Assembly (NCBI GenBank): GCA_016187945.1
Contig: JACPIT010000008.1
Coordinates: 1-64,000, forward strand
Direction: 5' to 3'
Length of the DNA: 64,000 nucleotides
DNA from: Opitutia bacterium
GTDB taxonomy: Bacteria; Verrucomicrobiota; Verrucomicrobiia; Opitutales; Opitutaceae
The first letter of the stretch is position 1, and the number at the start of each line of letters is the position of its first letter. The notes below the pieces were generated by a model. It had not been told where the DNA came from, ran no database searches, and was given only the letters and a program-made list of their open reading frames with translations. Of this stretch, positions 1-64,000 are shown piece by piece. Both the position numbers and the translations under genes were made by a program.

Positions 1-1383
1 ACGGTCACCGACGCCCGGTTTCCGACAGACTGTCAGCAGACTTCGTTCCGGTTTCAAGCGCTGGGGCGGCGCGAGGTGGTGGCGGACTTCACGGGCGGCA
101 CGTTGAGCAGTGACGGGGGCGTGCTGCTCTTGCGCGAGCTCGACCGCAGCCTCGGACTGACGCGGCGGATCGCCGGCTGCTTCGTCGATCGGCGCGATCC
201 GGATCTGATCGCGCACAGCGTGGGCGAGTTGGTGGCGCAGCGCGTCCTCGGGCTGGCGCTCGGCTACGAGGATCTCAACGACCACGCGCAACTGCGCCGC
301 GATCCGCTCTTGGCCGTCGCGGCGGGCAAACTCGATCCGAGCGACGCCTTGGGCTCGGCGCCGACGCTCAACCGTCTCGAGATCACCGCGGACCGGCCGG
401 ACAGCCGTTATCACAAGATCGCTCCGCAAACCGGCCGGCTCGAAGCGCTCCTGCTCCAACTCGGCGTGCGCACGCTGCGCCGACGTCAGCGCGAGGTCGT
501 CCTCGACTTCGACGCCACGCACGATCCGCTCCACGGCCGCCAGGAGGGGCGGTTCTTCCACGGCTACTACGACTGCCATTGCTACCTGCCGTTGTATGCG
601 TTCGTCGGCGACGCGTTGGTGTGGGCGCAACTGCGCACCGCCGATCGCGACGCGGCCGACGGCACCGTCGAGGCGCTGGAAAAAATCGTGCCCGCGATCC
701 GTGCCCGCTGTCCGAAGGCGCGCATCGTCCTGCGCGCCGACAGCGGTTTTTGCCGCGAAGCGATCCTCGCTTGGTGCGAAAACAACCGGATCGACTACCT
801 CGTCGGCCTGGCCCGCAACGAGCGCCTGCTCGCGCTCCTCGCCCCGGCGCTCGTCCGCGCCCGCGAACGCGCCGTGCTCGTCGGCGCCCCCACGCGCGAG
901 TTCGCGGAGTTCAACTACCGCACGCGCGAGACGTGGAGCCGCGAGCGCCGCGTGATCGGCAAGGCCGAGCGACTCGGCGACAAGGACAACCCGCGCTTCA
1001 TCGTCACCACACTCGCGGGCGCGGCCGATCGCCTTTACGAAAAAATCTACTGCGCGCGCGGCGAGATGGAGAATCGCATCAAGGAGCAACAAGGCGATCT
1101 GTTCGGCGAACGTCTCTCCAGCCACGGACTGGCCGCCAACCAGCTGCGGCTGTGGTTCACCGCCTTCGCGTATCACCTGATGGAGCGGCTGCGCACGGTG
1201 GCCTTGCGCGGCACCGCGCTCGCGCAAGCCACCGCCGCCACGATCCGCTGGCGCCTGTGCAAACTCGCCGCGCGCGTCGAACTGAGCGTGCGCCGCTTGC
1301 GTGTGCGCCTGGCCGAGTCGGCGCCGGTGCAAGCGCTCTTCGCGCACGCCTGGCAGCGGCTCTGCCCGGCCCCGTCCGGCTGA
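1..1383 (+). CDS. IS1380-family transposase (5' end outside window)
   Basis: DDE transposase that would cut and paste its own insertion sequence. The frame is open from the window edge, so the true start lies upstream; a GTG at 76 is only an internal candidate, because family-like residues (FQALGRREVV) precede it. Visible landmarks are the ADFTGGTLSSDGG N-terminal motif, a first acidic motif in DFDATHDP, a second in RADSGF, and the C-terminal Glu in the ARGEMENRIKEQ segment, all in the order known for IS1380 transposases. At least 435 residues are present and the C-terminus looks intact. No second transposase frame is seen, so the gene may be functional. Family assignment is by recognition of these motifs. 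Confidence 0.88.
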   Translation, partial: TVTDARFPTDCQQTSFRFQALGRREVVADFTGGTLSSDGGVLLLRELDRSLGLTRRIAGCFVDRRDPDLIAHSVGELVAQRVLGLALGYEDLNDHAQLRRDPLLAVAAGKLDPSDALGSAPTLNRLEITADRPDSRYHKIAPQTGRLEALLLQLGVRTLRRRQREVVLDFDATHDPLHGRQEGRFFHGYYDCHCYLPLYAFVGDALVWAQLRTADRDAADGTVEALEKIVPAIRARCPKARIVLRADSGFCREAILAWCENNRIDYLVGLARNERLLALLAPALVRARERAVLVGAPTREFAEFNYRTRETWSRERRVIGKAERLGDKDNPRFIVTTLAGAADRLYEKIYCARGEMENRIKEQQGDLFGERLSSHGLAANQLRLWFTAFAYHLMERLRTVALRGTALAQATAATIRWRLCKLAARVELSVRRLRVRLAESAPVQALFAHAWQRLCPAPSG

Positions 1384-1591
1384 GCGCGGGCCGCTCCGAT
1401 CCAACCCGACGCTCGCGATGGCGTCCGGCTCGCGCGAGCGCGCCCGCCCGCGACGAAAATCCCGCTCCGCCCGCCCGAGGGGCGCTGGCGCGCATGCCCA
1501 GCGTCTCGATTGCACCGCCCGCGCCGGTTCTGGCGCCCGCGCACCCCCATCCACGCCACTCGTTCAATCAATGGTGAAATATGCGGGTTAG
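1..1591 (+). mobile_element. IS1380-type insertion sequence, right part (tentative right end)
   Basis: The element contains the transposase. At 1571-1591 the sequence ggtgaaatatgcgggttag resembles the right terminal repeat I remember from IS1380-type elements. The left end lies outside the window, so neither the inverted repeat nor a target duplication can be checked. The right boundary is a guess. Confidence 0.35.
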
Positions 1592-1780
1592 TCGCCGGAA
1601 TTTCGCCGCCCACGCGCGAAGAGCTGCGACGCGTCGCAGCGGAATCCGTCGGCCAGACCGCGCAGCGTGCCGCCGTAGCAGCCATCGTCAGACGGCTGTC
1701 GCAGCGGGCCGGCGCCCGCTGCGAATCGCGCGTCCCGCGCTATAACGCCGCGCCGCGCCGCTCGCGCCTGGTCTTGGCTG
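1384..1780. other. Intergenic stretch after the transposase
   Basis: About 400 bases without a convincing gene; the open frames here are GC-driven shadows. It holds the tentative IS right end (1571-1591), a perfect 18-base palindrome GCTGCGACGCGTCGCAGC at 1623-1640, and a looser inverted repeat (agccatcgt / acggct) around 1680-1700. It separates the transposase from the convergent MFS gene. Confidence 0.6.
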
Positions 1781-3013
1781 CTAATTTTTCCGCCGCACTT
1801 CCACCTCCGGCAAAAACGCCGTCAGCAGCCCGATGAGCGGAAACCACGCCGCGACGTCGAACACCGTCGCGATGCTCGTGCGATCCGCCAGCCGCCCGAG
1901 CGACGCCGAGCCGATGCCCGCGGCGCCAAACGCGAGCCCGAAGAACAGCCCCGCGACCAGCCCCACGTTACCCGGCACGAGCTCCTGCGCGTAGACGAGG
2001 ATCGCCGAAAACGCCGACGCGAGGATCAGACCGATGATCACCGTCAGCACCACCGTCCCCGCGAGCCCCACGTGCGGCAGCGCCAGCGAGAACGGCGCCA
2101 CACCGAGAATCGAAATCCAGATCACGCGCTTGCGTCCGATGCGATCGCCCACCGGCCCGCCGACGATCGTGCCGGCCGCCACCGCGAACAGGAACACGAA
2201 CAGATAAACCTGCGACGCCTGCACCGAGACGTCGAATTTCCCGATCAGGTAGAACGTGTAATAGTTCGTCAGGCTGATCAGGTAGAAATATTTCGAGAAG
2301 ATCAGCGCGACCAAGACCGCGAGCGCCCACGCCACTTTGCCGCGGCTCAGTTTCACCGGCGTGAAATCGCCGTGCGATACCGGCCGCGGTTTCAGCCGAT
2401 GCATGTTCGCGCGATACCAGCCGCCAATCCGCGCCAGCAGAAAAATCCCCGCCAGCGCCGCGACCGTGAACCACAGGAGATGCGCCTGCCCGCGCGGGAT
2501 GATCACCGCCGCCGCCAGCAACGGCCCGAGCGACGTGCCGAAATTTCCGCCCACCTGAAACAGCGACTGCGCAAAACCATGCCGCCCGCCCGAAGCCATG
2601 CGCGCCACGCGCGACGCCTCCGGGTGGAACACCGCCGAGCCCACGCCCATCATCCCCGCCGCCAGCGCGAGCAGCGAAAACGAGTGCGCCTGCGACAACA
2701 GTGCCAGCCCGCCGAGCGTGAACCCCATGCCCACCGGCAGCGAATACGGATGCGGCCGCCGATCCGTGTAGAAGCCGACGACCGGCTGCAGCAGCGAGCC
2801 CGTGAGTTGATACGTCAACGTGATGAGCCCGATCTGCGTGAACGTCAGCCGATACGAGTCCTTCAGCAGCGGATAAATCGCCGGCAGCATCGCCTGGAAC
2901 GTGTCGTTGAGCAGATGCGCGATGCTCAACGCGAACAGGACATTCATGACGGTCGCGTGCGCGGCTGGCGCAGCGGCCGCCGCAGGCGCAGCGGTGCTCG
3001 GGCGTGGACTCAT
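1781..3013 (-). CDS. fsr: MFS transporter, fosmidomycin resistance protein type (Fsr)
   Basis: Inner-membrane major facilitator of 410 residues with about 12 hydrophobic segments. The first helices carry the family-typical pattern LSIAHLLNDTFQAMLPAIYP followed by FTQIGLITLTYQLTGSLLQP, which closely matches Fsr of Escherichia coli, a drug-efflux pump named for fosmidomycin resistance. A proline/alanine-rich N-terminus of about 20 residues precedes helix 1. The start is the ATG at 3013. The gene is monocistronic, convergent with the transposase and preceded by the tRNA-Leu gene on the same strand. The natural substrate cannot be told from sequence. Confidence 0.85.
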   Translation of the reverse strand: MSPRPSTAAPAAAAAPAAHATVMNVLFALSIAHLLNDTFQAMLPAIYPLLKDSYRLTFTQIGLITLTYQLTGSLLQPVVGFYTDRRPHPYSLPVGMGFTLGGLALLSQAHSFSLLALAAGMMGVGSAVFHPEASRVARMASGGRHGFAQSLFQVGGNFGTSLGPLLAAAVIIPRGQAHLLWFTVAALAGIFLLARIGGWYRANMHRLKPRPVSHGDFTPVKLSRGKVAWALAVLVALIFSKYFYLISLTNYYTFYLIGKFDVSVQASQVYLFVFLFAVAAGTIVGGPVGDRIGRKRVIWISILGVAPFSLALPHVGLAGTVVLTVIIGLILASAFSAILVYAQELVPGNVGLVAGLFFGLAFGAAGIGSASLGRLADRTSIATVFDVAAWFPLIGLLTAFLPEVEVRRKN

Positions 3014-3148
3014 GCGCGGCCACTAGCCGCGAACTCGCACCGCGAGTCAAGAAACCCGCCCGTTCTAGCAGCACCGTATGCCACAATCATTAGCCCGGCG
3101 CCGCCACCATGCCATCCGTCACGCAGACAGCGCAGACTGAAAACAAAA

Positions 3149-3233
3149 TGGTGCCCGGGACAGGACTTGAACCTGCACGTCTTTCGACACCAGATCCTAA
3201 GTCTGGCGTGTCTGCCAATTCCACCACCCGGGC
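3149..3233 (-). tRNA. tRNA-Leu (anticodon UAG)
   Basis: The minus strand folds as a class II tRNA. The acceptor arm GCCCGGG (3227-3233) pairs with CCCGGGC (3153-3159). The anticodon stem CCAGA/TCTGG encloses loop CTTAGGA with anticodon TAG. A long variable arm follows, then the T-loop GGTTCAAGTCC. Discriminator A and the CCA end are encoded. Length is 85 bases. It decodes CUA and wobble CUN codons. Confidence 0.95.
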
Positions 3234-3279
3234 GACGTGCGACAGATGGCTCGAATATCACCGGCAGGAAAGCCCAATC

Positions 3280-4167
3280 TCAAAGCCTGGCCAAATCGAT
3301 GGAATAGATCGTCGCTGCCGCCGTTCTCTGCGTCACAGTCAGTCCCCACAGATCTTGGCAGTCCGACTTAATGCGCCGCGCCTGCTGCTCAACCGTCATG
3401 CTGTTTCGCACAAAAGCTTTGCCACCCGCGATTCCGATTCGCTGCCGGGCGACACACTGCACGACCTTTTCGGGCACGAGCTCCGCCGCGACGGCATGAT
3501 CCATCGTTCGCAGCCACGCCTGGGCCACGCGGATCAAAGCGATGATCTCAGCGCACCCCGGGGCGAATATCCTGTGGGATGTGAAGTCGAGTTCGGCACC
3601 CGACAATTTACCGGACGCGAGCCAATGAGCGTTGAGTCGCGACCCAACGCTTTTGGTATGCGCCACGAAGCGCTCGGAGATGGTCTCGGCAGCATGTGCG
3701 TAATGATGCCGGCGAAGGCGGAGGTAGGTGAACGTTTCCCAGTGATGTCGATCGATCGCAGCATAGCCCGAATTCTTCCATGCTGCCTGAAATTTCGCTT
3801 CCGGAGACTTGCCTGCGGATTTTGAGGACCAGCCATGTCGGCCGCACTCAGCCAACAACGCCGGCACACTCACGAGGTAATCCAGAAAATTCTCGTAGAT
3901 GTCGACCAGCACCAGGCGATGCAGCGCCGACTCCAATCTGGTTCCAAATTCTCCCATCTGTGCGACCGCGACATTGAATCGGGCGGCGAATGGGTTTCCG
4001 CCGAAGAAATCGCCGGTCATAAGATTGGCCGCTCGCGCGGAAAGTCGGCTTCGGGAAACGCCGAGTTCGTGCTGTGAGAACTGGTGGAACCAAACCAAGT
4101 CGTTCGACACAGCGATTTGCTTCTCCAACGGACGAATCAACGGAGTGCGCATACGAGATACTGTCAT
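3280..4167 (-). CDS. Uncharacterised protein with a HEPN-like Rx4H motif
   Basis: I do not recognise this protein. From the ATG at 4167 it is 295 residues; the frame stays open further upstream to 4401, but that part overlaps the end of the psd gene. An alternative ATG is at 4152. The protein looks soluble and mostly helical, without signal peptide or membrane segment. Residues 149-159 read LRLRRHHYAHA, which contains RHHYAH, an exact fit to the R-[N/D/H]-x3-H signature of HEPN RNases, but one short motif can occur by chance. Base composition is visibly less GC-rich than both neighbours, and the gene sits just upstream of tRNA-Leu, which hints at transfer. A small nuclease, toxin or defence-type protein is possible but unproven. 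Confidence 0.55.
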   Translation of the reverse strand: MTVSRMRTPLIRPLEKQIAVSNDLVWFHQFSQHELGVSRSRLSARAANLMTGDFFGGNPFAARFNVAVAQMGEFGTRLESALHRLVLVDIYENFLDYLVSVPALLAECGRHGWSSKSAGKSPEAKFQAAWKNSGYAAIDRHHWETFTYLRLRRHHYAHAAETISERFVAHTKSVGSRLNAHWLASGKLSGAELDFTSHRIFAPGCAEIIALIRVAQAWLRTMDHAVAAELVPEKVVQCVARQRIGIAGGKAFVRNSMTVEQQARRIKSDCQDLWGLTVTQRTAAATIYSIDLARL

Positions 4168-4277
4168 TGGTTGTCCGATATGGTCGACAAAACTCCGGCG
4201 CACAGTTGCTCGGCGTGTTGTGCGCGGACGAAAAGCGACGCCGCGAATCTCTGCAAGTCTAGCAACGTCTCCGAAAA

Positions 4278-5216
4278 TTAGCCCGCCGCCACGCCGAGCC
4301 GCCCGCCCATCTTCGCGTAGACTTCGAGCTGGTTCGCGCTCTGCGCCACCAAATCGCGATCGAACGCGATCCGGCCCGGCCGGAAAATCGTCACGACGCA
4401 CGAGCCGCCGAAGCGGAAGAGCCCCTTTTCCTCGCCCTTCTTCACCGCCCGGTCCGCCAGATAGGACTGGAAGATCGTGCCGACCATCGTCGCGCCGATC
4501 TCACACACGGCGACGCGTCCGAACGCCGGCGAATCGACGAGCGTGATCATGCGCTTGTTCTCCCACAGGTAGCCGAGATTGCGCCGCAGGGCGATCGGCG
4601 ACACCGAATAGAGCCAGCCGTTGATCAGTCGCGCCTCGCCAGGCATGCCGCTCACCGGAAAATGAAAGCGGTGATAATCGACCGGGCACAGGCGCGAGAT
4701 CAGCAGCGACCCGCCGGCAAATTGCTTCGTCAGCGCACGCTCCGCCTCGGGCAGGTGCGCCTCGCCGAGAAACGACGCGAGGTCGAACCGCTGGCCCTTC
4801 GCGTAGAAACCGGCCGCGGCGTCGACGTTCTGAAACGCCAGGTGGCGCCCGTCCGCCGGCAGCACCGCGATGCGCTCGTCGTCCGCGGCGGCGATCGGGC
4901 GCGCGCCTTCCTTCAGTGCGCGGTAGAAAAATTCGTTGAACGATTTGAAGACGAACGGGCTCTTCGCGAACTCGTCGACGTCGAGACCATACTGGATGAT
5001 GAACGGCAGGATGCGCCGCGTGCTGTCCGCCATCGACATCCGCCAGCCGTAGTAGCGCGAGAGCCACGCGCGCTTGACGAGCAATTCGAGCGAGAGCCGG
5101 CCCGCGGTGTCGCCGTAGGTCCAGCGCAGCCATTTTTCGCCGTAGACGGTCTCTTTTTCGTGAACGTTCTTCTCACGATGGTAGTAATAAATGGGTTCCT
5201 CGGACATCGACGGCAT
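4278..5216 (-). CDS. psd: Phosphatidylserine decarboxylase proenzyme
   Basis: Makes phosphatidylethanolamine from phosphatidylserine at the inner membrane. The 312-residue proenzyme shows the family landmarks: ADGR (Asp122), DYHRFHFPVSG (His182) and a C-terminal FGGSC, where self-cleavage between Gly271 and Ser272 should create the pyruvoyl group on the small chain. Asp122-His182-Ser272 match the known processing triad. FGGSC takes the place of the LGST of proteobacterial enzymes. The start is ATG 5216; ATG 5207 is nearly as good. The gene stands alone between the orphan gene and the divergent YchJ-like gene. Confidence 0.93.
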   Translation of the reverse strand: MPSMSEEPIYYYHREKNVHEKETVYGEKWLRWTYGDTAGRLSLELLVKRAWLSRYYGWRMSMADSTRRILPFIIQYGLDVDEFAKSPFVFKSFNEFFYRALKEGARPIAAADDERIAVLPADGRHLAFQNVDAAAGFYAKGQRFDLASFLGEAHLPEAERALTKQFAGGSLLISRLCPVDYHRFHFPVSGMPGEARLINGWLYSVSPIALRRNLGYLWENKRMITLVDSPAFGRVAVCEIGATMVGTIFQSYLADRAVKKGEEKGLFRFGGSCVVTIFRPGRIAFDRDLVAQSANQLEVYAKMGGRLGVAAG

Positions 5217-5317
5217 GCGCCGCCAAGTTCACCCAAACCCGACGCGAGGCAAAGGAAGAAAGCGCCGGAGTGATTGAGGATTGCTTTCCGGGCCCATTCC
5301 CCGGCTAACCTCCCGGC

Positions 5318-5809
5318 ATGAGTCTCTGCCCTTGTGGTTCCGGTCAAAACTTCGACGCCTGCTGCGGCCCGATCCTCGCCGGCGCGCCGGCGCCGACCGC
5401 CGAAGCGCTGATGCGCTCGCGCTACACCGCGCACGTGAAACACGACCTCGCGCACCTCGAGCGTTCGCTCAGCGCCGACCAGCGCAAGACCTTCGACGCC
5501 GCCGCGGCGAAGCGGTGGTCCGAGCAATCCGAGTGGATCGGCCTCACGATCGTGCACACGGAAAAAGGCGGCCCGGACGACGACATCGGCGCCGTGCAAT
5601 TCACGGCCAAGTTCAAAATGGACGGCAACGAGCATGAGCACGTCGAGGCGGCGCTCTTCGGTCGCGAGGATGGCCGCTGGGTCTACACCGGCCAGGTCGA
5701 CGGCCCCGGCACCACTTATCGTCGCGAGCAGCCGAAAGTCGGTCGCAACGACCCGTGCCCCTGCGGCAGCGGCAAGAAATACAAAAAGTGCTGCGGCGCC
5801 GCCGCGTGA
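5318..5809 (+). CDS. YchJ-like (UPF0225) protein with two SEC-C zinc motifs
   Basis: A 163-residue soluble protein. It opens with CPCGSG...CC and ends with a second [13 protein letters not shown], both SEC-C zinc-binding motifs of the kind found at the end of SecA. The middle holds the YchJ core with [13 protein letters not shown] near residue 30 and a small mixed beta-sheet domain related to the NTF2 fold. The cellular role of the family is unknown; the zinc motifs suggest protein or nucleic acid contact. The upstream region is shared with the divergent psd gene. Confidence 0.88.
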
Positions 5810-5851
5810 TTTGCCGCTGACGGCGGGTGTCGCGCGTGCTGTGCTGCGCGG

Positions 5852-6238
5852 ATGGACACCTCCTTTGCGCGCCTCTGGCTCCGCCTCGAAGGCCTCGCGG
5901 CCCTCGCGCTCGCCGCGCTGCTCTACCGCCACTTCGGCCTGAGCTGGCTCTGGTTCGCCGTGCTCCTGCTCGCACCCGATTTGTCGCTGCTCGGCTATCT
6001 GGGCGGTGCGCGCGTCGGCGCCTGGTGCTACAACCTCGCGCATACCTACGCCATCGCCGGCCTCGTGCTCGCGGCGGGATTGCTCGCGCCGCTCGCCAGC
6101 GCGCCGCGCCCCGCGCTCGTCGGCATCGGCCTCATCTGGTGCGCGCACATCGGCCTCGATCGCGCGCTCGGTTACGGCCTGAAATCTCCCGCGGGATTCC
6201 GCTTCACCCACCTCGGAAAGATCGGCCGCGAGAACTGA
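5852..6238 (+). CDS. DUF4260-like membrane protein
   Basis: A 128-residue, very hydrophobic protein with about four membrane segments. Features of the DUF4260 family include [12 protein letters not shown] after the second segment, YNLAHTYA before the third, and a C-terminal [13 protein letters not shown] followed by FTHLGKIG. The function is unknown. It starts 42 bases after the SEC-C gene in the same direction and ends 4 bases before the convergent ClC gene, so the two genes meet almost tail to tail. Confidence 0.8.
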
Positions 6239-6241
6239 ACT

Positions 6242-7570
6242 TCACGCCGCCGCGCGCGCGGGCACCGGCCGGCTGCGCAACCGGAGCGCCTCGTAGATCG
6301 GCGTGTTGCCGAGCGCCTCGGCGACGCCGTAGGCCGTGAGGCACGCCACGAGCAGCGGCAGCATGAAACCGTAGACGCCGGTCAGCTCGATCATCAGCAC
6401 AATGCCGGTCAGCGGCGCGCGGACGATCGCGGTGAACATCGCGCCCATTCCGAGCACGCAGAAGACCGCGGGCGTCAACTCGGTCGCGCTGTGCGGCATC
6501 ACCGCATGCACCCCGACGCCGAACAGCAACCCGCCGAGCGCACCGAGACCGAGCAACGGCGCGAAAATCCCGCCCGCCGCACCCGAGCTGTAGCTCACCA
6601 TCGTCAGGCAAAACCGCGCCACGATGAACAACGGCAGCACGCCGAGCGCGATCTGTCCCGCCAGCGCGCTTTGCACCAATGGCCCGCCGGATCCCTCCAA
6701 TCCCGGAACCAGCCAGCCGGCGAGCCCCACGATCGCACCGACCGCCGCGCCGAGCGCCCACGCCGGCCAGAGCACCACGCGGTCGCGGAAATCGAGCGTC
6801 ATCAGCAACGCCCGGTTGAAAAACACCCCGAATACGCCCGCGCACACACCGAGCAACGCAGCCCACGGCACCGTCGCCACGCCGGGTGCGATCATGCCGC
6901 TCAAATGAAACACTGGCAGCTCGTTCGTGAGCAGCCGCGCCACAACGTCGCCCGACACCGAAGCGAGGAACGCCGCCACGAACATCACCGGCGTGAAATT
7001 CCCGTGCAATTCCTCGAGCACGAACACCACGCCGGAGAGCGGCGCGTTGAACGCCGCCCCGAGCCCCGCGCCCGCACCTGCGCTCATCAACGCGCGCCGC
7101 TCGCCCTCGCCTTCGCGAATGCGGAATCACTCCGAAACCATGTGCCCGATGCCGCTGCCCATCTGCACCGTCGGACCTTCGCGTCCGAGCGCAAACCCGC
7201 CGCCGGTCGTCAGCAAGCCGCCGAAAAATTTTACCGGCAACAGGCGACGCCATTCCGGTTCAGATTCGCGGAGCAAAATCGATTTCAATTGCGGAATGCC
7301 GCTGCCGGACGCGTGGGGCGCGAACCGCCGCACCAGCCAGACACCGAGCGCGCCCATCAACACGCCGAGCCCGAGCGCGACGGGCAGCCCCCAATGTCCC
7401 GCGCGCGCCACCGCCGCCGCCCGGAGGTGCTCCGCGTGTTCGAGCGCGAGGCGGAACGCCGATGCCAGCACGCCCGCGACCGCACCGACGACGACCGCCT
7501 TCACCACGATGTGCCGGCGTTTCACTTCTCCAGCGCTCAGACCGGAACTGTCGTCAGGCGTGATCTGCAT
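6242..7570 (-). pseudogene. ClC-type chloride channel/antiporter interrupted by an in-frame TGA
   Basis: Reads as a single ClC protein of about 442 codons interrupted by TGA at 7127-7129. Both halves are in the same frame, so no indel is involved. The first part (147 residues) carries the selectivity-filter GSGIP and the gating-Glu motif GREGP. After the stop come FRIREGEGERR and LMSAGAGAGLGAAFNAPLSG, then VFVLEEL with the proton-path Glu typical of Cl-/H+ exchangers, and GGIFAP. In E. coli ClcA the corresponding position is followed by Phe-Arg as here, so a TGG (Trp) to TGA change is the simplest reading. It may be a real nonsense mutation, a sequencing error, or a split gene restarting at ATG 7087. 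Confidence 0.85.
7127..7129 (-). other. In-frame TGA codon within the ClC gene
   Basis: On the minus strand the codons read ATG GTT TCG GAG TGA TTC CGC ATT. Homology continues on both sides in the same frame. Other genes here end in TGA, so reassignment of UGA to Trp is unlikely. Confidence 0.85.
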
Positions 7571-7709
7571 GGCGTCATGGAGCGCGGCCGCGCGCCCGTT
7601 TTCAAGGGCAACCTGCGTGCGAGCGCGTCAGCGGGGTTCGGGGTTTCGCCGGGGGCATGTGACGGTTTCGCCGTTTGCGTCCCCTGGGCTCCCGGCTACG
7701 CTCCGCGCC

Positions 7710-8867
7710 ATGGAAAATTTCGTCTTTCAGAACCCCACTCGCATCCTCTTCGGCCGCGGACAAATCGCCGCGCTGGCCACCGAACTCCCCGCCGATGCCC
7801 GCGTGCTCCTCCTCGCCGGCGGCGGCAGCATCAAGGAAAACGGCGTCCACGCGCAGGTCGTGAAGGCGCTCGGCGCGCGCACGGTCCGCGAATTTTGGGG
7901 CGTCGAAGCCAACCCCGACTACGACACGCTCATGCGCGCCGTGGAAATCGTGAAGACCGAGAAGCTCGACTGGATTCTCCCGGTCGGCGGCGGCTCGGTG
8001 CTCGACGGCGCGAAATTCGTCGCCGCCGCCGCTCTCTACGATCGCGATCCATGGACGATCCTCACTACGCGCGCCGCGCACGTGACCGCCGCCCTGCCGA
8101 TCGGCGCCGTGCTCACGCTGCCCGCCACCGGCTCCGAGGCCAACGGCGCGTCCGTCGTGTCCCGCCGCGCGATCAAAGAGAAACTCGCGTTCATCTCGCC
8201 GCACGTGTTCCCGCGCTTTTCCATCCTCGATCCGGAGACGACTTTCTCGCTCCCGACGCGCCAGGTCGCCAACGGCATCGGCGACGCGTTCTGCCACGTC
8301 ATCGAGCAATACCTGACCTTCCCGGCCCATGCGCGCGTGCAGGACCGTTTTGCCGAAGGCATTCTCCGCACGCTCGTCGAGATCGGCCCGCGCACGCTCT
8401 CGCATCCGACCGACTACGACACGCGCGCCAACTTCGTCTGGGCCGCCACCACCGCGCTCAACGGCTGGATCTCCGTCGGCGTGCCGCAGGACTGGGCCAC
8501 GCACATCATCGGTCACGAGCTCACCGCGCTGCACGGCATCGACCACGCGCGCACGCTCGCCATCGTGTTGCCCGAACTGCTCAATGCCGAACGCGTCGCC
8601 AAGCGCGCCAAGCTCCTCCAATACGCCGAGCGTGTCTGGGATCTGCGCGACGGCAGCGAAGACGCCCGCATCGACGCCGCGATCGCGAAGACGCGCGCGT
8701 TCTACGAATCGCTCGGCATCAAGACGCGCCTCGCCGACTACGACGTGCCCGTCGCCACCGCAGCGGAAGTCGCCCGCCGCCTCGCCGCGCGCGGCATGAG
8801 CGCCTTCGGCGACCGCGGTCTCATCACGCCCGCGAAGGTCGAGCATATCCTCCGCGCCGCGGCGTGA
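7710..8867 (+). CDS. yqhD: NADPH-dependent aldehyde reductase / iron-type alcohol dehydrogenase (YqhD)
   Basis: Reduces a broad range of short aldehydes with NADPH in the cytoplasm. The 385-residue product aligns from end to end with E. coli YqhD: PTRILFGRG near the N-terminus, two dinucleotide-binding glycine motifs (GGGS at about 32 and VGGGSVLDG at about 92), LTLPATGSEAN, and the metal-ligand region GHELTALHGIDHART. The start at ATG 7710 matches the family N-terminus; the frame is open far upstream, but that part is antisense to the ClC gene. It is monocistronic, followed by a large hairpin repeat. Such enzymes detoxify aldehydes under oxidative stress. Confidence 0.94.
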   Translation: MENFVFQNPTRILFGRGQIAALATELPADARVLLLAGGGSIKENGVHAQVVKALGARTVREFWGVEANPDYDTLMRAVEIVKTEKLDWILPVGGGSVLDGAKFVAAAALYDRDPWTILTTRAAHVTAALPIGAVLTLPATGSEANGASVVSRRAIKEKLAFISPHVFPRFSILDPETTFSLPTRQVANGIGDAFCHVIEQYLTFPAHARVQDRFAEGILRTLVEIGPRTLSHPTDYDTRANFVWAATTALNGWISVGVPQDWATHIIGHELTALHGIDHARTLAIVLPELLNAERVAKRAKLLQYAERVWDLRDGSEDARIDAAIAKTRAFYESLGIKTRLADYDVPVATAAEVARRLAARGMSAFGDRGLITPAKVEHILRAAA

Positions 8868-9224
8868 GGTGCCCGTTCCTCCTGTAGCGGCGGCCTATGA
8901 CCGCCGAGCGAATGTCACGCCACGCTCGACTCGGCGGTCATAGACCGCCGCTACAGCCGATCGGTGGGATGGGCATCCCGCCCCGACGTTGAACGCGCGC
9001 CAGGCGTCGGGGCAACAGGCTCCATCCACCGCGCGACCGTGCCGCTCGGACGGCAGGGCGCGGACTCCGCTTCGCGCCGAGTTTCTCCGTTGGGCGCCGC
9101 AAGACTGCGCGCGTCCCACCGGCCGCCGCGTTTCGGCGGCGAAGGGACTCGCCGCCCTGCCTCGGCGGTCACCCTTCAACATCAAGCCGCTCCCACCAAG
9201 CGACCGCACGCGCCCCACTCGTCC
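8868..9224. other. Intergenic repeat-bearing stretch
   Basis: About 360 bases without a supported gene. It begins with the long hairpin repeat at 8882-8956. Beyond it is GC-rich sequence with further self-complementary patches (gggatgggcatcccgcccc near 8966, and gccgccgcgtttcggcggc near 9122). It separates yqhD from the convergent histidine kinase gene, so a transcription-ending role is possible, though no T-run is present. Confidence 0.6.
8882..8956. repeat. Long inverted repeat (27-base arms), hairpin family 1
   Basis: The left arm starts ctgtagcggcgg (8882-8908) and the right arm ends ccgccgctacag (8930-8956). The arms are reverse complements at 26 of 27 positions, the mismatch allowing a G-U pair, around a loop of about 21 bases. 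The terminal GTAG/CTAC is shared with the other hairpins of this window. It looks like a dispersed intergenic repeat of REP or MITE type. Confidence 0.85.
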
Positions 9225-11669
9225 TCACTCCCGATTCACCGCACACCCGGCCACGGCTTCTGCGACGATGCTCAATGAAAACGGTTTCGGCACGAGGCGC
9301 GCCACGCGCAGCTTCGTCGCTTCGATTTCCTCGGCCTCGGTGAAAAATCCGCTCGCCAGCAGCACCGGCTGCGTCGGGCGCAGAGTCTTTATGCGCGCCG
9401 TGAGTTGCAGACCGTTCATGCCGGGCATCGTGAGGTCGGTGAACACCGCGGCGAAATCCGCCGGGCGCGCCTCGAATTCCGCGAGCGCCATCTCCGCGCG
9501 CTCGAACGCGCAGGGGCGGTAGCCGAGTTGCGCGAGGATTTCGCGCGTCGTGCTCAGCACGACGTCGTCATCGTCGACCACGAGGACTTCCTGCCCGCGT
9601 CCGCGCGGCAGCTCAAAGGGCGATTTCGATTTCGTCGGCACATCGCTCGCCGCCGCGGGCAGGTAGACGTTGAACAGCGTGCCACGCCCCGGCTGGCTGT
9701 AGACGGTGACGGCGCCACCGTGCTGTTGGACGATGCCGTGCACGACCGACAAACCGAGACCGGTGCCCTCGCCCGGCGCCTTCGTCGTGAAAAACGGCTC
9801 GAACACTCGCGCGACCACCTCGGGCGCCATGCCGGGGCCGTCGTCCTGGATGCCGACGCGCACGTAGCGTCCGGGTGCGAGCGCGACGGGTTTCGGCGAG
9901 TCCGCGGCGGTCACCTCCAGCACGTCGACGAGGAAGATCACGTGCCCGCCGACGCCGCGCAGCGCCTGCACGGCGTTCGTGCCGATGTTCATGAACACCT
10001 GGTGCGCCTGCGCCGGGTCGGCAAAAATCGGTGGAGTCTCGCCCGTCAGCCGCATCTCGAACGCCACCGCGCCGCGCCCGAGCACGCGGAGGAATTCCGT
10101 CGTCTCCTTCAACAGCGGCGCGATCTCGACGGGTTGTCGCGCCGACTCCGCACGCCGGGAGAACGCGAGGATCTGCTGCACGAGCTGGCGCGCCCGCCGC
10201 GCTGCGCGCATCACCTGCTGGAGTCCGTCGTGTTCGGGGCGCGAGGTCGGAAGCGAAAGCAGGCTGAGCTCGGTGTGGCCGAGGATCGCCGTGAGGACGT
10301 TGTTGAAGTCGTGCGCGATGCCGCCGGCGAGCGTGCCGATCGCCTCGAGTTTCTGCGCCTGCATCAACCGCTGCTCCTGCTGGCGCAACTGCTGGCGCGC
10401 CCGCACCTGTTCGGTGATGTCGCCGAGCGAAACCAGCACCGACCGGCCGAGCGGCCCGACCGTCACGCGCCACCAGCCGGCCGCGTCCGCTTTTTCGTAT
10501 TCGAAGCTGTGCACGCCGTTCGGCGCGGCCGCCTCGGCCAGCTTCGCCGCCAGCGCCGCCTCGGCGCCCAGCAGCGGCGTCAACGGCGCGCCCGGAGCCG
10601 GCAACGCGCGCAAGCCCAGCAGCCGCACGCCCGCCGGATTGATGCGGCGCACGCGAAGGTTTTCCGCACCGTCGCGGTCGAGCACCAGCAATCCGTCGTA
10701 GGCGCCGTCGAACACCGCGCGAATCTCCTCCGACTTCCGCACCAGTCGCGCCTGCATCCGCCGCAGCCGCCAGACCGCCCACAGTGCCACGAGCAGCGCC
10801 ACCACGAGCCCGGCCGCCACCGCCATCATCACTGCGAGCGCACTGTAGCCGCTCGGCTCGAGGTGACCGAACCACTGGCGGTAAATTTCGCCGAACCGCC
10901 CCGTGCGCTCGAGAATCGCGAGGCCTTCGTTGATCCTCGCGAGCAACTCGCGGTCGCCCGACTGCACGGCGTAACAATACTGGACGCTGTAGCCCGGCAC
11001 GTCGCCCTCGAGCACGCGCAGGTTCTTCACGCCGAGGTGATGCGCCAGCGCGAGTCCGCTCAGCCGGCTCACGAGCGTGGCGTCCGCCTCGCCGCGCGCG
11101 ACGGCGCGCACGGCCTCCTCGACGGAGTCGACCGTGAAGATCGATTGGTCGAGCTTCGCGCGCCGCAGGATGGTTTCGCCGAGGCTGCCGCGATGCACGG
11201 CCACGCGTTTCCCGCGACAATCCTCCAGCGAAGCGATGCGCTTCTCCTCGGCGCGCACGAAGAGCGCCCCCGCCATCGTCATGTAGGGAATCGAGAAATC
11301 CACCTCGCGCTCCCGCTCGGGGAACCGCGCGTAGGCTTGCAGCACGTCGAGCTGTCGCGCCTTGAACTGCTCGTGCACTTCGCGCGTGCGGCCGGTGACG
11401 CGCTCGAAGCGCAGTCCCATCACCGCCTCGATCTCGCGCGTCAGATCGACCGCGAAGCCCGCCATCGTGCCGTCCGCCTGGCGAAACGAGAACGGGTAAT
11501 TGTCGTCGAGCATCCCGACGCGGCTCGTCGGCGGAGCGACGGCAATGTCGGCGCGCACGAGGCAAAATCCCGCCAGAAGGGCCGTGAGCCAGACGAGTCT
11601 CCGCACGAGAGTCACCGCGGCACGCAAGCGGGAGACGTTGCGGATTTCAATCCGTCGTTTTGGCAACAA
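9225..11669 (-). CDS. Hybrid sensor histidine kinase with periplasmic solute-binding sensor domain
   Basis: An inner-membrane signalling protein of up to 814 residues. Order: signal/anchor segment about 20-40, type 3 extracellular solute-binding domain about 48-268, membrane helix about 273-298, PAS-like region about 315-425, dimerisation helix with the phosphorylated His453 in GGIAHDFNNVLTAI, ATPase domain with N-box around Asn565 and the glycine motifs DDGPGM and GTGLGLS, and a C-terminal receiver with Asp745 in FTDLTMPGMNG. The binding domain resembles amino-acid-type binding proteins, so a small-molecule ligand is likely. No ATG fits: the frame opens at TTG 11669, while GTG 11615 gives a compact signal peptide and may be the true start. 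No partner response regulator is adjacent. Confidence 0.9.
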   Translation of the reverse strand: MLPKRRIEIRNVSRLRAAVTLVRRLVWLTALLAGFCLVRADIAVAPPTSRVGMLDDNYPFSFRQADGTMAGFAVDLTREIEAVMGLRFERVTGRTREVHEQFKARQLDVLQAYARFPEREREVDFSIPYMTMAGALFVRAEEKRIASLEDCRGKRVAVHRGSLGETILRRAKLDQSIFTVDSVEEAVRAVARGEADATLVSRLSGLALAHHLGVKNLRVLEGDVPGYSVQYCYAVQSGDRELLARINEGLAILERTGRFGEIYRQWFGHLEPSGYSALAVMMAVAAGLVVALLVALWAVWRLRRMQARLVRKSEEIRAVFDGAYDGLLVLDRDGAENLRVRRINPAGVRLLGLRALPAPGAPLTPLLGAEAALAAKLAEAAAPNGVHSFEYEKADAAGWWRVTVGPLGRSVLVSLGDITEQVRARQQLRQQEQRLMQAQKLEAIGTLAGGIAHDFNNVLTAILGHTELSLLSLPTSRPEHDGLQQVMRAARRARQLVQQILAFSRRAESARQPVEIAPLLKETTEFLRVLGRGAVAFEMRLTGETPPIFADPAQAHQVFMNIGTNAVQALRGVGGHVIFLVDVLEVTAADSPKPVALAPGRYVRVGIQDDGPGMAPEVVARVFEPFFTTKAPGEGTGLGLSVVHGIVQQHGGAVTVYSQPGRGTLFNVYLPAAASDVPTKSKSPFELPRGRGQEVLVVDDDDVVLSTTREILAQLGYRPCAFERAEMALAEFEARPADFAAVFTDLTMPGMNGLQLTARIKTLRPTQPVLLASGFFTEAEEIEATKLRVARLVPKPFSLSIVAEAVAGCAVNRE

Positions 11670-11708
11670 CCCGCCGTCAGAAGGAAAGCTCCCGCGTCCT
11701 CACGCGTC

Positions 11709-11784
11709 GTAGCCGCCGACGTCAGTCGGCTGAAGCGTCCGGACGCTCGTTCGCCGTTCCCAGCCGACCGACGTCGGCTGCCAC
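11709..11784. repeat. Long inverted repeat (24-base arms), hairpin family 2
   Basis: The left arm 11709-11732 starts gtagccgccgacgtc and the right arm 11761-11784 ends cgacgtcggctgccac. The arms match as reverse complements at 21 of 24 positions. It lies in the gap between the histidine kinase start and the GH53 gene end. The arm sequence differs from the repeat at 8882, but the architecture is the same. Confidence 0.75.
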
Positions 11785-11827
11785 GAATGACGCGGCGACC
11801 GTGCCACCGACCACGCGGCCCGAGTCG

Positions 11828-12910
11828 CTACTTTGCCGTGCCGAACAGCGCCGTCGCTCCCGGCAGCATTTCGCCGCGCTCGTCGAACAGCGCGCAGGTG
11901 CCGCTTTCCCACGCGTAGTGACCCGGCAACGGGATCGACTCCGGGTGCCAATACCACACGCCGCGCCCGAGCCCGTGCGGGACACCGCGCACCGCTGCGA
12001 CGACATCGCGAAGAAACTGCGCCTGCCCCGCCGGCGTGAGCGGCCAATCCATGTTGGCCTTCCCGGTCCACTTCTTCGAGGTCTTCCACGGATAACCGGC
12101 TTCGACGACTTGGATCGGTTTTTGAAATTCGTCCGCCAGCGCCGCGAGCGTGCGCCGGTAGTTCGCCAAGCCGCCGTGCCAATCCGGATAATAGCTCAGC
12201 CCGATGACGTCGTAGTCGAGCCCGGCGTCGCGCACATGGCGGAACCACCACAGGGACTTCGCAAGATTTCCGCCGCTCTCGATGTGCAAAATGATCCGCG
12301 GCTGCCCCGCTCCGCGCGGCACGGCCTCGATGCCGGCGCGCAGCAAGCGCGCGAGTCGCGACCACGCGGCCGCATCCTCGTCGGCCGGCGCGCCGAAATT
12401 CACGCGACCATCCGGCCACAGGGCGCCGTTGGTGATCTCGTTGCCGATCTGCACGAAATCCGGCCGCAAGCCCTCGCGCTCGAAACGCGCGAGCACGCCC
12501 CGCGTGTAGGCGCCGACGCGCGCGACGAGTTCGTCGAACGGCAGCGCGCTCCACGCCGCGGGTTTGATCTGTTTCTGCGGATCGGCCCACGTGTCGGAGT
12601 AGTGCAGGTCGAGCATGAACGCCGCGCCCGCCGCCTTCACGCGCCGCGCGAGCGCGACCGTGTAGTCGAGCGAGTTGTCGACGATGCCCTCCGGCTGCGG
12701 ATTCACGAAGAGCCGCAAGCGCACGCCGTTCATCCCCTCGGCGCGGAAGAGCGCGAGCGCGTCGCCCGCCCGGCCGTTCTTGGAAAACTTCGCGCCGCGC
12801 TCCTCGTAGATAGGCAGCGCGGACAGATCGGCGCCGACGTAGAACGGCTCGGCGCCGAGCGCCGTCGCCCCGGCGACGAGAAGGAACGCCAACCTGCACC
12901 GCGTTTTCAT
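11828..12910 (-). CDS. Secreted GH53 arabinogalactan endo-beta-1,4-galactanase
   Basis: Cleaves beta-1,4-galactan chains, as in pectin side chains. The protein has 360 residues with a signal peptide ending near Ala20. The GH53 barrel opens with YVGADLSALPIYEERG and contains FVNPQPEG, DLHYSDTWADP, the acid/base Glu158 in QIGNEITNG, YYPDWHG and the nucleophile Glu270 in VVEAGYP. All catalytic and signature motifs are intact and the length is that of a single-domain family member. It has its own gene space between the kinase and the PEP-CTERM protein and is not obviously part of the sulfatase region, although it may share its biology. Confidence 0.93.
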   Translation of the reverse strand: MKTRCRLAFLLVAGATALGAEPFYVGADLSALPIYEERGAKFSKNGRAGDALALFRAEGMNGVRLRLFVNPQPEGIVDNSLDYTVALARRVKAAGAAFMLDLHYSDTWADPQKQIKPAAWSALPFDELVARVGAYTRGVLARFEREGLRPDFVQIGNEITNGALWPDGRVNFGAPADEDAAAWSRLARLLRAGIEAVPRGAGQPRIILHIESGGNLAKSLWWFRHVRDAGLDYDVIGLSYYPDWHGGLANYRRTLAALADEFQKPIQVVEAGYPWKTSKKWTGKANMDWPLTPAGQAQFLRDVVAAVRGVPHGLGRGVWYWHPESIPLPGHYAWESGTCALFDERGEMLPGATALFGTAK

Positions 12911-13014
12911 AGGCCGACGAAACTAGGCGCGTGCACGAGCGAAGACAAACGTGCAGTCGTCGCGACCGCGCTCGGCCGCGGCAGCCGGTTCGTGGATTTC
13001 CGCTGGCAGCGCTC

Positions 13015-13890
13015 CTACGTGCGCCGGCGCGAGCGGCGCCAACCCATCGCAGCCATGAACGCGAGGGCGCCGAGGAGCGCGGCCATGGTCGCCGGCTCCG
13101 GCACAGAGGTGGCGAGCGTGATCGAGGTGAGATTCGAGAAACCGGCTGCGAACGTGCTCACCGTCCCGGCGGCAGTCGCCATGTAGATCGTCGTGCCCGA
13201 CGTGAAATAGATGTTGTCCGAATCGTCGATCACGAGGTCGGTGATGTTGTAGCCCGTAAGAAACGTGCTCGCCGCACCGGCCGGTGTGATCTTCAGGATC
13301 GCTCCGTGCGCGTCGGAGACGAACGCGTTGCCCGCCCGGTCAAAATCGATGGCGGAAAAACTCGACGTGAAACTCACGGATGCGAACAACGACGGACTGC
13401 CGCCGCTCGAAACGCTGTAGACGACCATGGGATTGTAGCCGCCGGCGACGTAGAGCGCGCCCGCGTCGTTGAAGGCCGCGTCGTGCGGATAACTCATGCT
13501 CGTTCCCCACAGGCTCGCGCTGCCGCCCGGCAGCACCTTGTAGACGCCGATGCTCACGTCCGCCACGTAGAGATTGCCCGCCGCATCGAACGTCATGCCG
13601 AGCAGGTTCGAGTTCGTCGGAAAATTCGTCGCGTAGTCCGTCACGTTGCGCGACGGGTCGATGACGGACACTTTGTGCGCCGTCGTGCTCGAGACGTAGA
13701 GGCTGCCGCCCGGGTCCGCTGCGAGACCGTAGACGTGGGCGAACCCCGTGGCGTAGGTGCTGACGTTGCCGGCGAGATCGACGCGCTTGATCGTCCCGTC
13801 GCCGCTGTCGCCGACGTAGAACACCTGCGCGTGCGCGAAACCGGCTGCCACTGCGAGCAGCGCGACCCACCGACCAGCCCGGAGTCTCAT
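13015..13890 (-). CDS. PEP-CTERM anchored NHL/SMP-30-like beta-propeller protein
   Basis: A secreted 291-residue protein with a signal peptide ending near Ala21. The body consists of repeated propeller blades with the recurring pattern D-x-A-G-N-L-Y-V-A (for example TFDAAGNLYVAD and DFDRAGNAFVSD), as in NHL or SMP-30 type propellers. The C-terminus is a clear PEP-CTERM signal: VPEPATMAA, a hydrophobic helix and an arginine-rich end. That tail sends proteins to the exosortase sorting system, which couples to exopolysaccharide in many Gram-negatives. No exosortase gene is in the window. The binding partner or substrate is unknown. Confidence 0.88.
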   Translation of the reverse strand: MRLRAGRWVALLAVAAGFAHAQVFYVGDSGDGTIKRVDLAGNVSTYATGFAHVYGLAADPGGSLYVSSTTAHKVSVIDPSRNVTDYATNFPTNSNLLGMTFDAAGNLYVADVSIGVYKVLPGGSASLWGTSMSYPHDAAFNDAGALYVAGGYNPMVVYSVSSGGSPSLFASVSFTSSFSAIDFDRAGNAFVSDAHGAILKITPAGAASTFLTGYNITDLVIDDSDNIYFTSGTTIYMATAAGTVSTFAAGFSNLTSITLATSVPEPATMAALLGALAFMAAMGWRRSRRRT

Positions 13891-14110
13891 GCCGCGATTC
13901 TACCCGAGGCGCGCGGGACGGGCTGCGCGGCGATTGCTATTTTCGGTTCCGGGCGGAATTTCCGATCTCCGCTTCGGGTGCGCGTTTTGCGGTGGCCAAC
14001 CGCGGCACCCTTTCACGCCCGGCGAGTTCGATCGATTTGCGCGTCGGCTCGAAGGAGCGCGCCACGTCAGCACGCGCCCCTTCGGCGACCGCAAGCTTCG
14101 CGAATTGCGA

Positions 14111-16993
14111 TCAGAACTCCAGCGAGGCCGAGAACCGGAAGCTCCGCGGCTCGCGCAGATAGACGCGACGCAAGTGAGTCAGGTCGCTCGTGTAGCGGCC
14201 GGGATCGACGACATTGCTGTTGCCCACGTTGTTGACGTTGAGCTGGAGCCGCAGCAGCGCCCGCGGTTTCGCCAGCCGGAAAGTTTTTCCGAGAAACAGA
14301 TTCGCCTGGTAGACCGGCCGGCCGTAGCGCTCAAAACCGTCTTCGGACGCCTTGTGCAGCAGCGGAGCTCCCTGATAGAGGAATGCTCCGCCCACGAAGA
14401 CGTCCTTCAGCGCGCCGTCGCCAAATCGATAGCGAGTCGTGGCGTTGGCCTTCCAAGCGCGACCGCCCTTGGAGTCGCCGAGTTGCGCCGCCTCGTTGTC
14501 GTCGAGATCCGCCATCAGGGACGCGATCTGACTCTCGATTGCCGCGACGTCCGTGGTATTGCCGGCGGCTTTCTCGCGCACGAACGCGAGCGATTGCGAG
14601 AGGTAGGGTTCGCGTTCCGTGAAGAAGTTGCTCCGCACCTGGTGCGTATACGACGCGCTGAGACGGAAGGTCCAGTTGGCGGTGGGATTGCCCACGAACT
14701 CGAGTTCCGCGCCCTTGCTGGCGACGTCGATCATCATCGCGGAAAACGCCACGTGCTGCGCGTCGTATTCGGTCTGAGTGATGCGCCCGCGGCCCAGCAG
14801 GTAATCGAGCATGCCATTGATCTCTTGCGGATAAAACCAGTTGGTGGTGCCGCCCGACCCGCCCGGCGCGATGGCGGCGTCGTTGGTCTGCGTGGTGTCG
14901 AAATAATTGAGCCGGGCGAAATAGCGGTTATCGCCCAGCAAATCGAACATCACGCCAGCATCGATGCCCCGGCCGCGCGAGGGCGGCGGGAGGTCGTTCG
15001 GGATCACCGTGCGATCAAATCGCGGCGTGCCGACGTTGGACGACTGGTTGACGAAAAGTGAAATGCGATCGGTGGCGTGAAAAACTCCGCCGAGCGTCCG
15101 GGTGTAGAATGTGCGATCCACGCGTGTCTCCGCGCCCGGGACGATCGCCCATTCGTTGGCAATCTTCTCGCCGGAGGCCACCCGCGCATCGGTGGCGCCG
15201 ACGCGCGCCGTCACACCCTGATGGAAGACGATGTCGTCGATGCGGTATCCGAACGTCGTGACCAGGCGATCGCTGAACCAAAAATTCTGCATCGCGCCCA
15301 TATACGAGCGAGTGTCGCGACTATCGAAGCCCTCGTCCGTTTGATTGAACGCGACATTGCGCACTCCGAACTGGCGCGAACCGATGGCGAGCGGCGGCAA
15401 TGCGCCATCCGGCGTCGACGACAGATAGTAGGTGCGATAGTCGCCCTCGGTGACGTAGTTGCGCCGCCAAAGCCGGTTGGCCAGCCCTTCGGGCGCCGTG
15501 GCACTGCTGATCGGGACGCCGCTCTGGTCGACCAGGATCTGGACGTTGCGGTGACGTTCACGATCGAGCGTGCCGTCCTCGAACAAGCCGGCGAAGCGGT
15601 GCCGTCCCCACTTTTTTCCCAGGTCGAGTTCGTAGGCGGCAGTCAGACGCGCAACCTCGTTCGTGATCAGAGCCGACTCGGGCATCCAGGAGGTTTCCAT
15701 GTAGAGTTTGCCGGCATGCGAGTTGGCCGTGGTGCCGCCAGCGAGGGCCGGCAGCGTCAGGTTCGGGTCGCCGAGGAGGTCCGCCATGTTGTTTGAGAGA
15801 AGATAATTGGTGGACCTGTTATCGGCCTCGTTCCGCTGCCAGGCCGCTTCGATCGAGAGGCGGTCGCTCAGCTTCTGCTCGACGCGGACGATCGTGTTAT
15901 GGAAACGGGAGTCGTAGCGCGCGCCCGGTCCGGTGACGCTGTAGTCGATCGGCAGCACGTCGTCGGAAACCAATCCCTTGTTGGCGACCAAGGTGCTGAC
16001 GGTGCCGCGCGAGGCGAGTTCGTTGCGCAGATTGAAAATCGTGCCGTCGTTCTCGAAGAGCGTGTAACGCGCGGTCGTCGCGACGACCGCGGTGCCGCGT
16101 CCCGCGAGATCGGCCGAGCCGTCATAGACCTGCGAACCCTGTTGGCGCCAGAGTGTGAGCTGATCGGCAGCACCCCACGGCGTCGTGATGTGGTGGGCGA
16201 GATTGCCACCGCCGTGTGAGACGGAAATCACCGTGCGCTCGAATGGCCGGATCGTGAGCGCTCCCGTGAGCCGGTGGTTGTCCTCGAAATCCCAGTAGCG
16301 CCAGCCGTGTCGGTCGCCGTAAACGCCGAAGAGCCGCAGCGCCAGCGTGTCTTTTTTCAGCACCTGGTTGAAATCGACCTCCGTGCGCCGGTAGTCCCAC
16401 GACCCCAGCTCTCCGCGCACGACGCGAATGCTGCGGTTGGTTTGCGCGCGTTTGGTCGTCAGCGCGACGAGGCCGCCGGTCGCGCCCGTGCCGAACAAAA
16501 TCGAATTGGGACCGCTGGACAGCTCGACGCGCTCGATGTCCGCCAGATCGACGGGCACGCCGGTCTCCGCGAGATCCATGGACACGCCGCCGGTTTGCCC
16601 GCGAACGCGAAACGGCGAGTTCGTCGTGTCGGCGCGGCCCGAGGACAACGCGTTGAACCCTTCGCCGTCGTTGAAGTCGGGCTCGAAGTTGTTCGCGAAC
16701 GGAAGCATGTCGCCCAGCGTCCGCGCGCCGATGTCGTCGAGAAATTCTTTCGTGAAAGGCGTGATCGCGGCGGCGGTATCCTTCAGCGAGGTATTGAGCC
16801 GGGAGCCGGAGGTCGTGTTGGCGGCCTGGTAGCCCACGTCGTTCGTGGCTTGGACGACGAACACCGACAGCTTGACCGGCTCGTCGTCGCTGTGCGTCGG
16901 GGACGGCGCGACCGTCTGGGCGGAAAGCGAAGAAAGGAGGGCAACGGCGCAGAAGGACGTTGCGCGGATACGCAGGGCGCGAGGGTGGCTCAT
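14111..16993 (-). CDS. TonB-dependent outer-membrane receptor
   Basis: An energised outer-membrane importer of 960 residues. A signal peptide ends near the SLSAQ segment (about residue 26). The plug domain runs from about 65 to 190 with LKDTAAAITPFTKEFLDDIGA and VELSSGPNSILFGTGATGG. A long beta-barrel follows, ending in an aromatic-rich last strand with terminal Phe (FSASLEF), as expected for BAM insertion. There is no N-terminal STN or carboxypeptidase-like domain. It resembles the large receptor family of Opitutaceae. A GATTGTTAACAA-type operator lies about 150 bases upstream of its start, linking it to the GH26/sulfatase units. I infer uptake of oligosaccharides released from the sulfated polymer; no SusD partner is present. 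Confidence 0.92.
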   Translation of the reverse strand: MSHPRALRIRATSFCAVALLSSLSAQTVAPSPTHSDDEPVKLSVFVVQATNDVGYQAANTTSGSRLNTSLKDTAAAITPFTKEFLDDIGARTLGDMLPFANNFEPDFNDGEGFNALSSGRADTTNSPFRVRGQTGGVSMDLAETGVPVDLADIERVELSSGPNSILFGTGATGGLVALTTKRAQTNRSIRVVRGELGSWDYRRTEVDFNQVLKKDTLALRLFGVYGDRHGWRYWDFEDNHRLTGALTIRPFERTVISVSHGGGNLAHHITTPWGAADQLTLWRQQGSQVYDGSADLAGRGTAVVATTARYTLFENDGTIFNLRNELASRGTVSTLVANKGLVSDDVLPIDYSVTGPGARYDSRFHNTIVRVEQKLSDRLSIEAAWQRNEADNRSTNYLLSNNMADLLGDPNLTLPALAGGTTANSHAGKLYMETSWMPESALITNEVARLTAAYELDLGKKWGRHRFAGLFEDGTLDRERHRNVQILVDQSGVPISSATAPEGLANRLWRRNYVTEGDYRTYYLSSTPDGALPPLAIGSRQFGVRNVAFNQTDEGFDSRDTRSYMGAMQNFWFSDRLVTTFGYRIDDIVFHQGVTARVGATDARVASGEKIANEWAIVPGAETRVDRTFYTRTLGGVFHATDRISLFVNQSSNVGTPRFDRTVIPNDLPPPSRGRGIDAGVMFDLLGDNRYFARLNYFDTTQTNDAAIAPGGSGGTTNWFYPQEINGMLDYLLGRGRITQTEYDAQHVAFSAMMIDVASKGAELEFVGNPTANWTFRLSASYTHQVRSNFFTEREPYLSQSLAFVREKAAGNTTDVAAIESQIASLMADLDDNEAAQLGDSKGGRAWKANATTRYRFGDGALKDVFVGGAFLYQGAPLLHKASEDGFERYGRPVYQANLFLGKTFRLAKPRALLRLQLNVNNVGNSNVVDPGRYTSDLTHLRRVYLREPRSFRFSASLEF

Positions 16994-17141
16994 TGGTTTG
17001 GGGGTGGAGGATAAAGGGCCGCCCGCGCAGGAGCGGAGGCGATCGCGGCGGCCGCGGGGGAGTTGGGGTGGTTCGGGTGAGACCGGAGGCCTCGGCGGTG
17101 GATGACGAAAAGCCGGAGGCTGATGTCAATCATCTTTTGGC

Positions 17142-17155
17142 GATTGTTAACAAAG
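17142..17155. promoter_or_regulatory. Candidate GntR-type operator upstream of the TonB receptor
   Basis: GATTGTTAACAAAG, 12 of 14 matches to the palindrome GATTGTTAACAATC seen at 47906. It lies in the gap between the sulfatase end and the receptor start. A tgtcaat (minus-strand ATTGACA, a possible -35 box) is found at 17124-17130. Confidence 0.5.
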
Positions 17156-17267
17156 CACACGATGGCAGCTCGCGGCTTGCGCCCTGGTCGCAGGGAAAGC
17201 CGCCGGCGGCATTCGTTCGCGCATCGCGGAGGATCATTGGGTCGATAAAAACGCGACGCGGGCGCGA

Positions 17268-18812
17268 TCAGGGGGCGTGCCGGCCGATCGGATGCGGCAC
17301 GACGAATCTGGGAGGGAAATCCGCCGCCTTCGCGCCTCCCCGCGGGCCGAGACGCTTGTTGCTGCTCTGGCCGAGCGGCGCATTGAGCGGAAGCGACATG
17401 CCGCCGGTTTCCGCCAATTCCGCGTAGAGCGCCGCCTCCATCTGCGCCGCGACGCCCTGGAGTTTCGGATCGAAGATCAGATTACGACGCTCCTCCGGAT
17501 CGTCCTTGAGGTCGTAAAGTTCGTCCACATCCCAGACGCCGTAATACGTGATGTATTTGTAGCGCTCTCCCCGCAGCGCAAACGTCGTCGGCGTCTGCGG
17601 GAAGTTTTTCTCCCAATAATAGACGTAGAGAAAGTGGCCGCGCCACTTCGTCGGTTTGCCCTGCGCGAGCGGTAGAAAGCTGCGGCCATCCATGTCCCCG
17701 GGCGCGACCAATCCGGCGGCCTCGAGGATCGTCGGAGCCACGTCGATGTTCGCGACGGCCTCGCCGACGACCCGTCCGCCCGGAAACAGGGCCGGGCATT
17801 GCATGATCATCGGCACGCGGATCGATTCCTCGTAAGCGGTGCGCTTGTCGATGAGTCCGTGCTCGCCGAACATGAAGCCGTTGTCGCCCATGTAGAGCAC
17901 GAGCGTGTTGTCGAGCACGCCCATCTCCTTCAACTGCGCGAGCACGCGACCGACGCTCTCGTCGACCGCCAGCAGCGTCTCGCAATACCGTTTGTAGTAT
18001 TCTTCGACATCGAGCGCGCTGTGATAGGGGAACTCGACTCCATGCCAGCTATTGCGCTGATCGCGCACCCACCGCGGCTTTTCCGCATTGTTTTCCGGGG
18101 TTTCGTTCTCGGAGAGCGGACGCGTCCACGTCGCGTCGCGGTAGCGCCCTGCGTGACGGGCCGCCGGAACGAAATCCTCGTGCACCGCCTTGTGCGAGAG
18201 GTAGAGGAAGAACGGCTTTTCCGACGGACGCTGCTGCTTCAGCCACTCGATGGCGTAGTCGGTGAGTTCATCGGTGATGTAACCTTTCTGCGGAACGTGG
18301 CGGCCGTCGACGTTGAGTCCCTTGGGATTCGGCAGGTAGGAGCCCTGTCCTTTGAAACTGATCCACCGATCGAAACCCGGGCGGGGATCGTCGCTCTCGC
18401 CGCCCATGTGCCATTTGCCGATGAACGCTGTCGCGTAGCCCGCGGCTTGGAGATACTCGGGAAAGAAACGCGTGCCCGGCGGGATGGCACGGTTGTTATC
18501 GATCACGCGATGTTTGTGCGTGTAGAGGCCGGTGAGGATCGAGGCGCGACTGGGTGAGCAAAGCGATGTCGTAACACACGCGTTCTTGAGATGGACTCCG
18601 TTCGCGGCGATCGAGTCGAGATGCGGCGTCTGGAGGAAGGGATGTGCCGCGAATCCCATCGCGTCGTAGCGGTGGTCGTCGCAAAGGATGAGCACGATGT
18701 TGCGCGGCCTGGCGCCGGGCAGGCGCGGCAACGCCGGCTTTTCCGCCGCCGTCGCCGTCACGCCGACGAGCACGCTCGCGGCAACCCACCGGAAGAGAAC
18801 GCGTGGAGCCAT
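17268..18812 (-). CDS. Secreted sulfatase (S1 family, Cys type)
   Basis: Hydrolyses a sulfate ester, probably on polysaccharide or oligosaccharide, in the periplasm or outside. From ATG 18812 the protein has 514 residues with a signal peptide ending near Ala23. The frame continues upstream, but that part is the operator region, so this start is preferred. Landmarks are the metal site LCDDHRYD (Asp45, Asp46), the formylglycine motif CSPSR with Cys85, GKWHMG, and MGDNGFMFGEHG with further metal ligands. The Cys must be converted to formylglycine by an enzyme not encoded here. The C-terminus has an unusual tail ending near PHPIGRHAP. The gene is divergent from the GH26 gene at 19087, and each side carries its own AACGGG motif. 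Confidence 0.93.
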   Translation of the reverse strand: MAPRVLFRWVAASVLVGVTATAAEKPALPRLPGARPRNIVLILCDDHRYDAMGFAAHPFLQTPHLDSIAANGVHLKNACVTTSLCSPSRASILTGLYTHKHRVIDNNRAIPPGTRFFPEYLQAAGYATAFIGKWHMGGESDDPRPGFDRWISFKGQGSYLPNPKGLNVDGRHVPQKGYITDELTDYAIEWLKQQRPSEKPFFLYLSHKAVHEDFVPAARHAGRYRDATWTRPLSENETPENNAEKPRWVRDQRNSWHGVEFPYHSALDVEEYYKRYCETLLAVDESVGRVLAQLKEMGVLDNTLVLYMGDNGFMFGEHGLIDKRTAYEESIRVPMIMQCPALFPGGRVVGEAVANIDVAPTILEAAGLVAPGDMDGRSFLPLAQGKPTKWRGHFLYVYYWEKNFPQTPTTFALRGERYKYITYYGVWDVDELYDLKDDPEERRNLIFDPKLQGVAAQMEAALYAELAETGGMSLPLNAPLGQSSNKRLGPRGGAKAADFPPRFVVPHPIGRHAP

Positions 18813-18859
18813 GGCCTTGATCGTTCCGGAAAGCGGGCCGACCACGATGAGCGGCAAAT

Positions 18860-18873
18860 TTATCCCGTTCAAT
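18860..18873 (-). promoter_or_regulatory. AACGGG motif upstream of the sulfatase gene
   Basis: On the minus strand TTGAACGGGATAAA, identical over 14 bases to the site at 22340. It lies 47 bases upstream of the sulfatase start and is oriented with that gene. Confidence 0.55.
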
Positions 18874-18893
18874 CGAGGCGTCTCCACCTGGTA

Positions 18894-18907
18894 TTCAACG
18901 GGGCTAA
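18894..18907 (+). promoter_or_regulatory. AACGGG motif upstream of the GH26 gene at 19087
   Basis: TTCAACGGGGCTAA on the plus strand, about 180 bases upstream of the GH26 start and oriented with it. With the site at 18860 it gives each divergent gene its own copy. Confidence 0.5.
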
Positions 18908-19086
18908 CCGGCCGCGATTCGAGTTCGCCGTCGTCTGCGATTGCTCTAGGCGACGCCTTGGTGATCGTTGCGAGGCCCCGTTCCCCGCGCAGTCGCTCTC
19001 CATTCGCCCGCCTCGGGGCCGCCGCGAAACCGAGTCGGCCTCACATCGCGGAAAACCATTCTTTCGACGCCTGTCTTCCTGCTGCC

Positions 19087-20715
19087 ATGAGTCTCCTTCG
19101 TCGCTCGTTTTTCACTCTCCTGTTTTTCGTGCCGGTGCTTGCGGCGCTAGCGGCGGCCGAAAAGACCGGGCCGCTGCCCGATAATCCCAACCTCATCGAA
19201 CCGGGCCGCCGGCTCTACACCTACCTCTACGAGCTGAGCCGCTCCGATGCCACGACGGGCAAACTCATCTCCGGACACTGGTTTCAGTCGAGTTTCTCGC
19301 CCGGCAAAATCCACACGTTTCAGGTGGAAGAGGCGCTCGAAATTCGGCGGCACACCGGCAAATGGGTTGGCCTGCTCGACGGGTGGATTTGCCCGGATTT
19401 CGTCGCGGAATCGGAACCCGATCCGATCGCGGGCGCGATGTGGTATGACGACATGATCCCCGAATATGTCCTCTGGTGGCGCAACGGCGGCATCGTCCAC
19501 GCCGACGCCACCTTCGCCGCTCCGCTCGCGGATCGCTACGCTCCGCGGCTCGAGAAAGGACTGAAGGTCGACGTCGCCTCGGTCCTCACGCCGGGCACGC
19601 CGGCCAATCGGCGCTGGCGCGCGATCTGCGATCGGATGAGCGTTTTCTTCAAAGGCCTCGAAGCGCAAAATGTTCCCGTGGTTTTCCGGCCGTTCACCGA
19701 GGCCTATCTCGCCCATTTCTGGTATTCGAATGCGCCCCGGAAACTCGGCAACGAAGGCTTCATCCGCCTCTACCGCGATCTACACGATTACCTCACGCTC
19801 GAGAAGAAGTGTAACAACATCCTCTGGGAATTTCAGGGCGGCAAAGCCGATCCGCACTATCCGGGCGATGCCTACGTCGACGTCTACGGCAGCCGGAGCG
19901 AGTATGTCGCGTGGAAGATCGGCCCGTTTCAAAAACAGGGCGACGACGACATTCCGCAAGGCAACGCCGAGCTGGGCGACTACGGCGTCAGCAAGCGTGC
20001 CGACCAGGCGGGCAAGCCGCGGATTTCCTGGCTCACCTGGGTCGAAACCATCAAACGGCAGTGCCCGCGACTGGCGTTCTACATCACCTGGAACAAGGAA
20101 TGGGGCCCCACCAAACGCGTCGGCCCCGACGACACCTACTGCGACTACGACCGCGGCTACGACGCGCTGATCGCGCACGACTACGTGCTCACGCGCGATG
20201 AGATTTCCGTCACACCGAAACCTCCCGCACTCACCGATGGCGTCGCTGCGGATCGATGGATCGTGTCGCGCGGCCGCTGGTCGTTCGACGCCACCGCCGC
20301 GCAAGTCGACGCCGCGGACGAAGGTCGCGTGCTCTACGGCAACACCGACTGGACCGACTACGCCGTGCAGGCCACCGTCGCCGTGCCGGCGAACGGCGAG
20401 AGCGGCATCCTGGGCCGCTGCGCATCGACGAACATTTTCTACCACCTCGCCGTGTCGGTCGAAGGCGTTACGCTCTACCGTCGCCACAATCACAAACTCG
20501 ATAAGCTCGGCACCTGGGCGCACACCTTCCGCGCCGGCGAGGACTGCACGCTCAAGCTCGATTTCCGCGGCGACCGGCTGGAAGGCTACGTCGATCTCGG
20601 TGCCGGCGCGGAGAAACGGATCAGCGTGAACGACGACCGCATTCCCTGCGGCTGCGTCGGCCTGCGCGCCGTCGGGACCGCCGCGAGCTTCACGAACATT
20701 CAGGTCGTTCCGTAA
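19087..20715 (+). CDS. Secreted GH26-like glycosidase with C-terminal beta-sandwich (clade A)
   Basis: Likely an endo-acting beta-mannanase relative. From ATG 19087 it has 542 residues with a signal peptide ending near Ala23. The GH26-like barrel spans about 35-370: KLISGHW, RNGGIVH, the acid/base candidate Glu205 in VFRPFTEAYLAHFWYS, PGDAYVDVY, the nucleophile candidate Glu295 in GNAELGDYG, and AFYITWNKEWG. Residues about 390-542 form a concanavalin-like sandwich (GNTDWTDYAVQATV, ILGRCAS, LEGYVD) akin to DUF1080 or CBM66-type domains. It is a close paralog of the gene at 46219. It leads a two-gene unit with the sulfatase at 20802. The GH26 assignment is by motif order; substrate is not certain. 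Confidence 0.82.
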   Translation: MSLLRRSFFTLLFFVPVLAALAAAEKTGPLPDNPNLIEPGRRLYTYLYELSRSDATTGKLISGHWFQSSFSPGKIHTFQVEEALEIRRHTGKWVGLLDGWICPDFVAESEPDPIAGAMWYDDMIPEYVLWWRNGGIVHADATFAAPLADRYAPRLEKGLKVDVASVLTPGTPANRRWRAICDRMSVFFKGLEAQNVPVVFRPFTEAYLAHFWYSNAPRKLGNEGFIRLYRDLHDYLTLEKKCNNILWEFQGGKADPHYPGDAYVDVYGSRSEYVAWKIGPFQKQGDDDIPQGNAELGDYGVSKRADQAGKPRISWLTWVETIKRQCPRLAFYITWNKEWGPTKRVGPDDTYCDYDRGYDALIAHDYVLTRDEISVTPKPPALTDGVAADRWIVSRGRWSFDATAAQVDAADEGRVLYGNTDWTDYAVQATVAVPANGESGILGRCASTNIFYHLAVSVEGVTLYRRHNHKLDKLGTWAHTFRAGEDCTLKLDFRGDRLEGYVDLGAGAEKRISVNDDRIPCGCVGLRAVGTAASFTNIQVVP

Positions 20716-20801
20716 CCGCGCGAGGCGTTGCGCGGCTCCACCGCGCAAAATCGATCGCGTCCGCGCGCCCCGCGTCGCTGTGTCGCCCTTTCTCTGCTGG
20801 C

Positions 20802-22271
20802 ATGAAAATTCCACCGCCTCGCCCGTCCGTCCGGCTCCGCGCACTCGCCGCGTGGCTCGCGCTCACCACCGTCGCCTGCGCCGGCTCGGCGCCGCGACCG
20901 TTGAACGTCCTCTTCATCACGGCCGACGACATGAACGCCGACTCGCCCGGCTGGATGGGCAATCCCCTCAAGGCCACTCCGCGCCTCGATGCGTTTGCGG
21001 CGACCAGCCACCAGTTCGTGAACAATTTCGTCACCGCGCCGATCTGCCAGCCCTCGCGCTCCGCGCTGATGACCGGCCGCGTGCCGCATCGCAGCGGCGC
21101 ACTGGGCTTCGATCCCGTGCGCGAGGACGTGCCGACGCTGGTCACGATTCTCCAAGCGCGCGGCTATTTCACGGCGGGCATGAACAAGCTCCCGCACATG
21201 CAACCCAAAGCGTGCTTCCCCTGGGATCTCGCGTTCATGGGCTCGGGCAAGAATCCCACCGCGCTGGCGAAGCAGGTCACGGCAGCGATCGCGGCCGCGA
21301 AGAAATCCGGCCGCCCGTTTTTCATCAACTGCAACATCGGCGATCCGCACCGCCCGTTTTTCGGCAGCGCCGATGTCGGCAAGAAAAAGCACAAGAAAGC
21401 GGCGGCCAAAGGCGAATTCGACGACGAGCCGGATGCGCCGGCCGCGCGCGAGGACACCATCGTGCCGTTCCAGCCCGACGAGGTGCCGGTGCCCGCGTTC
21501 CTCGAAGACGTGCCCGGCGTGCGGCGCGAGGTCGCGCAATATTACAGCAGCATCCGGCGCATGGACGTGAGCTTCGCGCGCGTGCTGCAGGCGCTCGACG
21601 ATTCGGGCGAGGCGCCGCACACGGTGGTGATTTTCCTCGGCGACCACGGGATGTCGTTTCCGTTTTCCAAGGCCACGGTGTATTTCAACGGCACTTGGGC
21701 GCCGCTCCTCCTCCGCTGGCCGGAAATGGGGCCGCCGCAGCGCCGCACGGAAATGACCAGCAGCGTCGACCTGTTGCCAACGCTGCTCGATGTCCTCGGT
21801 GCGCCGGTGCCCGCCGGCGTCGACGGTCGCTCGTGGCTGCCGCTCCTGCGCGGTGAAACGCAACCGGACCGCGATCACGTCTTCACGCACGTCAACGACG
21901 TGAGCAGCGGCGCGGATTTCCCGCAGCGCTGCGTGCGCACGCGCACCAAGGCGCTGATTTTCGAGGCGTGGCCGGCGCGGGGCGTGCCGTTCAAGGTCGA
22001 GGCGATGTCCGGCCTGAGCTACGCCGCGATGGCCGAGGCTGCCGCCAGCGATCCGCACATCCAGGCGCGCGTCGACCAATACATCAAGGGCGTCACGTTC
22101 GCGTTCTACGATCTCGAGAAAGATCCGGCGGAGCGCCGCAACGAGATCGACAATCCCGCCTATCGCGCGGAGATCGAGCGGCTGACGCACTTGCTGCTGG
22201 GTCACATGGAGCGCACCGCCGACCCGCAATTGGAAAACTTCCGCGCTGCGCTCGCGGCTCGCAAGCGCTGA
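20802..22271 (+). CDS. Secreted sulfatase (S1 family, Cys type)
   Basis: A sulfatase of 489 residues. The signal peptide probably ends after ACA at about residue 27; TVAC is a poor lipobox, so soluble export is favoured. Motifs: metal site ITADDMNADSPG, formylglycine motif CQPSR with Cys82, GMNKLPHMQ in place of the usual GKWH segment, LGDHGMSF, and VDGRSWLPLL. Between about residues 180 and 230 is a charged, lysine- and aspartate-rich insertion. It resembles iduronate-2-sulfatase or heparan-type sulfatases in overall order. It follows the clade A GH26 gene after 86 bases and is probably co-transcribed with it. Confidence 0.92.
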   Translation: MKIPPPRPSVRLRALAAWLALTTVACAGSAPRPLNVLFITADDMNADSPGWMGNPLKATPRLDAFAATSHQFVNNFVTAPICQPSRSALMTGRVPHRSGALGFDPVREDVPTLVTILQARGYFTAGMNKLPHMQPKACFPWDLAFMGSGKNPTALAKQVTAAIAAAKKSGRPFFINCNIGDPHRPFFGSADVGKKKHKKAAAKGEFDDEPDAPAAREDTIVPFQPDEVPVPAFLEDVPGVRREVAQYYSSIRRMDVSFARVLQALDDSGEAPHTVVIFLGDHGMSFPFSKATVYFNGTWAPLLLRWPEMGPPQRRTEMTSSVDLLPTLLDVLGAPVPAGVDGRSWLPLLRGETQPDRDHVFTHVNDVSSGADFPQRCVRTRTKALIFEAWPARGVPFKVEAMSGLSYAAMAEAAASDPHIQARVDQYIKGVTFAFYDLEKDPAERRNEIDNPAYRAEIERLTHLLLGHMERTADPQLENFRAALAARKR

Positions 22272-22339
22272 GCCGCGCCCGTGCTCACGCATCGCGCGAT
22301 GCTCGCCGAGCTGAAGCGAGCGCGCGCGTCGGCTCGCGA

Positions 22340-22353
22340 TTGAACGGGATAAA
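22340..22353 (+). promoter_or_regulatory. AACGGG motif upstream of the GH26-MBG-HYR gene
   Basis: TTGAACGGGATAAA, identical to the minus-strand site at 18860, about 160 bases upstream of the GH26 start at 22515 and oriented with it. Confidence 0.55.
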
Positions 22354-22514
22354 CGCGAACCGCTTCGCGCGGTGCAGCGCGATCTCGTTCGTTTCGCCGC
22401 CCAGCGCGGGTCCGTGCGTGCAGCCGCGTCGTCGATCGGCGACGCGCCCGCATCCTCCTTCGCGCCGCGCTCCCGCACGCCGTCACCGTGCGGCTTCATC
22501 CCCCGTTATCCCCC

Positions 22515-24713
22515 ATGAAAACTCCCCTGCTCCGCGCCGCTCTGGCGCTTTGTTTGTGTTCCTCCGTCGCTCAACTCGCCCGCGGCGCCGAGTATCTCAC
22601 CGCCCCGAGTAATCCCAACGCCTCCGCGGCCACGCACGCGGTCTACGATTACCTCCGCACCCGTCGCGGCCAGCCGACGAACAGCATGATTGAGGGTCAG
22701 TTTCTCGGCATGATCAACCAAGTCCTCTACCCCGGGAAAAAATTCTACGGCTACTTCGACCTCACGCTGCACGAGATCGACGGAAAACTCCCCGCGATGG
22801 CCGGCAGCCGTTACGACGGCCTCGACAAGGAGACCGACGTTTACCGCCTGGACCCCGACATCTGCACACGCATCAACCAGAAGTTGATCGACGCCTGGGT
22901 GCTCGCGCAGCCGATCATTCACATCACCGCCAGTCCGCGGAACCCGTGGAATCAGCAACTGGGACGCAGCTACGACACACCGAACACCCAGAAAATCGGC
23001 AAGCTCCTCCGCGCGGCCACGCTGACGGACCAGGAGAAAATCGTCCGCGACCGTTTCTGGGCCGACATCGACACGATCGCAGGCGGGCTGCAGGAGCTGC
23101 AGGCCGCCGGCATACCGGTGCTCTTTCGACCGTTCGCCGAGTTCAACACGGCCGACAAATACTATTTCAACAAACAATCCGGCGCCGACTTCGTCGCGCT
23201 GTGGAAGGAAGTGTATCGCTACTACACCGACCCCGCACCGGCCGGCAAGGGCCTCAACAACCTGCTTTTCTGCTGGGAGGTCTGGGCGCTCAATCGCAAC
23301 GCCGCCTCCGGCGCCGGCGTTTTCAACGCGTGGTATCCGGGCGACAGCTTCGTCGATGTCGTGGCGGGCGCCTACTATTTCCTCCCGTCCATCCAGTATC
23401 TCGAGGCCGACGGCAGCTTCACCCTCGCGCACGCCGACGCCGAGGATCAGCCCATCCTCGACTGGCTCACCAGCCGCAACCGTCCCTTCGGCGCCGCGCA
23501 GTTCGGCCTGAACCAAGGCACGAACGAGCCGGGCGACCACGACTTCACGCGAGCGTTCATGACCTACGTGCCCGACCTCTCGTTTGCCTTCTACTGGAAT
23601 CAATACCAGGCGGTGCAAAACCAGGCGCACAAGGAGGACTTCGTCGCGGATCCGCGCGTGGCCACGCACGACGACCTTCCGCTCTTCGGAGAATTTGCCG
23701 GGACGGTCACGTTGGAAAATCTCAACCAGACCTACGACGGTTCGCCGCGCACCGTGAGCGTCAGCACCTTCCCTGCGGGCCTCGACACGGTCGTCACCTA
23801 CGACGGCAGCACCACGCCACCGACCAGCGCGGGCGCCTACGACGTCGCCGCCATGATCGACCACACGTATTATCACGGCTCCGCCACCGGCACGCTCGTC
23901 GTCGCCAAGGCCAGTGCGACCGTCACGCTCGCGAATCTCCATCATATCTACGACGGCACCCCGAAGTCCGCCACGGCGACGACCAACCCGACCGGCCTTC
24001 GCCGCTGGTTCGCCTACGACGGCAGCACCACGCCGCCCACCGCCGTCGGCTCCTACACCGTCGTGTGCACCGTCAACGACCAGAACTACGCGGGTTCGGC
24101 CACCGGCACACTCTCGATCGTCGACGGCACTCCGCCCGCGCTCTCCCTCCCCAGCGATCTCGTCCTCGAAGCCACCTCCGCCGCCGGCGCGGTCGCGATC
24201 TTCAGCGCCACCGCCAACGACGACGTCGACGGCAGCGTTCCCGTCGCACTCTCGCCCGCTTCCGGCTCCGTGTTTCCGCTCGGCACCAGCACCGTGAACG
24301 CCACCGCCAGCGACGCCGCCGGCAACACCGCGAGCGGCTCCTTCCACATCACGGTCCAGGATTCCCTCGCGCCGCTCATCGCGAGCGTGACGCCCTCCGT
24401 CGCCGAACTCTGGCCAGCCAACAACACGATGGTTCCGGTTTCCTTCCGCGTCGAGGCGACCGACGCCGTCGGCGTGACCGCGCTCCAAATCGTCTCCATC
24501 ACGAGCAACGAACCCGACAACGGAACGGGCGATGGCGACACCACCGGCGACATCGAGATCACCGGGCCGCTTTCGGCGAATCTCCGCGCCGAACGCGCGG
24601 GCACGGGCGACGGCCGCATCTACACCATCGTCGTCGAAGCACGCGACGCCGCCGGCAACGTCACGACCGCCACCACGCACGTCTCGGTGCCCAAGAGCCG
24701 CAGCGGCCGTTGA
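22515..24713 (+). CDS. Secreted multidomain GH26-like protein with MBG and HYR domains (clade B)
   Basis: From ATG 22515 the protein has 732 residues with a signal peptide ending near Gly24-Ala25. The GH26-like domain spans about 30-390: SMIEGQFLGMINQVLYP, the acid/base candidate Glu209 in LFRPFAEFN, LLFCWEVWALNRN, WYPGDSFVD, then NRPFGAAQFGLN, where Gln329 occupies the expected nucleophile position. After it come two MBG (YDG-type) repeats at about 395-475 and 476-552 (each with YDGSTTPPT), a HYR domain at about 553-632 and another Ig-like domain to the end. Such tails usually keep enzymes at the cell surface or extend them outwards. It heads an operon with the GMC oxidase and its small subunit. 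Confidence 0.82.
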   Translation: MKTPLLRAALALCLCSSVAQLARGAEYLTAPSNPNASAATHAVYDYLRTRRGQPTNSMIEGQFLGMINQVLYPGKKFYGYFDLTLHEIDGKLPAMAGSRYDGLDKETDVYRLDPDICTRINQKLIDAWVLAQPIIHITASPRNPWNQQLGRSYDTPNTQKIGKLLRAATLTDQEKIVRDRFWADIDTIAGGLQELQAAGIPVLFRPFAEFNTADKYYFNKQSGADFVALWKEVYRYYTDPAPAGKGLNNLLFCWEVWALNRNAASGAGVFNAWYPGDSFVDVVAGAYYFLPSIQYLEADGSFTLAHADAEDQPILDWLTSRNRPFGAAQFGLNQGTNEPGDHDFTRAFMTYVPDLSFAFYWNQYQAVQNQAHKEDFVADPRVATHDDLPLFGEFAGTVTLENLNQTYDGSPRTVSVSTFPAGLDTVVTYDGSTTPPTSAGAYDVAAMIDHTYYHGSATGTLVVAKASATVTLANLHHIYDGTPKSATATTNPTGLRRWFAYDGSTTPPTAVGSYTVVCTVNDQNYAGSATGTLSIVDGTPPALSLPSDLVLEATSAAGAVAIFSATANDDVDGSVPVALSPASGSVFPLGTSTVNATASDAAGNTASGSFHITVQDSLAPLIASVTPSVAELWPANNTMVPVSFRVEATDAVGVTALQIVSITSNEPDNGTGDGDTTGDIEITGPLSANLRAERAGTGDGRIYTIVVEARDAAGNVTTATTHVSVPKSRSGR

Positions 24714-24761
24714 ACCGCCGAACTCTGCTCCGTTTCGCTCCGCTCCGTCCCGTCGTCGCGC

Positions 24762-26564
24762 ATGCCTCTCATCGTTCCGTCGCAGCTCCAACGCAACTAC
24801 GACGTCATCGTCGTCGGCTCGGGCGCCGGCGGCGGCCAGACCGCCTACACCCTCACGCTGGAAGGCGTGAGGGTTCTCATGCTCGAGGCCGGACGAAACT
24901 ACGTGCCGGAGACGGAAACCCCGATGTTCGAAACGCCGCACCAGGCCCCGCTGCGCGGCGCCGCCACGCCCGACAAGGCCTTCGGTTTCTACGACGCCAC
25001 CGTCGACGGCGGCTGGAGCGTGCCGGGCGAGCCCTACACCAACGCATCTTCGGAAAAGGACCGCGAGTTCTGGTGGTGGCGCGCTCGCATGCTCGGCGGG
25101 CGCACGAATCATTGGAGCCGCTTCGCGTTGCGTAACGGTCCCTATGACTTCAAACCGCGCTCGCGCGACGGCCTCGGCGTCGACTGGCCCATCGGTTACG
25201 ACGACCTCGCGCCGTATTACGACAAAGTCGAGATGCTCATCGGCGTATACGGCGAGAACGACGGCCTCGAAAACACGCCCGACTCCTCGCCCGGAGTCCT
25301 GCTGCCGCCGCCGAAGCCGCGCGTGAGCGAGCTGCTCGTGCAGAAACACGCGCGCTCGCTCGGCATTCCCGTCATCGCCGCGCACCGCGCGGTGCTCAGC
25401 CAGCGGTTGGATTTCGAGCGGCTGCCCGCCAAGCTTCACCCAGGCAATCCGCGCGCGCAGCGACTCGTGCGCGAAGCGATGGAAGGCCGCGCCGCCTGCT
25501 TCTGGGCCACCGACTGCGGACGCGGCTGCGCCATTCGCGCGACCTACCAATCCACCACCGTCCATCTGCCCCCCGCCATGGCCAGCGGCAACCTCGACCT
25601 CGTCACCAACGCGATGGTGCGCGAAGTCTCCGTCGACGCGCAGGGGCGCGCCACGGGCGTCGTCTTCATCGACAAGGCCACCGGCCTCGAACATCGCGCG
25701 GCCGCACGCGTCGTCGTGCTGGCCGCGAGCGCCGGCGAAACGGTGCGCCTGCTGCTCAATTCGAAGTCGCCGCGCTTCCCGCAAGGTCTCGCCAACTCGA
25801 GCGGACTCGTCGGAAAATTTTTCATGGACACCGTCGGCTCCGGCTTCGGCGGGCAGATCCCGGCACTCGAGAACCTGCCGCCGCATAACGAAGACGGCGC
25901 CGGCGGCGCGCACCTGTATGTCCCGTGGTGGCTCTACCGCGAGCAGCACGCCGGCCAGCTCGGTTTCGCGCGCGGCTACCACGTCGAGTTCACCGGCGGG
26001 CGGCGCATGCCGGCCCTCAACACCCTCGCCGGCCTCGAGTGGCTGACGCGCGGCAGCTACGGGCGTAAATTCAAGGAAGACGCCCGGCGCTACTACGGCT
26101 CGTTCGTCCACTTCTCCGGCCGCGGCGAAATGATTCCGAACGAAAACTGCTACTGCGAACTCGATCCCGACAAGAAGGACAAGTGGGGCATCCCGGTTCT
26201 CCGTTTTCATTGGCAGTGGTCCGATCACGAGCTGCGCCAGGTCGCGCACATGCAGCGCACTTTCGCCGAGATCGTCTCCGCGATGGGTGGGCGCGCGCGC
26301 AAATCGCCCGAAACCGACGGCGCGAGGGCCATCCAGCCCGGCGGCTTCATCATTCACGAGGTCGGCGGCGCCCGCATGGGCGAAAATCCGGCGCAGTCCG
26401 TCACCAACCGCTGGTCGCAAACCTGGGACGTGCCGAACCTCTTCCTCGCCGACGGCGCGACGTTCGCCAGCAACGCCGACAAGAATCCGACGCTCACTCT
26501 CATGGCCCTGGCCTGGCGTGCCGCCGACCGCATCGTCGATCAGTTGAAAAAACAAAACCTCTGA
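24762..26564 (+). CDS. GMC-family FAD-dependent oxidoreductase (sugar dehydrogenase catalytic subunit type)
   Basis: Oxidises a hydroxyl group, most likely on a sugar. The protein has 600 residues. It begins with the FAD-binding motif VIVVGSGAGGGQTAYTL (about 15-31), followed by MLEAGR and the GMC signature region MLGGRTNHWSRFALR (about 110-124). Near the C-terminus are GGFIIHEVGGARMG, with the likely catalytic His, and NPTLTLMALAWRAADRI. It has no signal peptide of its own; the next gene supplies a Tat signal, so export as a complex is inferred, as known for glucoside/gluconate dehydrogenases. It starts 48 bases after the GH26 gene. Confidence 0.9.
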   Translation: MPLIVPSQLQRNYDVIVVGSGAGGGQTAYTLTLEGVRVLMLEAGRNYVPETETPMFETPHQAPLRGAATPDKAFGFYDATVDGGWSVPGEPYTNASSEKDREFWWWRARMLGGRTNHWSRFALRNGPYDFKPRSRDGLGVDWPIGYDDLAPYYDKVEMLIGVYGENDGLENTPDSSPGVLLPPPKPRVSELLVQKHARSLGIPVIAAHRAVLSQRLDFERLPAKLHPGNPRAQRLVREAMEGRAACFWATDCGRGCAIRATYQSTTVHLPPAMASGNLDLVTNAMVREVSVDAQGRATGVVFIDKATGLEHRAAARVVVLAASAGETVRLLLNSKSPRFPQGLANSSGLVGKFFMDTVGSGFGGQIPALENLPPHNEDGAGGAHLYVPWWLYREQHAGQLGFARGYHVEFTGGRRMPALNTLAGLEWLTRGSYGRKFKEDARRYYGSFVHFSGRGEMIPNENCYCELDPDKKDKWGIPVLRFHWQWSDHELRQVAHMQRTFAEIVSAMGGRARKSPETDGARAIQPGGFIIHEVGGARMGENPAQSVTNRWSQTWDVPNLFLADGATFASNADKNPTLTLMALAWRAADRIVDQLKKQNL

Positions 26565-26581
26565 GCCGCCGCGTCCGCATC

Positions 26582-27220
26582 ATGACCTCACCGTCCCGCA
26601 TCGACCGCCGCACCGCTCTCAAATGGATGCTCCTCGCCTCCGCCTCGGCTGCCCTGGGCCCGCGTCTCGCGGTGGCGGGAGAACAGGTCACCGCGCCGCG
26701 CGGCTACGGCACCGATCTCGATCTCCACAAAATCCATCCTCCGGGCGAACTCTGGCCGCTCACGTTCACCGCGGAGCAGCGCCGCGTCGCCGCCGCGCTG
26801 AGCGACGTCATCATTCCCGCCGACGCCGACTCGCCTTCCGCGTCGTCCGTCGGCGTCGTCGATTTTCTCGATGAGTGGATCAGCGCGCCCTACCCGGATC
26901 AACGCAAGGACCGGCCGGTGATCATGGACGGCCTCGCCTGGCTCGAGACAGAAGCACGCCGGCGGTTCGACGGCCGGCCGTTCGTGGAACTCAACGCGGC
27001 GGAGCACACAAAAATCTGCGACGACATTTGCGACAACGCGCAAGCCGCGTCGGGCTTCGAGAGAGCCGCGCGATTCTTCGCGCGTTTTCGCAATCTCGTC
27101 GCCGCGGGCTACTACACGACGCCCGCCGGCATGAAGGCCCTCGGCTACGTCGGCAACACGCCCCTCGCCACGTTCGACGGACCTTCATCGGACGTGCTTC
27201 GCCGCGCCGGCCTGGCGTAA
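26582..27220 (+). CDS. Gluconate 2-dehydrogenase subunit 3-like protein with Tat signal
   Basis: The small partner subunit of the GMC oxidase. The 212-residue protein starts with a twin-arginine signal (DRRTALKWMLLASASAAL) ending near Ala32. The remainder matches the subunit 3 family: LTFTAEQRRVAAALSDVIIPADADSPSASSVGV, VDFLDEWI and the C-terminal YYTTPAGMKALGYVGNTP. In characterised systems this subunit carries the FAD subunit through the Tat pathway and couples it to a cytochrome or quinone; no cytochrome gene is adjacent. It lies 17 bases after the catalytic subunit gene, consistent with co-translation. Confidence 0.88.
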   Translation: MTSPSRIDRRTALKWMLLASASAALGPRLAVAGEQVTAPRGYGTDLDLHKIHPPGELWPLTFTAEQRRVAAALSDVIIPADADSPSASSVGVVDFLDEWISAPYPDQRKDRPVIMDGLAWLETEARRRFDGRPFVELNAAEHTKICDDICDNAQAASGFERAARFFARFRNLVAAGYYTTPAGMKALGYVGNTPLATFDGPSSDVLRRAGLA

Positions 27221-27256
27221 GCGCACCCCGTCGCGCCCGCTCCCAAACCGTGCCGG

Positions 27257-27270
27257 TTTAACGGGACCAA
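27257..27270 (+). promoter_or_regulatory. AACGGG motif upstream of the cytoplasmic sulfatase
   Basis: TTTAACGGGACCAA, 54 bases upstream of the ATG at 27325, oriented with the gene, in the short gap after the oxidase subunit gene. Confidence 0.5.
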
Positions 27271-27324
27271 CGGTCGAGCCATTGGGTGCGAGGCTCGGCG
27301 CGACATCCTGTCAATTTCGCTCGT

Positions 27325-28818
27325 ATGCGCATCCTCTACCTCGACGTCGATTCCCTGCGACCCGACCACACCACGCCCTACGGCTACACGCGCGCGATCA
27401 CGCCGAATCTGGAACGCGTCGCTCGCGACGCCGCGGTGTTCACGCGCTGCTACTGTTCCGATTCTCCCTGCCTGCCGTCGCGCGCGGCCCTGACGACGAT
27501 GCGCTTCGGCATTCGCAACGGCGTCATCGGCCACCACCTCCATGACGGCAAGCTGCACGATGGCACCGGCGGTTCCCACGAGATGAGTCCGCCACTGTTC
27601 GGCCGGCACTTGGATCGCAACGGCACGACGACAGCCTCGATCTCGTGTTTCGCCGACCGACACCGGGCGTTTTTTTTCCTCGGCAATTTTCGCGAGTCGA
27701 TTCGGCCTTCGCTTTCCACCGGCAACGACGAAGACGCCGGCACGGTGAACCGCGCCGCCTTTCGCTGGCTGCGCGAGCACGCGCAGGAGGAGAACTGGTT
27801 CCTCCATCTCAACTATTGGGATCCGCACACCGACTATGTGATGCCGCCCGAATGGGCCGCGCGGGCCGCAGCACTCGGGCCTCCGCCCGGCTGGCCCGAC
27901 GAGGCGGCGATCGCGCAACATCAGGCCATCTACGGTCCACACAGCGCGACCGACCTGCATGCCAATCGCGGCGGCCGGACGCGTGTGCCGGCGACGATGC
28001 CCGACCAGATTCGGCAGCGCGCCGATTTCGAGAAACTCATCAACGGCTACGATGGCGCGATCCACTATTGGGACTACCATCTCGGCCAGTTGCTCGACGA
28101 GTTGGCCCGCCTCGGCATTCTCGACGAAACGGCCATCATCGTCTCGGCCGATCACGGCGAGTCCTTCGGCGAGAACGGCTCCTACGCCGAACACGGTCTC
28201 GCCAACGAACCCACTCACCGCATTCCGCTGATCGTGCGCTGGCCGGGACTGACCGACCGATTGCCCGCCGAACGCCGGCGGTGCGACGCGCTGCTCTACC
28301 ATCTCGATCTCGGACCGAGCCTGTGCGAGTTGCTCGGCCTCCCCATGCCCGCGGGATGGGATGGAACCTCGTGGGCGCCCTTCCTCCGCGGCGAACCGAT
28401 TCCGCACCGTTCCGCCCTCGTGCTCGGACACGGCGCGCACACGTATCAGCGCGCGGTTCGCACCGCGCACCATCTCTACATCCGCACGCTTCACCCCGGC
28501 TGTTTCCGCGCCGAGCCCGAGCAGCTTTTCAATGTTTCGGAAGATCCCTTCCTCACCCGTGACCTGCTCGAAGCGGAGCCGGAGCGCGTCGCCGAAATGC
28601 GCGAAACGCTCGCCCACTGGATAAAGTCCCGCACCGGAGAACGGAGCGACCCGATGCAGGCGTGCCTCCAACAGGGGCCCACCCTCTACTCGCAACCGGC
28701 GGCTTACATGGATTGGCTGCGATCCGTCGGTCGCTCCCGCGACGCCGACGATCTGGCGGCGCGGCTCCAACGCTGCGGCATCGTGCTGACCTCGGGAAAA
28801 AGTCCGGCAACGGCGTGA
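27325..28818 (+). CDS. Cytoplasmic sulfatase (S1 family, Cys type)
   Basis: A sulfatase of 497 residues that starts directly with MRILYLDVDSLRPDH and so lacks a signal peptide, placing it in the cytoplasm. The formylglycine motif is CLPSR with Cys49. Other landmarks are the metal ligands Asp7 and Asp9 region, HLNYWDPHTDY, and SADHGESFGENG with the second half of the metal site. The start was chosen because the fold begins at once; the frame is open 13 codons further up, without family sequence. It probably removes sulfate from oligosaccharides after uptake. It is followed by the lacI-type gene in the same direction (gap 117 bases). Confidence 0.9.
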   Translation: MRILYLDVDSLRPDHTTPYGYTRAITPNLERVARDAAVFTRCYCSDSPCLPSRAALTTMRFGIRNGVIGHHLHDGKLHDGTGGSHEMSPPLFGRHLDRNGTTTASISCFADRHRAFFFLGNFRESIRPSLSTGNDEDAGTVNRAAFRWLREHAQEENWFLHLNYWDPHTDYVMPPEWAARAAALGPPPGWPDEAAIAQHQAIYGPHSATDLHANRGGRTRVPATMPDQIRQRADFEKLINGYDGAIHYWDYHLGQLLDELARLGILDETAIIVSADHGESFGENGSYAEHGLANEPTHRIPLIVRWPGLTDRLPAERRRCDALLYHLDLGPSLCELLGLPMPAGWDGTSWAPFLRGEPIPHRSALVLGHGAHTYQRAVRTAHHLYIRTLHPGCFRAEPEQLFNVSEDPFLTRDLLEAEPERVAEMRETLAHWIKSRTGERSDPMQACLQQGPTLYSQPAAYMDWLRSVGRSRDADDLAARLQRCGIVLTSGKSPATA

Positions 28819-28935
28819 GCTGACGAGTCCGCTTCCTCCGCTCCGCGTATCGCATGATTCAAATTTCCGCCGCTCGATTGCTCGCCATCGGATAGCCTTG
28901 CCGACCGGAACGGGGCCTCACAGTTTCTCGTCGCC

Positions 28936-29991
28936 ATGTCAGCTCCCACTCTGAAACAGGTCGCCGAGCTGGCCGGCGTGTCGAAAGCGACGGTGTCGCT
29001 GGCGCTGCGCAACGACGTGCGAATCACGCTGCCCGTGCGCGAAAAAGTCCAGGCGGCCGCGCGCAAGCTCGACTACCGGCCCAATCCGCTGCTCGCGGTG
29101 CACATGGCCCACCTGCGCACGGTTCAGCCGCCGCAGTGGCGGGCCACGATCGGTTTCTTGGCGCAGCTCGAAAAACGCCAATGGCACGAGGACCGTTATC
29201 GGCCCGCCAATCTCGCCTATGCCGGCGCCACGGAACGAGCCAACGCGCTCGGCTACACGCTCGAGATATTCTGGCTCGGCCAACCCGGCATGACCGGTGC
29301 GCGTATGAGCCGCATCCTGACGAGCCGCGGCGTGCCCGGCTTCGTCGTCGCACCGTGGCCGCGCCCCGGGCTCGGCGAGCGACTCGGGCTCGCGTGGGAG
29401 AACTTCGCCGCCGCCACCATCGGCTACACGCTCTGGGAGCCCGACATTCACCGCGCCTGCCACGACAACTTCTCGACGATGGGCCTGGCGTTCAGCGAAC
29501 TGTTGCGTCGCGGCTACCGACGGATCGGGTTCGCGACCGCCGCGGAGGACGACGATCGCGTGAACCACCAATGGCTCGCCCGTTTTCTCGTTGGCCAGAC
29601 ATCGCTCCCGCCCAAAGGACGCGTGCCCCCGCTGCTCACCCGCGAGTGGAACGCCGAGATATTTCTGCGCTGGATGAAATCCGCGCGACCCGACGCCATC
29701 ATCACCACCCGCGGCGCCATCGTCACCCAATGGCTCGGCAAAGCTCGCATCCGTGTTCCCGAAAAGGTCGGCGTCGTCACCGTCTACTGGCGGCCCGATG
29801 CGCCGCACTGCAGCGGATTCTATCAGAACTTCGAGCTGCTCGGCGCCGCCGCCATCGACCTCGTCGTCGCGCAACTTCACCGCAACGAGCGTGGACTCCC
29901 GGCGGTGCCCAAGGTCATGCTGATGCCCGGCGCGTGGCGCGAAGGCAGCACCCTCCGGCCGCCGCCAGCCGCGCCGCCCAAGACCGCTTAG
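28936..29991 (+). CDS. LacI-family transcriptional regulator
   Basis: A DNA-binding repressor of 351 residues. The N-terminal helix-turn-helix is TLKQVAELAGVSKATVSLALRN (5-26, split here for description), followed by a hinge helix region ending near YRPNP. A periplasmic-binding-protein-like ligand domain fills the rest. It is the nearest regulator to the AACGGG motif at 30013, which lies 21 bases after its stop codon, and I propose it as the factor reading that motif across the region. The ligand is likely a sugar or oligosaccharide from the polymer. The regulator gene is probably co-transcribed with the preceding sulfatase. Confidence 0.92.
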   Translation: MSAPTLKQVAELAGVSKATVSLALRNDVRITLPVREKVQAAARKLDYRPNPLLAVHMAHLRTVQPPQWRATIGFLAQLEKRQWHEDRYRPANLAYAGATERANALGYTLEIFWLGQPGMTGARMSRILTSRGVPGFVVAPWPRPGLGERLGLAWENFAAATIGYTLWEPDIHRACHDNFSTMGLAFSELLRRGYRRIGFATAAEDDDRVNHQWLARFLVGQTSLPPKGRVPPLLTREWNAEIFLRWMKSARPDAIITTRGAIVTQWLGKARIRVPEKVGVVTVYWRPDAPHCSGFYQNFELLGAAAIDLVVAQLHRNERGLPAVPKVMLMPGAWREGSTLRPPPAAPPKTA

Positions 29992-30012
29992 GCCGGCCAA
30001 ACGCGGACCTCG

Positions 30013-30026
30013 TTGAACGGGTTCAC
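30013..30026 (+). promoter_or_regulatory. AACGGG motif upstream of the esterase-sulfatase unit
   Basis: TTGAACGGGTTCAC. This copy is close to a palindrome (TGAACG/GGTTCA), as expected for a LacI operator. It lies 51 bases upstream of ATG 30077. Confidence 0.55.
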
Positions 30027-30076
30027 CGTTTGCCTGCTCCGTCTCGTTTTGCCGCCCGCGTATCACCGGAAACGCC

Positions 30077-31036
30077 ATGATTTCGCCGCGCCTCCTCCTC
30101 CCCGCCTTTTTTCTGATGTCGTCCCTCGGCGCGCTCGCCCTGGCCGACGAAGCCAAGATCAAGCCGGTCGGAACGGCCACGGTTTACAAGACCGTCGCCG
30201 GCCGCGAGCTTCACGCTTACGTGTTGAACCCGCCCGACTGGAAAAGCTCCGATCATCGGCCCGCGATCGTCTTCTTTCACGGCGGCGGCTGGGAGATCGG
30301 TCACGGCGCGCCCACGCAATTCAACGCGCAGGGCGAGTATTTCTCCAGTCGCGGCGCAGTCTGCGTCCAGATCGAATACCGACTGATCGCCAGCAATCGC
30401 GAAGAAGCTCCCCTCGCCGCCTGCCAGGATGCGAAGTCCGCGATCCGCTGGGTGCGCAGTCACGCCGCCGATCTCGGCGTCGACCCCGAACGCATCGTCG
30501 CCTCCGGAGGCTCTGCCGGCGGTCAACTCGCGGCTTTCGTCGGCATGGTCGAGGGCACGGACGATCCTGCCGACGACCCGAAAGTTTCGAGCCGTCCCGC
30601 CGCGACCGTGATGTTCAATCCGGCCCTGCTCCAACCCAGCGCCGCCGACAGCAAAAATCTCCCGCCGGAACTGATCGAGCGCTACGCGTCGATTTCGCCC
30701 TACCTCCACGTCAGCAAGGACGACGCTCCCGGCCTCATCCTCGTCGGCTCCCGCGACCCGGTCCTGCCCGGCGCGGTGCTGCAATCGTTCCAGGAACGCT
30801 GCCGCGCGGCGGGTTTGAAGATGGAAGCCGTGGTCTATCCCGGCGAGGGCCACGGCTTCTTCGGCCTGAAACGGTCGGCCGATCGTTTTTTCGAGACCAC
30901 TGTCGAGATGGACAAATTTCTCGGGTCGCTCGGCGTCCTCCAAGGCGCTCCCACGCTCACGCGCGAGCAGGTCCAGCAACTCGCCGCGCGGATTCCGCTC
31001 AATCCGAAATCGAAAAGCAAATCCCCCCAGTCGTGA
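30077..31036 (+). CDS. Secreted alpha/beta-hydrolase, carbohydrate-esterase-like
   Basis: A 319-residue serine esterase with a signal peptide ending near Ala23. It shows the oxyanion-hole motif FFHGGGW, the nucleophile elbow GGSAGG, a late Asp in GSRDPVLPG and the catalytic His in GEGHGFF, in the order of the hormone-sensitive lipase / acetyl-esterase group. In this setting it probably removes acetyl or other acyl groups from the polysaccharide. The TGA stop overlaps the GTG start of the next sulfatase gene (GTGA), so the two are translationally coupled. Confidence 0.88.
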   Translation: MISPRLLLPAFFLMSSLGALALADEAKIKPVGTATVYKTVAGRELHAYVLNPPDWKSSDHRPAIVFFHGGGWEIGHGAPTQFNAQGEYFSSRGAVCVQIEYRLIASNREEAPLAACQDAKSAIRWVRSHAADLGVDPERIVASGGSAGGQLAAFVGMVEGTDDPADDPKVSSRPAATVMFNPALLQPSAADSKNLPPELIERYASISPYLHVSKDDAPGLILVGSRDPVLPGAVLQSFQERCRAAGLKMEAVVYPGEGHGFFGLKRSADRFFETTVEMDKFLGSLGVLQGAPTLTREQVQQLAARIPLNPKSKSKSPQS

Positions 31037-32910
31037 AATCGCTCCTCGTTTCGCTCGCTCTCGCCAGCGCTGTCGACGCAATGGCCGCCGCGCCTTCGGC
31101 GCCCGCCGCGTCCTCCGCGCCCGCGCGCCCGAATTTCCTCATCATCCTCAGCGACGATCAGGGCTACGACGATCTGTCGTCGCACGGCAACCGATTCGCC
31201 GAAACCCCGCGCCTCGACCGGCTCGCCGCGCAGTCGCGGGAATTCACCCAGTTCTACGTCGAGCCCGCCTGCGCCCCGACCCGCGCTTCGCTCCTGACCG
31301 GCCGCTCATTCGTGCGCACCGGCGTGTGGAGCGTGCATTTCGGCGGCGATTACCTGCCGCTCGAAGAGACGACGTTCGCCGAACGCCTGCGCGATGCCGG
31401 CTACGCGACCGCGTGCATCGGCAAATGGCACAACGGCAAAATCCCCGGCTACCTCCCCGGCGATCGCGGTTTTCAAACCGTCACGATCGCGGACCTCTAC
31501 ATTCATCAAAACAACGGCTTTCACATCAGCAACGCGCCCAAGGTGCTGGCCGATGTCGCTCCCTATGCCGATCGCACGCGCTCGGGCGACACCGCGGATC
31601 GGCTCGCCGACGACGCGATCGCGTTCCTCCGGGAAAACAAAGACCGGCCGTTCTGCCTCTACTTGCCGCATATCGCCGTGCATTCGCCGTGGGAGGCGCC
31701 GCCGGAACTCATCGAGAAATACCGGAAGAAAGGCTGCTCGGAACGGCTCGCCGCACTCTACGCCCTGCTCGAACAGATGGACCACGCCATCGGCCGCGTG
31801 CTGGACGAACTCGACACGCTGCAACTCGCGCAGAACACCGTCGTGCTCTTCTTCAGCGACAACGGCGCCGTGCACACCACCGTGGGGACGCACGCGGGGC
31901 GGCTGACTCCGGCCGACATCGCCGTGCGCAACGTCAGCCAGCTTCGCGGCGCCAAGGCCTCGATTTTCGAGGGCGGCATTCGCTCGCCGCTGATGGTGCG
32001 CTGGCCCGGAAAAATCAGCCCGCGCAAAACCGACGTGATTGCCCACGTCACCGACGTGTTCCCGACGCTGATCGACCTCGCCGGCGCGCCACCGCCGCCG
32101 ACCGGAGCGAAGCGACTCGACGGAATCAGCCTGAAGCCACTGCTGCTGGACGCGGGCACGCTGCCCGAGCGCACTCTTTTCGGTTCCGAACTCAACATTC
32201 CCGCGCCCACTCGGATGAAGTCCGCGCCCGGCCAAACCAAAGCCTCACCGGTCCGCGAAGGCCTCGACCTCGAGGCCGATCGCGCCGCGGCCAATTACGG
32301 CAATGCGCACCTCTACGCGCGCACCCAGCGATTCAAACTGGTCAAGCGCGGCGCCAAACGGGAACTTTTCGACATGGCGGCCGATCCCGCGGAGAAGACC
32401 GACGTCTCCGTGCAGTTTCCCGCCGAGGCGGCCGCACTCGGGGCGAGCCTCAAGCACTGGTATGAAGACATCCTCGCGCACGATCGGCCGTATCAGGCGC
32501 CGCTCCACTTGATCGGCCGCCCCGGCGCCCCCGGCGCAGTGATGCATTTCAACTGCGCGCGCCAGCTCACGGGCGATTTTGTCGGCAACGGCGAATGGGC
32601 ACACAGCTTGCAGGCCTCGAAATCCGGTTCGACCGCGACGTTTGCCGTGCGCGTCGTGACGCCCGGCCGCTACCGCGTCGTGCTGGAAGCCACGGTGAAG
32701 GCCAATGGATTCCGCGGAGCGCTGACCTGCGGAGATCGCACGACATCGGCCGTGCTCGCGCCCGGAGAAGTGCACGAACTCGGCACAATCGACGTTCCGG
32801 CGAACGCCTCCGAAGCTGTCTTCACACTCGAACAAAACGGTCACGCGGATACGGCGGGCGTCGAGTTCTGGAACATCGTCCTGCTCACAGCCAGCAGTTC
32901 GAAGTCGTGA
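31033..32910 (+). CDS. Secreted sulfatase with C-terminal beta-sandwich (Cys type)
   Basis: From GTG 31033 the protein has 625 residues with a clean signal peptide (about 1-20). ATG 31081 would remove it, so GTG is preferred, and it overlaps the esterase stop. Motifs: ILSDDQGYDDLSS (metal site), formylglycine motif CAPTR with Cys80, GKWHNGKIPGY, FFSDNGAVH, and EGGIRSPLMVRWPG. Residues about 505-625 form an extra beta-rich domain, shared only with the sulfatase at 42786, probably carbohydrate-binding. The two proteins are paralogs over their whole length, including the VWSVHFGGDY segment. Confidence 0.92.
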   Translation: MKSLLVSLALASAVDAMAAAPSAPAASSAPARPNFLIILSDDQGYDDLSSHGNRFAETPRLDRLAAQSREFTQFYVEPACAPTRASLLTGRSFVRTGVWSVHFGGDYLPLEETTFAERLRDAGYATACIGKWHNGKIPGYLPGDRGFQTVTIADLYIHQNNGFHISNAPKVLADVAPYADRTRSGDTADRLADDAIAFLRENKDRPFCLYLPHIAVHSPWEAPPELIEKYRKKGCSERLAALYALLEQMDHAIGRVLDELDTLQLAQNTVVLFFSDNGAVHTTVGTHAGRLTPADIAVRNVSQLRGAKASIFEGGIRSPLMVRWPGKISPRKTDVIAHVTDVFPTLIDLAGAPPPPTGAKRLDGISLKPLLLDAGTLPERTLFGSELNIPAPTRMKSAPGQTKASPVREGLDLEADRAAANYGNAHLYARTQRFKLVKRGAKRELFDMAADPAEKTDVSVQFPAEAAALGASLKHWYEDILAHDRPYQAPLHLIGRPGAPGAVMHFNCARQLTGDFVGNGEWAHSLQASKSGSTATFAVRVVTPGRYRVVLEATVKANGFRGALTCGDRTTSAVLAPGEVHELGTIDVPANASEAVFTLEQNGHADTAGVEFWNIVLLTASSSKS

Positions 32911-32984
32911 AGTGCGAGTAACGCGAGGACGCGTTGACAAGATTCCCACGCCGGCGGGCGGCATCAGACCGCGACGCTGCGAAT

Positions 32985-33013
32985 AAAAAAGGCGCCCGGA
33001 AGTTCCGGGCGCC
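32985..33013 (-). terminator. Rho-independent terminator for the GH26 gene at 33046
   Basis: The hairpin GGCGCCCGG / CCGGGCGCC with a 5-base loop (32991-33013) is followed on the minus strand by six T (aaaaaa at 32985-32990). It lies 32 bases past the GH26 stop codon. On the plus strand there is no T-run. Confidence 0.85.
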
Positions 33014-33045
33014 CGTGCGGTCAGCTCAGTTTCGTTCGTTCCGGA

Positions 33046-34764
33046 TCACGGCGTGAGCACCTTGTAGTTCACGGTGAGTTGCGGGCGATTTTCGGGCACC
33101 GCCGCTTCGCCGGAATACCAGCCGATGTTGTCGCCGACTCCGTCGTTGTCGTCGTCGGTCGAGAAGTAGAGGCGGAACTGGGTCTTCCCGTTCTTCTTGA
33201 TCGCGCTCAGTCCGTTGACGTCGAGCGCGCCGATGGCGGTCTCGCCGTCATTGGCGGGCACGGCGAGCGAGGCGACGTTGGCGTAGGTGTAGCCGGCCTC
33301 GAAGTCCCCGATTTCGAGGTCCGCCAAGGGGCCGAAACTGCCGGTCTTGATGTCCGCCTGCAGCGAGCCGAGCGTCGCGGTGGGATTGCCGGATTGCGAC
33401 CCGCGCGTGAGCACGAGTGCGGCGCCGGTGATCGTGGCGTCGTCCGGCAGGGCGCTCGTATTGAACGAGAGGATCGACTTGAACTGCTGCTTCGACGCGT
33501 TGTCGCCCGTCTTCAGCGCCGAGTTGCCGGTCGCGGTCGCATCGAGCGAGCCGCCGGCATTCGAGGTTTCCGACGATTCGAGCACCCACCCGTCGGCAGT
33601 CGCGATCGAGGTGAAGGTCAGCGACGAAAATCCCGGCAGATCGTCGGCGGTCGCCACGCGGTGATCGTTCACGAACTCGGTTCCGTGGCTCTGGTTCTCC
33701 ACCGCATACTGTTTCATCCAATAGTAGGCGAACGCCAGTTGCGGCGCGAAATCCATGAACTTCCGCGTGAAGTCGTGATCGCCGTAGCCGCCACCGCCGG
33801 TCGGGCTGTAGTTCAACCCCCACTGCGGCGCGCCGAACGGACGGTTCTGCGCGACCAGGAAATCGAAGATCCCCTGGTCCTCCGGATCGGAATTGGCGAA
33901 GCTGAATTCGCCCGTCACCGGATCGATATACTGGATGTCGGGCCGGAAGTAATAGGCGCCGCCGACGATGTCGACGTAGCCGTCGCCGGGATACCACGGC
34001 GCGATGTCGGCCGTGGCGGTGTTGCGGTTCAGCGCCCAGACTTCCCAGCAGAACAGAAGATTGTGGAGACCGCGGGTGTTAACGCAGTAGTCGCGGACAT
34101 CCTTCCAGAGCTGGACAAAATCCGCTGCGTTCTGGTGCGCGTAGTAGTATTTGTTGGTCATGTTGAACTCCGCGAACGGACGGAAAATGACCGGAATTCC
34201 GGCATTCTGAAATTCCTCCAGCGCGTCGGCGATGATCGCCATGGAGTTCCAAAAACTGGTCCGGGCGTCAGACGTCGGCGCGCTCCAGAACAACTCCGAG
34301 ATGTTGTCCGTGGTCCGGTAGGGATCGCGGCCAGACTGGAAATTCCAGGGATTGGGCGGAACCGCCGTGACATGGATGATCGCCTGGTGCTCGTTCCACG
34401 CGGCGATGAGTTTCTGATTGATCGCGGTGCAGACGGCGGGATCGAGGACGTAGAGGTTCTGCTCCTTGTCGACCGCATCGTAGCGCGAACCGACGAGGCC
34501 GGGGACTTTGCCGTCGATCACGTGGTCGTTGATGTCGAAGGTGCCGTAGATCGCGGGATACAGAACCTCGTTGATGCCGCCGAGGTGCTGTCCTTCGATC
34601 ATCGTGTTGTCGGTTTGGCCGGCGCGGCTGGCGATGTGGTAGTAGAGGTTCTTGGTCGCGGCGGACGCCTGCGAATCACTCGGCTCAGGCAGGTAAGCCA
34701 GTGCCGACACGGCACTGGCGCAGGCGCCAAGGACCAGGCCGGCGCGTAGAAGGATGCTCTTCAT
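33046..34764 (-). CDS. Secreted GH26-like protein with DNRLRE/CBM96-type C-terminal domain (clade B)
   Basis: From ATG 34764 the protein has 572 residues with a signal peptide ending near Ala23. The GH26-like domain (about 30-370) shows TMIEGQHLGGINEVLYP, acid/base candidate Glu199 in FRPFAEFN, LLFCWEVWALNRN and WYPGDGYVD. At the expected nucleophile, Gln314 is found in FGAPQWGLN. A linker follows and then a domain (about 385-572) with SILSFNTSALPD, the TQFRLYF strand and GWYSGEA, matching the DNRLRE/CBM96 type, known to bind polysaccharides such as alginate. It is a single gene with its own terminator; its upstream region carries an AACGGG motif oriented towards it. Confidence 0.84.
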   Translation of the reverse strand: MKSILLRAGLVLGACASAVSALAYLPEPSDSQASAATKNLYYHIASRAGQTDNTMIEGQHLGGINEVLYPAIYGTFDINDHVIDGKVPGLVGSRYDAVDKEQNLYVLDPAVCTAINQKLIAAWNEHQAIIHVTAVPPNPWNFQSGRDPYRTTDNISELFWSAPTSDARTSFWNSMAIIADALEEFQNAGIPVIFRPFAEFNMTNKYYYAHQNAADFVQLWKDVRDYCVNTRGLHNLLFCWEVWALNRNTATADIAPWYPGDGYVDIVGGAYYFRPDIQYIDPVTGEFSFANSDPEDQGIFDFLVAQNRPFGAPQWGLNYSPTGGGGYGDHDFTRKFMDFAPQLAFAYYWMKQYAVENQSHGTEFVNDHRVATADDLPGFSSLTFTSIATADGWVLESSETSNAGGSLDATATGNSALKTGDNASKQQFKSILSFNTSALPDDATITGAALVLTRGSQSGNPTATLGSLQADIKTGSFGPLADLEIGDFEAGYTYANVASLAVPANDGETAIGALDVNGLSAIKKNGKTQFRLYFSTDDDNDGVGDNIGWYSGEAAVPENRPQLTVNYKVLTP

Positions 34765-34878
34765 GGGTATTTTGAGTTGGGGTTGATACGTGAAATGCCG
34801 GCGCCGGCGGCGCCGAAGCACCGCTGACGCCGGCGTCGACACACTAACCGGCAAGCGCCTCGCGCAGCGGCGCCTCGG

Positions 34879-34892
34879 CGTTGACCCCGTTG
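34879..34892 (-). promoter_or_regulatory. AACGGG motif upstream of the GH26 gene at 33046
   Basis: On the minus strand ATCAACGGGGTCAA, about 115 bases upstream of ATG 34764 and oriented with that gene. Confidence 0.45.
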
Positions 34893-35045
34893 ATTTCACC
34901 GCGAATCAGACCGGCTTTGTCGTTAGCCTCGTTGAACACCGCGCGCCGCCGGGCACCGGGCGACCAACGCCCTCGTGGCCACGAACCCGAGGATCGCAGG
35001 ATCATTCGGCCGGCGAATGCGCAATGCCCGCTCTGTGGTTTTGTT

Positions 35046-35059
35046 GACTCTCTACAATC
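35046..35059. promoter_or_regulatory. Candidate GntR-type operator at the regulator's own promoter
   Basis: GACTCTCTACAATC: a perfect right half (ACAATC) and a 4-of-6 left half of the GATTGT..ACAATC palindrome, 22 bases upstream of the regulator's ATG. This suggests autoregulation. Confidence 0.42.
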
Positions 35060-35081
35060 AGGCCGGCTACACACGAGGTGC

Positions 35082-35693
35082 ATGCGAACCTCGCCCATCC
35101 TGGTCAGAACCATTCGCGAACAGATCGTCGATCACCTGCGGCAGGAGATCCTCTGCGGGAGCTACAAGGAAGGCGCCGCGCTCCGCGAACAATTGTTGGC
35201 CGCCAAGTATGGCGTCAGCCGCGGTCCGATCCGGGACGCGCTCCTGCAACTGACCAAGGAGGGCCTGCTGATGGCCGAACCGAATCGAGGCGTGAAGGTG
35301 CGTCCCAAGCCCTCGGAGAAAAGTCGCGCGCTCCTCGTCAAGATCCGCCGTGAAATCGAGGTCTACGCTCTGCGGGAAATCTTCCCGCAAATCGGACCGG
35401 GCGATCTCGCGGAATGGGAAGCCAACCTGGAGTCGTTCAAGACGGCGTGCAAAAACAACGACATGCCCGCGGTCATTCACCACGACATGGCTTTCCATCG
35501 CTCCATCCTCCAGAAGGCCGGCGACGAGGTGCTCGTCGCGATCTGGCTGCCGCTCATCACGCATCTCGTGCTGCCGTATTCGCGTCACCAGAAATTGATC
35601 GAAAGCTACGAGGAGCACTGCGACGTCTTCGAAGCGATCAAGGCCGGCAATCTCAAGAAGGCGATCACGGCGCTGGAAGCGAACATCCAGTAA
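35082..35693 (+). CDS. GntR-family regulator (FadR/FCD subfamily)
   Basis: From ATG 35082 the protein has 203 residues. The winged helix-turn-helix lies at about 8-75 (IREQIVDHLRQEILCGSY, GVSRGPIRDALLQLTKEGLL, and the wing PNRGVKVRP). A helical ligand domain follows, with the FCD-type metal-ligand pattern D-x3-H in HDMAFHRSIL and a later His in EEHCDVFEAI. FCD regulators respond to organic acids, uronates or sugar acids. The frame is open upstream, but those residues are promoter sequence. A GAGGTG ribosome-binding site precedes the ATG. It is the best candidate to bind the GATTGTTAACAATC palindromes of the region. Confidence 0.9.
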   Translation: MRTSPILVRTIREQIVDHLRQEILCGSYKEGAALREQLLAAKYGVSRGPIRDALLQLTKEGLLMAEPNRGVKVRPKPSEKSRALLVKIRREIEVYALREIFPQIGPGDLAEWEANLESFKTACKNNDMPAVIHHDMAFHRSILQKAGDEVLVAIWLPLITHLVLPYSRHQKLIESYEEHCDVFEAIKAGNLKKAITALEANIQ

Positions 35694-35765
35694 CGAGGCG
35701 AAAGACCGGCGACGCGCATTCCGCCAATCGTCGCACCGCCGGTCGCCGATCCCGGCGCGCCGCGC

Positions 35766-37037
35766 TCAAGCAGTGGCGGGCATCGGTCCGAAAATTCGCT
35801 CGATCAACTCCTGCGTGAGTTTCGGTTGGAAGCTTTGGATGTGCTGCTGGTCGGGCGGCAGCAGCGTTTGCCTGCCGTAATAATGCACGTGCGGCTGCTC
35901 GGCGTGAACGGTGTTGCCGGTGATCGTGGGTCGTTGGCCTCGAGCGAGAATCGCCTCGCCGGCGAGATAGTTGACGTTGTTGCCGACGTAGGTGTTGTCG
36001 GCGCAGGCCTCGTCTTCGCGAATGGCATGAGCCAGCGGAGGACAGACGTGCCAGTTGAAAATCGCATTTGCCGAGACCACGAGACCGCGGCTCTCCTCGA
36101 AAACCATGCCTTCGGTCGGCTTCGCGCGCGCGCCCACCTGCGCAAAAGTCATCGAGCAGTCCGGTGCGCCGGGATTGTGGCTGCCGGTGTCGATGATGTT
36201 GTTGCCCGTGATCGTGCCCCAACAGACTTTGCGCAGGCGCACGCCCACGCCTTCGTGCCAGCAGAAAATGTTTCCGGTGACATTGATCTCGTTCGACTCC
36301 TCGCTCACGTAGACATCGTCTCCGATTTGAAACGTGCGACAGCCGGAGATCAGCACGCTGTTGCTCATGTTGTAGAGGTGAAACGCCGTCCCGCGCGTCT
36401 GATAGACACTACAGCCGGTGACGTTCGCCACGATGCAGCGATCGAACTCGAAACCTTTGCCGCCGCCGTAGACGAGGCAGTTCTGCACCGCCAGAGGGAT
36501 GAAATCGCCGTGGGCGCCGCGAAAGTTTTCCTTCAGGAGGAAACCGCAACGCGAGTTGCCCGCAGCGATGCAGCCGCGGGCTTGCGTCAGCGCGGAATTG
36601 TCCGCGATGAGAAATCCCGCTCCCGCCGTGCCGCCGACGGCCACCTCATCGAGGACGCATTGCGGACTACGCCGCACGACGACGCCGTTGGGCAGCGATT
36701 CGCCGACCAAACCTGAAATCGTCAATCGGCGCAGACCGACTGCACATGCATCCTCCGCGATCACTGCGGCCTCCCCGGAGAACCCTTTCGCCGCCCCGAG
36801 CACCGTGCCGTGGCCACGACCACTCAGCGTCGTCCGGAACGGCAGCCGGAGCGGACGTTCGAGGAGAAACGTCCCGCTGGCCAACTCGACGTTGCCACCG
36901 CACTGCGCCCCGGCGAGGTCGAGCGCACGCTGGATGACGGCCGCAGCGTCGGCGCCGGCGTGCAGTTCGGCGCGAGTGTTTTGATCGACGGCGCGATATT
37001 CGCCGTCGGAAAAATAGACGAGTGAGTCTCTGGTCAT
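35766..37037 (-). CDS. Right-handed parallel beta-helix protein
   Basis: A 423-residue protein made of regular short strands with Asn/Gly-rich turns, for example SNEINVTGNIF, WGTITGNNIID and NTYVGNNVNYLAG. This is the pattern of a right-handed parallel beta-helix (pectate-lyase-like, NosD-like). No signal peptide is visible, so a cytoplasmic site is likely unless the start is wrong. The N-terminus has DAAAVIQRALDLAG, typical of the pectin-lyase-fold start. Possible roles are a polysaccharide lyase, an epimerase or a GH28-like hydrolase; no catalytic set is clear enough to choose. Its promoter region, shared with the CoA-transferase gene, holds two GATTGT-type operators. Confidence 0.78.
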   Translation of the reverse strand: MTRDSLVYFSDGEYRAVDQNTRAELHAGADAAAVIQRALDLAGAQCGGNVELASGTFLLERPLRLPFRTTLSGRGHGTVLGAAKGFSGEAAVIAEDACAVGLRRLTISGLVGESLPNGVVVRRSPQCVLDEVAVGGTAGAGFLIADNSALTQARGCIAAGNSRCGFLLKENFRGAHGDFIPLAVQNCLVYGGGKGFEFDRCIVANVTGCSVYQTRGTAFHLYNMSNSVLISGCRTFQIGDDVYVSEESNEINVTGNIFCWHEGVGVRLRKVCWGTITGNNIIDTGSHNPGAPDCSMTFAQVGARAKPTEGMVFEESRGLVVSANAIFNWHVCPPLAHAIREDEACADNTYVGNNVNYLAGEAILARGQRPTITGNTVHAEQPHVHYYGRQTLLPPDQQHIQSFQPKLTQELIERIFGPMPATA

Positions 37038-37173
37038 GGTCGTGATCTGGGAGGGGGGCGTAGAGTGCGGCAGTATTCCGGGAAGAGTTTCGCAAGCGGC
37101 GGAGGCGAACGCCTCGCCACGGAGGACGCAACGGTGCTTCTCGACCTGAAAATCCCGTCCGTGTCAATTGTAT

Positions 37174-37187
37174 GATTGTTAACGTGC
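37174..37187. promoter_or_regulatory. Candidate GntR-type operator, beta-helix side
   Basis: GATTGTTAACGTGC: a perfect left half (GATTGTTAAC) and a weak right half, about 140 bases upstream of the beta-helix start. A neighbouring gtgtcaattg (37161-37170; minus-strand TTGACA) also occurs beside the site at 54826. Confidence 0.45.
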
Positions 37188-37241
37188 CATCGTTTCCGGT
37201 GTTTTCATTCTGAAATTCCGAAATCTCGCTCCGGATAGCTT

Positions 37242-37255
37242 GATTGTTGACAATC
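37242..37255. promoter_or_regulatory. Candidate GntR-type operator upstream of the CoA-transferase operon
   Basis: GATTGTTGACAATC: both halves match the palindrome exactly and only the central pair differs. It overlaps the extreme 5' end of the open frame of the CoA-transferase gene, which argues for a downstream start codon. Confidence 0.6.
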
Positions 37256-37327
37256 TACATGTTGCTGCCAAACCGCCCTGATCCGCCGCGATATCCGCGC
37301 GGTCCATCTGCTTCGCCCCGCGCCTCC

Positions 37328-38869
37328 GTGCCTTCTCCTTCCGTCGTCTCCAAGTTCATCACCGCCGCCGAAGCGGCCCGCCTCATTCCGTCGGGTGCCA
37401 CGGTTGCGATCATGGGGGCCGGCGGCGGCCCGGGCGAACCCACACAACTCCTGAGAGCGCTCCGGGAGCGATTTCTCGCCGAAGCGGCGCCGTCGCGCCT
37501 CACGCTGCTTCACGCCACCGGCCTCGGCGACAAGGCCGGGATCGGCACCGATCTGCTGGCACTCGACGGACTCGTCGAGACCGACATCGCCGGCCATTTG
37601 GGGATGGCTCCATCGATGGCTCGGATGATTCAGGACGGTCGCATCGCCGGCTACAACCTGCCCCAAGGCGTGATCTCCCAGCTTTATCGCGCCACGGCGG
37701 CGCGGCAACCGGGAGTGCTGACCAAGGTCGGCCTCGGCACCTTCGTCGATCCCCGCATCGAAGGCGGACGCTTGAACTCGCGTGCGGTGCGCGAACTCGT
37801 TCACGTGGTCCATCTCGCCGGCGAGGAGTGGCTTTTCTATCCGCGCGCCAAAGTCGACGTCGCCCTCGTTCGTGGCACCACCAGCGACAGCAAGGGCAAC
37901 ATCACCGCCGAAGAAGAAGCCGCCATCTACGAAGGCATCTCAATCGCCCAAGCGGCAAAGGCCTCGGGCGGCATCGTGATCGCGCAGGTGAAATATCTCG
38001 CGGAAACCGGCACGCTCGATCCGCGCACCGTGGTAATCCCCGGCGTTTCGGTGGACTACGTCGTCGTCGACCCGGAGCAGCGACAAACCTGCCTGACGAT
38101 TCACGACCCGTCGCTGTCAGGTGCCGTGCGTCGACCGGCGGCGCAACTGCCCCGGCTCGAACTGAGCGAGCGCAAGGTCGTCGCTCGCCGTGCCGCGCAG
38201 GAACTCTTTCCGAACGCCGTTATCAACGTCGGCGTGGGCATGCCCGACGGGATCGCCCAGGTCGCCGCCGAACAAGGCCGGCTCGGCGAACTCACCTTCA
38301 CCATCGAACAAGGGCTCATCGGCGGCATGCCGGCCGGCGGCGTTATCTTCGGGGTCAGCCACAACCCCGAAGCGCGCATTCACCAAAGCCATCAATTCGA
38401 TTTCTACGACGGCGGCGGACTCGACATTGCTTTCCTCGGTCTCGCCCAGATGGACATCGAGGGGAACGTCAACGTCAGCCGCGTCGGCCCGCTGCTCTCC
38501 GGCTGCGGCGGGTTCATCAACATTTCCCAGAACGCCAAGCGCGTCGTATTCTGCGGCACGTTCACCGCCAAGGGCGTCGATCTCGAAGTGGACGGCGGCC
38601 GTCTGGTCATCCTACGCGAGGGCACGGTCCGGAAATTCGTGCGCCAGGTGCAGCAGATCACCTTCAGCGGCCGCTATGCCCGTCAGCAAAAGCAGCCGGT
38701 CCTCGTCGTAACGGAGCGTGCCGTGTTCGAGCTCGGAACCGACGGTCTCGTGCTGAAAGAAATCGCGCCCGGCATCGATCTCCAGCGCGACGTGCTCGGT
38801 CAGATGGATTTCAAGCCTCTCGTCGCCTCCGATCTGCGCGTCATGAACCCCGACTATTTCCGCTCATGA
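37328..38869 (+). CDS. Acyl-CoA:carboxylate CoA-transferase (propionate/acetate CoA-transferase, YdiF type)
   Basis: Moves CoA between small acids in the cytoplasm. From GTG 37328 the protein has 513 residues; ATG 37259 is an alternative, but it lies 3 bases after the operator and adds a proline-rich leader foreign to the family. The alpha part carries VAIMGAGGGPGEP. The beta part carries NVGVGMPDGIAQVAAEQG and TIEQGLIGGMPAGG, whose Glu should form the CoA thioester intermediate. The length is typical of fused alpha-beta enzymes. It heads a five-gene unit, and its stop overlaps the next start (ATGA). Lactate, propionate or acetate are plausible substrates. Confidence 0.88.
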   Translation: MPSPSVVSKFITAAEAARLIPSGATVAIMGAGGGPGEPTQLLRALRERFLAEAAPSRLTLLHATGLGDKAGIGTDLLALDGLVETDIAGHLGMAPSMARMIQDGRIAGYNLPQGVISQLYRATAARQPGVLTKVGLGTFVDPRIEGGRLNSRAVRELVHVVHLAGEEWLFYPRAKVDVALVRGTTSDSKGNITAEEEAAIYEGISIAQAAKASGGIVIAQVKYLAETGTLDPRTVVIPGVSVDYVVVDPEQRQTCLTIHDPSLSGAVRRPAAQLPRLELSERKVVARRAAQELFPNAVINVGVGMPDGIAQVAAEQGRLGELTFTIEQGLIGGMPAGGVIFGVSHNPEARIHQSHQFDFYDGGGLDIAFLGLAQMDIEGNVNVSRVGPLLSGCGGFINISQNAKRVVFCGTFTAKGVDLEVDGGRLVILREGTVRKFVRQVQQITFSGRYARQQKQPVLVVTERAVFELGTDGLVLKEIAPGIDLQRDVLGQMDFKPLVASDLRVMNPDYFRS

Positions 38870-39636
38870 GCGCCAGCATCGTCCTCGATTGCACCGGCGG
38901 GATCGCCACGCTCACCCTCGCGTCCGACAACCCGCGCCGACCGCCCACGTTGGACCTGCCCACTCTCGACCGACTCGACGAAGTCTGTGCGGAACTGGAA
39001 AGACGCGCCACCTCCCTGCGACTTCTCTGGGTGCGCAGCGCCTCGCCGAAATTCTTCTGCGTCGGCGCGGACATCAATGCCCTTGCCACAATCAACGCCG
39101 GGACGATCGCACCGTGGGTGCAGCGCGGTCATGAGGTGTTCAACCGCCTTGAGCGCCTTCCGCTGCCGACGGTCGCGCGAGTCGAAGGCTTCGCGCTGGG
39201 CGGCGGTCTCGAACTCGCGATGGCTTGCGACCTCATCTTCGCTGCCGACACCGCACAATTTGGACAAACCGAGGCGCGACTCGGTTTCGTCGCCGGCTGG
39301 GGCGGCTCCTATCGGCTGCCGCGCCGCGTCGGCGCCGCGAAAGCAAAGGAATTGTTCTTCACCGCGCGCCTGCTGTCTGCCGCGCAAGCCGCCGCGATCG
39401 GGCTCGTGGAGTTCGCAGGTTCCCCCGAAGCGCTCGAGCACTACTGCGTCCGCTTCGCCGAGGAGCTCGCCGCAACCAGCGCGACCTCGGCCGTCGGCCA
39501 CAAACACCTGGTTTCGCGCGCGCCCGCCGCGCCGTTGGCGGACGTCGCCGCACTCGAAGCCGCCGCGTCGGTCGATTGTCTCTCTGCGGTGGACACGCAA
39601 CAGCGTCTCGCCGAATTTTTGTCCCGCAAAAGATAA
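38866..39636 (+). CDS. Enoyl-CoA hydratase/isomerase family protein
   Basis: A crotonase-fold protein of 256 residues. The oxyanion-hole motifs are FFCVGADINALA (about 63-74) and ALGGGLELAMACDLIFA (about 105-121), followed by FGQTEARLGFVAGWGG, where a catalytic Glu (in QTEA) is in the expected place. Likely roles are hydration or isomerisation of a short acyl-CoA made by the upstream CoA-transferase. Its ATG overlaps the CoA-transferase TGA by four bases (ATGA), so the two are translationally coupled. The C-terminus is somewhat degenerate relative to classical hydratases, so other crotonase activities are possible. Confidence 0.87.
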   Translation: MSASIVLDCTGGIATLTLASDNPRRPPTLDLPTLDRLDEVCAELERRATSLRLLWVRSASPKFFCVGADINALATINAGTIAPWVQRGHEVFNRLERLPLPTVARVEGFALGGGLELAMACDLIFAADTAQFGQTEARLGFVAGWGGSYRLPRRVGAAKAKELFFTARLLSAAQAAAIGLVEFAGSPEALEHYCVRFAEELAATSATSAVGHKHLVSRAPAAPLADVAALEAAASVDCLSAVDTQQRLAEFLSRKR

Positions 39637-39696
39637 CGGGAAACCGTCGCCGGGTTTCGGCGTCGTCTCATTCGCCCTCTCGCTCCCCCACCCCTC

Positions 39697-41184
39697 ATGT
39701 TCACCGAACACTACGCGCATTGGATCGACGGACGTCCCTCGCCGATAAATCCCTCCGCTCGCATCGAGCGCCTCAGTCCCGCTCACGATGTCCTCGTGGC
39801 CACTTACGCGGCAGGCACGGTCGCCGAGACGGAAAAGGCCATCGCTGCCGCCCGCCGGGCGTTCGATCACGGCCCTTGGCCTTCGCTTCCCGGCGCCGAT
39901 CGCGCCGCGGTGCTGCAGCGCACGGCGGCCCTGATCCGCGAAAACGCCGAGGCGCTCGCGCGCATCGAAACACTCGAAAGCGGCAAGCCGATCGGTCAGG
40001 CCCGCGATGAGATGGCGTGGGCCGCCGGCATCTGGGACTACGCCGCCGCCCTTGCTCGCACGCTCCACGGCGACTCCACCAACACGATCGGATCGAACCA
40101 GCTCGGCTTCACGCTCAAGGAGCCCGTCGGCGTGGTCGCCCTGATCACGCCTTGGAATTTCCCGCTCCTCATCGTTTCCCAAAAACTTCCCTTCGCGCTC
40201 GCCGCGGGCTGCACCTGCGTCGTGAAACCCAGCGAATTCACCAGCGGCACCACGCTGCGCCTGGCTCGGTTGCTCCAGGAGGCCGGACTTCCCGACGGCG
40301 TATGCAATGTGGTGACCGGCTACGGCGAACCGGTGGGCCGCGTGCTCGCCGAGCATCGGGAGGTCGACAAGGTTTCCTTCACCGGCTCGACCGCCGTCGG
40401 TCGCAAGATCGTCGCCGCGTCCCACGGCAACCTGAAACGCGTCGCCCTCGAACTCGGCGGCAAGAATCCGCAGGTGATTTTCCCCGACGCCGATCTCGAT
40501 GCGGCCGCGGATGCCGTCGTATTCGGCATCTATTTCAACGCCGGCGAATGCTGCAACAGCGGCAGCCGCGTCCTGCTTCACCGCGCGATCGCCGATTCGT
40601 TTCTCGAACGCGTCGCGGCGCGAGCGCGCACACTGCCCGTCGGCGATCCGCTCGATGAACGCACCAAGATGGGCGCGATCGTCAACGAGGCTCAATTTGA
40701 TCGCATCCTCGATTGCATCGCTTCCGGCACCCGCGAAGGCGCCCGGCTGCTCCTCGGCGGCAAACGACTTGGGAGCGGCCCTGGCCGTTTCATCGAGCCG
40801 ACGATCTTCACCGACGTCACCGCGTCGATGCGGATCGCGCGCGAGGAGATCTTCGGCCCCGTGCTGTCGGCGCTGTGCTTCGACACGACGGACGAGGCGA
40901 TCCGCCTCGCCAACTCGACGGCTTACGGCCTTTCGGCCGCCGTCTGGACGCGCGACGTCGATCGCATGCTGACCTGCGCGCGCGGCATCCGCGCCGGGAC
41001 GATCTGGGGCAACACGATCATGGAAGGCGGCTGCGAGCTTCCCTTCGGCGGCTATGGCCAGAGCGGGATCGGCCGCGAACTCGGCCCCGACGCGCTCGAG
41101 CCGTTCACGGAGACCAAAACGGTCATGCTCCATCTCGGCCCGAGAAAAAATCTCTGGCACCAACCGCCGGACTCCGCCTCGTAA
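39697..41184 (+). CDS. NAD(P)-dependent aldehyde dehydrogenase
   Basis: Oxidises an aldehyde to the acid. The 495-residue protein has all class motifs: TPWNFPLLI, KPSEFTSGT, FTGSTAVG, catalytic-base Glu252 in LELGGKNP, the nucleophile in FNAGECCNSGS (probably Cys286), and EIFGPVLS. It resembles betaine-aldehyde or lactaldehyde-type dehydrogenases. In this operon an obvious role is to convert lactaldehyde or another sugar-derived aldehyde to an acid that the CoA-transferase then activates; this is inference. The gap to the hydratase gene is 60 bases. Confidence 0.92.
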   Translation: MFTEHYAHWIDGRPSPINPSARIERLSPAHDVLVATYAAGTVAETEKAIAAARRAFDHGPWPSLPGADRAAVLQRTAALIRENAEALARIETLESGKPIGQARDEMAWAAGIWDYAAALARTLHGDSTNTIGSNQLGFTLKEPVGVVALITPWNFPLLIVSQKLPFALAAGCTCVVKPSEFTSGTTLRLARLLQEAGLPDGVCNVVTGYGEPVGRVLAEHREVDKVSFTGSTAVGRKIVAASHGNLKRVALELGGKNPQVIFPDADLDAAADAVVFGIYFNAGECCNSGSRVLLHRAIADSFLERVAARARTLPVGDPLDERTKMGAIVNEAQFDRILDCIASGTREGARLLLGGKRLGSGPGRFIEPTIFTDVTASMRIAREEIFGPVLSALCFDTTDEAIRLANSTAYGLSAAVWTRDVDRMLTCARGIRAGTIWGNTIMEGGCELPFGGYGQSGIGRELGPDALEPFTETKTVMLHLGPRKNLWHQPPDSAS

Positions 41185-41229
41185 CGGCGCCGGCCATCTC
41201 GTTTCCACGTCCTTCATCGTCGACCACCG

Positions 41230-42711
41230 ATGCCGTCGAGCGCCGAACCGCAACACGACGGAGTGCCCTCTCCCGCGGGCTCCGCATCGTCGACCGCCAC
41301 GCCCGCGGTCCATGCTCCGACCACGACGGCGCCGGAAGATCGCATTTCGATTCCTCAGCGCATCGCCTACGGACTCGGCGGCACCAGCTTTCAGCTCGGC
41401 AGCAACCTGCTCAACCAACTCGCGCAGCCGATCTACACGCTCACGCTCGGAGTCAATCCGGTCTGGATCGGCACGGTGCAGGCCTGCGCGCGATTGTGGG
41501 ACGCCGGCATCGATCCCGCCGTCGGCACGTGGTCGGACAATTTCCGTTCCCGTTTCGGTCGCCGCCGTCCGTTCATCGTCGCCGGCGCGATCCTGACCGG
41601 ACTTTTCTTTCCCCTGCTGTGGTGGGTTCCGCGGAGCTTCAGCAACGTCGCGGCCTTCATCTACTTTCTCGTCGCGAGCCTGATCTTCTACACGTTCTTC
41701 GCGCTCTACTCGGTCACCTACCAAACCCTCGGACTCGAACTCACGCCCGACTACCACGAGCGCACGCGCGTCATGGTCGTGCGCACGCTGCTCAACCAGA
41801 TTGCCACGATGGGCATGCCGTGGATTTTCTGGCTGTGCCAATGGGACCGCTTTGGCGATACGCTTACCGGAGCGCGCGTGGTGTCACTGGGAGCGGGCCT
41901 GGCGATCGTCGGACTCGGCGTGCTGCCGGGCCTGCTGTTGAAGGAGCGATACTACAAGTTGTCGCAAAAGCAGCCGAAGCAGCGCCACGTCGACGCGTTG
42001 ATCGAGCCGTTCAAGAACCGGCCCTTCCTGATCGTCGCCGGCATTGTCCTCCTCGTGGGCGCGGGGATCAGCACGGTCGAGTCGCTCGGCCTCTACATGA
42101 ACGTCTACTACGTGGCCCAAGGTGACAAAAAATTCGGAGCGGCACTTCTCGCCCTGAACTTCGGCACCACCGTGGGTGTGCTGAGCATGGCTTCCACCTT
42201 CGGCTTCAACTTGCTGGCGGGGCGTGTTTCCAAGCTCACGATGCTGCGGGCCTGCATCGTGCTCGCCATGCTCGGCTCGTTGAGTAGCTGGTTCCTCTAC
42301 ACGCCGGCGATGCCGTATCTGCAGCTCCTCGTGCCGATCCTCACGGCACCCGCGATCAGCGGATTCTGGATCTACACCAACTCCATGAAAATGGATGTGA
42401 CCGACTACGACGAATGGAAGTGCGGCAAACGTCGCGAAGGCATCTTCGGCGCCGCCTCAGCCTGGACTTACAAGGCCGGCGCATCCGTCACCTATCTGTT
42501 CACCGCCAACATCGTCATGTGGATCGGATTCGACTCCACCCCTGGCACGGCACAGACGGAGCACTTCGTGCAAATGGTGCGGCTCTCCTTTGCCGTCGTG
42601 CCGTTCCTCCTCTTTGCCGCCGCTCTTTATCTCACGCGCTATTTCGAAATCACCGAGTCCCTCGCCGGCAAAATCCGCCACGAACTCGAAAGCCGTCGCG
42701 AACGGGTCTGA
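41230..42711 (+). CDS. GPH-family (MelB-like) sugar:cation symporter
   Basis: An inner-membrane transporter of 493 residues with about 12 membrane segments after a polar N-terminus of about 45 residues. GPH features: RIAYGLGGTSFQLGSN, WDAGIDPAVGTWSDNFRSRFGRRRPFI (the conserved Asp and Arg-rich loop 2-3) and YDEWKCGKRREGIFGAASAW late in the chain. Members import glycosides and uronides with Na+ or H+. It sits 45 bases after the aldehyde dehydrogenase gene and 74 bases before a secreted sulfatase gene, so it is the likely importer of the released sugars. Confidence 0.9.
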   Translation: MPSSAEPQHDGVPSPAGSASSTATPAVHAPTTTAPEDRISIPQRIAYGLGGTSFQLGSNLLNQLAQPIYTLTLGVNPVWIGTVQACARLWDAGIDPAVGTWSDNFRSRFGRRRPFIVAGAILTGLFFPLLWWVPRSFSNVAAFIYFLVASLIFYTFFALYSVTYQTLGLELTPDYHERTRVMVVRTLLNQIATMGMPWIFWLCQWDRFGDTLTGARVVSLGAGLAIVGLGVLPGLLLKERYYKLSQKQPKQRHVDALIEPFKNRPFLIVAGIVLLVGAGISTVESLGLYMNVYYVAQGDKKFGAALLALNFGTTVGVLSMASTFGFNLLAGRVSKLTMLRACIVLAMLGSLSSWFLYTPAMPYLQLLVPILTAPAISGFWIYTNSMKMDVTDYDEWKCGKRREGIFGAASAWTYKAGASVTYLFTANIVMWIGFDSTPGTAQTEHFVQMVRLSFAVVPFLLFAAALYLTRYFEITESLAGKIRHELESRRERV

Positions 42712-42785
42712 GCGCCGGGCCACGCGAACCACCGGCCGCCCGCCCCACGTTTCCTCGTTTTGTCGCAACAAACTCCTTGTTCACC

Positions 42786-44654
42786 ATGCGCCCGAAATCC
42801 GCTCTCCGCCCCACTCGCCTGCCGTTTCCGTGGTTCTCGCCGTTGGCGGCCGCCGCGATCGTCGTCGTCACCTCCGCCTGCGCCGGCGAGTCGAAGCCCA
42901 ACATCGTTCTCATCGTCAGCGATGACCAAGGCTACGCGGATTATTCCTCACGCGGCACCGGGCAGGTCGACACGCCTCACCTCGACCGCCTCGAAACCCA
43001 ATCTCGTGTTTTCAATTCGTTCTACGTCGAGCCCGCCTGCGCTCCGACTCGCGCCTCGCTTCTCACCGGCCGCTCGTTCATCCGCACGGGCGTCTGGAGC
43101 GTTCATTTCGGCGGCGACTACATCGGCTTGGGCGAAACGCTGTTGCCGCAAGTGCTCGCCTCCGCCGGCTACGTGACCGGGCACATCGGCAAATGGCACT
43201 CGGGCAAAACTCCGGGCTACCTGCCGCACGAACGCGGCTTCGGTTCCGCCGTGATAACCACGATGCACGACCACTGGCAAAACGCGATGGCCGTCAACGA
43301 AGCGCCCCGCCGTCTCGCTGACGCCGAATACTACGGGCCGCGGCCAGACGCCGGCTGGAACGTCGACCGCGTCAACACGGAAGCCGCCCGCTTCCTCGCC
43401 GAGCATCGCGACCGGCCGTTTTTCCTGCAGGTCGCCTACGTCGAGCCGCACGCCCCGTGGGAGGCCTCCGAGGAATTGCGCGCCAAATACAAAGCCCGCG
43501 GACAAAGCGACCGCTTCGCTTCGTTGAATGCACTGATCGAGCAAATGGACCGCTCCATCGGACGACTGCTCGCCGACCTCGATCGTCTCGGGCTGGCCGA
43601 AAACACGGTCGTGCTGTTCCTGAGCGACAATGGCTACGTGCACCACAACGTCGGTCGCTTCGCCGGCGAACTCGACGAGCACGAGATCGCCCAGCGCAAT
43701 CCGCGTCACCTGCGCGGACAGAAGGGCACCATTTACGAAGGCGGAATTCTCTCTCCTCTTTACGTGCGCTGGCCGTCCCACATCAAACCGGGCGCGACCG
43801 GTTTTCTCAGCCATGTCACGGACCTGCTGCCGACGCTCGCCGATCTCGGCCGCGTGCCGGCGGCCAATTTGCCTGGGCGGCTCGACGGGCGCTCGCTGGT
43901 CCCGGCATTGCTCGATCCAGCCGCGACGCAGCCGGACCGTATCGTGTTTGGCTCGGCCATGCGCGTGCCCGCGCGCGGTCGCAAGCAATCACCCCCGCTC
44001 GCAGCGGGACGCGATCTCGATGCCGAGCGCACGCGCCTCGATTATCAGGAAGCCCACCTCTACGCGCGCGACCCGCGCTTCAAGCTCGTGAAAGGCGCCC
44101 GCAATCAACTCGAACTTTTCGACCTGCGGGACGATCCCTCGGAAAGCCACGACGTGTCGGCGCGATTCCCTGCGGATAAACAGCGGCTCGAAGTTGCGCT
44201 GCGTTCGTGGTTCGCTTCCGTGCTCGAGGAACCGCTGCCCTTCGCGAGTCCCACTTACCTGATCGGACGGTCACCCGCCGGCGTGTTGCTTTTCAACGGC
44301 GCTTGGAAACTCACCGGCGACTTCCGCGGCAACGAACTCTGGGCGCTGAGCTCTTCCGCCACTCAAGCGGGCTCATCCGTCGAGTGGCACGTGCGGGTCG
44401 AGCGGCCCGGCGCTTACACCGTCTGGCTGCAGGCGGACATCGCTGGCGCCGACCGCCGCGTGGCACTTCAAGCCGGCACACAGCGCATTGACGCCGCGCT
44501 TTCGCCGGGTTCGCTGCATCAGTTGGGCAGGATCGAGATCGGCGCCGACGTGCAACGCGTCACCTTCACGCTCGTGAATCCCGGCTCTGATTCGAAGCCG
44601 GGCATCGCCGATCTCTGGAACGTCGTGCTCGAGCCGGTGATGGATTCCCACTGA
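42786..44654 (+). CDS. Secreted sulfatase with C-terminal beta-sandwich (Cys type), paralog of the 31033 gene
   Basis: From ATG 42786 the protein has 622 residues. The signal peptide probably ends after ACA (about residue 33). The frame is open far upstream, but that part is antisense or out of frame with the transporter. Motifs: IVSDDQGYADYSS, formylglycine motif CAPTR with Cys85, VWSVHFGGDYIG, GKWHSGKTPGYLP, FLSDNGYVHHNVG and EGGILSPLYVRWP. The last 120 residues are a beta-rich domain (LTGDFRGNELW, GAYTVWLQADI) like that of the gene at 31033. It closes the CoA-transferase operon and ends 68 bases from the convergent cytoplasmic sulfatase gene. Confidence 0.92.
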   Translation: MRPKSALRPTRLPFPWFSPLAAAAIVVVTSACAGESKPNIVLIVSDDQGYADYSSRGTGQVDTPHLDRLETQSRVFNSFYVEPACAPTRASLLTGRSFIRTGVWSVHFGGDYIGLGETLLPQVLASAGYVTGHIGKWHSGKTPGYLPHERGFGSAVITTMHDHWQNAMAVNEAPRRLADAEYYGPRPDAGWNVDRVNTEAARFLAEHRDRPFFLQVAYVEPHAPWEASEELRAKYKARGQSDRFASLNALIEQMDRSIGRLLADLDRLGLAENTVVLFLSDNGYVHHNVGRFAGELDEHEIAQRNPRHLRGQKGTIYEGGILSPLYVRWPSHIKPGATGFLSHVTDLLPTLADLGRVPAANLPGRLDGRSLVPALLDPAATQPDRIVFGSAMRVPARGRKQSPPLAAGRDLDAERTRLDYQEAHLYARDPRFKLVKGARNQLELFDLRDDPSESHDVSARFPADKQRLEVALRSWFASVLEEPLPFASPTYLIGRSPAGVLLFNGAWKLTGDFRGNELWALSSSATQAGSSVEWHVRVERPGAYTVWLQADIAGADRRVALQAGTQRIDAALSPGSLHQLGRIEIGADVQRVTFTLVNPGSDSKPGIADLWNVVLEPVMDSH

Positions 44655-44722
44655 GAAAGCTCGCGCTGTGGCAACGGCGACTGCGGAACGCGCGGCAGGC
44701 GATGGCGTGCCGCGCCTTTCGC

Positions 44723-46222
44723 TCACCTGCTCTCCAGCGGAAATTGCGGGACGTAATCCGGCTGCTCGTTGTCGAGCACGAGATCGCTTTGCGCGTGCCG
44801 GAATTGATCGCGATCGTCGAGCTCCCGCCGGAGTCGCAACAACTCCGTCTTGAGTTGCTGCAAGAGCGGAGCGTGCGCGGGCGACGACGCCAGATTGTTC
44901 ATCTCGTGCGGGTCGGCCTGCAAATCGTAGAGCTCGAATTCGGCGGTTTCCGGAAAATAGATCAGCTTGTGCCGGTCGGTGCGCACGCCGTAGTGCGGCG
45001 GATGCGCACCGCTGCGGTAGGATTCGCTGCCGTAGAAACGATAATAGAACGACGTCCGCCAGTCCGTCGGCGGAGTTTTCTGCCAAACCGGCAGCAAACT
45101 CCGTCCCTGCACGCCGTCGGGCACGGACACGCCGGCCGCGTCGAGCAGCGTCGGCATGAGGTCCGCATTGATCGCGAGCCGCTCGGTGCGGATTCCGGCG
45201 GGAATCCGCCCGGGCCAGCGCGCGAGTAACGGCACGCGGATCGACGGATCATACATCAGGCGCTTGTCGAACATCCCGTGATCGCCCAGGCACAGCCCGT
45301 GATCGGACGTGTAGAGCACGAGCGTCGAGTCCGCCAAACCGGTGCGATCCAGTTCGTCGAGAATGCGCCCCACACTCTCGTCGACCGCCGCAACGCAGCG
45401 CAGGTAGTCCTTCAGGTGATTCTGATACTGCCATTGACGCCGCTCCGTCTCGCTCAGCGTGCGCTTTGAGCCATCGGACAACGTCACCTCGCCGCGCGCC
45501 AGTTCCTCCGCGCGCTGTTTCTCTTCCGCCGAGTAGTAGTCTTGCCCGTGCGTGCGACGACGCTCAGTTTCCTCCCGCTGGCGGCGCTCCATCATGGCGC
45601 GGATTGCACGGCTCCGCCCAGCGAAGTCGTCGTCGAAAGACGGCGGATAAGGAAACTCGCGCTCGGCGAACCGCTCGCGCAAGTCGGAGCGCGGTGTGCT
45701 CGGATCGTGCGGCGCCTTGTGCTGCACGAAGAGGAGGAACGGACGATCCGCCGGACGACGACGCAGGACGCCGAGACTCAGGTCCGTCACAACATCGGTC
45801 ACATATCCGGGCACCTGCCTCGTGCCTGCGGGACTCGCGAACCACGGGTCGTTGTATTCACCCTGAATCGGGAGGACATCCCAATGATCGAACATGCCGG
45901 CGGAGATACTCCCGAGATGCCACTTGCCCACGACGGCGGTGTAGTAGCCTGCCTGGCGCAACAAGCCCGGCACGGTCGGCTGTCCGCCGACGAGACTGTT
46001 GAAACGGGTGACGCCGTTGAGATGGGAGTATTTGCCGGTGAGCACGGTGGCCCGGCTCGGGCTGCAAATCGCGTTGGTGCAAAACGCCGCGTCAGACCGT
46101 GCTCCTTCGCGTGCCAGTCGATCGATCTGCGGCGTGGAAATCAACGACGAGTCGTAGGTGCTGATCGCACGCGGCGAGTGATCGTCGGTGAGAAAAACGA
46201 GAATGTTCGGACGAGTGCTCAT
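44723..46222 (-). CDS. Cytoplasmic sulfatase (S1 family, Cys type)
   Basis: From ATG 46222 the protein has 499 residues. It starts with MSTRPNILVFLTDDHSPRAI, so the fold begins at once and there is no signal peptide. The metal site is LTDDHS, the formylglycine motif CSPSR with Cys53, then GKWHLG, QHKAPHDPS, a long charged helical insertion (about 225-275, rich in Glu and Arg), and TSDHGLCLGDHGMFDKR. The start codon overlaps the stop of the GH26 gene (ATGA), so both come from one message. Like the gene at 27325 it would act on oligosaccharides already in the cytoplasm, unless it is exported by an unrecognised route. Confidence 0.9.
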   Translation of the reverse strand: MSTRPNILVFLTDDHSPRAISTYDSSLISTPQIDRLAREGARSDAAFCTNAICSPSRATVLTGKYSHLNGVTRFNSLVGGQPTVPGLLRQAGYYTAVVGKWHLGSISAGMFDHWDVLPIQGEYNDPWFASPAGTRQVPGYVTDVVTDLSLGVLRRRPADRPFLLFVQHKAPHDPSTPRSDLRERFAEREFPYPPSFDDDFAGRSRAIRAMMERRQREETERRRTHGQDYYSAEEKQRAEELARGEVTLSDGSKRTLSETERRQWQYQNHLKDYLRCVAAVDESVGRILDELDRTGLADSTLVLYTSDHGLCLGDHGMFDKRLMYDPSIRVPLLARWPGRIPAGIRTERLAINADLMPTLLDAAGVSVPDGVQGRSLLPVWQKTPPTDWRTSFYYRFYGSESYRSGAHPPHYGVRTDRHKLIYFPETAEFELYDLQADPHEMNNLASSPAHAPLLQQLKTELLRLRRELDDRDQFRHAQSDLVLDNEQPDYVPQFPLESR

Positions 46223-47874
46223 CGGGCTGCTTCCACGGTTTCGACCTGGATGTTCGTGATCTCCGTTCCGGCGCCAACGGCACGGAAGCCGATCGCACCG
46301 CAGGGAATAAAGTCGTCGACGGTGCTCACGCGCGGCATCAGGCCGTCGCCGGTGTCGACGTGGCCTTCGATCCGATCCCCTCGCATGATCAGCTTCACGT
46401 TGTAATGCCGACCGGGTTCGAAGGCATGCGACCAGGTCGCCAGCGTTTCCAATCGTCGGTTGAAACGCCGGCTGAGTGTCAGCCCGCTGGGCTTGATCGC
46501 CAGGAGATAGTAGATGTCGCTCGACGCGCATCGTCCCAGAACGCCAACTTCGCCGGCCGTGTCGGCGCGAAGCGTGGCTTGAACCGAGTAGTCGGTCCAA
46601 TCGGTGTTGCCCGCGATGATCCTCCCCTCGCCCTCGCGATCGGTCCGGACAATTCGCGCGCCGTCGACCTTCCATTTTCCGTTCACGGGAATCCACGCGT
46701 CGCGCTCCGGCAACGCCGGCGCCGCTGGCGGCCGCGAAAACCCGATCAATTCGTCGCGCGTCAACACGTAGGGGTTGGCGATCATTGCATCGTAGCCGGA
46801 ATCGTAGTCACGGTAACGACCGTCCGCGCCCGCTCGTTTTACCGCACCCCACTCACGATCCCAACTCGTGAAGAACGCCAGGCGCGGCGCCTTTTCGCGA
46901 ATCGCTTCCACCCAATCGTTCCACGCGATGCGCGACTTGCCTTTGGCATCGGCGCGGGCACTGGCGCCGTAGTCACCCAGCTCCGCGTTGCCCATCGGCA
47001 GATCGTCAGGCTCGAGGGTTTGAAAAGGAGCAACCTTCCAAGTGCGATATTCGCTCTTCGCGGTGTAGAGGTCGACGTAGGCATCGCCGGGATAATGCGG
47101 GGCTGCCTTCCCACCTTGGAAGTCCCAGACGATGTTGTGGCATCCTTTCACGCCGGTGAGGTAGTCGTGCAGATCGATCCAGAGGCGCTTCGCTCCTTCG
47201 TCACCGAGTCGCTGGCGCGAATACCAGAAGTGCGCCAGGTAGCCTTCGGTGAACGGCCGGAAGATCACCGGAACCTCGCGAGCCTCCAGAGCCTGAAAAA
47301 AAGTCGCCATCCGATCGAGCATCGCCCGCCAGCGTTGATTATCCGGCGTTCCCGGACGCAGAACCGCATCGAGATCGACCTTCGCGTCGGGATCGAGACG
47401 CTGACCGTAACGGTCGGCCAGCGGGGCGAAGAACGACGCCGCGACGTGCACGATCCCACCGTTGCGCCACCAAAGCGTGTAGTCGGCAATCATTTCGTCA
47501 TACCACATGCAGTCCGCAATCGGATCGCGACTTCCTCCTTCCGGGAACTCGCCGGGACAGATCCACCCGTCGATCATGCCAATCCACTTGCCCGTGTGTC
47601 GCCGGATTTCGAGCGGCTCCTGTAGATTGAAGGGATAGGCTTTCCCGTCCCGAAACGACGCCCCGAGCCAGTGCCCGGCGATGAGCTTGTTCGAGCGCGC
47701 CTCGGAGCGACTGAGTTCGTAAAGAAAAGCGTGGAGCCGGCGCGCCGGCTCGATTGCGGCCGAGTCGTCCAGGCCGACGGCGGAGGACTCGGCGGGCCGG
47801 TCGGCAGCGGCCGAGCACGTCAGGGCGATGGCACAGAACGCAGCGAGGGAAAGCGAACGACGTCTCCGGTTCAC
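46219..47874 (-). CDS. Secreted GH26-like glycosidase with C-terminal beta-sandwich (clade A)
   Basis: From GTG 47874 the protein has 551 residues with a good signal peptide (RRRRSLSLAAFCAIALTCSAAA). ATG 47898 is possible but lies 8 bases from the operator palindrome. The GH26-like barrel (about 40-375) holds KLIAGHWLG, RNGGIVH, acid/base candidate Glu210 in IFRPFTEGYLAHFWYS, PGDAYVDLY, nucleophile candidate Glu298 in GNAELGDYG, and AFFTSWDREWG. The C-terminal 150 residues are a concanavalin-like sandwich (GNTDWTDYSVQATL, VLGRCASSDIYYLLA). It is highly similar to the gene at 19087, so the two derive from duplication. It is translationally coupled to the downstream sulfatase. Confidence 0.82.
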   Translation of the reverse strand: MNRRRRSLSLAAFCAIALTCSAAADRPAESSAVGLDDSAAIEPARRLHAFLYELSRSEARSNKLIAGHWLGASFRDGKAYPFNLQEPLEIRRHTGKWIGMIDGWICPGEFPEGGSRDPIADCMWYDEMIADYTLWWRNGGIVHVAASFFAPLADRYGQRLDPDAKVDLDAVLRPGTPDNQRWRAMLDRMATFFQALEAREVPVIFRPFTEGYLAHFWYSRQRLGDEGAKRLWIDLHDYLTGVKGCHNIVWDFQGGKAAPHYPGDAYVDLYTAKSEYRTWKVAPFQTLEPDDLPMGNAELGDYGASARADAKGKSRIAWNDWVEAIREKAPRLAFFTSWDREWGAVKRAGADGRYRDYDSGYDAMIANPYVLTRDELIGFSRPPAAPALPERDAWIPVNGKWKVDGARIVRTDREGEGRIIAGNTDWTDYSVQATLRADTAGEVGVLGRCASSDIYYLLAIKPSGLTLSRRFNRRLETLATWSHAFEPGRHYNVKLIMRGDRIEGHVDTGDGLMPRVSTVDDFIPCGAIGFRAVGAGTEITNIQVETVEAAR

Positions 47875-47905
47875 GTCGTGGGCAGCGGGGAGAAGCATGA
47901 TTGCT

Positions 47906-47919
47906 GATTGTTAACAATC
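47906..47919. promoter_or_regulatory. Perfect GATTGTTAACAATC palindrome, candidate GntR operator
   Basis: A fully symmetric 14-base palindrome in the divergent region between the GH26 and isomerase-like genes. It is the best copy of the motif in the window and defines the consensus used for the other sites. Confidence 0.65.
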
Positions 47920-47978
47920 CGTGGAGTTGGCAAATCCTTTCGTTCGCCGCTCCGAAAGGGCCGCGCATAGCTCCGGCT

Positions 47979-47992
47979 TTCAACGGGATTAA
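47979..47992 (+). promoter_or_regulatory. AACGGG motif upstream of the isomerase-oxidoreductase operon
   Basis: TTCAACGGGATTAA, about 155 bases upstream of ATG 48146 and oriented with that operon. Both motif types therefore occur in this divergent region. Confidence 0.55.
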
Positions 47993-48145
47993 TGCCAAAG
48001 GCGCGGCTATTGACCCGCCACCGAATCAAATCGTGGCGATGCTGAAACTCCCCGGAACCAGCGTCTGCCGCGCGAACCAGACGAGGCATCGCGGTCTCAC
48101 GCTTTGTTCGCCCGCGCGCCCGCTCCGCCACCATCCGTTTCCACG

Positions 48146-49030
48146 ATGACGACTCTCGCCGTTCAATTCCCCACGCCCTTGAGCCTCTTCCACTTCGCCG
48201 TGCTCGGATCCACTCTCCTGTTCAGTTCGGTCGCCAGCGACGCCGCCCCGCTCGAGGCCGGCCTCGGTCTGCAACTCTGGAGCTTGCGCGCGCCAGCGAA
48301 GGAAAATCCGTTCGCCGCGCTTGACCTTGCCCGCAGCTACGGCGTCACGAACGTCGAGACCGCCGGCACCTGGGGCTTGAGCGCTGACGCCTTCTCGGCC
48401 GCCCTCCGCGCGCGACGTCTAAACGTCGTCAGCGCTCACTACGGTTACGATCGACTGCAACAAGACCTCCGCGGCGTCATCGCAGAAGCGCGGGCGTTCG
48501 GCGCGGAGTATGTCGTCGTCCCCTGGCTGAAAAATCAGGACGGCGTATTTGACGCCGCTGCCGTCGCGCGCGATTTCGATCGCTGGGGCGCCAAGCTGCG
48601 CGCCGCCGGCCTGAAACTCGGCTACCACCCCCATGGTTTCGAGTTCCGCCCGCTGCCCGACGGAGGGACGCGATTCGACACCCTCGTCACCCAAACCAAA
48701 CCCGAGAACGTCTGTTTCGAAATGGACGTATTCTGGGTCGTCCACGCCGGAGTCGATCCGGTGGCACTGTTGAACAAATACCCGGATCGCTGGCGCTTGA
48801 TGCACCTCAAGGACCTGCGCCGCGGCGCCGACGTGGGGACACACACCGGTCGCGCTCCCGCCACCGATAATGTGCCGGTGGGCGAAGGCGTCATCGATTG
48901 GCCCGCCGTGCTCGCCGCCGCGCAAAAGGTCGGCGTCGTCCACTGCCTGATCGAGGACGAGACGACCGAACCGCTGAAAAGCATTCCCGCTTCGCTCGCG
49001 TATCTTCGCAACCTCGGCCTCGCACGCTGA
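48146..49030 (+). CDS. Exported sugar-phosphate isomerase/epimerase-like TIM-barrel protein
   Basis: From ATG 48146 the protein has 294 residues. The N-terminal 35 residues form a plausible signal peptide ([20 protein letters not shown]). The barrel shows [27 protein letters not shown] and [12 protein letters not shown], with metal ligands in the AP-endonuclease-2/xylose-isomerase-like pattern (Glu, His, Asp, His, Glu). Export is unusual for an isomerase of sugar phosphates. Related proteins include 3-keto-glycoside processing enzymes, so it may act on oxidised sugars made by the GMC oxidase. It is the first gene of a four-gene unit; its TGA overlaps the next ATG (TGATG). Confidence 0.83.
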
Positions 49031-50076
49031 TGACCCGACCGGTCACTCTCTTCACCGGCCAGTGGGCCGACCTGCCGCTGGAGAAACTCGCCCCGCTTGC
49101 CCGCGCGATGGGCTACGACGGCCTCGAACTCGCTTGCTGGGGCGATCACTTCGATGTCGATGCGGTCGCGGGCTCCGCGAGACATCGCCGGGAAAAGTGG
49201 GAACTCCTGTCGGACCACGGCCTCACCTGCCACGCCGTGTCCAACCACCTCGTCGGGCAGGCGGTGTGCGATCTCGTCGATGAGCGGCACCGCGCGATCC
49301 TTCCCGCGGAGGTGTGGGGCGATGGAGAACCCGAGGGCGTGCGCCGCCGCGCCGCGAAGAAGCTCATCCACACCGCCCGTGCGGCTCGCGCGTTTTTCGA
49401 TGCCCGCCCTAACACGACTGCGGCGGCGAGAGCACGACCAGCCGTCGTCAACGGATTCACCGGCTCTTCCATCTGGCACTCGCTCTATGCCTTCCCACCG
49501 ACATCCGCCGAATACTGGGAACAGGGATTCAAAGACTTTGCCGGTCGCTTCGGTCCGATCCTCGCCGCGTTCGACGAGTTGAACGTCAACTTCGCCCTCG
49601 AAGTTCATCCCACCGAGATCGCATTCGACACCGCGACGGCGCAACGCGCGCTGCTCGCCGTGAAAAATCACCGCCGCTTCGGTTTCAACTACGACCCCTC
49701 GCATCTCGGTTACCAAGGGGTCGACTACGTCGGCTTCATCCGCGCGCTGGGCCCGCGCATTTTTCATGTGCACGTGAAGGACGTTTGGTGGGGCCACGGT
49801 GACGGCACCATCGGCGCGTTCGGCGGCCACGCCGCTTTCGGCGATGCACGACGCTATTGGGATTTCCGCTCGCCGGGCCGGGGCGACATCCGATTCGAAG
49901 ACATCATCGTCGCGCTCAACGACGCCGGCTATACGGGCCCGCTTTCGGTCGAGTGGGAGGACGCCCGCATGGATCGCATTCACGGCGCCAAGGAGGCGGC
50001 GGCGTTCGTCCGGCAATTGGACTTCGCGCGCAACTCCGGCGCATTCGACGCCGCGTTCGCCCGGAAAAATCGATGA
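49030..50076 (+). CDS. Sugar-phosphate isomerase/epimerase-like TIM-barrel protein
   Basis: A cytoplasmic protein of 348 residues. Metal-site candidates appear in the usual order: ALEVHPTEI (Glu, His), [11 protein letters not shown] (Asp, His), [10 protein letters not shown] and LSVEWED (Glu). Overall it resembles inosose dehydratase / hydroxypyruvate-isomerase-type members of the family, many of which pair with Gfo/Idh/MocA dehydrogenases as here. The start is fixed by the overlap with the preceding stop (TGATG), and its own stop overlaps the next gene (ATGA). The exact isomerisation, dehydration or lyase reaction cannot be told. Confidence 0.87.
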
Positions 50077-51230
50077 ACCGAAAACTTCGTTTCGGCATGA
50101 TCGGCGGCGGGCGCGGCGCGTTCATCGGCGCTGTGCATCGCATCGCCGCTCGCATGGATGGTCTCGCCGAACTCGTGGCTGGCGCCTTCTCGAGCGATGC
50201 CGCCCGCTCGCATGCCTCGGGTGCGGATCTGCAACTCGATCCTGCGCGAGTTTACGACTCCTACACCGAAATGGCCCGCGCCGAGGCCGCCCTGCTCGCC
50301 GAACGTCGGCTCGATTTCGTCGTCATCGTCACGCCGAACGACCAACACTTCGGTCCGGCCAAGTTGTTTCTCGAATCCGGCTTCAACGTCGTCTGCGACA
50401 AGCCCGTGACGTTCGATCTGGCCGAGGCGAAGAAACTCGAGGCGATCGTGCGCCGCACCAATAAAATTTTCATCCTCACCCACAACTACACCGGCAATGC
50501 CATGGTGAAGCAGGCCCGCGCGCTCGTTCGCGCCGGCCGGCTCGGTCGCCTCCGCAAAATCGTGATCGAATACCCGCAAGGCTGGCTCGCCACCGCGCTC
50601 GAACGCACCGGCCAGAAGCAGGCCGCCTGGCGCACCGATCCGCGGCGGAGTGGAGCAGCGGGAGCGCTCGGCGACATCGGCACGCACGCTTTCAATCTCG
50701 CGGGCTATGTCAGCGGTCTGCGCGTCGCCGAACTCTGCGCGGACCTGACGACTTTCGTTCCGGGCAGGAAACTGGACGACGATGGTTCGATCCTGCTCCG
50801 CTTCCACGGCGGTGCGAAAGGCATCCTGCACGCGTCCCAAATCGCGGTCGGCGAAGAGAACAACCTCCATCTTCGCGTCTGGGGCGAGAAGGCCGGGATC
50901 GAATGGCGTCAGGAACGTCCGGACGAACTTTGGGTGCGTTATCCCGACCGGCCCGCTGAACTCTGGCGGCGCGGCCATGCCTACAACGAAGCCGCCGCCC
51001 GCAATGCCACGCGCATTCCTCCAGGCCACCCCGAAGGTTATCTCGAAGCGTTCGGCAACATCTATCGCGAGGCTTTTCGCGCGATCGCCGACGAGGTCGG
51101 AGGCCGAAAGCCGCGCGGAGACTACGATTTTCCCACCATCGGCGATGGCGTCGCTGGCCTGCAGTTCATCGAAACGGCGGTCCGCAGCAGCCGGCGCGGC
51201 GCTCGCTGGGTCAAGTTTCCCGACGCGTAG
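50073..51230 (+). CDS. Gfo/Idh/MocA-family oxidoreductase
   Basis: An NAD(P)-dependent sugar or inositol dehydrogenase type enzyme of 385 residues. The nucleotide-binding motif [12 protein letters not shown] is at about 8-19. The family catalytic segment is [16 protein letters not shown] (about 109-124; normally E-K-P, here D-K-P). The likely catalytic region is [16 protein letters not shown] (about 198-213) with the Asp-x2-x-His pattern. No Tat signal is present, so it is cytoplasmic. It overlaps the upstream isomerase gene by four bases (ATGA) and lies 17 bases before the MFS gene. I infer an oxidation or reduction of the same sugar the two isomerases handle. Confidence 0.91.
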
Positions 51231-51247
51231 CCGGCCGACGTTTCTCC

Positions 51248-52504
51248 ATGAATCAAAACCCACCGCCGGCCGCTCCCTCCGCCCGTCTGTTCCGCGCCAG
51301 TTGCGTCGCCCTGATCGTAACCGCCATGAGTTTCGCCCTGCGCGGTGCCGCCGCCGGCGCGTGGGCCGACGAATTCCATCTCACTCACGAGCAGGTCGGC
51401 TGGATCAACTCGACGGCCTTCTGGGGTTTCACGCTCGCGATGGTGTTCGGTGGCCCGTTGTGCGACTCGCTCGGGCTCGGCCGAATCCTCGGGCTGGCCT
51501 TCGCGTGTCACGCCGCCGGCATTCTGCTGACGATTTTCGCGCGGGATTTCTGGAGCCTCTTCAGCGGCACGCTGCTCTTCGGAATCGCCAACGGCTCGGT
51601 CGAGGCCGCGTGCAATCCGCTCATCGCCACCCTTTATCCGCGCGACAAGACGACCAAGTTGAACCATTTCCACGTCTGGTTTCCCGGCGGCATCGTGATT
51701 GGCGGGCTCGTGTCGTTCGCCCTCGGCCAGCTCGGGTTCGGCTGGAAGGTGCAATTCGCCACGTTGCTCGCGCCGCTGGCCGTCTACGGAACGATGTTTT
51801 TTCGGCAGAGCTTCCCGCGCACCGAGCGGGTGCAGCAGGGCGTGTCGACCGCTGCGATGTTCGCCGCGTGCGCTCGTCCGGGCTTTTTGCTGATGGTCGT
51901 CTGCATGCTCATGACGGCGGCCACCGAACTCGGGCCCAGCCAATGGATCCCCAACATCCTGACCAGTGCCGGCGTGTCCGGCATTCTGGTGCTCGTGTGG
52001 ATCACGGGACTGATGGCGCTCGGTCGCCAGTTTGCCGGGCCGTTCGTGCACCGGCTGTCGCCGATCGGCATGCTCGTGATGAGCGCGGGCTTCAGCGCAC
52101 TCGGGCTGTTCGCGATGAGCCGGGCGAACGGCGCGATGCTTTTTGCCGCGGCGACGCTCTTCGCCTTCGGCGTGTGCTTCTTCTGGCCGACGATGCTTGG
52201 CTACGTGAGCGAGAATTTCCCGAGAACCGGCGCCCTCGGCCTGGCGATCATGGGCGGAGCCGGCATGCTCAGCGCGGGCTACATGGTGCCGCTGATCGGA
52301 CAACTCTACGATCGCGGCATCGCCGCCCGCATTCCCGCCGGCGCCGAAGCGGCGACGGCGTCGATCGAAATCCAAGCCGCCGCCGGCCTCGAGACGCTCG
52401 GGCAGGTCGCCATCGTTCCGGTTGCACTCGCCGTGATTTTCGCGGCCCTTTTCGTCGCGCGCCGGCACCAAGCCGCGACCGTTTCGCTGCTCGAACGGCG
52501 ATAA
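51248..52504 (+). CDS. MFS transporter (sugar type)
   Basis: An inner-membrane protein of 418 residues with about 12 membrane segments. MFS features are visible after the second helix (GGPLCDSLGLGRILGLAFA), in NGSVEAACNPLIATLYPRDKTTKLNHFHVWFPGG, typical of the fucose/glucose-permease-like branch, and in FAFGVCFFWPTMLGYVSENFPRTGA. It is the last gene of the isomerase operon, which suggests it imports the sugar these enzymes process. It ends convergently with the GH26 gene at 52773. Confidence 0.9.
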   Translation: MNQNPPPAAPSARLFRASCVALIVTAMSFALRGAAAGAWADEFHLTHEQVGWINSTAFWGFTLAMVFGGPLCDSLGLGRILGLAFACHAAGILLTIFARDFWSLFSGTLLFGIANGSVEAACNPLIATLYPRDKTTKLNHFHVWFPGGIVIGGLVSFALGQLGFGWKVQFATLLAPLAVYGTMFFRQSFPRTERVQQGVSTAAMFAACARPGFLLMVVCMLMTAATELGPSQWIPNILTSAGVSGILVLVWITGLMALGRQFAGPFVHRLSPIGMLVMSAGFSALGLFAMSRANGAMLFAAATLFAFGVCFFWPTMLGYVSENFPRTGALGLAIMGGAGMLSAGYMVPLIGQLYDRGIAARIPAGAEAATASIEIQAAAGLETLGQVAIVPVALAVIFAALFVARRHQAATVSLLERR

Positions 52505-52595
52505 ACCCGCATCGATTCTCTGCGACGCACGCCGACGCCACGCGGTTTTTATTGAGACTAGCGCAATAGACTGACGGCGACCTTGCGTCAGGTAG

Positions 52596-52616
52596 GGCGG
52601 AGCGGCTCGCTCCGCC
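52596..52616. repeat. Short perfect hairpin in a dispersed-repeat-like segment (family 3)
   Basis: GGCGGAGC / GCTCCGCC with a 5-base loop, inside ggtagggcggagcggctcg. It lies in the convergent gap after the MFS gene. A second imperfect hairpin (aggtcgccgcgat / atcgcgacgacct, about 52692-52720) follows. Either could help end transcription, though no T-run is present. Confidence 0.6.
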
Positions 52617-52772
52617 GCGAAAGCGATTTCGCGTTCTCGGTGCACCGGGCCGGCGACGAGTGCGATGCCTCGGCGGTGCCCGAAACTCAATAGGTCGCCG
52701 CGATCGGGATCGCGACGACCTGTTCGAGGAGCGGCCGAGTTGTTGAGAGACGGCCCGCACGAATCGGCGCTT

Positions 52773-54677
52773 CTAGTTTCTGTAGGTCACGAGAAGCACC
52801 GGCCGACTAGCGGAAGCGGCGTCGCCAGAATACCAGTTGATGAAATCGTTCGACTGGTCGTCGTCATCATCGCTGTCGAAATACACGCGGAACTGAGTGT
52901 TCCCCGTTCGATTCACCTGGAGGACGCCTTTGGCGTTCAGAAAGCCGTCGGACCAATCGCCGTCGCTCAGCGGCTTCGGCATGCCGCCGGCCACCACCGC
53001 GACTTCGCTCGCGGGAGCGAGAGTGTTGCTGAAATCCTCGACGGCCAGCGCCTGCGCGCCGACGCCGGTCCCGAATTTGCCGTTCTTGATGTCGATTTGG
53101 CAGGCACCCAAGTCCTCGAACGGAGTGCCGACAACGGTGTTGCGGCGCAGGCTGAGGGTGGCGGAGACGACGTTCTTCGCGTCGGGCAGGCTGTAAGTGT
53201 TAAACGACACGATCGACTTGTATTGCTTTTCGATCGAGGTGCCGGTGTCGCCCGCCTTCAAGTTGCCGGCCGTATTATCGAGGAAATCCGCGGTGCCGGA
53301 TGTCTCGTTTTGCTCCCGCAGGTAGCCGTCGTTCACCGCTTCGGAGACGAACGCCACCGTCGTGTAAGGCAGATCGTCGGCCGTCGCGACGCGATTGTCG
53401 GAGACGAACCGGGCGCATTCAACGGCGTCGCCCTGCCGTTCGACCTGCTGCGGATCGTCCCAGTAGTAGGCGGCGGCCATCGGATTCGGCCCGCTGATTT
53501 GCGAGCTATAGCTCATGAACGCCAGCGTGTCGTCGTGATGACCCGGATCGGGCGACTTGTTGTTCAATCCGTATTGGGAGGCGATGAACGGCCGGTCCCG
53601 GCTGACAAGATACTCGTAGATCGGCGCGTCATCCGGATCGTTCTGCGCGAAGGTGAAGTTGCCGTTGCCGTCGATGTAGTCCTGACCGGTTTTGAAATAG
53701 TAGGAGCCGCCGACGATGTCGACCTTGCCGGGCGGATAGTAGGCCGCGATCCCGTGGGTTTCGTCGATGTAGGCATTGATGCCGCCGCGGTTCAGCGCCC
53801 AGACTTCCCAGCAGAACAGCAGATTGTGAAGATCGCGATTCGGCACCGAGATGCCGCCCGGCGGAACGTTCGGCGTGCCCGCGCCGGTGTAGAAGTCGTG
53901 AACGTCGTTCCAAAGCGCGATGAAATCGGCGCTCGTCTGTTGTTCGCCCCAATACTTCGTTCCGTTGCCATTCTCGTCATGCCCCGTGTTCCATTCGGCA
54001 AAGGGCCGCAGGATGACCGGCACGCCGGCATCGCTGAGCTGTTTCAGCCCATCCGCGACGATTCCCATTTCGGTCCAGAATTTCGCGCGCGCAATCTCGT
54101 CGGCGCTCCCGGCCGTCAGCGGGACGGAACGGACGAGACGACCGATGGCTTGGTTGGCGGGATCGTCCGGGAGGCGGCCCAGGCTTTGATTCCAAGGATT
54201 GCGCGGCGAAGCGGTGAGTTGGACGATGGGGTGGTAAAGATTCCAGAGCTCAATGAGGTTGTCGTTCAGCACCTTGTTGAGCGCCGGCTCGAGCGTCTCG
54301 AACCGGTCGTTGTAGGCGAGCGCCTCGCCCGCGAGACTGTATTTCTGTTTGTCGTCGTATCGCACGCCGACGAATCCGGGATAGCGCGTCACGCCGCTCG
54401 GGTCTGCGATCCCGTGCACCTCGTAATCGAGTTTGCCGTCGGCGATGAGGCCGCCGTCTTTCAGAATGTCGTTGATGCCGCCGAGATGCTGGCCTTCGAC
54501 CATCTTATTCGTGCCACCCGCCGCGTCGCGGCGCCCGATGAGGTAGAGATAGACATCCTTCGTGGTGGCGTTGATCTGCTGATCGGTCGGAACCGGATCG
54601 TAGGCAGTCGCGAAAGCTGAGCCGACGACCGAACTGACCCAAAGCGCCAATGCGGCGCGCGAGAGCACCTTTTTCAT
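52773..54677 (-). CDS. Secreted GH26-like protein with DNRLRE/CBM96-type C-terminal domain (clade B)
   Basis: From ATG 54677 the protein has 634 residues with a signal peptide ending near Ala22-Thr24. The GH26-like domain (about 30-410) holds KMVEGQHLGGIND, acid/base candidate Glu228 in ILRPFAEWN, NLLFCWEVWALNRGG, and DRPFIASQYGLN, with Gln368 at the expected nucleophile position. A C-terminal domain (about 430-634) with SIVSFNTYSLPD, TQFRVYFDSDDDDD and NWYSGDAA matches the DNRLRE/CBM96 type and is acidic, probably calcium-binding. It has the same architecture as the gene at 33046. Its upstream region is shared with the PBP-AraC regulator and carries a GATTGT-type operator but no AACGGG motif. 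Confidence 0.84.
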   Translation of the reverse strand: MKKVLSRAALALWVSSVVGSAFATAYDPVPTDQQINATTKDVYLYLIGRRDAAGGTNKMVEGQHLGGINDILKDGGLIADGKLDYEVHGIADPSGVTRYPGFVGVRYDDKQKYSLAGEALAYNDRFETLEPALNKVLNDNLIELWNLYHPIVQLTASPRNPWNQSLGRLPDDPANQAIGRLVRSVPLTAGSADEIARAKFWTEMGIVADGLKQLSDAGVPVILRPFAEWNTGHDENGNGTKYWGEQQTSADFIALWNDVHDFYTGAGTPNVPPGGISVPNRDLHNLLFCWEVWALNRGGINAYIDETHGIAAYYPPGKVDIVGGSYYFKTGQDYIDGNGNFTFAQNDPDDAPIYEYLVSRDRPFIASQYGLNNKSPDPGHHDDTLAFMSYSSQISGPNPMAAAYYWDDPQQVERQGDAVECARFVSDNRVATADDLPYTTVAFVSEAVNDGYLREQNETSGTADFLDNTAGNLKAGDTGTSIEKQYKSIVSFNTYSLPDAKNVVSATLSLRRNTVVGTPFEDLGACQIDIKNGKFGTGVGAQALAVEDFSNTLAPASEVAVVAGGMPKPLSDGDWSDGFLNAKGVLQVNRTGNTQFRVYFDSDDDDDQSNDFINWYSGDAASASRPVLLVTYRN

Positions 54678-54825
54678 ACAAGGAGGAGGGGTTGGAGTGG
54701 AGGCATTTCGTCGCGACTCCGAGAGGGGTGGAGGGATCGCGCGAATGCCCGTGGGGTGGAGAGAAGCCGAACGGCTCCGGCGCGAAGCAAGGTGCAACCC
54801 GCCCGCGTGTCAATTGCTGTTTGTT

Positions 54826-54839
54826 GTTTGTCTACAATC
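54826..54839. promoter_or_regulatory. Candidate GntR-type operator between GH26 and regulator genes
   Basis: GTTTGTCTACAATC, with 5 of 6 left-half and all right-half matches to the palindrome. A gtgtcaattg element precedes it at 54808-54817, as it does at 37161. Confidence 0.5.
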
Positions 54840-54943
54840 TCATCAAGCCTCAGACCCCGCCCGCCGACGTTCCGGCCTTCCCCCGCGCGCCGCTTTGATC
54901 GCCGTCTTGCTTGTCGTCGCGCGGTGCGCATTTTCCCGAGGTC

Positions 54944-56122
54944 ATGACTCCGCCCAAGCGTGTCGCCATCATCGTCCGCACGCAGTTCGAGGTGAATCAG
55001 AGCGTCCTCCGCGGCATCGCCCAGTTTGAGCAGCGCCATGGTCCGTGGCTGGCATTCGTCGACGAGCAGGCCGTGAGCGTCCAGGAGCCCGACTGGTTGT
55101 TCGATCAGCGTTGGGACGGTGTGATCTGCGGACCGACGACCCTGGCCCTCGCGCGCCGTTGTCGCCGCTTGCGCATTCCGCTCGTCGACCTCCGCGATCA
55201 CCCGGAAATTTTCGCCAACATCCCCAAGGTGCGTCCCGACAACATCGCGATCGGCCACCTCGGCGCGGAGCACCTGCTCGAGAAAGGCCATGCCCACTTC
55301 GGCTTCTGCGGTTTCGCCAACACATCGTGGGCCCGCGAACGACGCCGCGGTTTCGTCGAGGCCGTGAAACTGGCGGGCAAGCAATGCCATATCCTGGAAA
55401 CCGACTACCCTGGCGCCATCGCGCCCGACTGGGACAACGCCCAGGAGAAAGCCATCCTCGGCTGGCTCCGCCACCTGCCCCGACCGTTGGCGGTGATGGC
55501 ATGCAACGACCTGCGCGCGATCCAGGTAATCAACGCCTGCCAGCGCGCTGGCATCGTCGTGCCCGAGGAAATCGCCGTGCTCGGCGCCAACAACCAATCC
55601 GCGCGCTGCGAACTCTGCCATCCATCGCTCTCCAGCATCGCCGTCGACGCCATGCGGATCGGCTATCGCGCCGCCGAGTTGCTGCACGCCGCGATGAGTG
55701 CAGCGCCGCCCAAAGCCACCGAGGAACTCGTCGAGCCGCTTCACGTCGTGGCCCGCCGCTCGACCGACGCCCTCGCCATCGCCGATCCTAAAATCGCACG
55801 CGCGTTGCACTACATCAACGAGCACGCTTGTCAGGGTCTCACCGTCGACGATGTGGTGCGCGAGGTGCACGTATCGCGCAGCGTGCTCGAACGAAAGTTC
55901 CGCGACCACCTTCGTCGCTCGCCGCAAGCCGCGATCCGCTACGCCCAGGTCCAACGCGCCAAAGCGTTGCTGGCCGATACCGATGCCTCCGTGGCCGAGA
56001 TCGCCGAAGCGACGAGCATCGAGCACCCGGAATACCTCTGCGTGGTTTTCAAGCGGATCACCGGTGAAACGCCGCGCAGCTATCGCGAACGAGCCCGCCA
56101 CTGGAAAAAGCGCGCGTCTTGA
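54944..56122 (+). CDS. XylR-like regulator: PBP-like ligand domain fused to AraC-type DNA-binding domain
   Basis: A sugar-responsive activator or repressor of 392 residues. Residues about 5-275 form a LacI/GalR-like ligand-binding domain (RVAIIVRTQFEVNQSVLRGI, WDGVICGPT, HLGAEHLLEKGHAHFGFCG, AVLGANNQ). Residues about 290-392 hold two AraC-type helix-turn-helix units, VDDVVREVHVSRSVLERKFRDHL and VAEIAEATSIEHPEYLCVVFKRITGETP. This order is that of E. coli XylR. The start at ATG 54944 is preferred because the fold begins there. It faces the clade B GH26 gene and closes the polysaccharide region; no downstream target gene follows. Confidence 0.9.
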   Translation: MTPPKRVAIIVRTQFEVNQSVLRGIAQFEQRHGPWLAFVDEQAVSVQEPDWLFDQRWDGVICGPTTLALARRCRRLRIPLVDLRDHPEIFANIPKVRPDNIAIGHLGAEHLLEKGHAHFGFCGFANTSWARERRRGFVEAVKLAGKQCHILETDYPGAIAPDWDNAQEKAILGWLRHLPRPLAVMACNDLRAIQVINACQRAGIVVPEEIAVLGANNQSARCELCHPSLSSIAVDAMRIGYRAAELLHAAMSAAPPKATEELVEPLHVVARRSTDALAIADPKIARALHYINEHACQGLTVDDVVREVHVSRSVLERKFRDHLRRSPQAAIRYAQVQRAKALLADTDASVAEIAEATSIEHPEYLCVVFKRITGETPRSYRERARHWKKRAS

Positions 56123-56211
56123 TCGGCGCGCAGTCGCGTCTGCATTGCGTCCCTTAACGACCTGCCGGCGCGCGCAGCAGACGGTTCGCCTCGAAGCGGG
56201 CGCGACGCTCA

Positions 56212-58812
<2,601 letters not shown>

Positions 58813-59026
58813 GATGCGTTCTCCTTTGCAGAGTTCGTTCCAACGACAACTTAGCCGCGCCCGAGCGAAACGCCATCCCGGCGATGGGCGCCGTGTGCCA
58901 CAAAGCGCCGCCCGGGCGCCGCACCGCGGGACATTCTGCCCACCGCAATCTCAAAGGAGGGAACAGAGACTCGCGCCGCCGCTCCTCCGTTCTCTCTGTT
59001 TCCTCCTGTAAAATCAGTTCGGTGTT

Positions 59027-59377
59027 CTACTTTTTCTTCGGCCGATTTTTCGCGTCGAGCAACACCACCGTCGGCACGTGCGCCTCGGCTTCGGCCGGCT
59101 CGAACTCCGCGTAGGCCGCGATGATCACCTCGTCGCCGGGTTGCACGAGCCGCGCCGCCGCGCCGTTGAGCATGATCTCACCGCGTTTTTCGCTGCCGAT
59201 CACGTAGGTCGCGAAGCGCTGGCCGTTCGTCACGTTGTAGATCTCGACGCGTTCGTGGAGCAGAAAGCCGGCGGCGCGCCGCAGCTCGGGCGCGATCGCG
59301 ATCGAGCCTTCGTAATTCAAGTCCGCCGCCGTCACGCGCGCGCGGTGGAGTTTCGATTTCAGCAACGTCAGGCGCAT
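59027..59377 (-). CDS. panD: Aspartate 1-decarboxylase proenzyme
   Basis: Makes beta-alanine for pantothenate. The 116-residue proenzyme shows [20 protein letters not shown]; self-cleavage between Gly24 and Ser25 would create the pyruvoyl cofactor. Other family motifs are [14 protein letters not shown] and [17 protein letters not shown]. The length is typical, with a lysine-rich tail. It is the last gene of the leftward CoA cluster, 7 bases after coaX. Confidence 0.96.
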
Positions 59378-59384
59378 GGGAGAA

Positions 59385-60164
59385 TCATTTCGCTTCCGCG
59401 TTCAGTCGCACCGCGTGGCGCAGGCCGAGCAACACCAGCTCCGGCACGACTTCGTCGAAGAGCCGCTCCGCATCGAACATCCGCGCGAACCCGCCCGTGC
59501 CGACGACCAATGGCTTCGCGCCGCCAAACGCCTCCGCCGTCAATGCCGCCAGCATGTGTCGCACCGCGCCGGTGTGCCCGTGATAGAGCCCCGACTGAAT
59601 GCTCTCGACCGACGTCCGTCCCAGCGCCGACTCCGGCCGATGGATTTCCACGGCGGGCAACTTCGCGGTGCGCGACGAAAGCACCTCCGCCGACAAGCCG
59701 ACACCCGGCATGATCGCGCCGCCAAGATAGTCGCCGCTCGCCGTCACGACGTCGAACGTCGTCGCCGTGCCGCAATCGACCACAATCACATCGCGCCCCG
59801 GATGCCGCTGCGTTGCCGCGATGGCGTTGGCCACCCGATCCGCGCCGACCTCGGCTGGGTTGCGGTAGCGGATCTTCAAGCCGGTCTTCACGCCCGCCTG
59901 CAGCACGAACGGCTCCGTGCGAAAATACTTCACGCTCGCGCCGCGCAACGGATACGCCGCCGGCGGCACCACCGAGCACACCGCCACCTGCGTCACCGCG
60001 CGCGGATCGACGCCGTTCTCGCGCAGCACCGCGAGGAAGAACACGCCGAGTTCATCCGACGAGCCGAGCGGGTGCGTCGACTTGCGGAACTGGCACTTCA
60101 GCGCGTCGTCCGCAAAGACGCCGCCGTGGATCTGCGTGTTGCCGACATCAAGACAGAGAAGCAT
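59385..60164 (-). CDS. coaX: Type III pantothenate kinase
   Basis: Phosphorylates pantothenate, the first step of CoA synthesis from it, and is not feedback-inhibited by CoA in known members. The protein has 259 residues from ATG 60164 with [15 protein letters not shown] (phosphate loop), [13 protein letters not shown] and [12 protein letters not shown], all type III signatures. The frame is open further upstream, but that part is the end of coaBC. Its start region overlaps the coaBC 3' end by 17 bases, inside a heptamer repeat. Confidence 0.94.
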
Positions 60165-61428
60165 GGGGATTTTCGATTTTGGATTCTCGATTTTCGATTG
60201 GTTCCGGTGCGAGTGGCGGCTCGGCGACGAGCCACGCCTCGAGCGCGATCGCCAACTCCCCGCGCGTCGCGCAGGCGCGCACGACACCGCCCGGCAAATG
60301 CAGCGACGCGGGAAAATCGCCTTCGGCCGGGCCGCGCGCCGTGAGGTCGTTGTGCACGACAGCGTCGGCATGTGAGCGCGCGAAGATCGCACGCACCGCC
60401 GCGCTCGCCTCGGTGCCCGGCGCGCCGCACGTCAGCTTGAACGCCACCACGCGCAACGGCGCGATGGCGCGCGCCCGCAGCGTATCGAGCAGCTTCGGGT
60501 GCGACCGCAGCCGCAAGAGCGGCGGCGCGTCGGTGTCGAGCTTGCCCGCACCGGCCGGCTGCACCCGGCCCGCCGCATCGACAAGCTCGACACCGTAGTC
60601 GCTCACCGCCGCCGCGTGGATCACCGCGTCGAACGGCTCCGCCGCCAACCGTCGCGCGAGCGCGGCGTCGAGATCGGCGAACGTGAAAAAAGTTTCCTCG
60701 CGACATGCGACATCCGGCCGCTCCGCACTGCGCGCGCGCAGCAGCGTCACGTCGTGTCCGCAGCGGACAAAATGCTCCGCAAGCAGCGCCCCCGTCGCGC
60801 CCGTGCTCGTGTTCGTGAGCACGCGCACGCCATCGATCGGCTCCGCCGTGCCACCGCTCGTGATGAGCACGCGCAACCGCCGCGCCGGTCGCGCGACCGC
60901 GGCTTCGACCGCTGCGACGATCACCGGCGGCTCGGCGAGACGCCCCTCGCCCACTTCGCCGCACGCCGTGCGGCCCTCGGCCACCGGCAGAAAGCGCACG
61001 CCCCAACTCCGCAGCCGCTCCACCGCCGTGCGCGTCGCCGGGTGCGCCCACATCGCGGGATTCATCGCCGGCGCAATCAGCCAAGGCTTCGCGCGATCAT
61101 GCGCGAGAAAAAGTGCGCCGGGCAAATCGTCCGCGAGTCCCGCGGCGAGGTGATTGATCGTGTTCGCCGTCGCGGGGCAAACGAGCACCGCGTCCGCCCA
61201 GCGCGTCAGCTCGATGTGTTCGAGCGCCGCGCCCGCCGCAAACATTTCGGCCATCGGCACGGCGCCGGTCAGCCCTTCGAGCGTCGCCGGTCCGACGAAG
61301 CGCAGCGCCGCCTCCGTCGCAACGCAGCGCACGCGATGTCCGCGCTGCACGAGGCGCGAGATTACATCGCACGCTTTCGCGGCCGCGATCGAGCCGGTGA
61401 GAACGACGAGGAGATTAGAGCCGGACAT
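60148..61428 (-). CDS. coaBC: Bifunctional phosphopantothenoylcysteine decarboxylase / phosphopantothenate-cysteine ligase
   Basis: Two CoA steps in one protein of 426 residues. The CoaC flavoprotein half (about 1-185) has TGSIAAAKACDVISRL, the substrate motif APAMNPAMW and the catalytic Cys in EGRTACGEVGEGRLAEP. The CoaB half (about 190-405) has LITSGGTAEPIDGVRVLTN-type motif with NTSTGATGA, HAAAVSDY and VAFKLT. The last 15-17 residues are encoded by the ATTTTCG-type heptamer repeat and look like an accidental extension. It overlaps coaX by 17 bases. Confidence 0.95.
   Translation of the reverse strand: MSGSNLLVVLTGSIAAAKACDVISRLVQRGHRVRCVATEAALRFVGPATLEGLTGAVPMAEMFAAGAALEHIELTRWADAVLVCPATANTINHLAAGLADDLPGALFLAHDRAKPWLIAPAMNPAMWAHPATRTAVERLRSWGVRFLPVAEGRTACGEVGEGRLAEPPVIVAAVEAAVARPARRLRVLITSGGTAEPIDGVRVLTNTSTGATGALLAEHFVRCGHDVTLLRARSAERPDVACREETFFTFADLDAALARRLAAEPFDAVIHAAAVSDYGVELVDAAGRVQPAGAGKLDTDAPPLLRLRSHPKLLDTLRARAIAPLRVVAFKLTCGAPGTEASAAVRAIFARSHADAVVHNDLTARGPAEGDFPASLHLPGGVVRACATRGELAIALEAWLVAEPPLAPEPIENRESKIENPHASLS
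60169..60196. repeat. Four tandem heptamers (ATTTTCG type)
   Basis: Four consecutive 7-base units read ATTTTCG ATTTTGG ATTCTCG on the plus strand, then ATTTTCG. They are strikingly AT-rich against the GC-rich background and sit exactly at the coaBC/coaX overlap. They resemble the short tandem heptamer repeats known from other bacterial groups. Confidence 0.8.
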
Positions 61429-61450
61429 ACGCGTCCCCTTTTTGCTGATT

Positions 61451-61524
61451 TTGTAGGAGCGGCTTTACGCCCCGACCCGAACGTGGCGGCCCCTGCAAGT
61501 CGCGGCGTAAAGCCGCTCCTACAA
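61451..61524. repeat. Long inverted repeat (21-base perfect arms), hairpin family 4
   Basis: The left arm 61451-61471 starts ttgtaggagcggc and the right arm 61504-61524 ends gccgctcctacaa. The arms are perfect reverse complements around a 32-base loop. It sits between panC and coaBC. Confidence 0.88.
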
Positions 61525-61547
61525 GTTGCGCCATCGACGGCTCGGAG

Positions 61548-61605
61548 TAGCGCGGTGCTTCAGCCCGCGCGGAGGACATCCAAGTCGGGCTAAAGCACCG
61601 CGCTA
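61548..61605. repeat. Long inverted repeat (20-base arms), hairpin family 5
   Basis: The left arm 61548-61567 starts tagcgcggtgctt and the right arm 61586-61605 ends agcaccgcgcta, with one G-U-compatible mismatch. It stands 23 bases from the previous hairpin, making a tandem pair that fills most of the panC-coaBC gap. Confidence 0.85.
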
Positions 61606-61634
61606 GTTTCGGCATTCGCCGCCCGAGGGATTGT

Positions 61635-62396
61635 TCAAACGCGCACATTGTCGATAAGTCTCACGCCGCCGATGTGCACCGCGCCGAGTCGCACGCCGTC
61701 GCGTTCCGCGATGTAGTCGACTTCGAAACCCGCTCCGCGCAACGCGCCCGCGGCGGCCTCGGGCGTGCCGGCGCGCAGCAGTTTCGGAAACGCCGCCGCG
61801 CGCGCCCGGTCGGCGGGAGCGAGACGACGGTTGCGCGAGCTCATCGCGAGCCCGTCGGCCTCGCGCACCGTCTGGCAAGCCACGATCTCGCACGGCAGGA
61901 ACAGCGCTTCGACCATGCCACGCACGAGGTGGAGCTGCTGCCAGTCCTTCTCGCCGAAGTAGGCGCGCGTCGGCTGCACGAGGTTGAGCAGCTTCAGCAC
62001 GACCGTGAGCACGCCGTCGAAATGCCCCGGGCGGTGCGCGCCCTCGAGTTCGCGGCTGAATTCCAGCTCCGTCACGCGATAACGGTAGCGGTCGGGATAC
62101 ATCGCCTCCGGCGAGGGCACGATCACGTCCGTCGCGAGGCCGGCCGCGAGCGCGACGTCTTCGTCGAGCGTGCGCGGGTATTTCGCGAGATCGGTTGGAT
62201 CGTTGAACTGCGTCGGGTTGACGAAAATGCTGAGCACGACGCGCTCGTTCTCCGCGCGAGCGCGCTCGAGCAGCGCGCGGTGTCCGGCGTGCAACGCGCC
62301 CATCGTCGGCACGAAGCCGACGCTGCGCCCGGCGAAACGCTCGCTCGCGCGCTCGGCGCGCCACTCGGCGACGGAGGTGAACACGCGCGGCTTCAT
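61635..62396 (-). CDS. panC: Pantothenate synthetase
   Basis: Joins pantoate and beta-alanine with ATP. From ATG 62396 the protein has 253 residues, slightly shorter than the usual 280. Motifs: FVPTMGALHAGHRAL (ATP-binding HxGH type), SIFVNPTQFNDPTDLAKYPRTL, GHFDGVLTVVLKLLNLVQP, YFGEKDWQQL and MSSRNRRL (KMSKS-equivalent). The frame is open upstream, but the start is fixed by the ATGA overlap with the panB stop. The C-terminal domain is compact. Confidence 0.95.
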   Translation of the reverse strand: MKPRVFTSVAEWRAERASERFAGRSVGFVPTMGALHAGHRALLERARAENERVVLSIFVNPTQFNDPTDLAKYPRTLDEDVALAAGLATDVIVPSPEAMYPDRYRYRVTELEFSRELEGAHRPGHFDGVLTVVLKLLNLVQPTRAYFGEKDWQQLHLVRGMVEALFLPCEIVACQTVREADGLAMSSRNRRLAPADRARAAAFPKLLRAGTPEAAAGALRGAGFEVDYIAERDGVRLGAVHIGGVRLIDNVRV

Positions 62397-63184
62397 GCGA
62401 GAATTTCCTCCGCGGCCGGGAAGCCCGCGCGGCGCACGTCCTCCGCGTAGGCGCGCAGCGCTCCGCGCACGAGGCCGGCGCCGTCGAGGTAACGGCGCGC
62501 GAATTTCGGGCGGAACTTCGCGTCGAGGCCGAGCAGATCGGTGAGCACGAGAATCTGACCCGCCGTCTCGACGCCCGCGCCGATGCCGATGGTCGGCACA
62601 GCGAGTTCGCTGGTGATCGTGCGCGCCAGCTCCGCGGGCACGCACTCGAGCACGAGGGAAAACGCGCCGAGTTCGGCGAGCCGCGCGGCGTCGCGGCGGA
62701 TTTTTTCCGCTTCGTCGATCGAGCGGCCTTGCAGGCGATAGCCGCCGATCAGGTTCACCGATTGCGGGGTGAGGCCGAGGTGGCCCATCACCGGAATGCC
62801 GCTGCCGACGAGATGCTCGATCGCGTCTTCGTGGCCAGCGACGCCCTCGAGTTTCACGGCCGTCGCGCCGGCTTGCAGGAGCGCGCCGGCAGCGTCGGTC
62901 GCGGCGGTTTTACCGCGTCGGTGCGCGAGGAACGGCAGATCGGCCACGACGACGAGATCCGGCGCGCCGCGACGCACGGCGGCGGTGTGCGCGCACATCA
63001 TCTCGAGCGTGGCGTGGACGGTGGACGGAAAACCGTGGACGACCATCGCAACGCTGTCGCCAACGAGGAGTGCATCGATGTCGGCTTCCGCGGCGAGGCG
63101 CGCCATGAGCGCGTCGTAGGCCGTGGCCATGACGATCGGCCGGGCCTCGGCGCGGGCGGTGGAGAATTCGCGGATGCTCTTCAC
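62393..63184 (-). CDS. panB: 3-methyl-2-oxobutanoate hydroxymethyltransferase
   Basis: Makes ketopantoate from ketoisovalerate and methylene-tetrahydrofolate. GTG 63184 gives 263 residues, the family's usual length, starting VKSIREFSTARAEARP; the longer open frame adds 63 residues without family sequence. Motifs: VMATAYDALMARLAAEADID, LLVGDSVAMVVHGFPSTV (Mg-binding Asp), AVKLEGVAGHED, PVMGHLGLTPQSVN and the catalytic Glu in LECVPAELA. It heads the leftward pan/coa cluster; panE (ketopantoate reductase) is not present in the window. Confidence 0.94.
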   Translation of the reverse strand: MKSIREFSTARAEARPIVMATAYDALMARLAAEADIDALLVGDSVAMVVHGFPSTVHATLEMMCAHTAAVRRGAPDLVVVADLPFLAHRRGKTAATDAAGALLQAGATAVKLEGVAGHEDAIEHLVGSGIPVMGHLGLTPQSVNLIGGYRLQGRSIDEAEKIRRDAARLAELGAFSLVLECVPAELARTITSELAVPTIGIGAGVETAGQILVLTDLLGLDAKFRPKFARRYLDGAGLVRGALRAYAEDVRRAGFPAAEEILA

Positions 63185-63507
63185 GGCGCTTCGACGGTTT
63201 TCCGACACCGGAAAACCCGCGAGCGCGGGAGCGAGGAGGACGGGAGTGCTTGTCGCATGGCGATCAGGCCTGGTGGTCCGAGGACGGGAGTGGGAGTTGG
63301 AAAAATGTCCGGTCACGCACGAGTTCGCGCCAGACTCGGCCAACGTTGCCGCGGCGACCGTGCGCGCAAACAAATTCTCTGTCCGCGCGCGTCACCTCGG
63401 GGCAAGCCGCGCGCAGCGTTGCGCAAGTCCGGCGCAGCCGGCCCGCCGGGCCCCCGGCATACTCGGCGGGTTAGTTACCCCAAGCCCCCGTCCCCCGCTC
63501 GCCGCCG
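63185..63507. other. Divergent promoter region panB / dihydroorotate-dehydrogenase-like gene
   Basis: A 323-base GC-rich gap. I see no further gene, no riboswitch-like fold that I can name and no copy of the two operator motifs. A palindrome-rich patch (cggcgcagccggcccgccgggcccccgg) is found near 63430-63460. Confidence 0.5.
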
Positions 63508-64000
63508 ATGAATCTCACGACGAACTATCTTGGGCTGCAGTTGAAACACCCCATCATGCCCGGAGCGTCGCCGTTGACGAACCGACTGGCGTGCATCCGC
63601 GAGCTCGAAGACGCCGGCGCGTCCGCCATCGTGCTCGCCTCGCTCTTCGAGGAGCAAGTGCGCCTCACCCAGACCGAACGCCTGCGGCTGGAAAACCGGC
63701 TCTCGGAAACCGACAACACGAACGACGCCTTCGCGTTCTTCGAGGGCAGCGATGCCTACGCCTTCGGCCCCGACGAATACCTCGAACACATCTACCGCGC
63801 GAAAGTCGCCGTCGACATCCCGATCATCGCGTCGCTCAACGCCCGCACGCCCACGACGTGGGTCGACTTCGCGCGCAGCGTGCAACAAGCCGGCGCCGAC
63901 GCGATCGAACTCAACCTTTACTTCCTACCCACCGATCCCGACACCGACGGCGTCGCGATCGAGGATCGCATGCTGGAGATCGTCACGTCCGTGCGCCAGA
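63508..64000 (+). CDS. Dihydroorotate dehydrogenase-like protein (3' end outside window)
   Basis: The frame from ATG 63508 is open to the window end (164 codons). The product starts MNLTTNYLGLQLKHPIMPGA, followed by SPLTNRLACIRELEDAGASA, VLASLFEEQV and later AGADAIELNLYFLP. This is the start of the FMN-binding TIM barrel of the dihydroorotate dehydrogenase superfamily, in the branch often annotated as dihydroorotate dehydrogenase-like protein. The EEQ after the second strand and the insertion with SDAYAFGPDEYLEHI are typical of that branch. True PyrD activity is doubtful. It is divergent from panB. Confidence 0.86.
   Translation, partial: MNLTTNYLGLQLKHPIMPGASPLTNRLACIRELEDAGASAIVLASLFEEQVRLTQTERLRLENRLSETDNTNDAFAFFEGSDAYAFGPDEYLEHIYRAKVAVDIPIIASLNARTPTTWVDFARSVQQAGADAIELNLYFLPTDPDTDGVAIEDRMLEIVTSVRQ

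Follow-up and report, generated by a model that had tools for sequence, protein, structure and literature searches.

An in-frame TGA in a ClcA-type ClC antiporter gene of an Opitutaceae bacterium, probably a recent nonsense mutation

The interrupted gene and its surroundings

The stretch of DNA analysed here, referred to below as the window, comprises 64,000 nucleotides of an Opitutia bacterium (Opitutaceae; assembly GCA_016187945.1, contig JACPIT010000008.1, positions 1 to 64,000) and is part of contig C14 in our numbering; the genome is of 5.47 Mb in 16 contigs and is 95.69% complete. The ClC gene runs from 7570 to 6242 on the minus strand, a frame of 442 codons that starts with ATG at 7570-7568, ends with TGA at 6244-6242 and is interrupted once, by the TGA of codon 148, its sole internal stop, which is followed by a T. 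The features of the locus are as follows.

7127..7570, minus strand: N-terminal ClC piece of 147 codons, from the ATG to the premature TGA; contains GSGIP and E131 of GREGP (frame translation, Pfam)
7127..7129, minus strand: premature TGA at codon 148 of the frame, opposite V165 of Salmonella ClC (1kpl) and between GREGP and the FNAPLSG stretch (alignment)
6242..7126, minus strand: downstream ClC piece with E186/E187, GGIFAP and Y426, ending at the TGA at 6242-6244 (frame translation, Pfam)
7085..7090, minus strand: candidate restart codons, TTG at 7088-7090 and ATG at 7085-7087, in conserved coding sequence (sequence read by eye)
5852..6238, plus strand: flanking gene, DUF4260, within a syntenic block common to the congeneric genomes G007 and G001 (domain match)
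7711..8867, plus strand: flanking gene, iron-containing alcohol dehydrogenase, with the ATG at 7711 read by eye and the listed open reading frame starting at 6927 (domain match)

Translated through the stop, the frame matches the Pfam family Voltage_CLC over profile positions 2-345 of 346, with 316.1 bits against a cut-off of 24.8, and the two pieces taken alone match it in register, with 77.4 bits (profile 2-74) and 216.7 bits (profile 90-345). The motifs GSGIP (residues 89-93) and GREGP (129-133) lie upstream of the stop, and EEL (186-188, inside VFVLEEL), GGIFAP (333-338) and Y426 lie downstream; hence the first piece is devoid of E187, GGIFAP and Y426, and the second of GSGIP and E131. An earlier sequence-only reading, which did not give the strand, described an in-frame TGA splitting an otherwise intact ClC gene, with GSGIP and GREGP before the stop and VFVLEEL and GGIFAP after it in the same frame, and this description is confirmed; the ATG that it named at 7087 is also present, with a TTG one codon upstream.

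The structures closest to the query are ClcA-type transporters, namely 1kpl (Salmonella), 1ots (EcClC) and 3nd0 (Sll0855). Residues 21-433 of the query align to 35-452 of 1kpl (E 2.2e-80), and by hand count in this alignment E131, E187 and Y426 correspond to E148, E203 and Y445, respectively. E148 and E203 of EcClC/StClC are the gating and proton glutamates, both present in Cl-/H+ exchangers. Since both glutamates and the tyrosine align, the product is probably a Cl-/H+ antiporter rather than the channel named in the sequence-only reading. Residues E131, E186 and E187 are kept in all 30 aligned ClC copies, and the ion-binding Y426 in 29, the remaining copy being gapped where a contig end cuts the gene. 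GSGIP, GREGP, EE, GGIFAP and the tyrosine are all common to the query and the ClcA-type antiporters (1ots, 1kpl, 3nd0), from which the query differs in that its frame alone is interrupted: in place of the single uninterrupted chain of a ClC antiporter, it has TGA at codon 148.

Several other features were observed in the window. A plus-strand open frame of 646 amino acids (6927-8867) is antisense to the 5' portion of the ClC gene and continues in the same frame as the alcohol dehydrogenase; upstream of the latter it is probably open by chance, owing to high GC. Contig C14 opens with a DDE group 1 transposase (76-1383) and may break at a repeated element; a tRNA-Leu gene is found nearby (3149-3233). 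GH26 glycosidases and sulfatases, clustered together with a GMC oxidoreductase at 18688-47898, are possibly a polysaccharide-use locus; they lie in a segment (12969-56271) that has no DNA match of at least 700 bases to the 260 kb of G007 compared.

The ClC gene in related genomes

The family search covered 252 genomes at E <= 1e-60 and yielded 35 matches, including the one in this genome. None of the other 34 contains an internal stop, three of them being partial matches that span the site, and so the premature stop is absent from the intact orthologs. One of the 34, G176, was flagged as a second stopped ortholog on account of a TAG and rejected, as the alignment shows this TAG to be the normal gene end. 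Among the 30 aligned copies, the site is occupied by TGG in 23, CTG in two, TTG in two, and GTG, GCC and TGA in one each, TGA being found here only; that is, by Trp in 23, Leu in four, Val in one, Ala in one, and a stop in one. These counts omit G117, G201, G197 and G069 (the last three partial, all four listed without a stop), L087 from G088 (shortened by trimming close to its contig end, and TGG when examined by itself), L086 from G259 (on the same contig as L034, which is counted as CTG) and L037 (TGG; a possible duplicate of another copy), and L035 and L036, being contigs of L007 and L006, were counted once. Further broken-looking ClC matches were seen at G018:C16:106414-107253 (TAG inside), G011:C9:16728-17087 (one TGA and two TAA inside) and G028:C54:54491-54821 (two adjacent fragments of the C-terminal part).

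The closest relative, G007 (88% identity), a member of the same genus, has its ClC gene undamaged at this locus, with CTG at the site. The closest intact outgroup, L085 (from G176), has TGG. Both FastTree trees pair G007 with the window gene as its sister, followed by L085; support for the two nodes is 0.993 and 0.996 with protein sequences, and 1.000 and 0.984 with nucleotides. Because L085 branches next after the window gene and G007, we infer from the tree that a TGG ancestor and a single step to TGA form the shortest path, despite CTG in G007. The sequence-only reading had placed a single TGG to TGA change at a site of bulky residues. This is mostly right in view of the residues counted above, with the single step resting on the tree; its possible refutation, a split common to all relatives, was not observed.

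A different state is found in G001, from the same genus, whose matches to the window keep their order over 1791-11556 and further to 12959. In the DNA comparison, the 1182 bases of window 6360-7541 are represented there by 21 bases. The remnant is open, 54 codons long (L039, G001:C11:250000-268000, positions 9029-9193, minus strand), and joins three parts in one frame: roughly the first 10 codons, some 10 codons around GVFAPLL that resemble AAGGIFAPLL, and the C-terminal end. Apparently, two in-frame deletions reduced the gene to this remnant at its original locus, and since the joints coincide with SSG and PLL repeats of the intact protein, the comparison suggests that the sequence between short repeats was deleted. 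In the ten remaining genomes of the genus, several of them incomplete, there was no ClC match at E <= 1e-60. In the genome analysed here, two further ClC genes match the Pfam family and have no stops.

Selection, base rate and decoding of the stop

Compared with G007, the interrupted frame has a dN/dS of 0.18 before the stop and of 0.11 after it. The lineage ratio of nonsynonymous to synonymous changes is 19:65 in the window copy versus 31:39 in G007 with five outgroups including L085 (p = 0.006), 23:69 versus 31:46 with L085 as the only outgroup (p = 0.046), and 18:55 versus 26:41 with outgroups other than L085 (p = 0.10), so that in all three comparisons the window copy has fewer nonsynonymous changes than G007. 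At 125 positions where all other aligned copies agree, the window gene agrees with them in 124 and differs in one, with Ile for Val. Thus, no relaxed selection or decay is seen in the stopped copy in these counts, which take in all changes since the divergence from G007 and in which a recent stop would leave no trace, nor would a tolerated stop or a sequence error. Dating a neutral period of the gene by these ratios was uninformative, the sibling G007 having the higher one. Unrelaxed selection on the stopped copy leaves three options for the stop: a recent origin, an error of base calling, or toleration by the cell.

How common such interruptions are was assessed by a crude screen of open reading frames of at least 120 amino acids, non-coding frames included. 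When those of G007 were compared with 326 kb of this genome, an internal stop flanked by well-conserved sequence was seen in two of 91: the ClC gene and a frame of 131 amino acids, which was set aside as non-coding, being stopped at the same residue in G001. Comparison of G001 with this genome gave one stopped frame out of 54, likewise set aside as non-coding because a third genome has its stop at this residue too, and the reverse screens gave raw counts of six stops toward G007 and 15 toward G001. As the ClC gene alone is convincingly interrupted among the 91 frames, its interruption is more than chance.

Dedicated decoding of the TGA was sought at several levels. SelA has no match in the genome, and SelB none above the cut-off. 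Matches to the tRNA-Sec family RF01852 exceeded the cut-off in all nine genomes searched, and were rejected as candidates: in the three genomes checked by ARAGORN they are tRNA-Ser(UGA), as is the best match in this genome. ARAGORN detected no tRNA-Sec in 40 tRNA loci, and no UCA anticodon appeared among 41 tRNAs (the 40 scanned as loci plus tRNA-Leu of the window; the tallies of the ARAGORN scan itself include some tRNAs twice where flanks overlap and do not equal gene numbers, and in a genome 95.69% complete a tRNA may be missing). Reassignment of UGA or a suppressor tRNA was therefore rejected as far as visible. Release factor RF2 is present, above the cut-off. The tRNA-Trp carries the anticodon CCA, and its anticodon stem has five pairs, of which the outer one is G-U; a four-pair stem has been linked to UGA readthrough (PMC13092985). 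RNA folding at and after the stop is no better than that of shuffled sequence (z 0.29, -0.25, 0.49).

Origin and consequences of the stop

Taken together, these data probably reflect a recent nonsense mutation in an expendable gene for a ClcA-type Cl-/H+ antiporter, that is, an incipient pseudogene. A substitution of TGG by TGA would interrupt the gene, translation would end after 147 residues, ahead of E187, GGIFAP and Y426, and the complete ion path would not be made; we infer both the recency of the stop and the loss of function. The gene is dispensable in the genus, since G001 has lost it at this locus by deletion and this genome retains two other ClC genes free of stops. Two observations go against a nonsense mutation, namely that the undecayed frame would fit a gene maintained by leaky readthrough equally well, and that the sibling codon in G007 is CTG and not TGG.

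The stop is known from the assembled sequence, with which a base-call or assembly error in a strain whose ClC gene is intact is compatible, if unlikely. The substitution stands alone, unaccompanied by further damage or by relaxed selection, and the assembly is a draft in 16 contigs; on the other hand, the 91 frames compared with G007 contain no other convincingly interrupted gene, which argues against a general error problem there as far as internal stops are concerned, and a gene deleted in G001 is expendable. Somewhat less likely is a tolerated leaky stop, at which near-cognate tRNA-Trp(CCA) would misread UGA and insert Trp, yielding a little full-length antiporter. It would accord with Trp being the commonest residue at the site and with the well-conserved downstream frame, and in-frame stops with dN/dS below 1 are described as widespread in bacterial genes by Belinky et al., 2021 (PMC7918605). 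As in the cases treated there, we see a single in-frame stop in a conserved gene with dN/dS well below 1; that work concentrated on stops common to at least two species, whereas the stop here is private. The five-pair stem of tRNA-Trp, the lack of a UCA anticodon among the tRNAs found, the presence of RF2, the ordinary fold around the stop and its absence from all 34 relatives, where a programmed readthrough site would be conserved, speak against it. With still lower probability, the TGA might be retained as a dimmer of expression, Trp misreading supplying a low dose of functional antiporter and keeping the gene under selection.

A split antiporter, in which the piece of 147 amino acids would assemble with a second chain started at 7090 or 7087, appears highly improbable. 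The second piece has in-frame start codons and covers profile positions 90-345, and the stop sits between GREGP and the next conserved stretch, but the split is common to none of the 34 family matches. The sequence upstream of 7087 is conserved coding sequence with no private ribosome-binding site (by eye, none in the 39 bases before the ATG that is new compared with G007), and a restart there would leave out everything from the stop to the ATG, 13 residues in all, among them the conserved GEGER stretch. CLC-1 and ClC-5 have reportedly been reconstituted from complementary fragments, in work ascribed to Schmidt-Rose and Jentsch (1997) and Mo et al. (2004). A working two-piece ClC is thus possible in principle; here, no relative among the 34 is split and the second chain is putative. 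Selenocysteine at the site, or reassignment of UGA to Trp, is barely conceivable: the position of the TGA inside a conserved frame is the sole point in favor, and against it stand the lack of a SelA match, of a SelB match above the cut-off and of a tRNA-Sec among the loci scanned, all of them expected with a selenoprotein, the presence of Trp, Leu, Val and Ala in the relatives where Cys would be expected, as well as RF2 and the termination of the same gene in TGA. Accordingly, of the four interpretations offered in the sequence-only reading, a recent nonsense mutation is the best supported (a private stop, TGG in L085, no decay), and sequence error keeps the place given above; the restart at 7087 is weakened, and readthrough in the form of dedicated recoding finds no support.

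An open-access literature search joining Opitutaceae, ClC and chloride found no papers. The finding has little to offer beyond an example of early gene loss, unless the stop proves to be read through, and tolerated low-level readthrough would be the most interesting reading left. Under a recent nonsense mutation, one locus in one genus would be seen in three states, intact in G007, stopped in the genome analysed here (G000) and mostly deleted in G001, the stopped copy representing an early step of gene loss.
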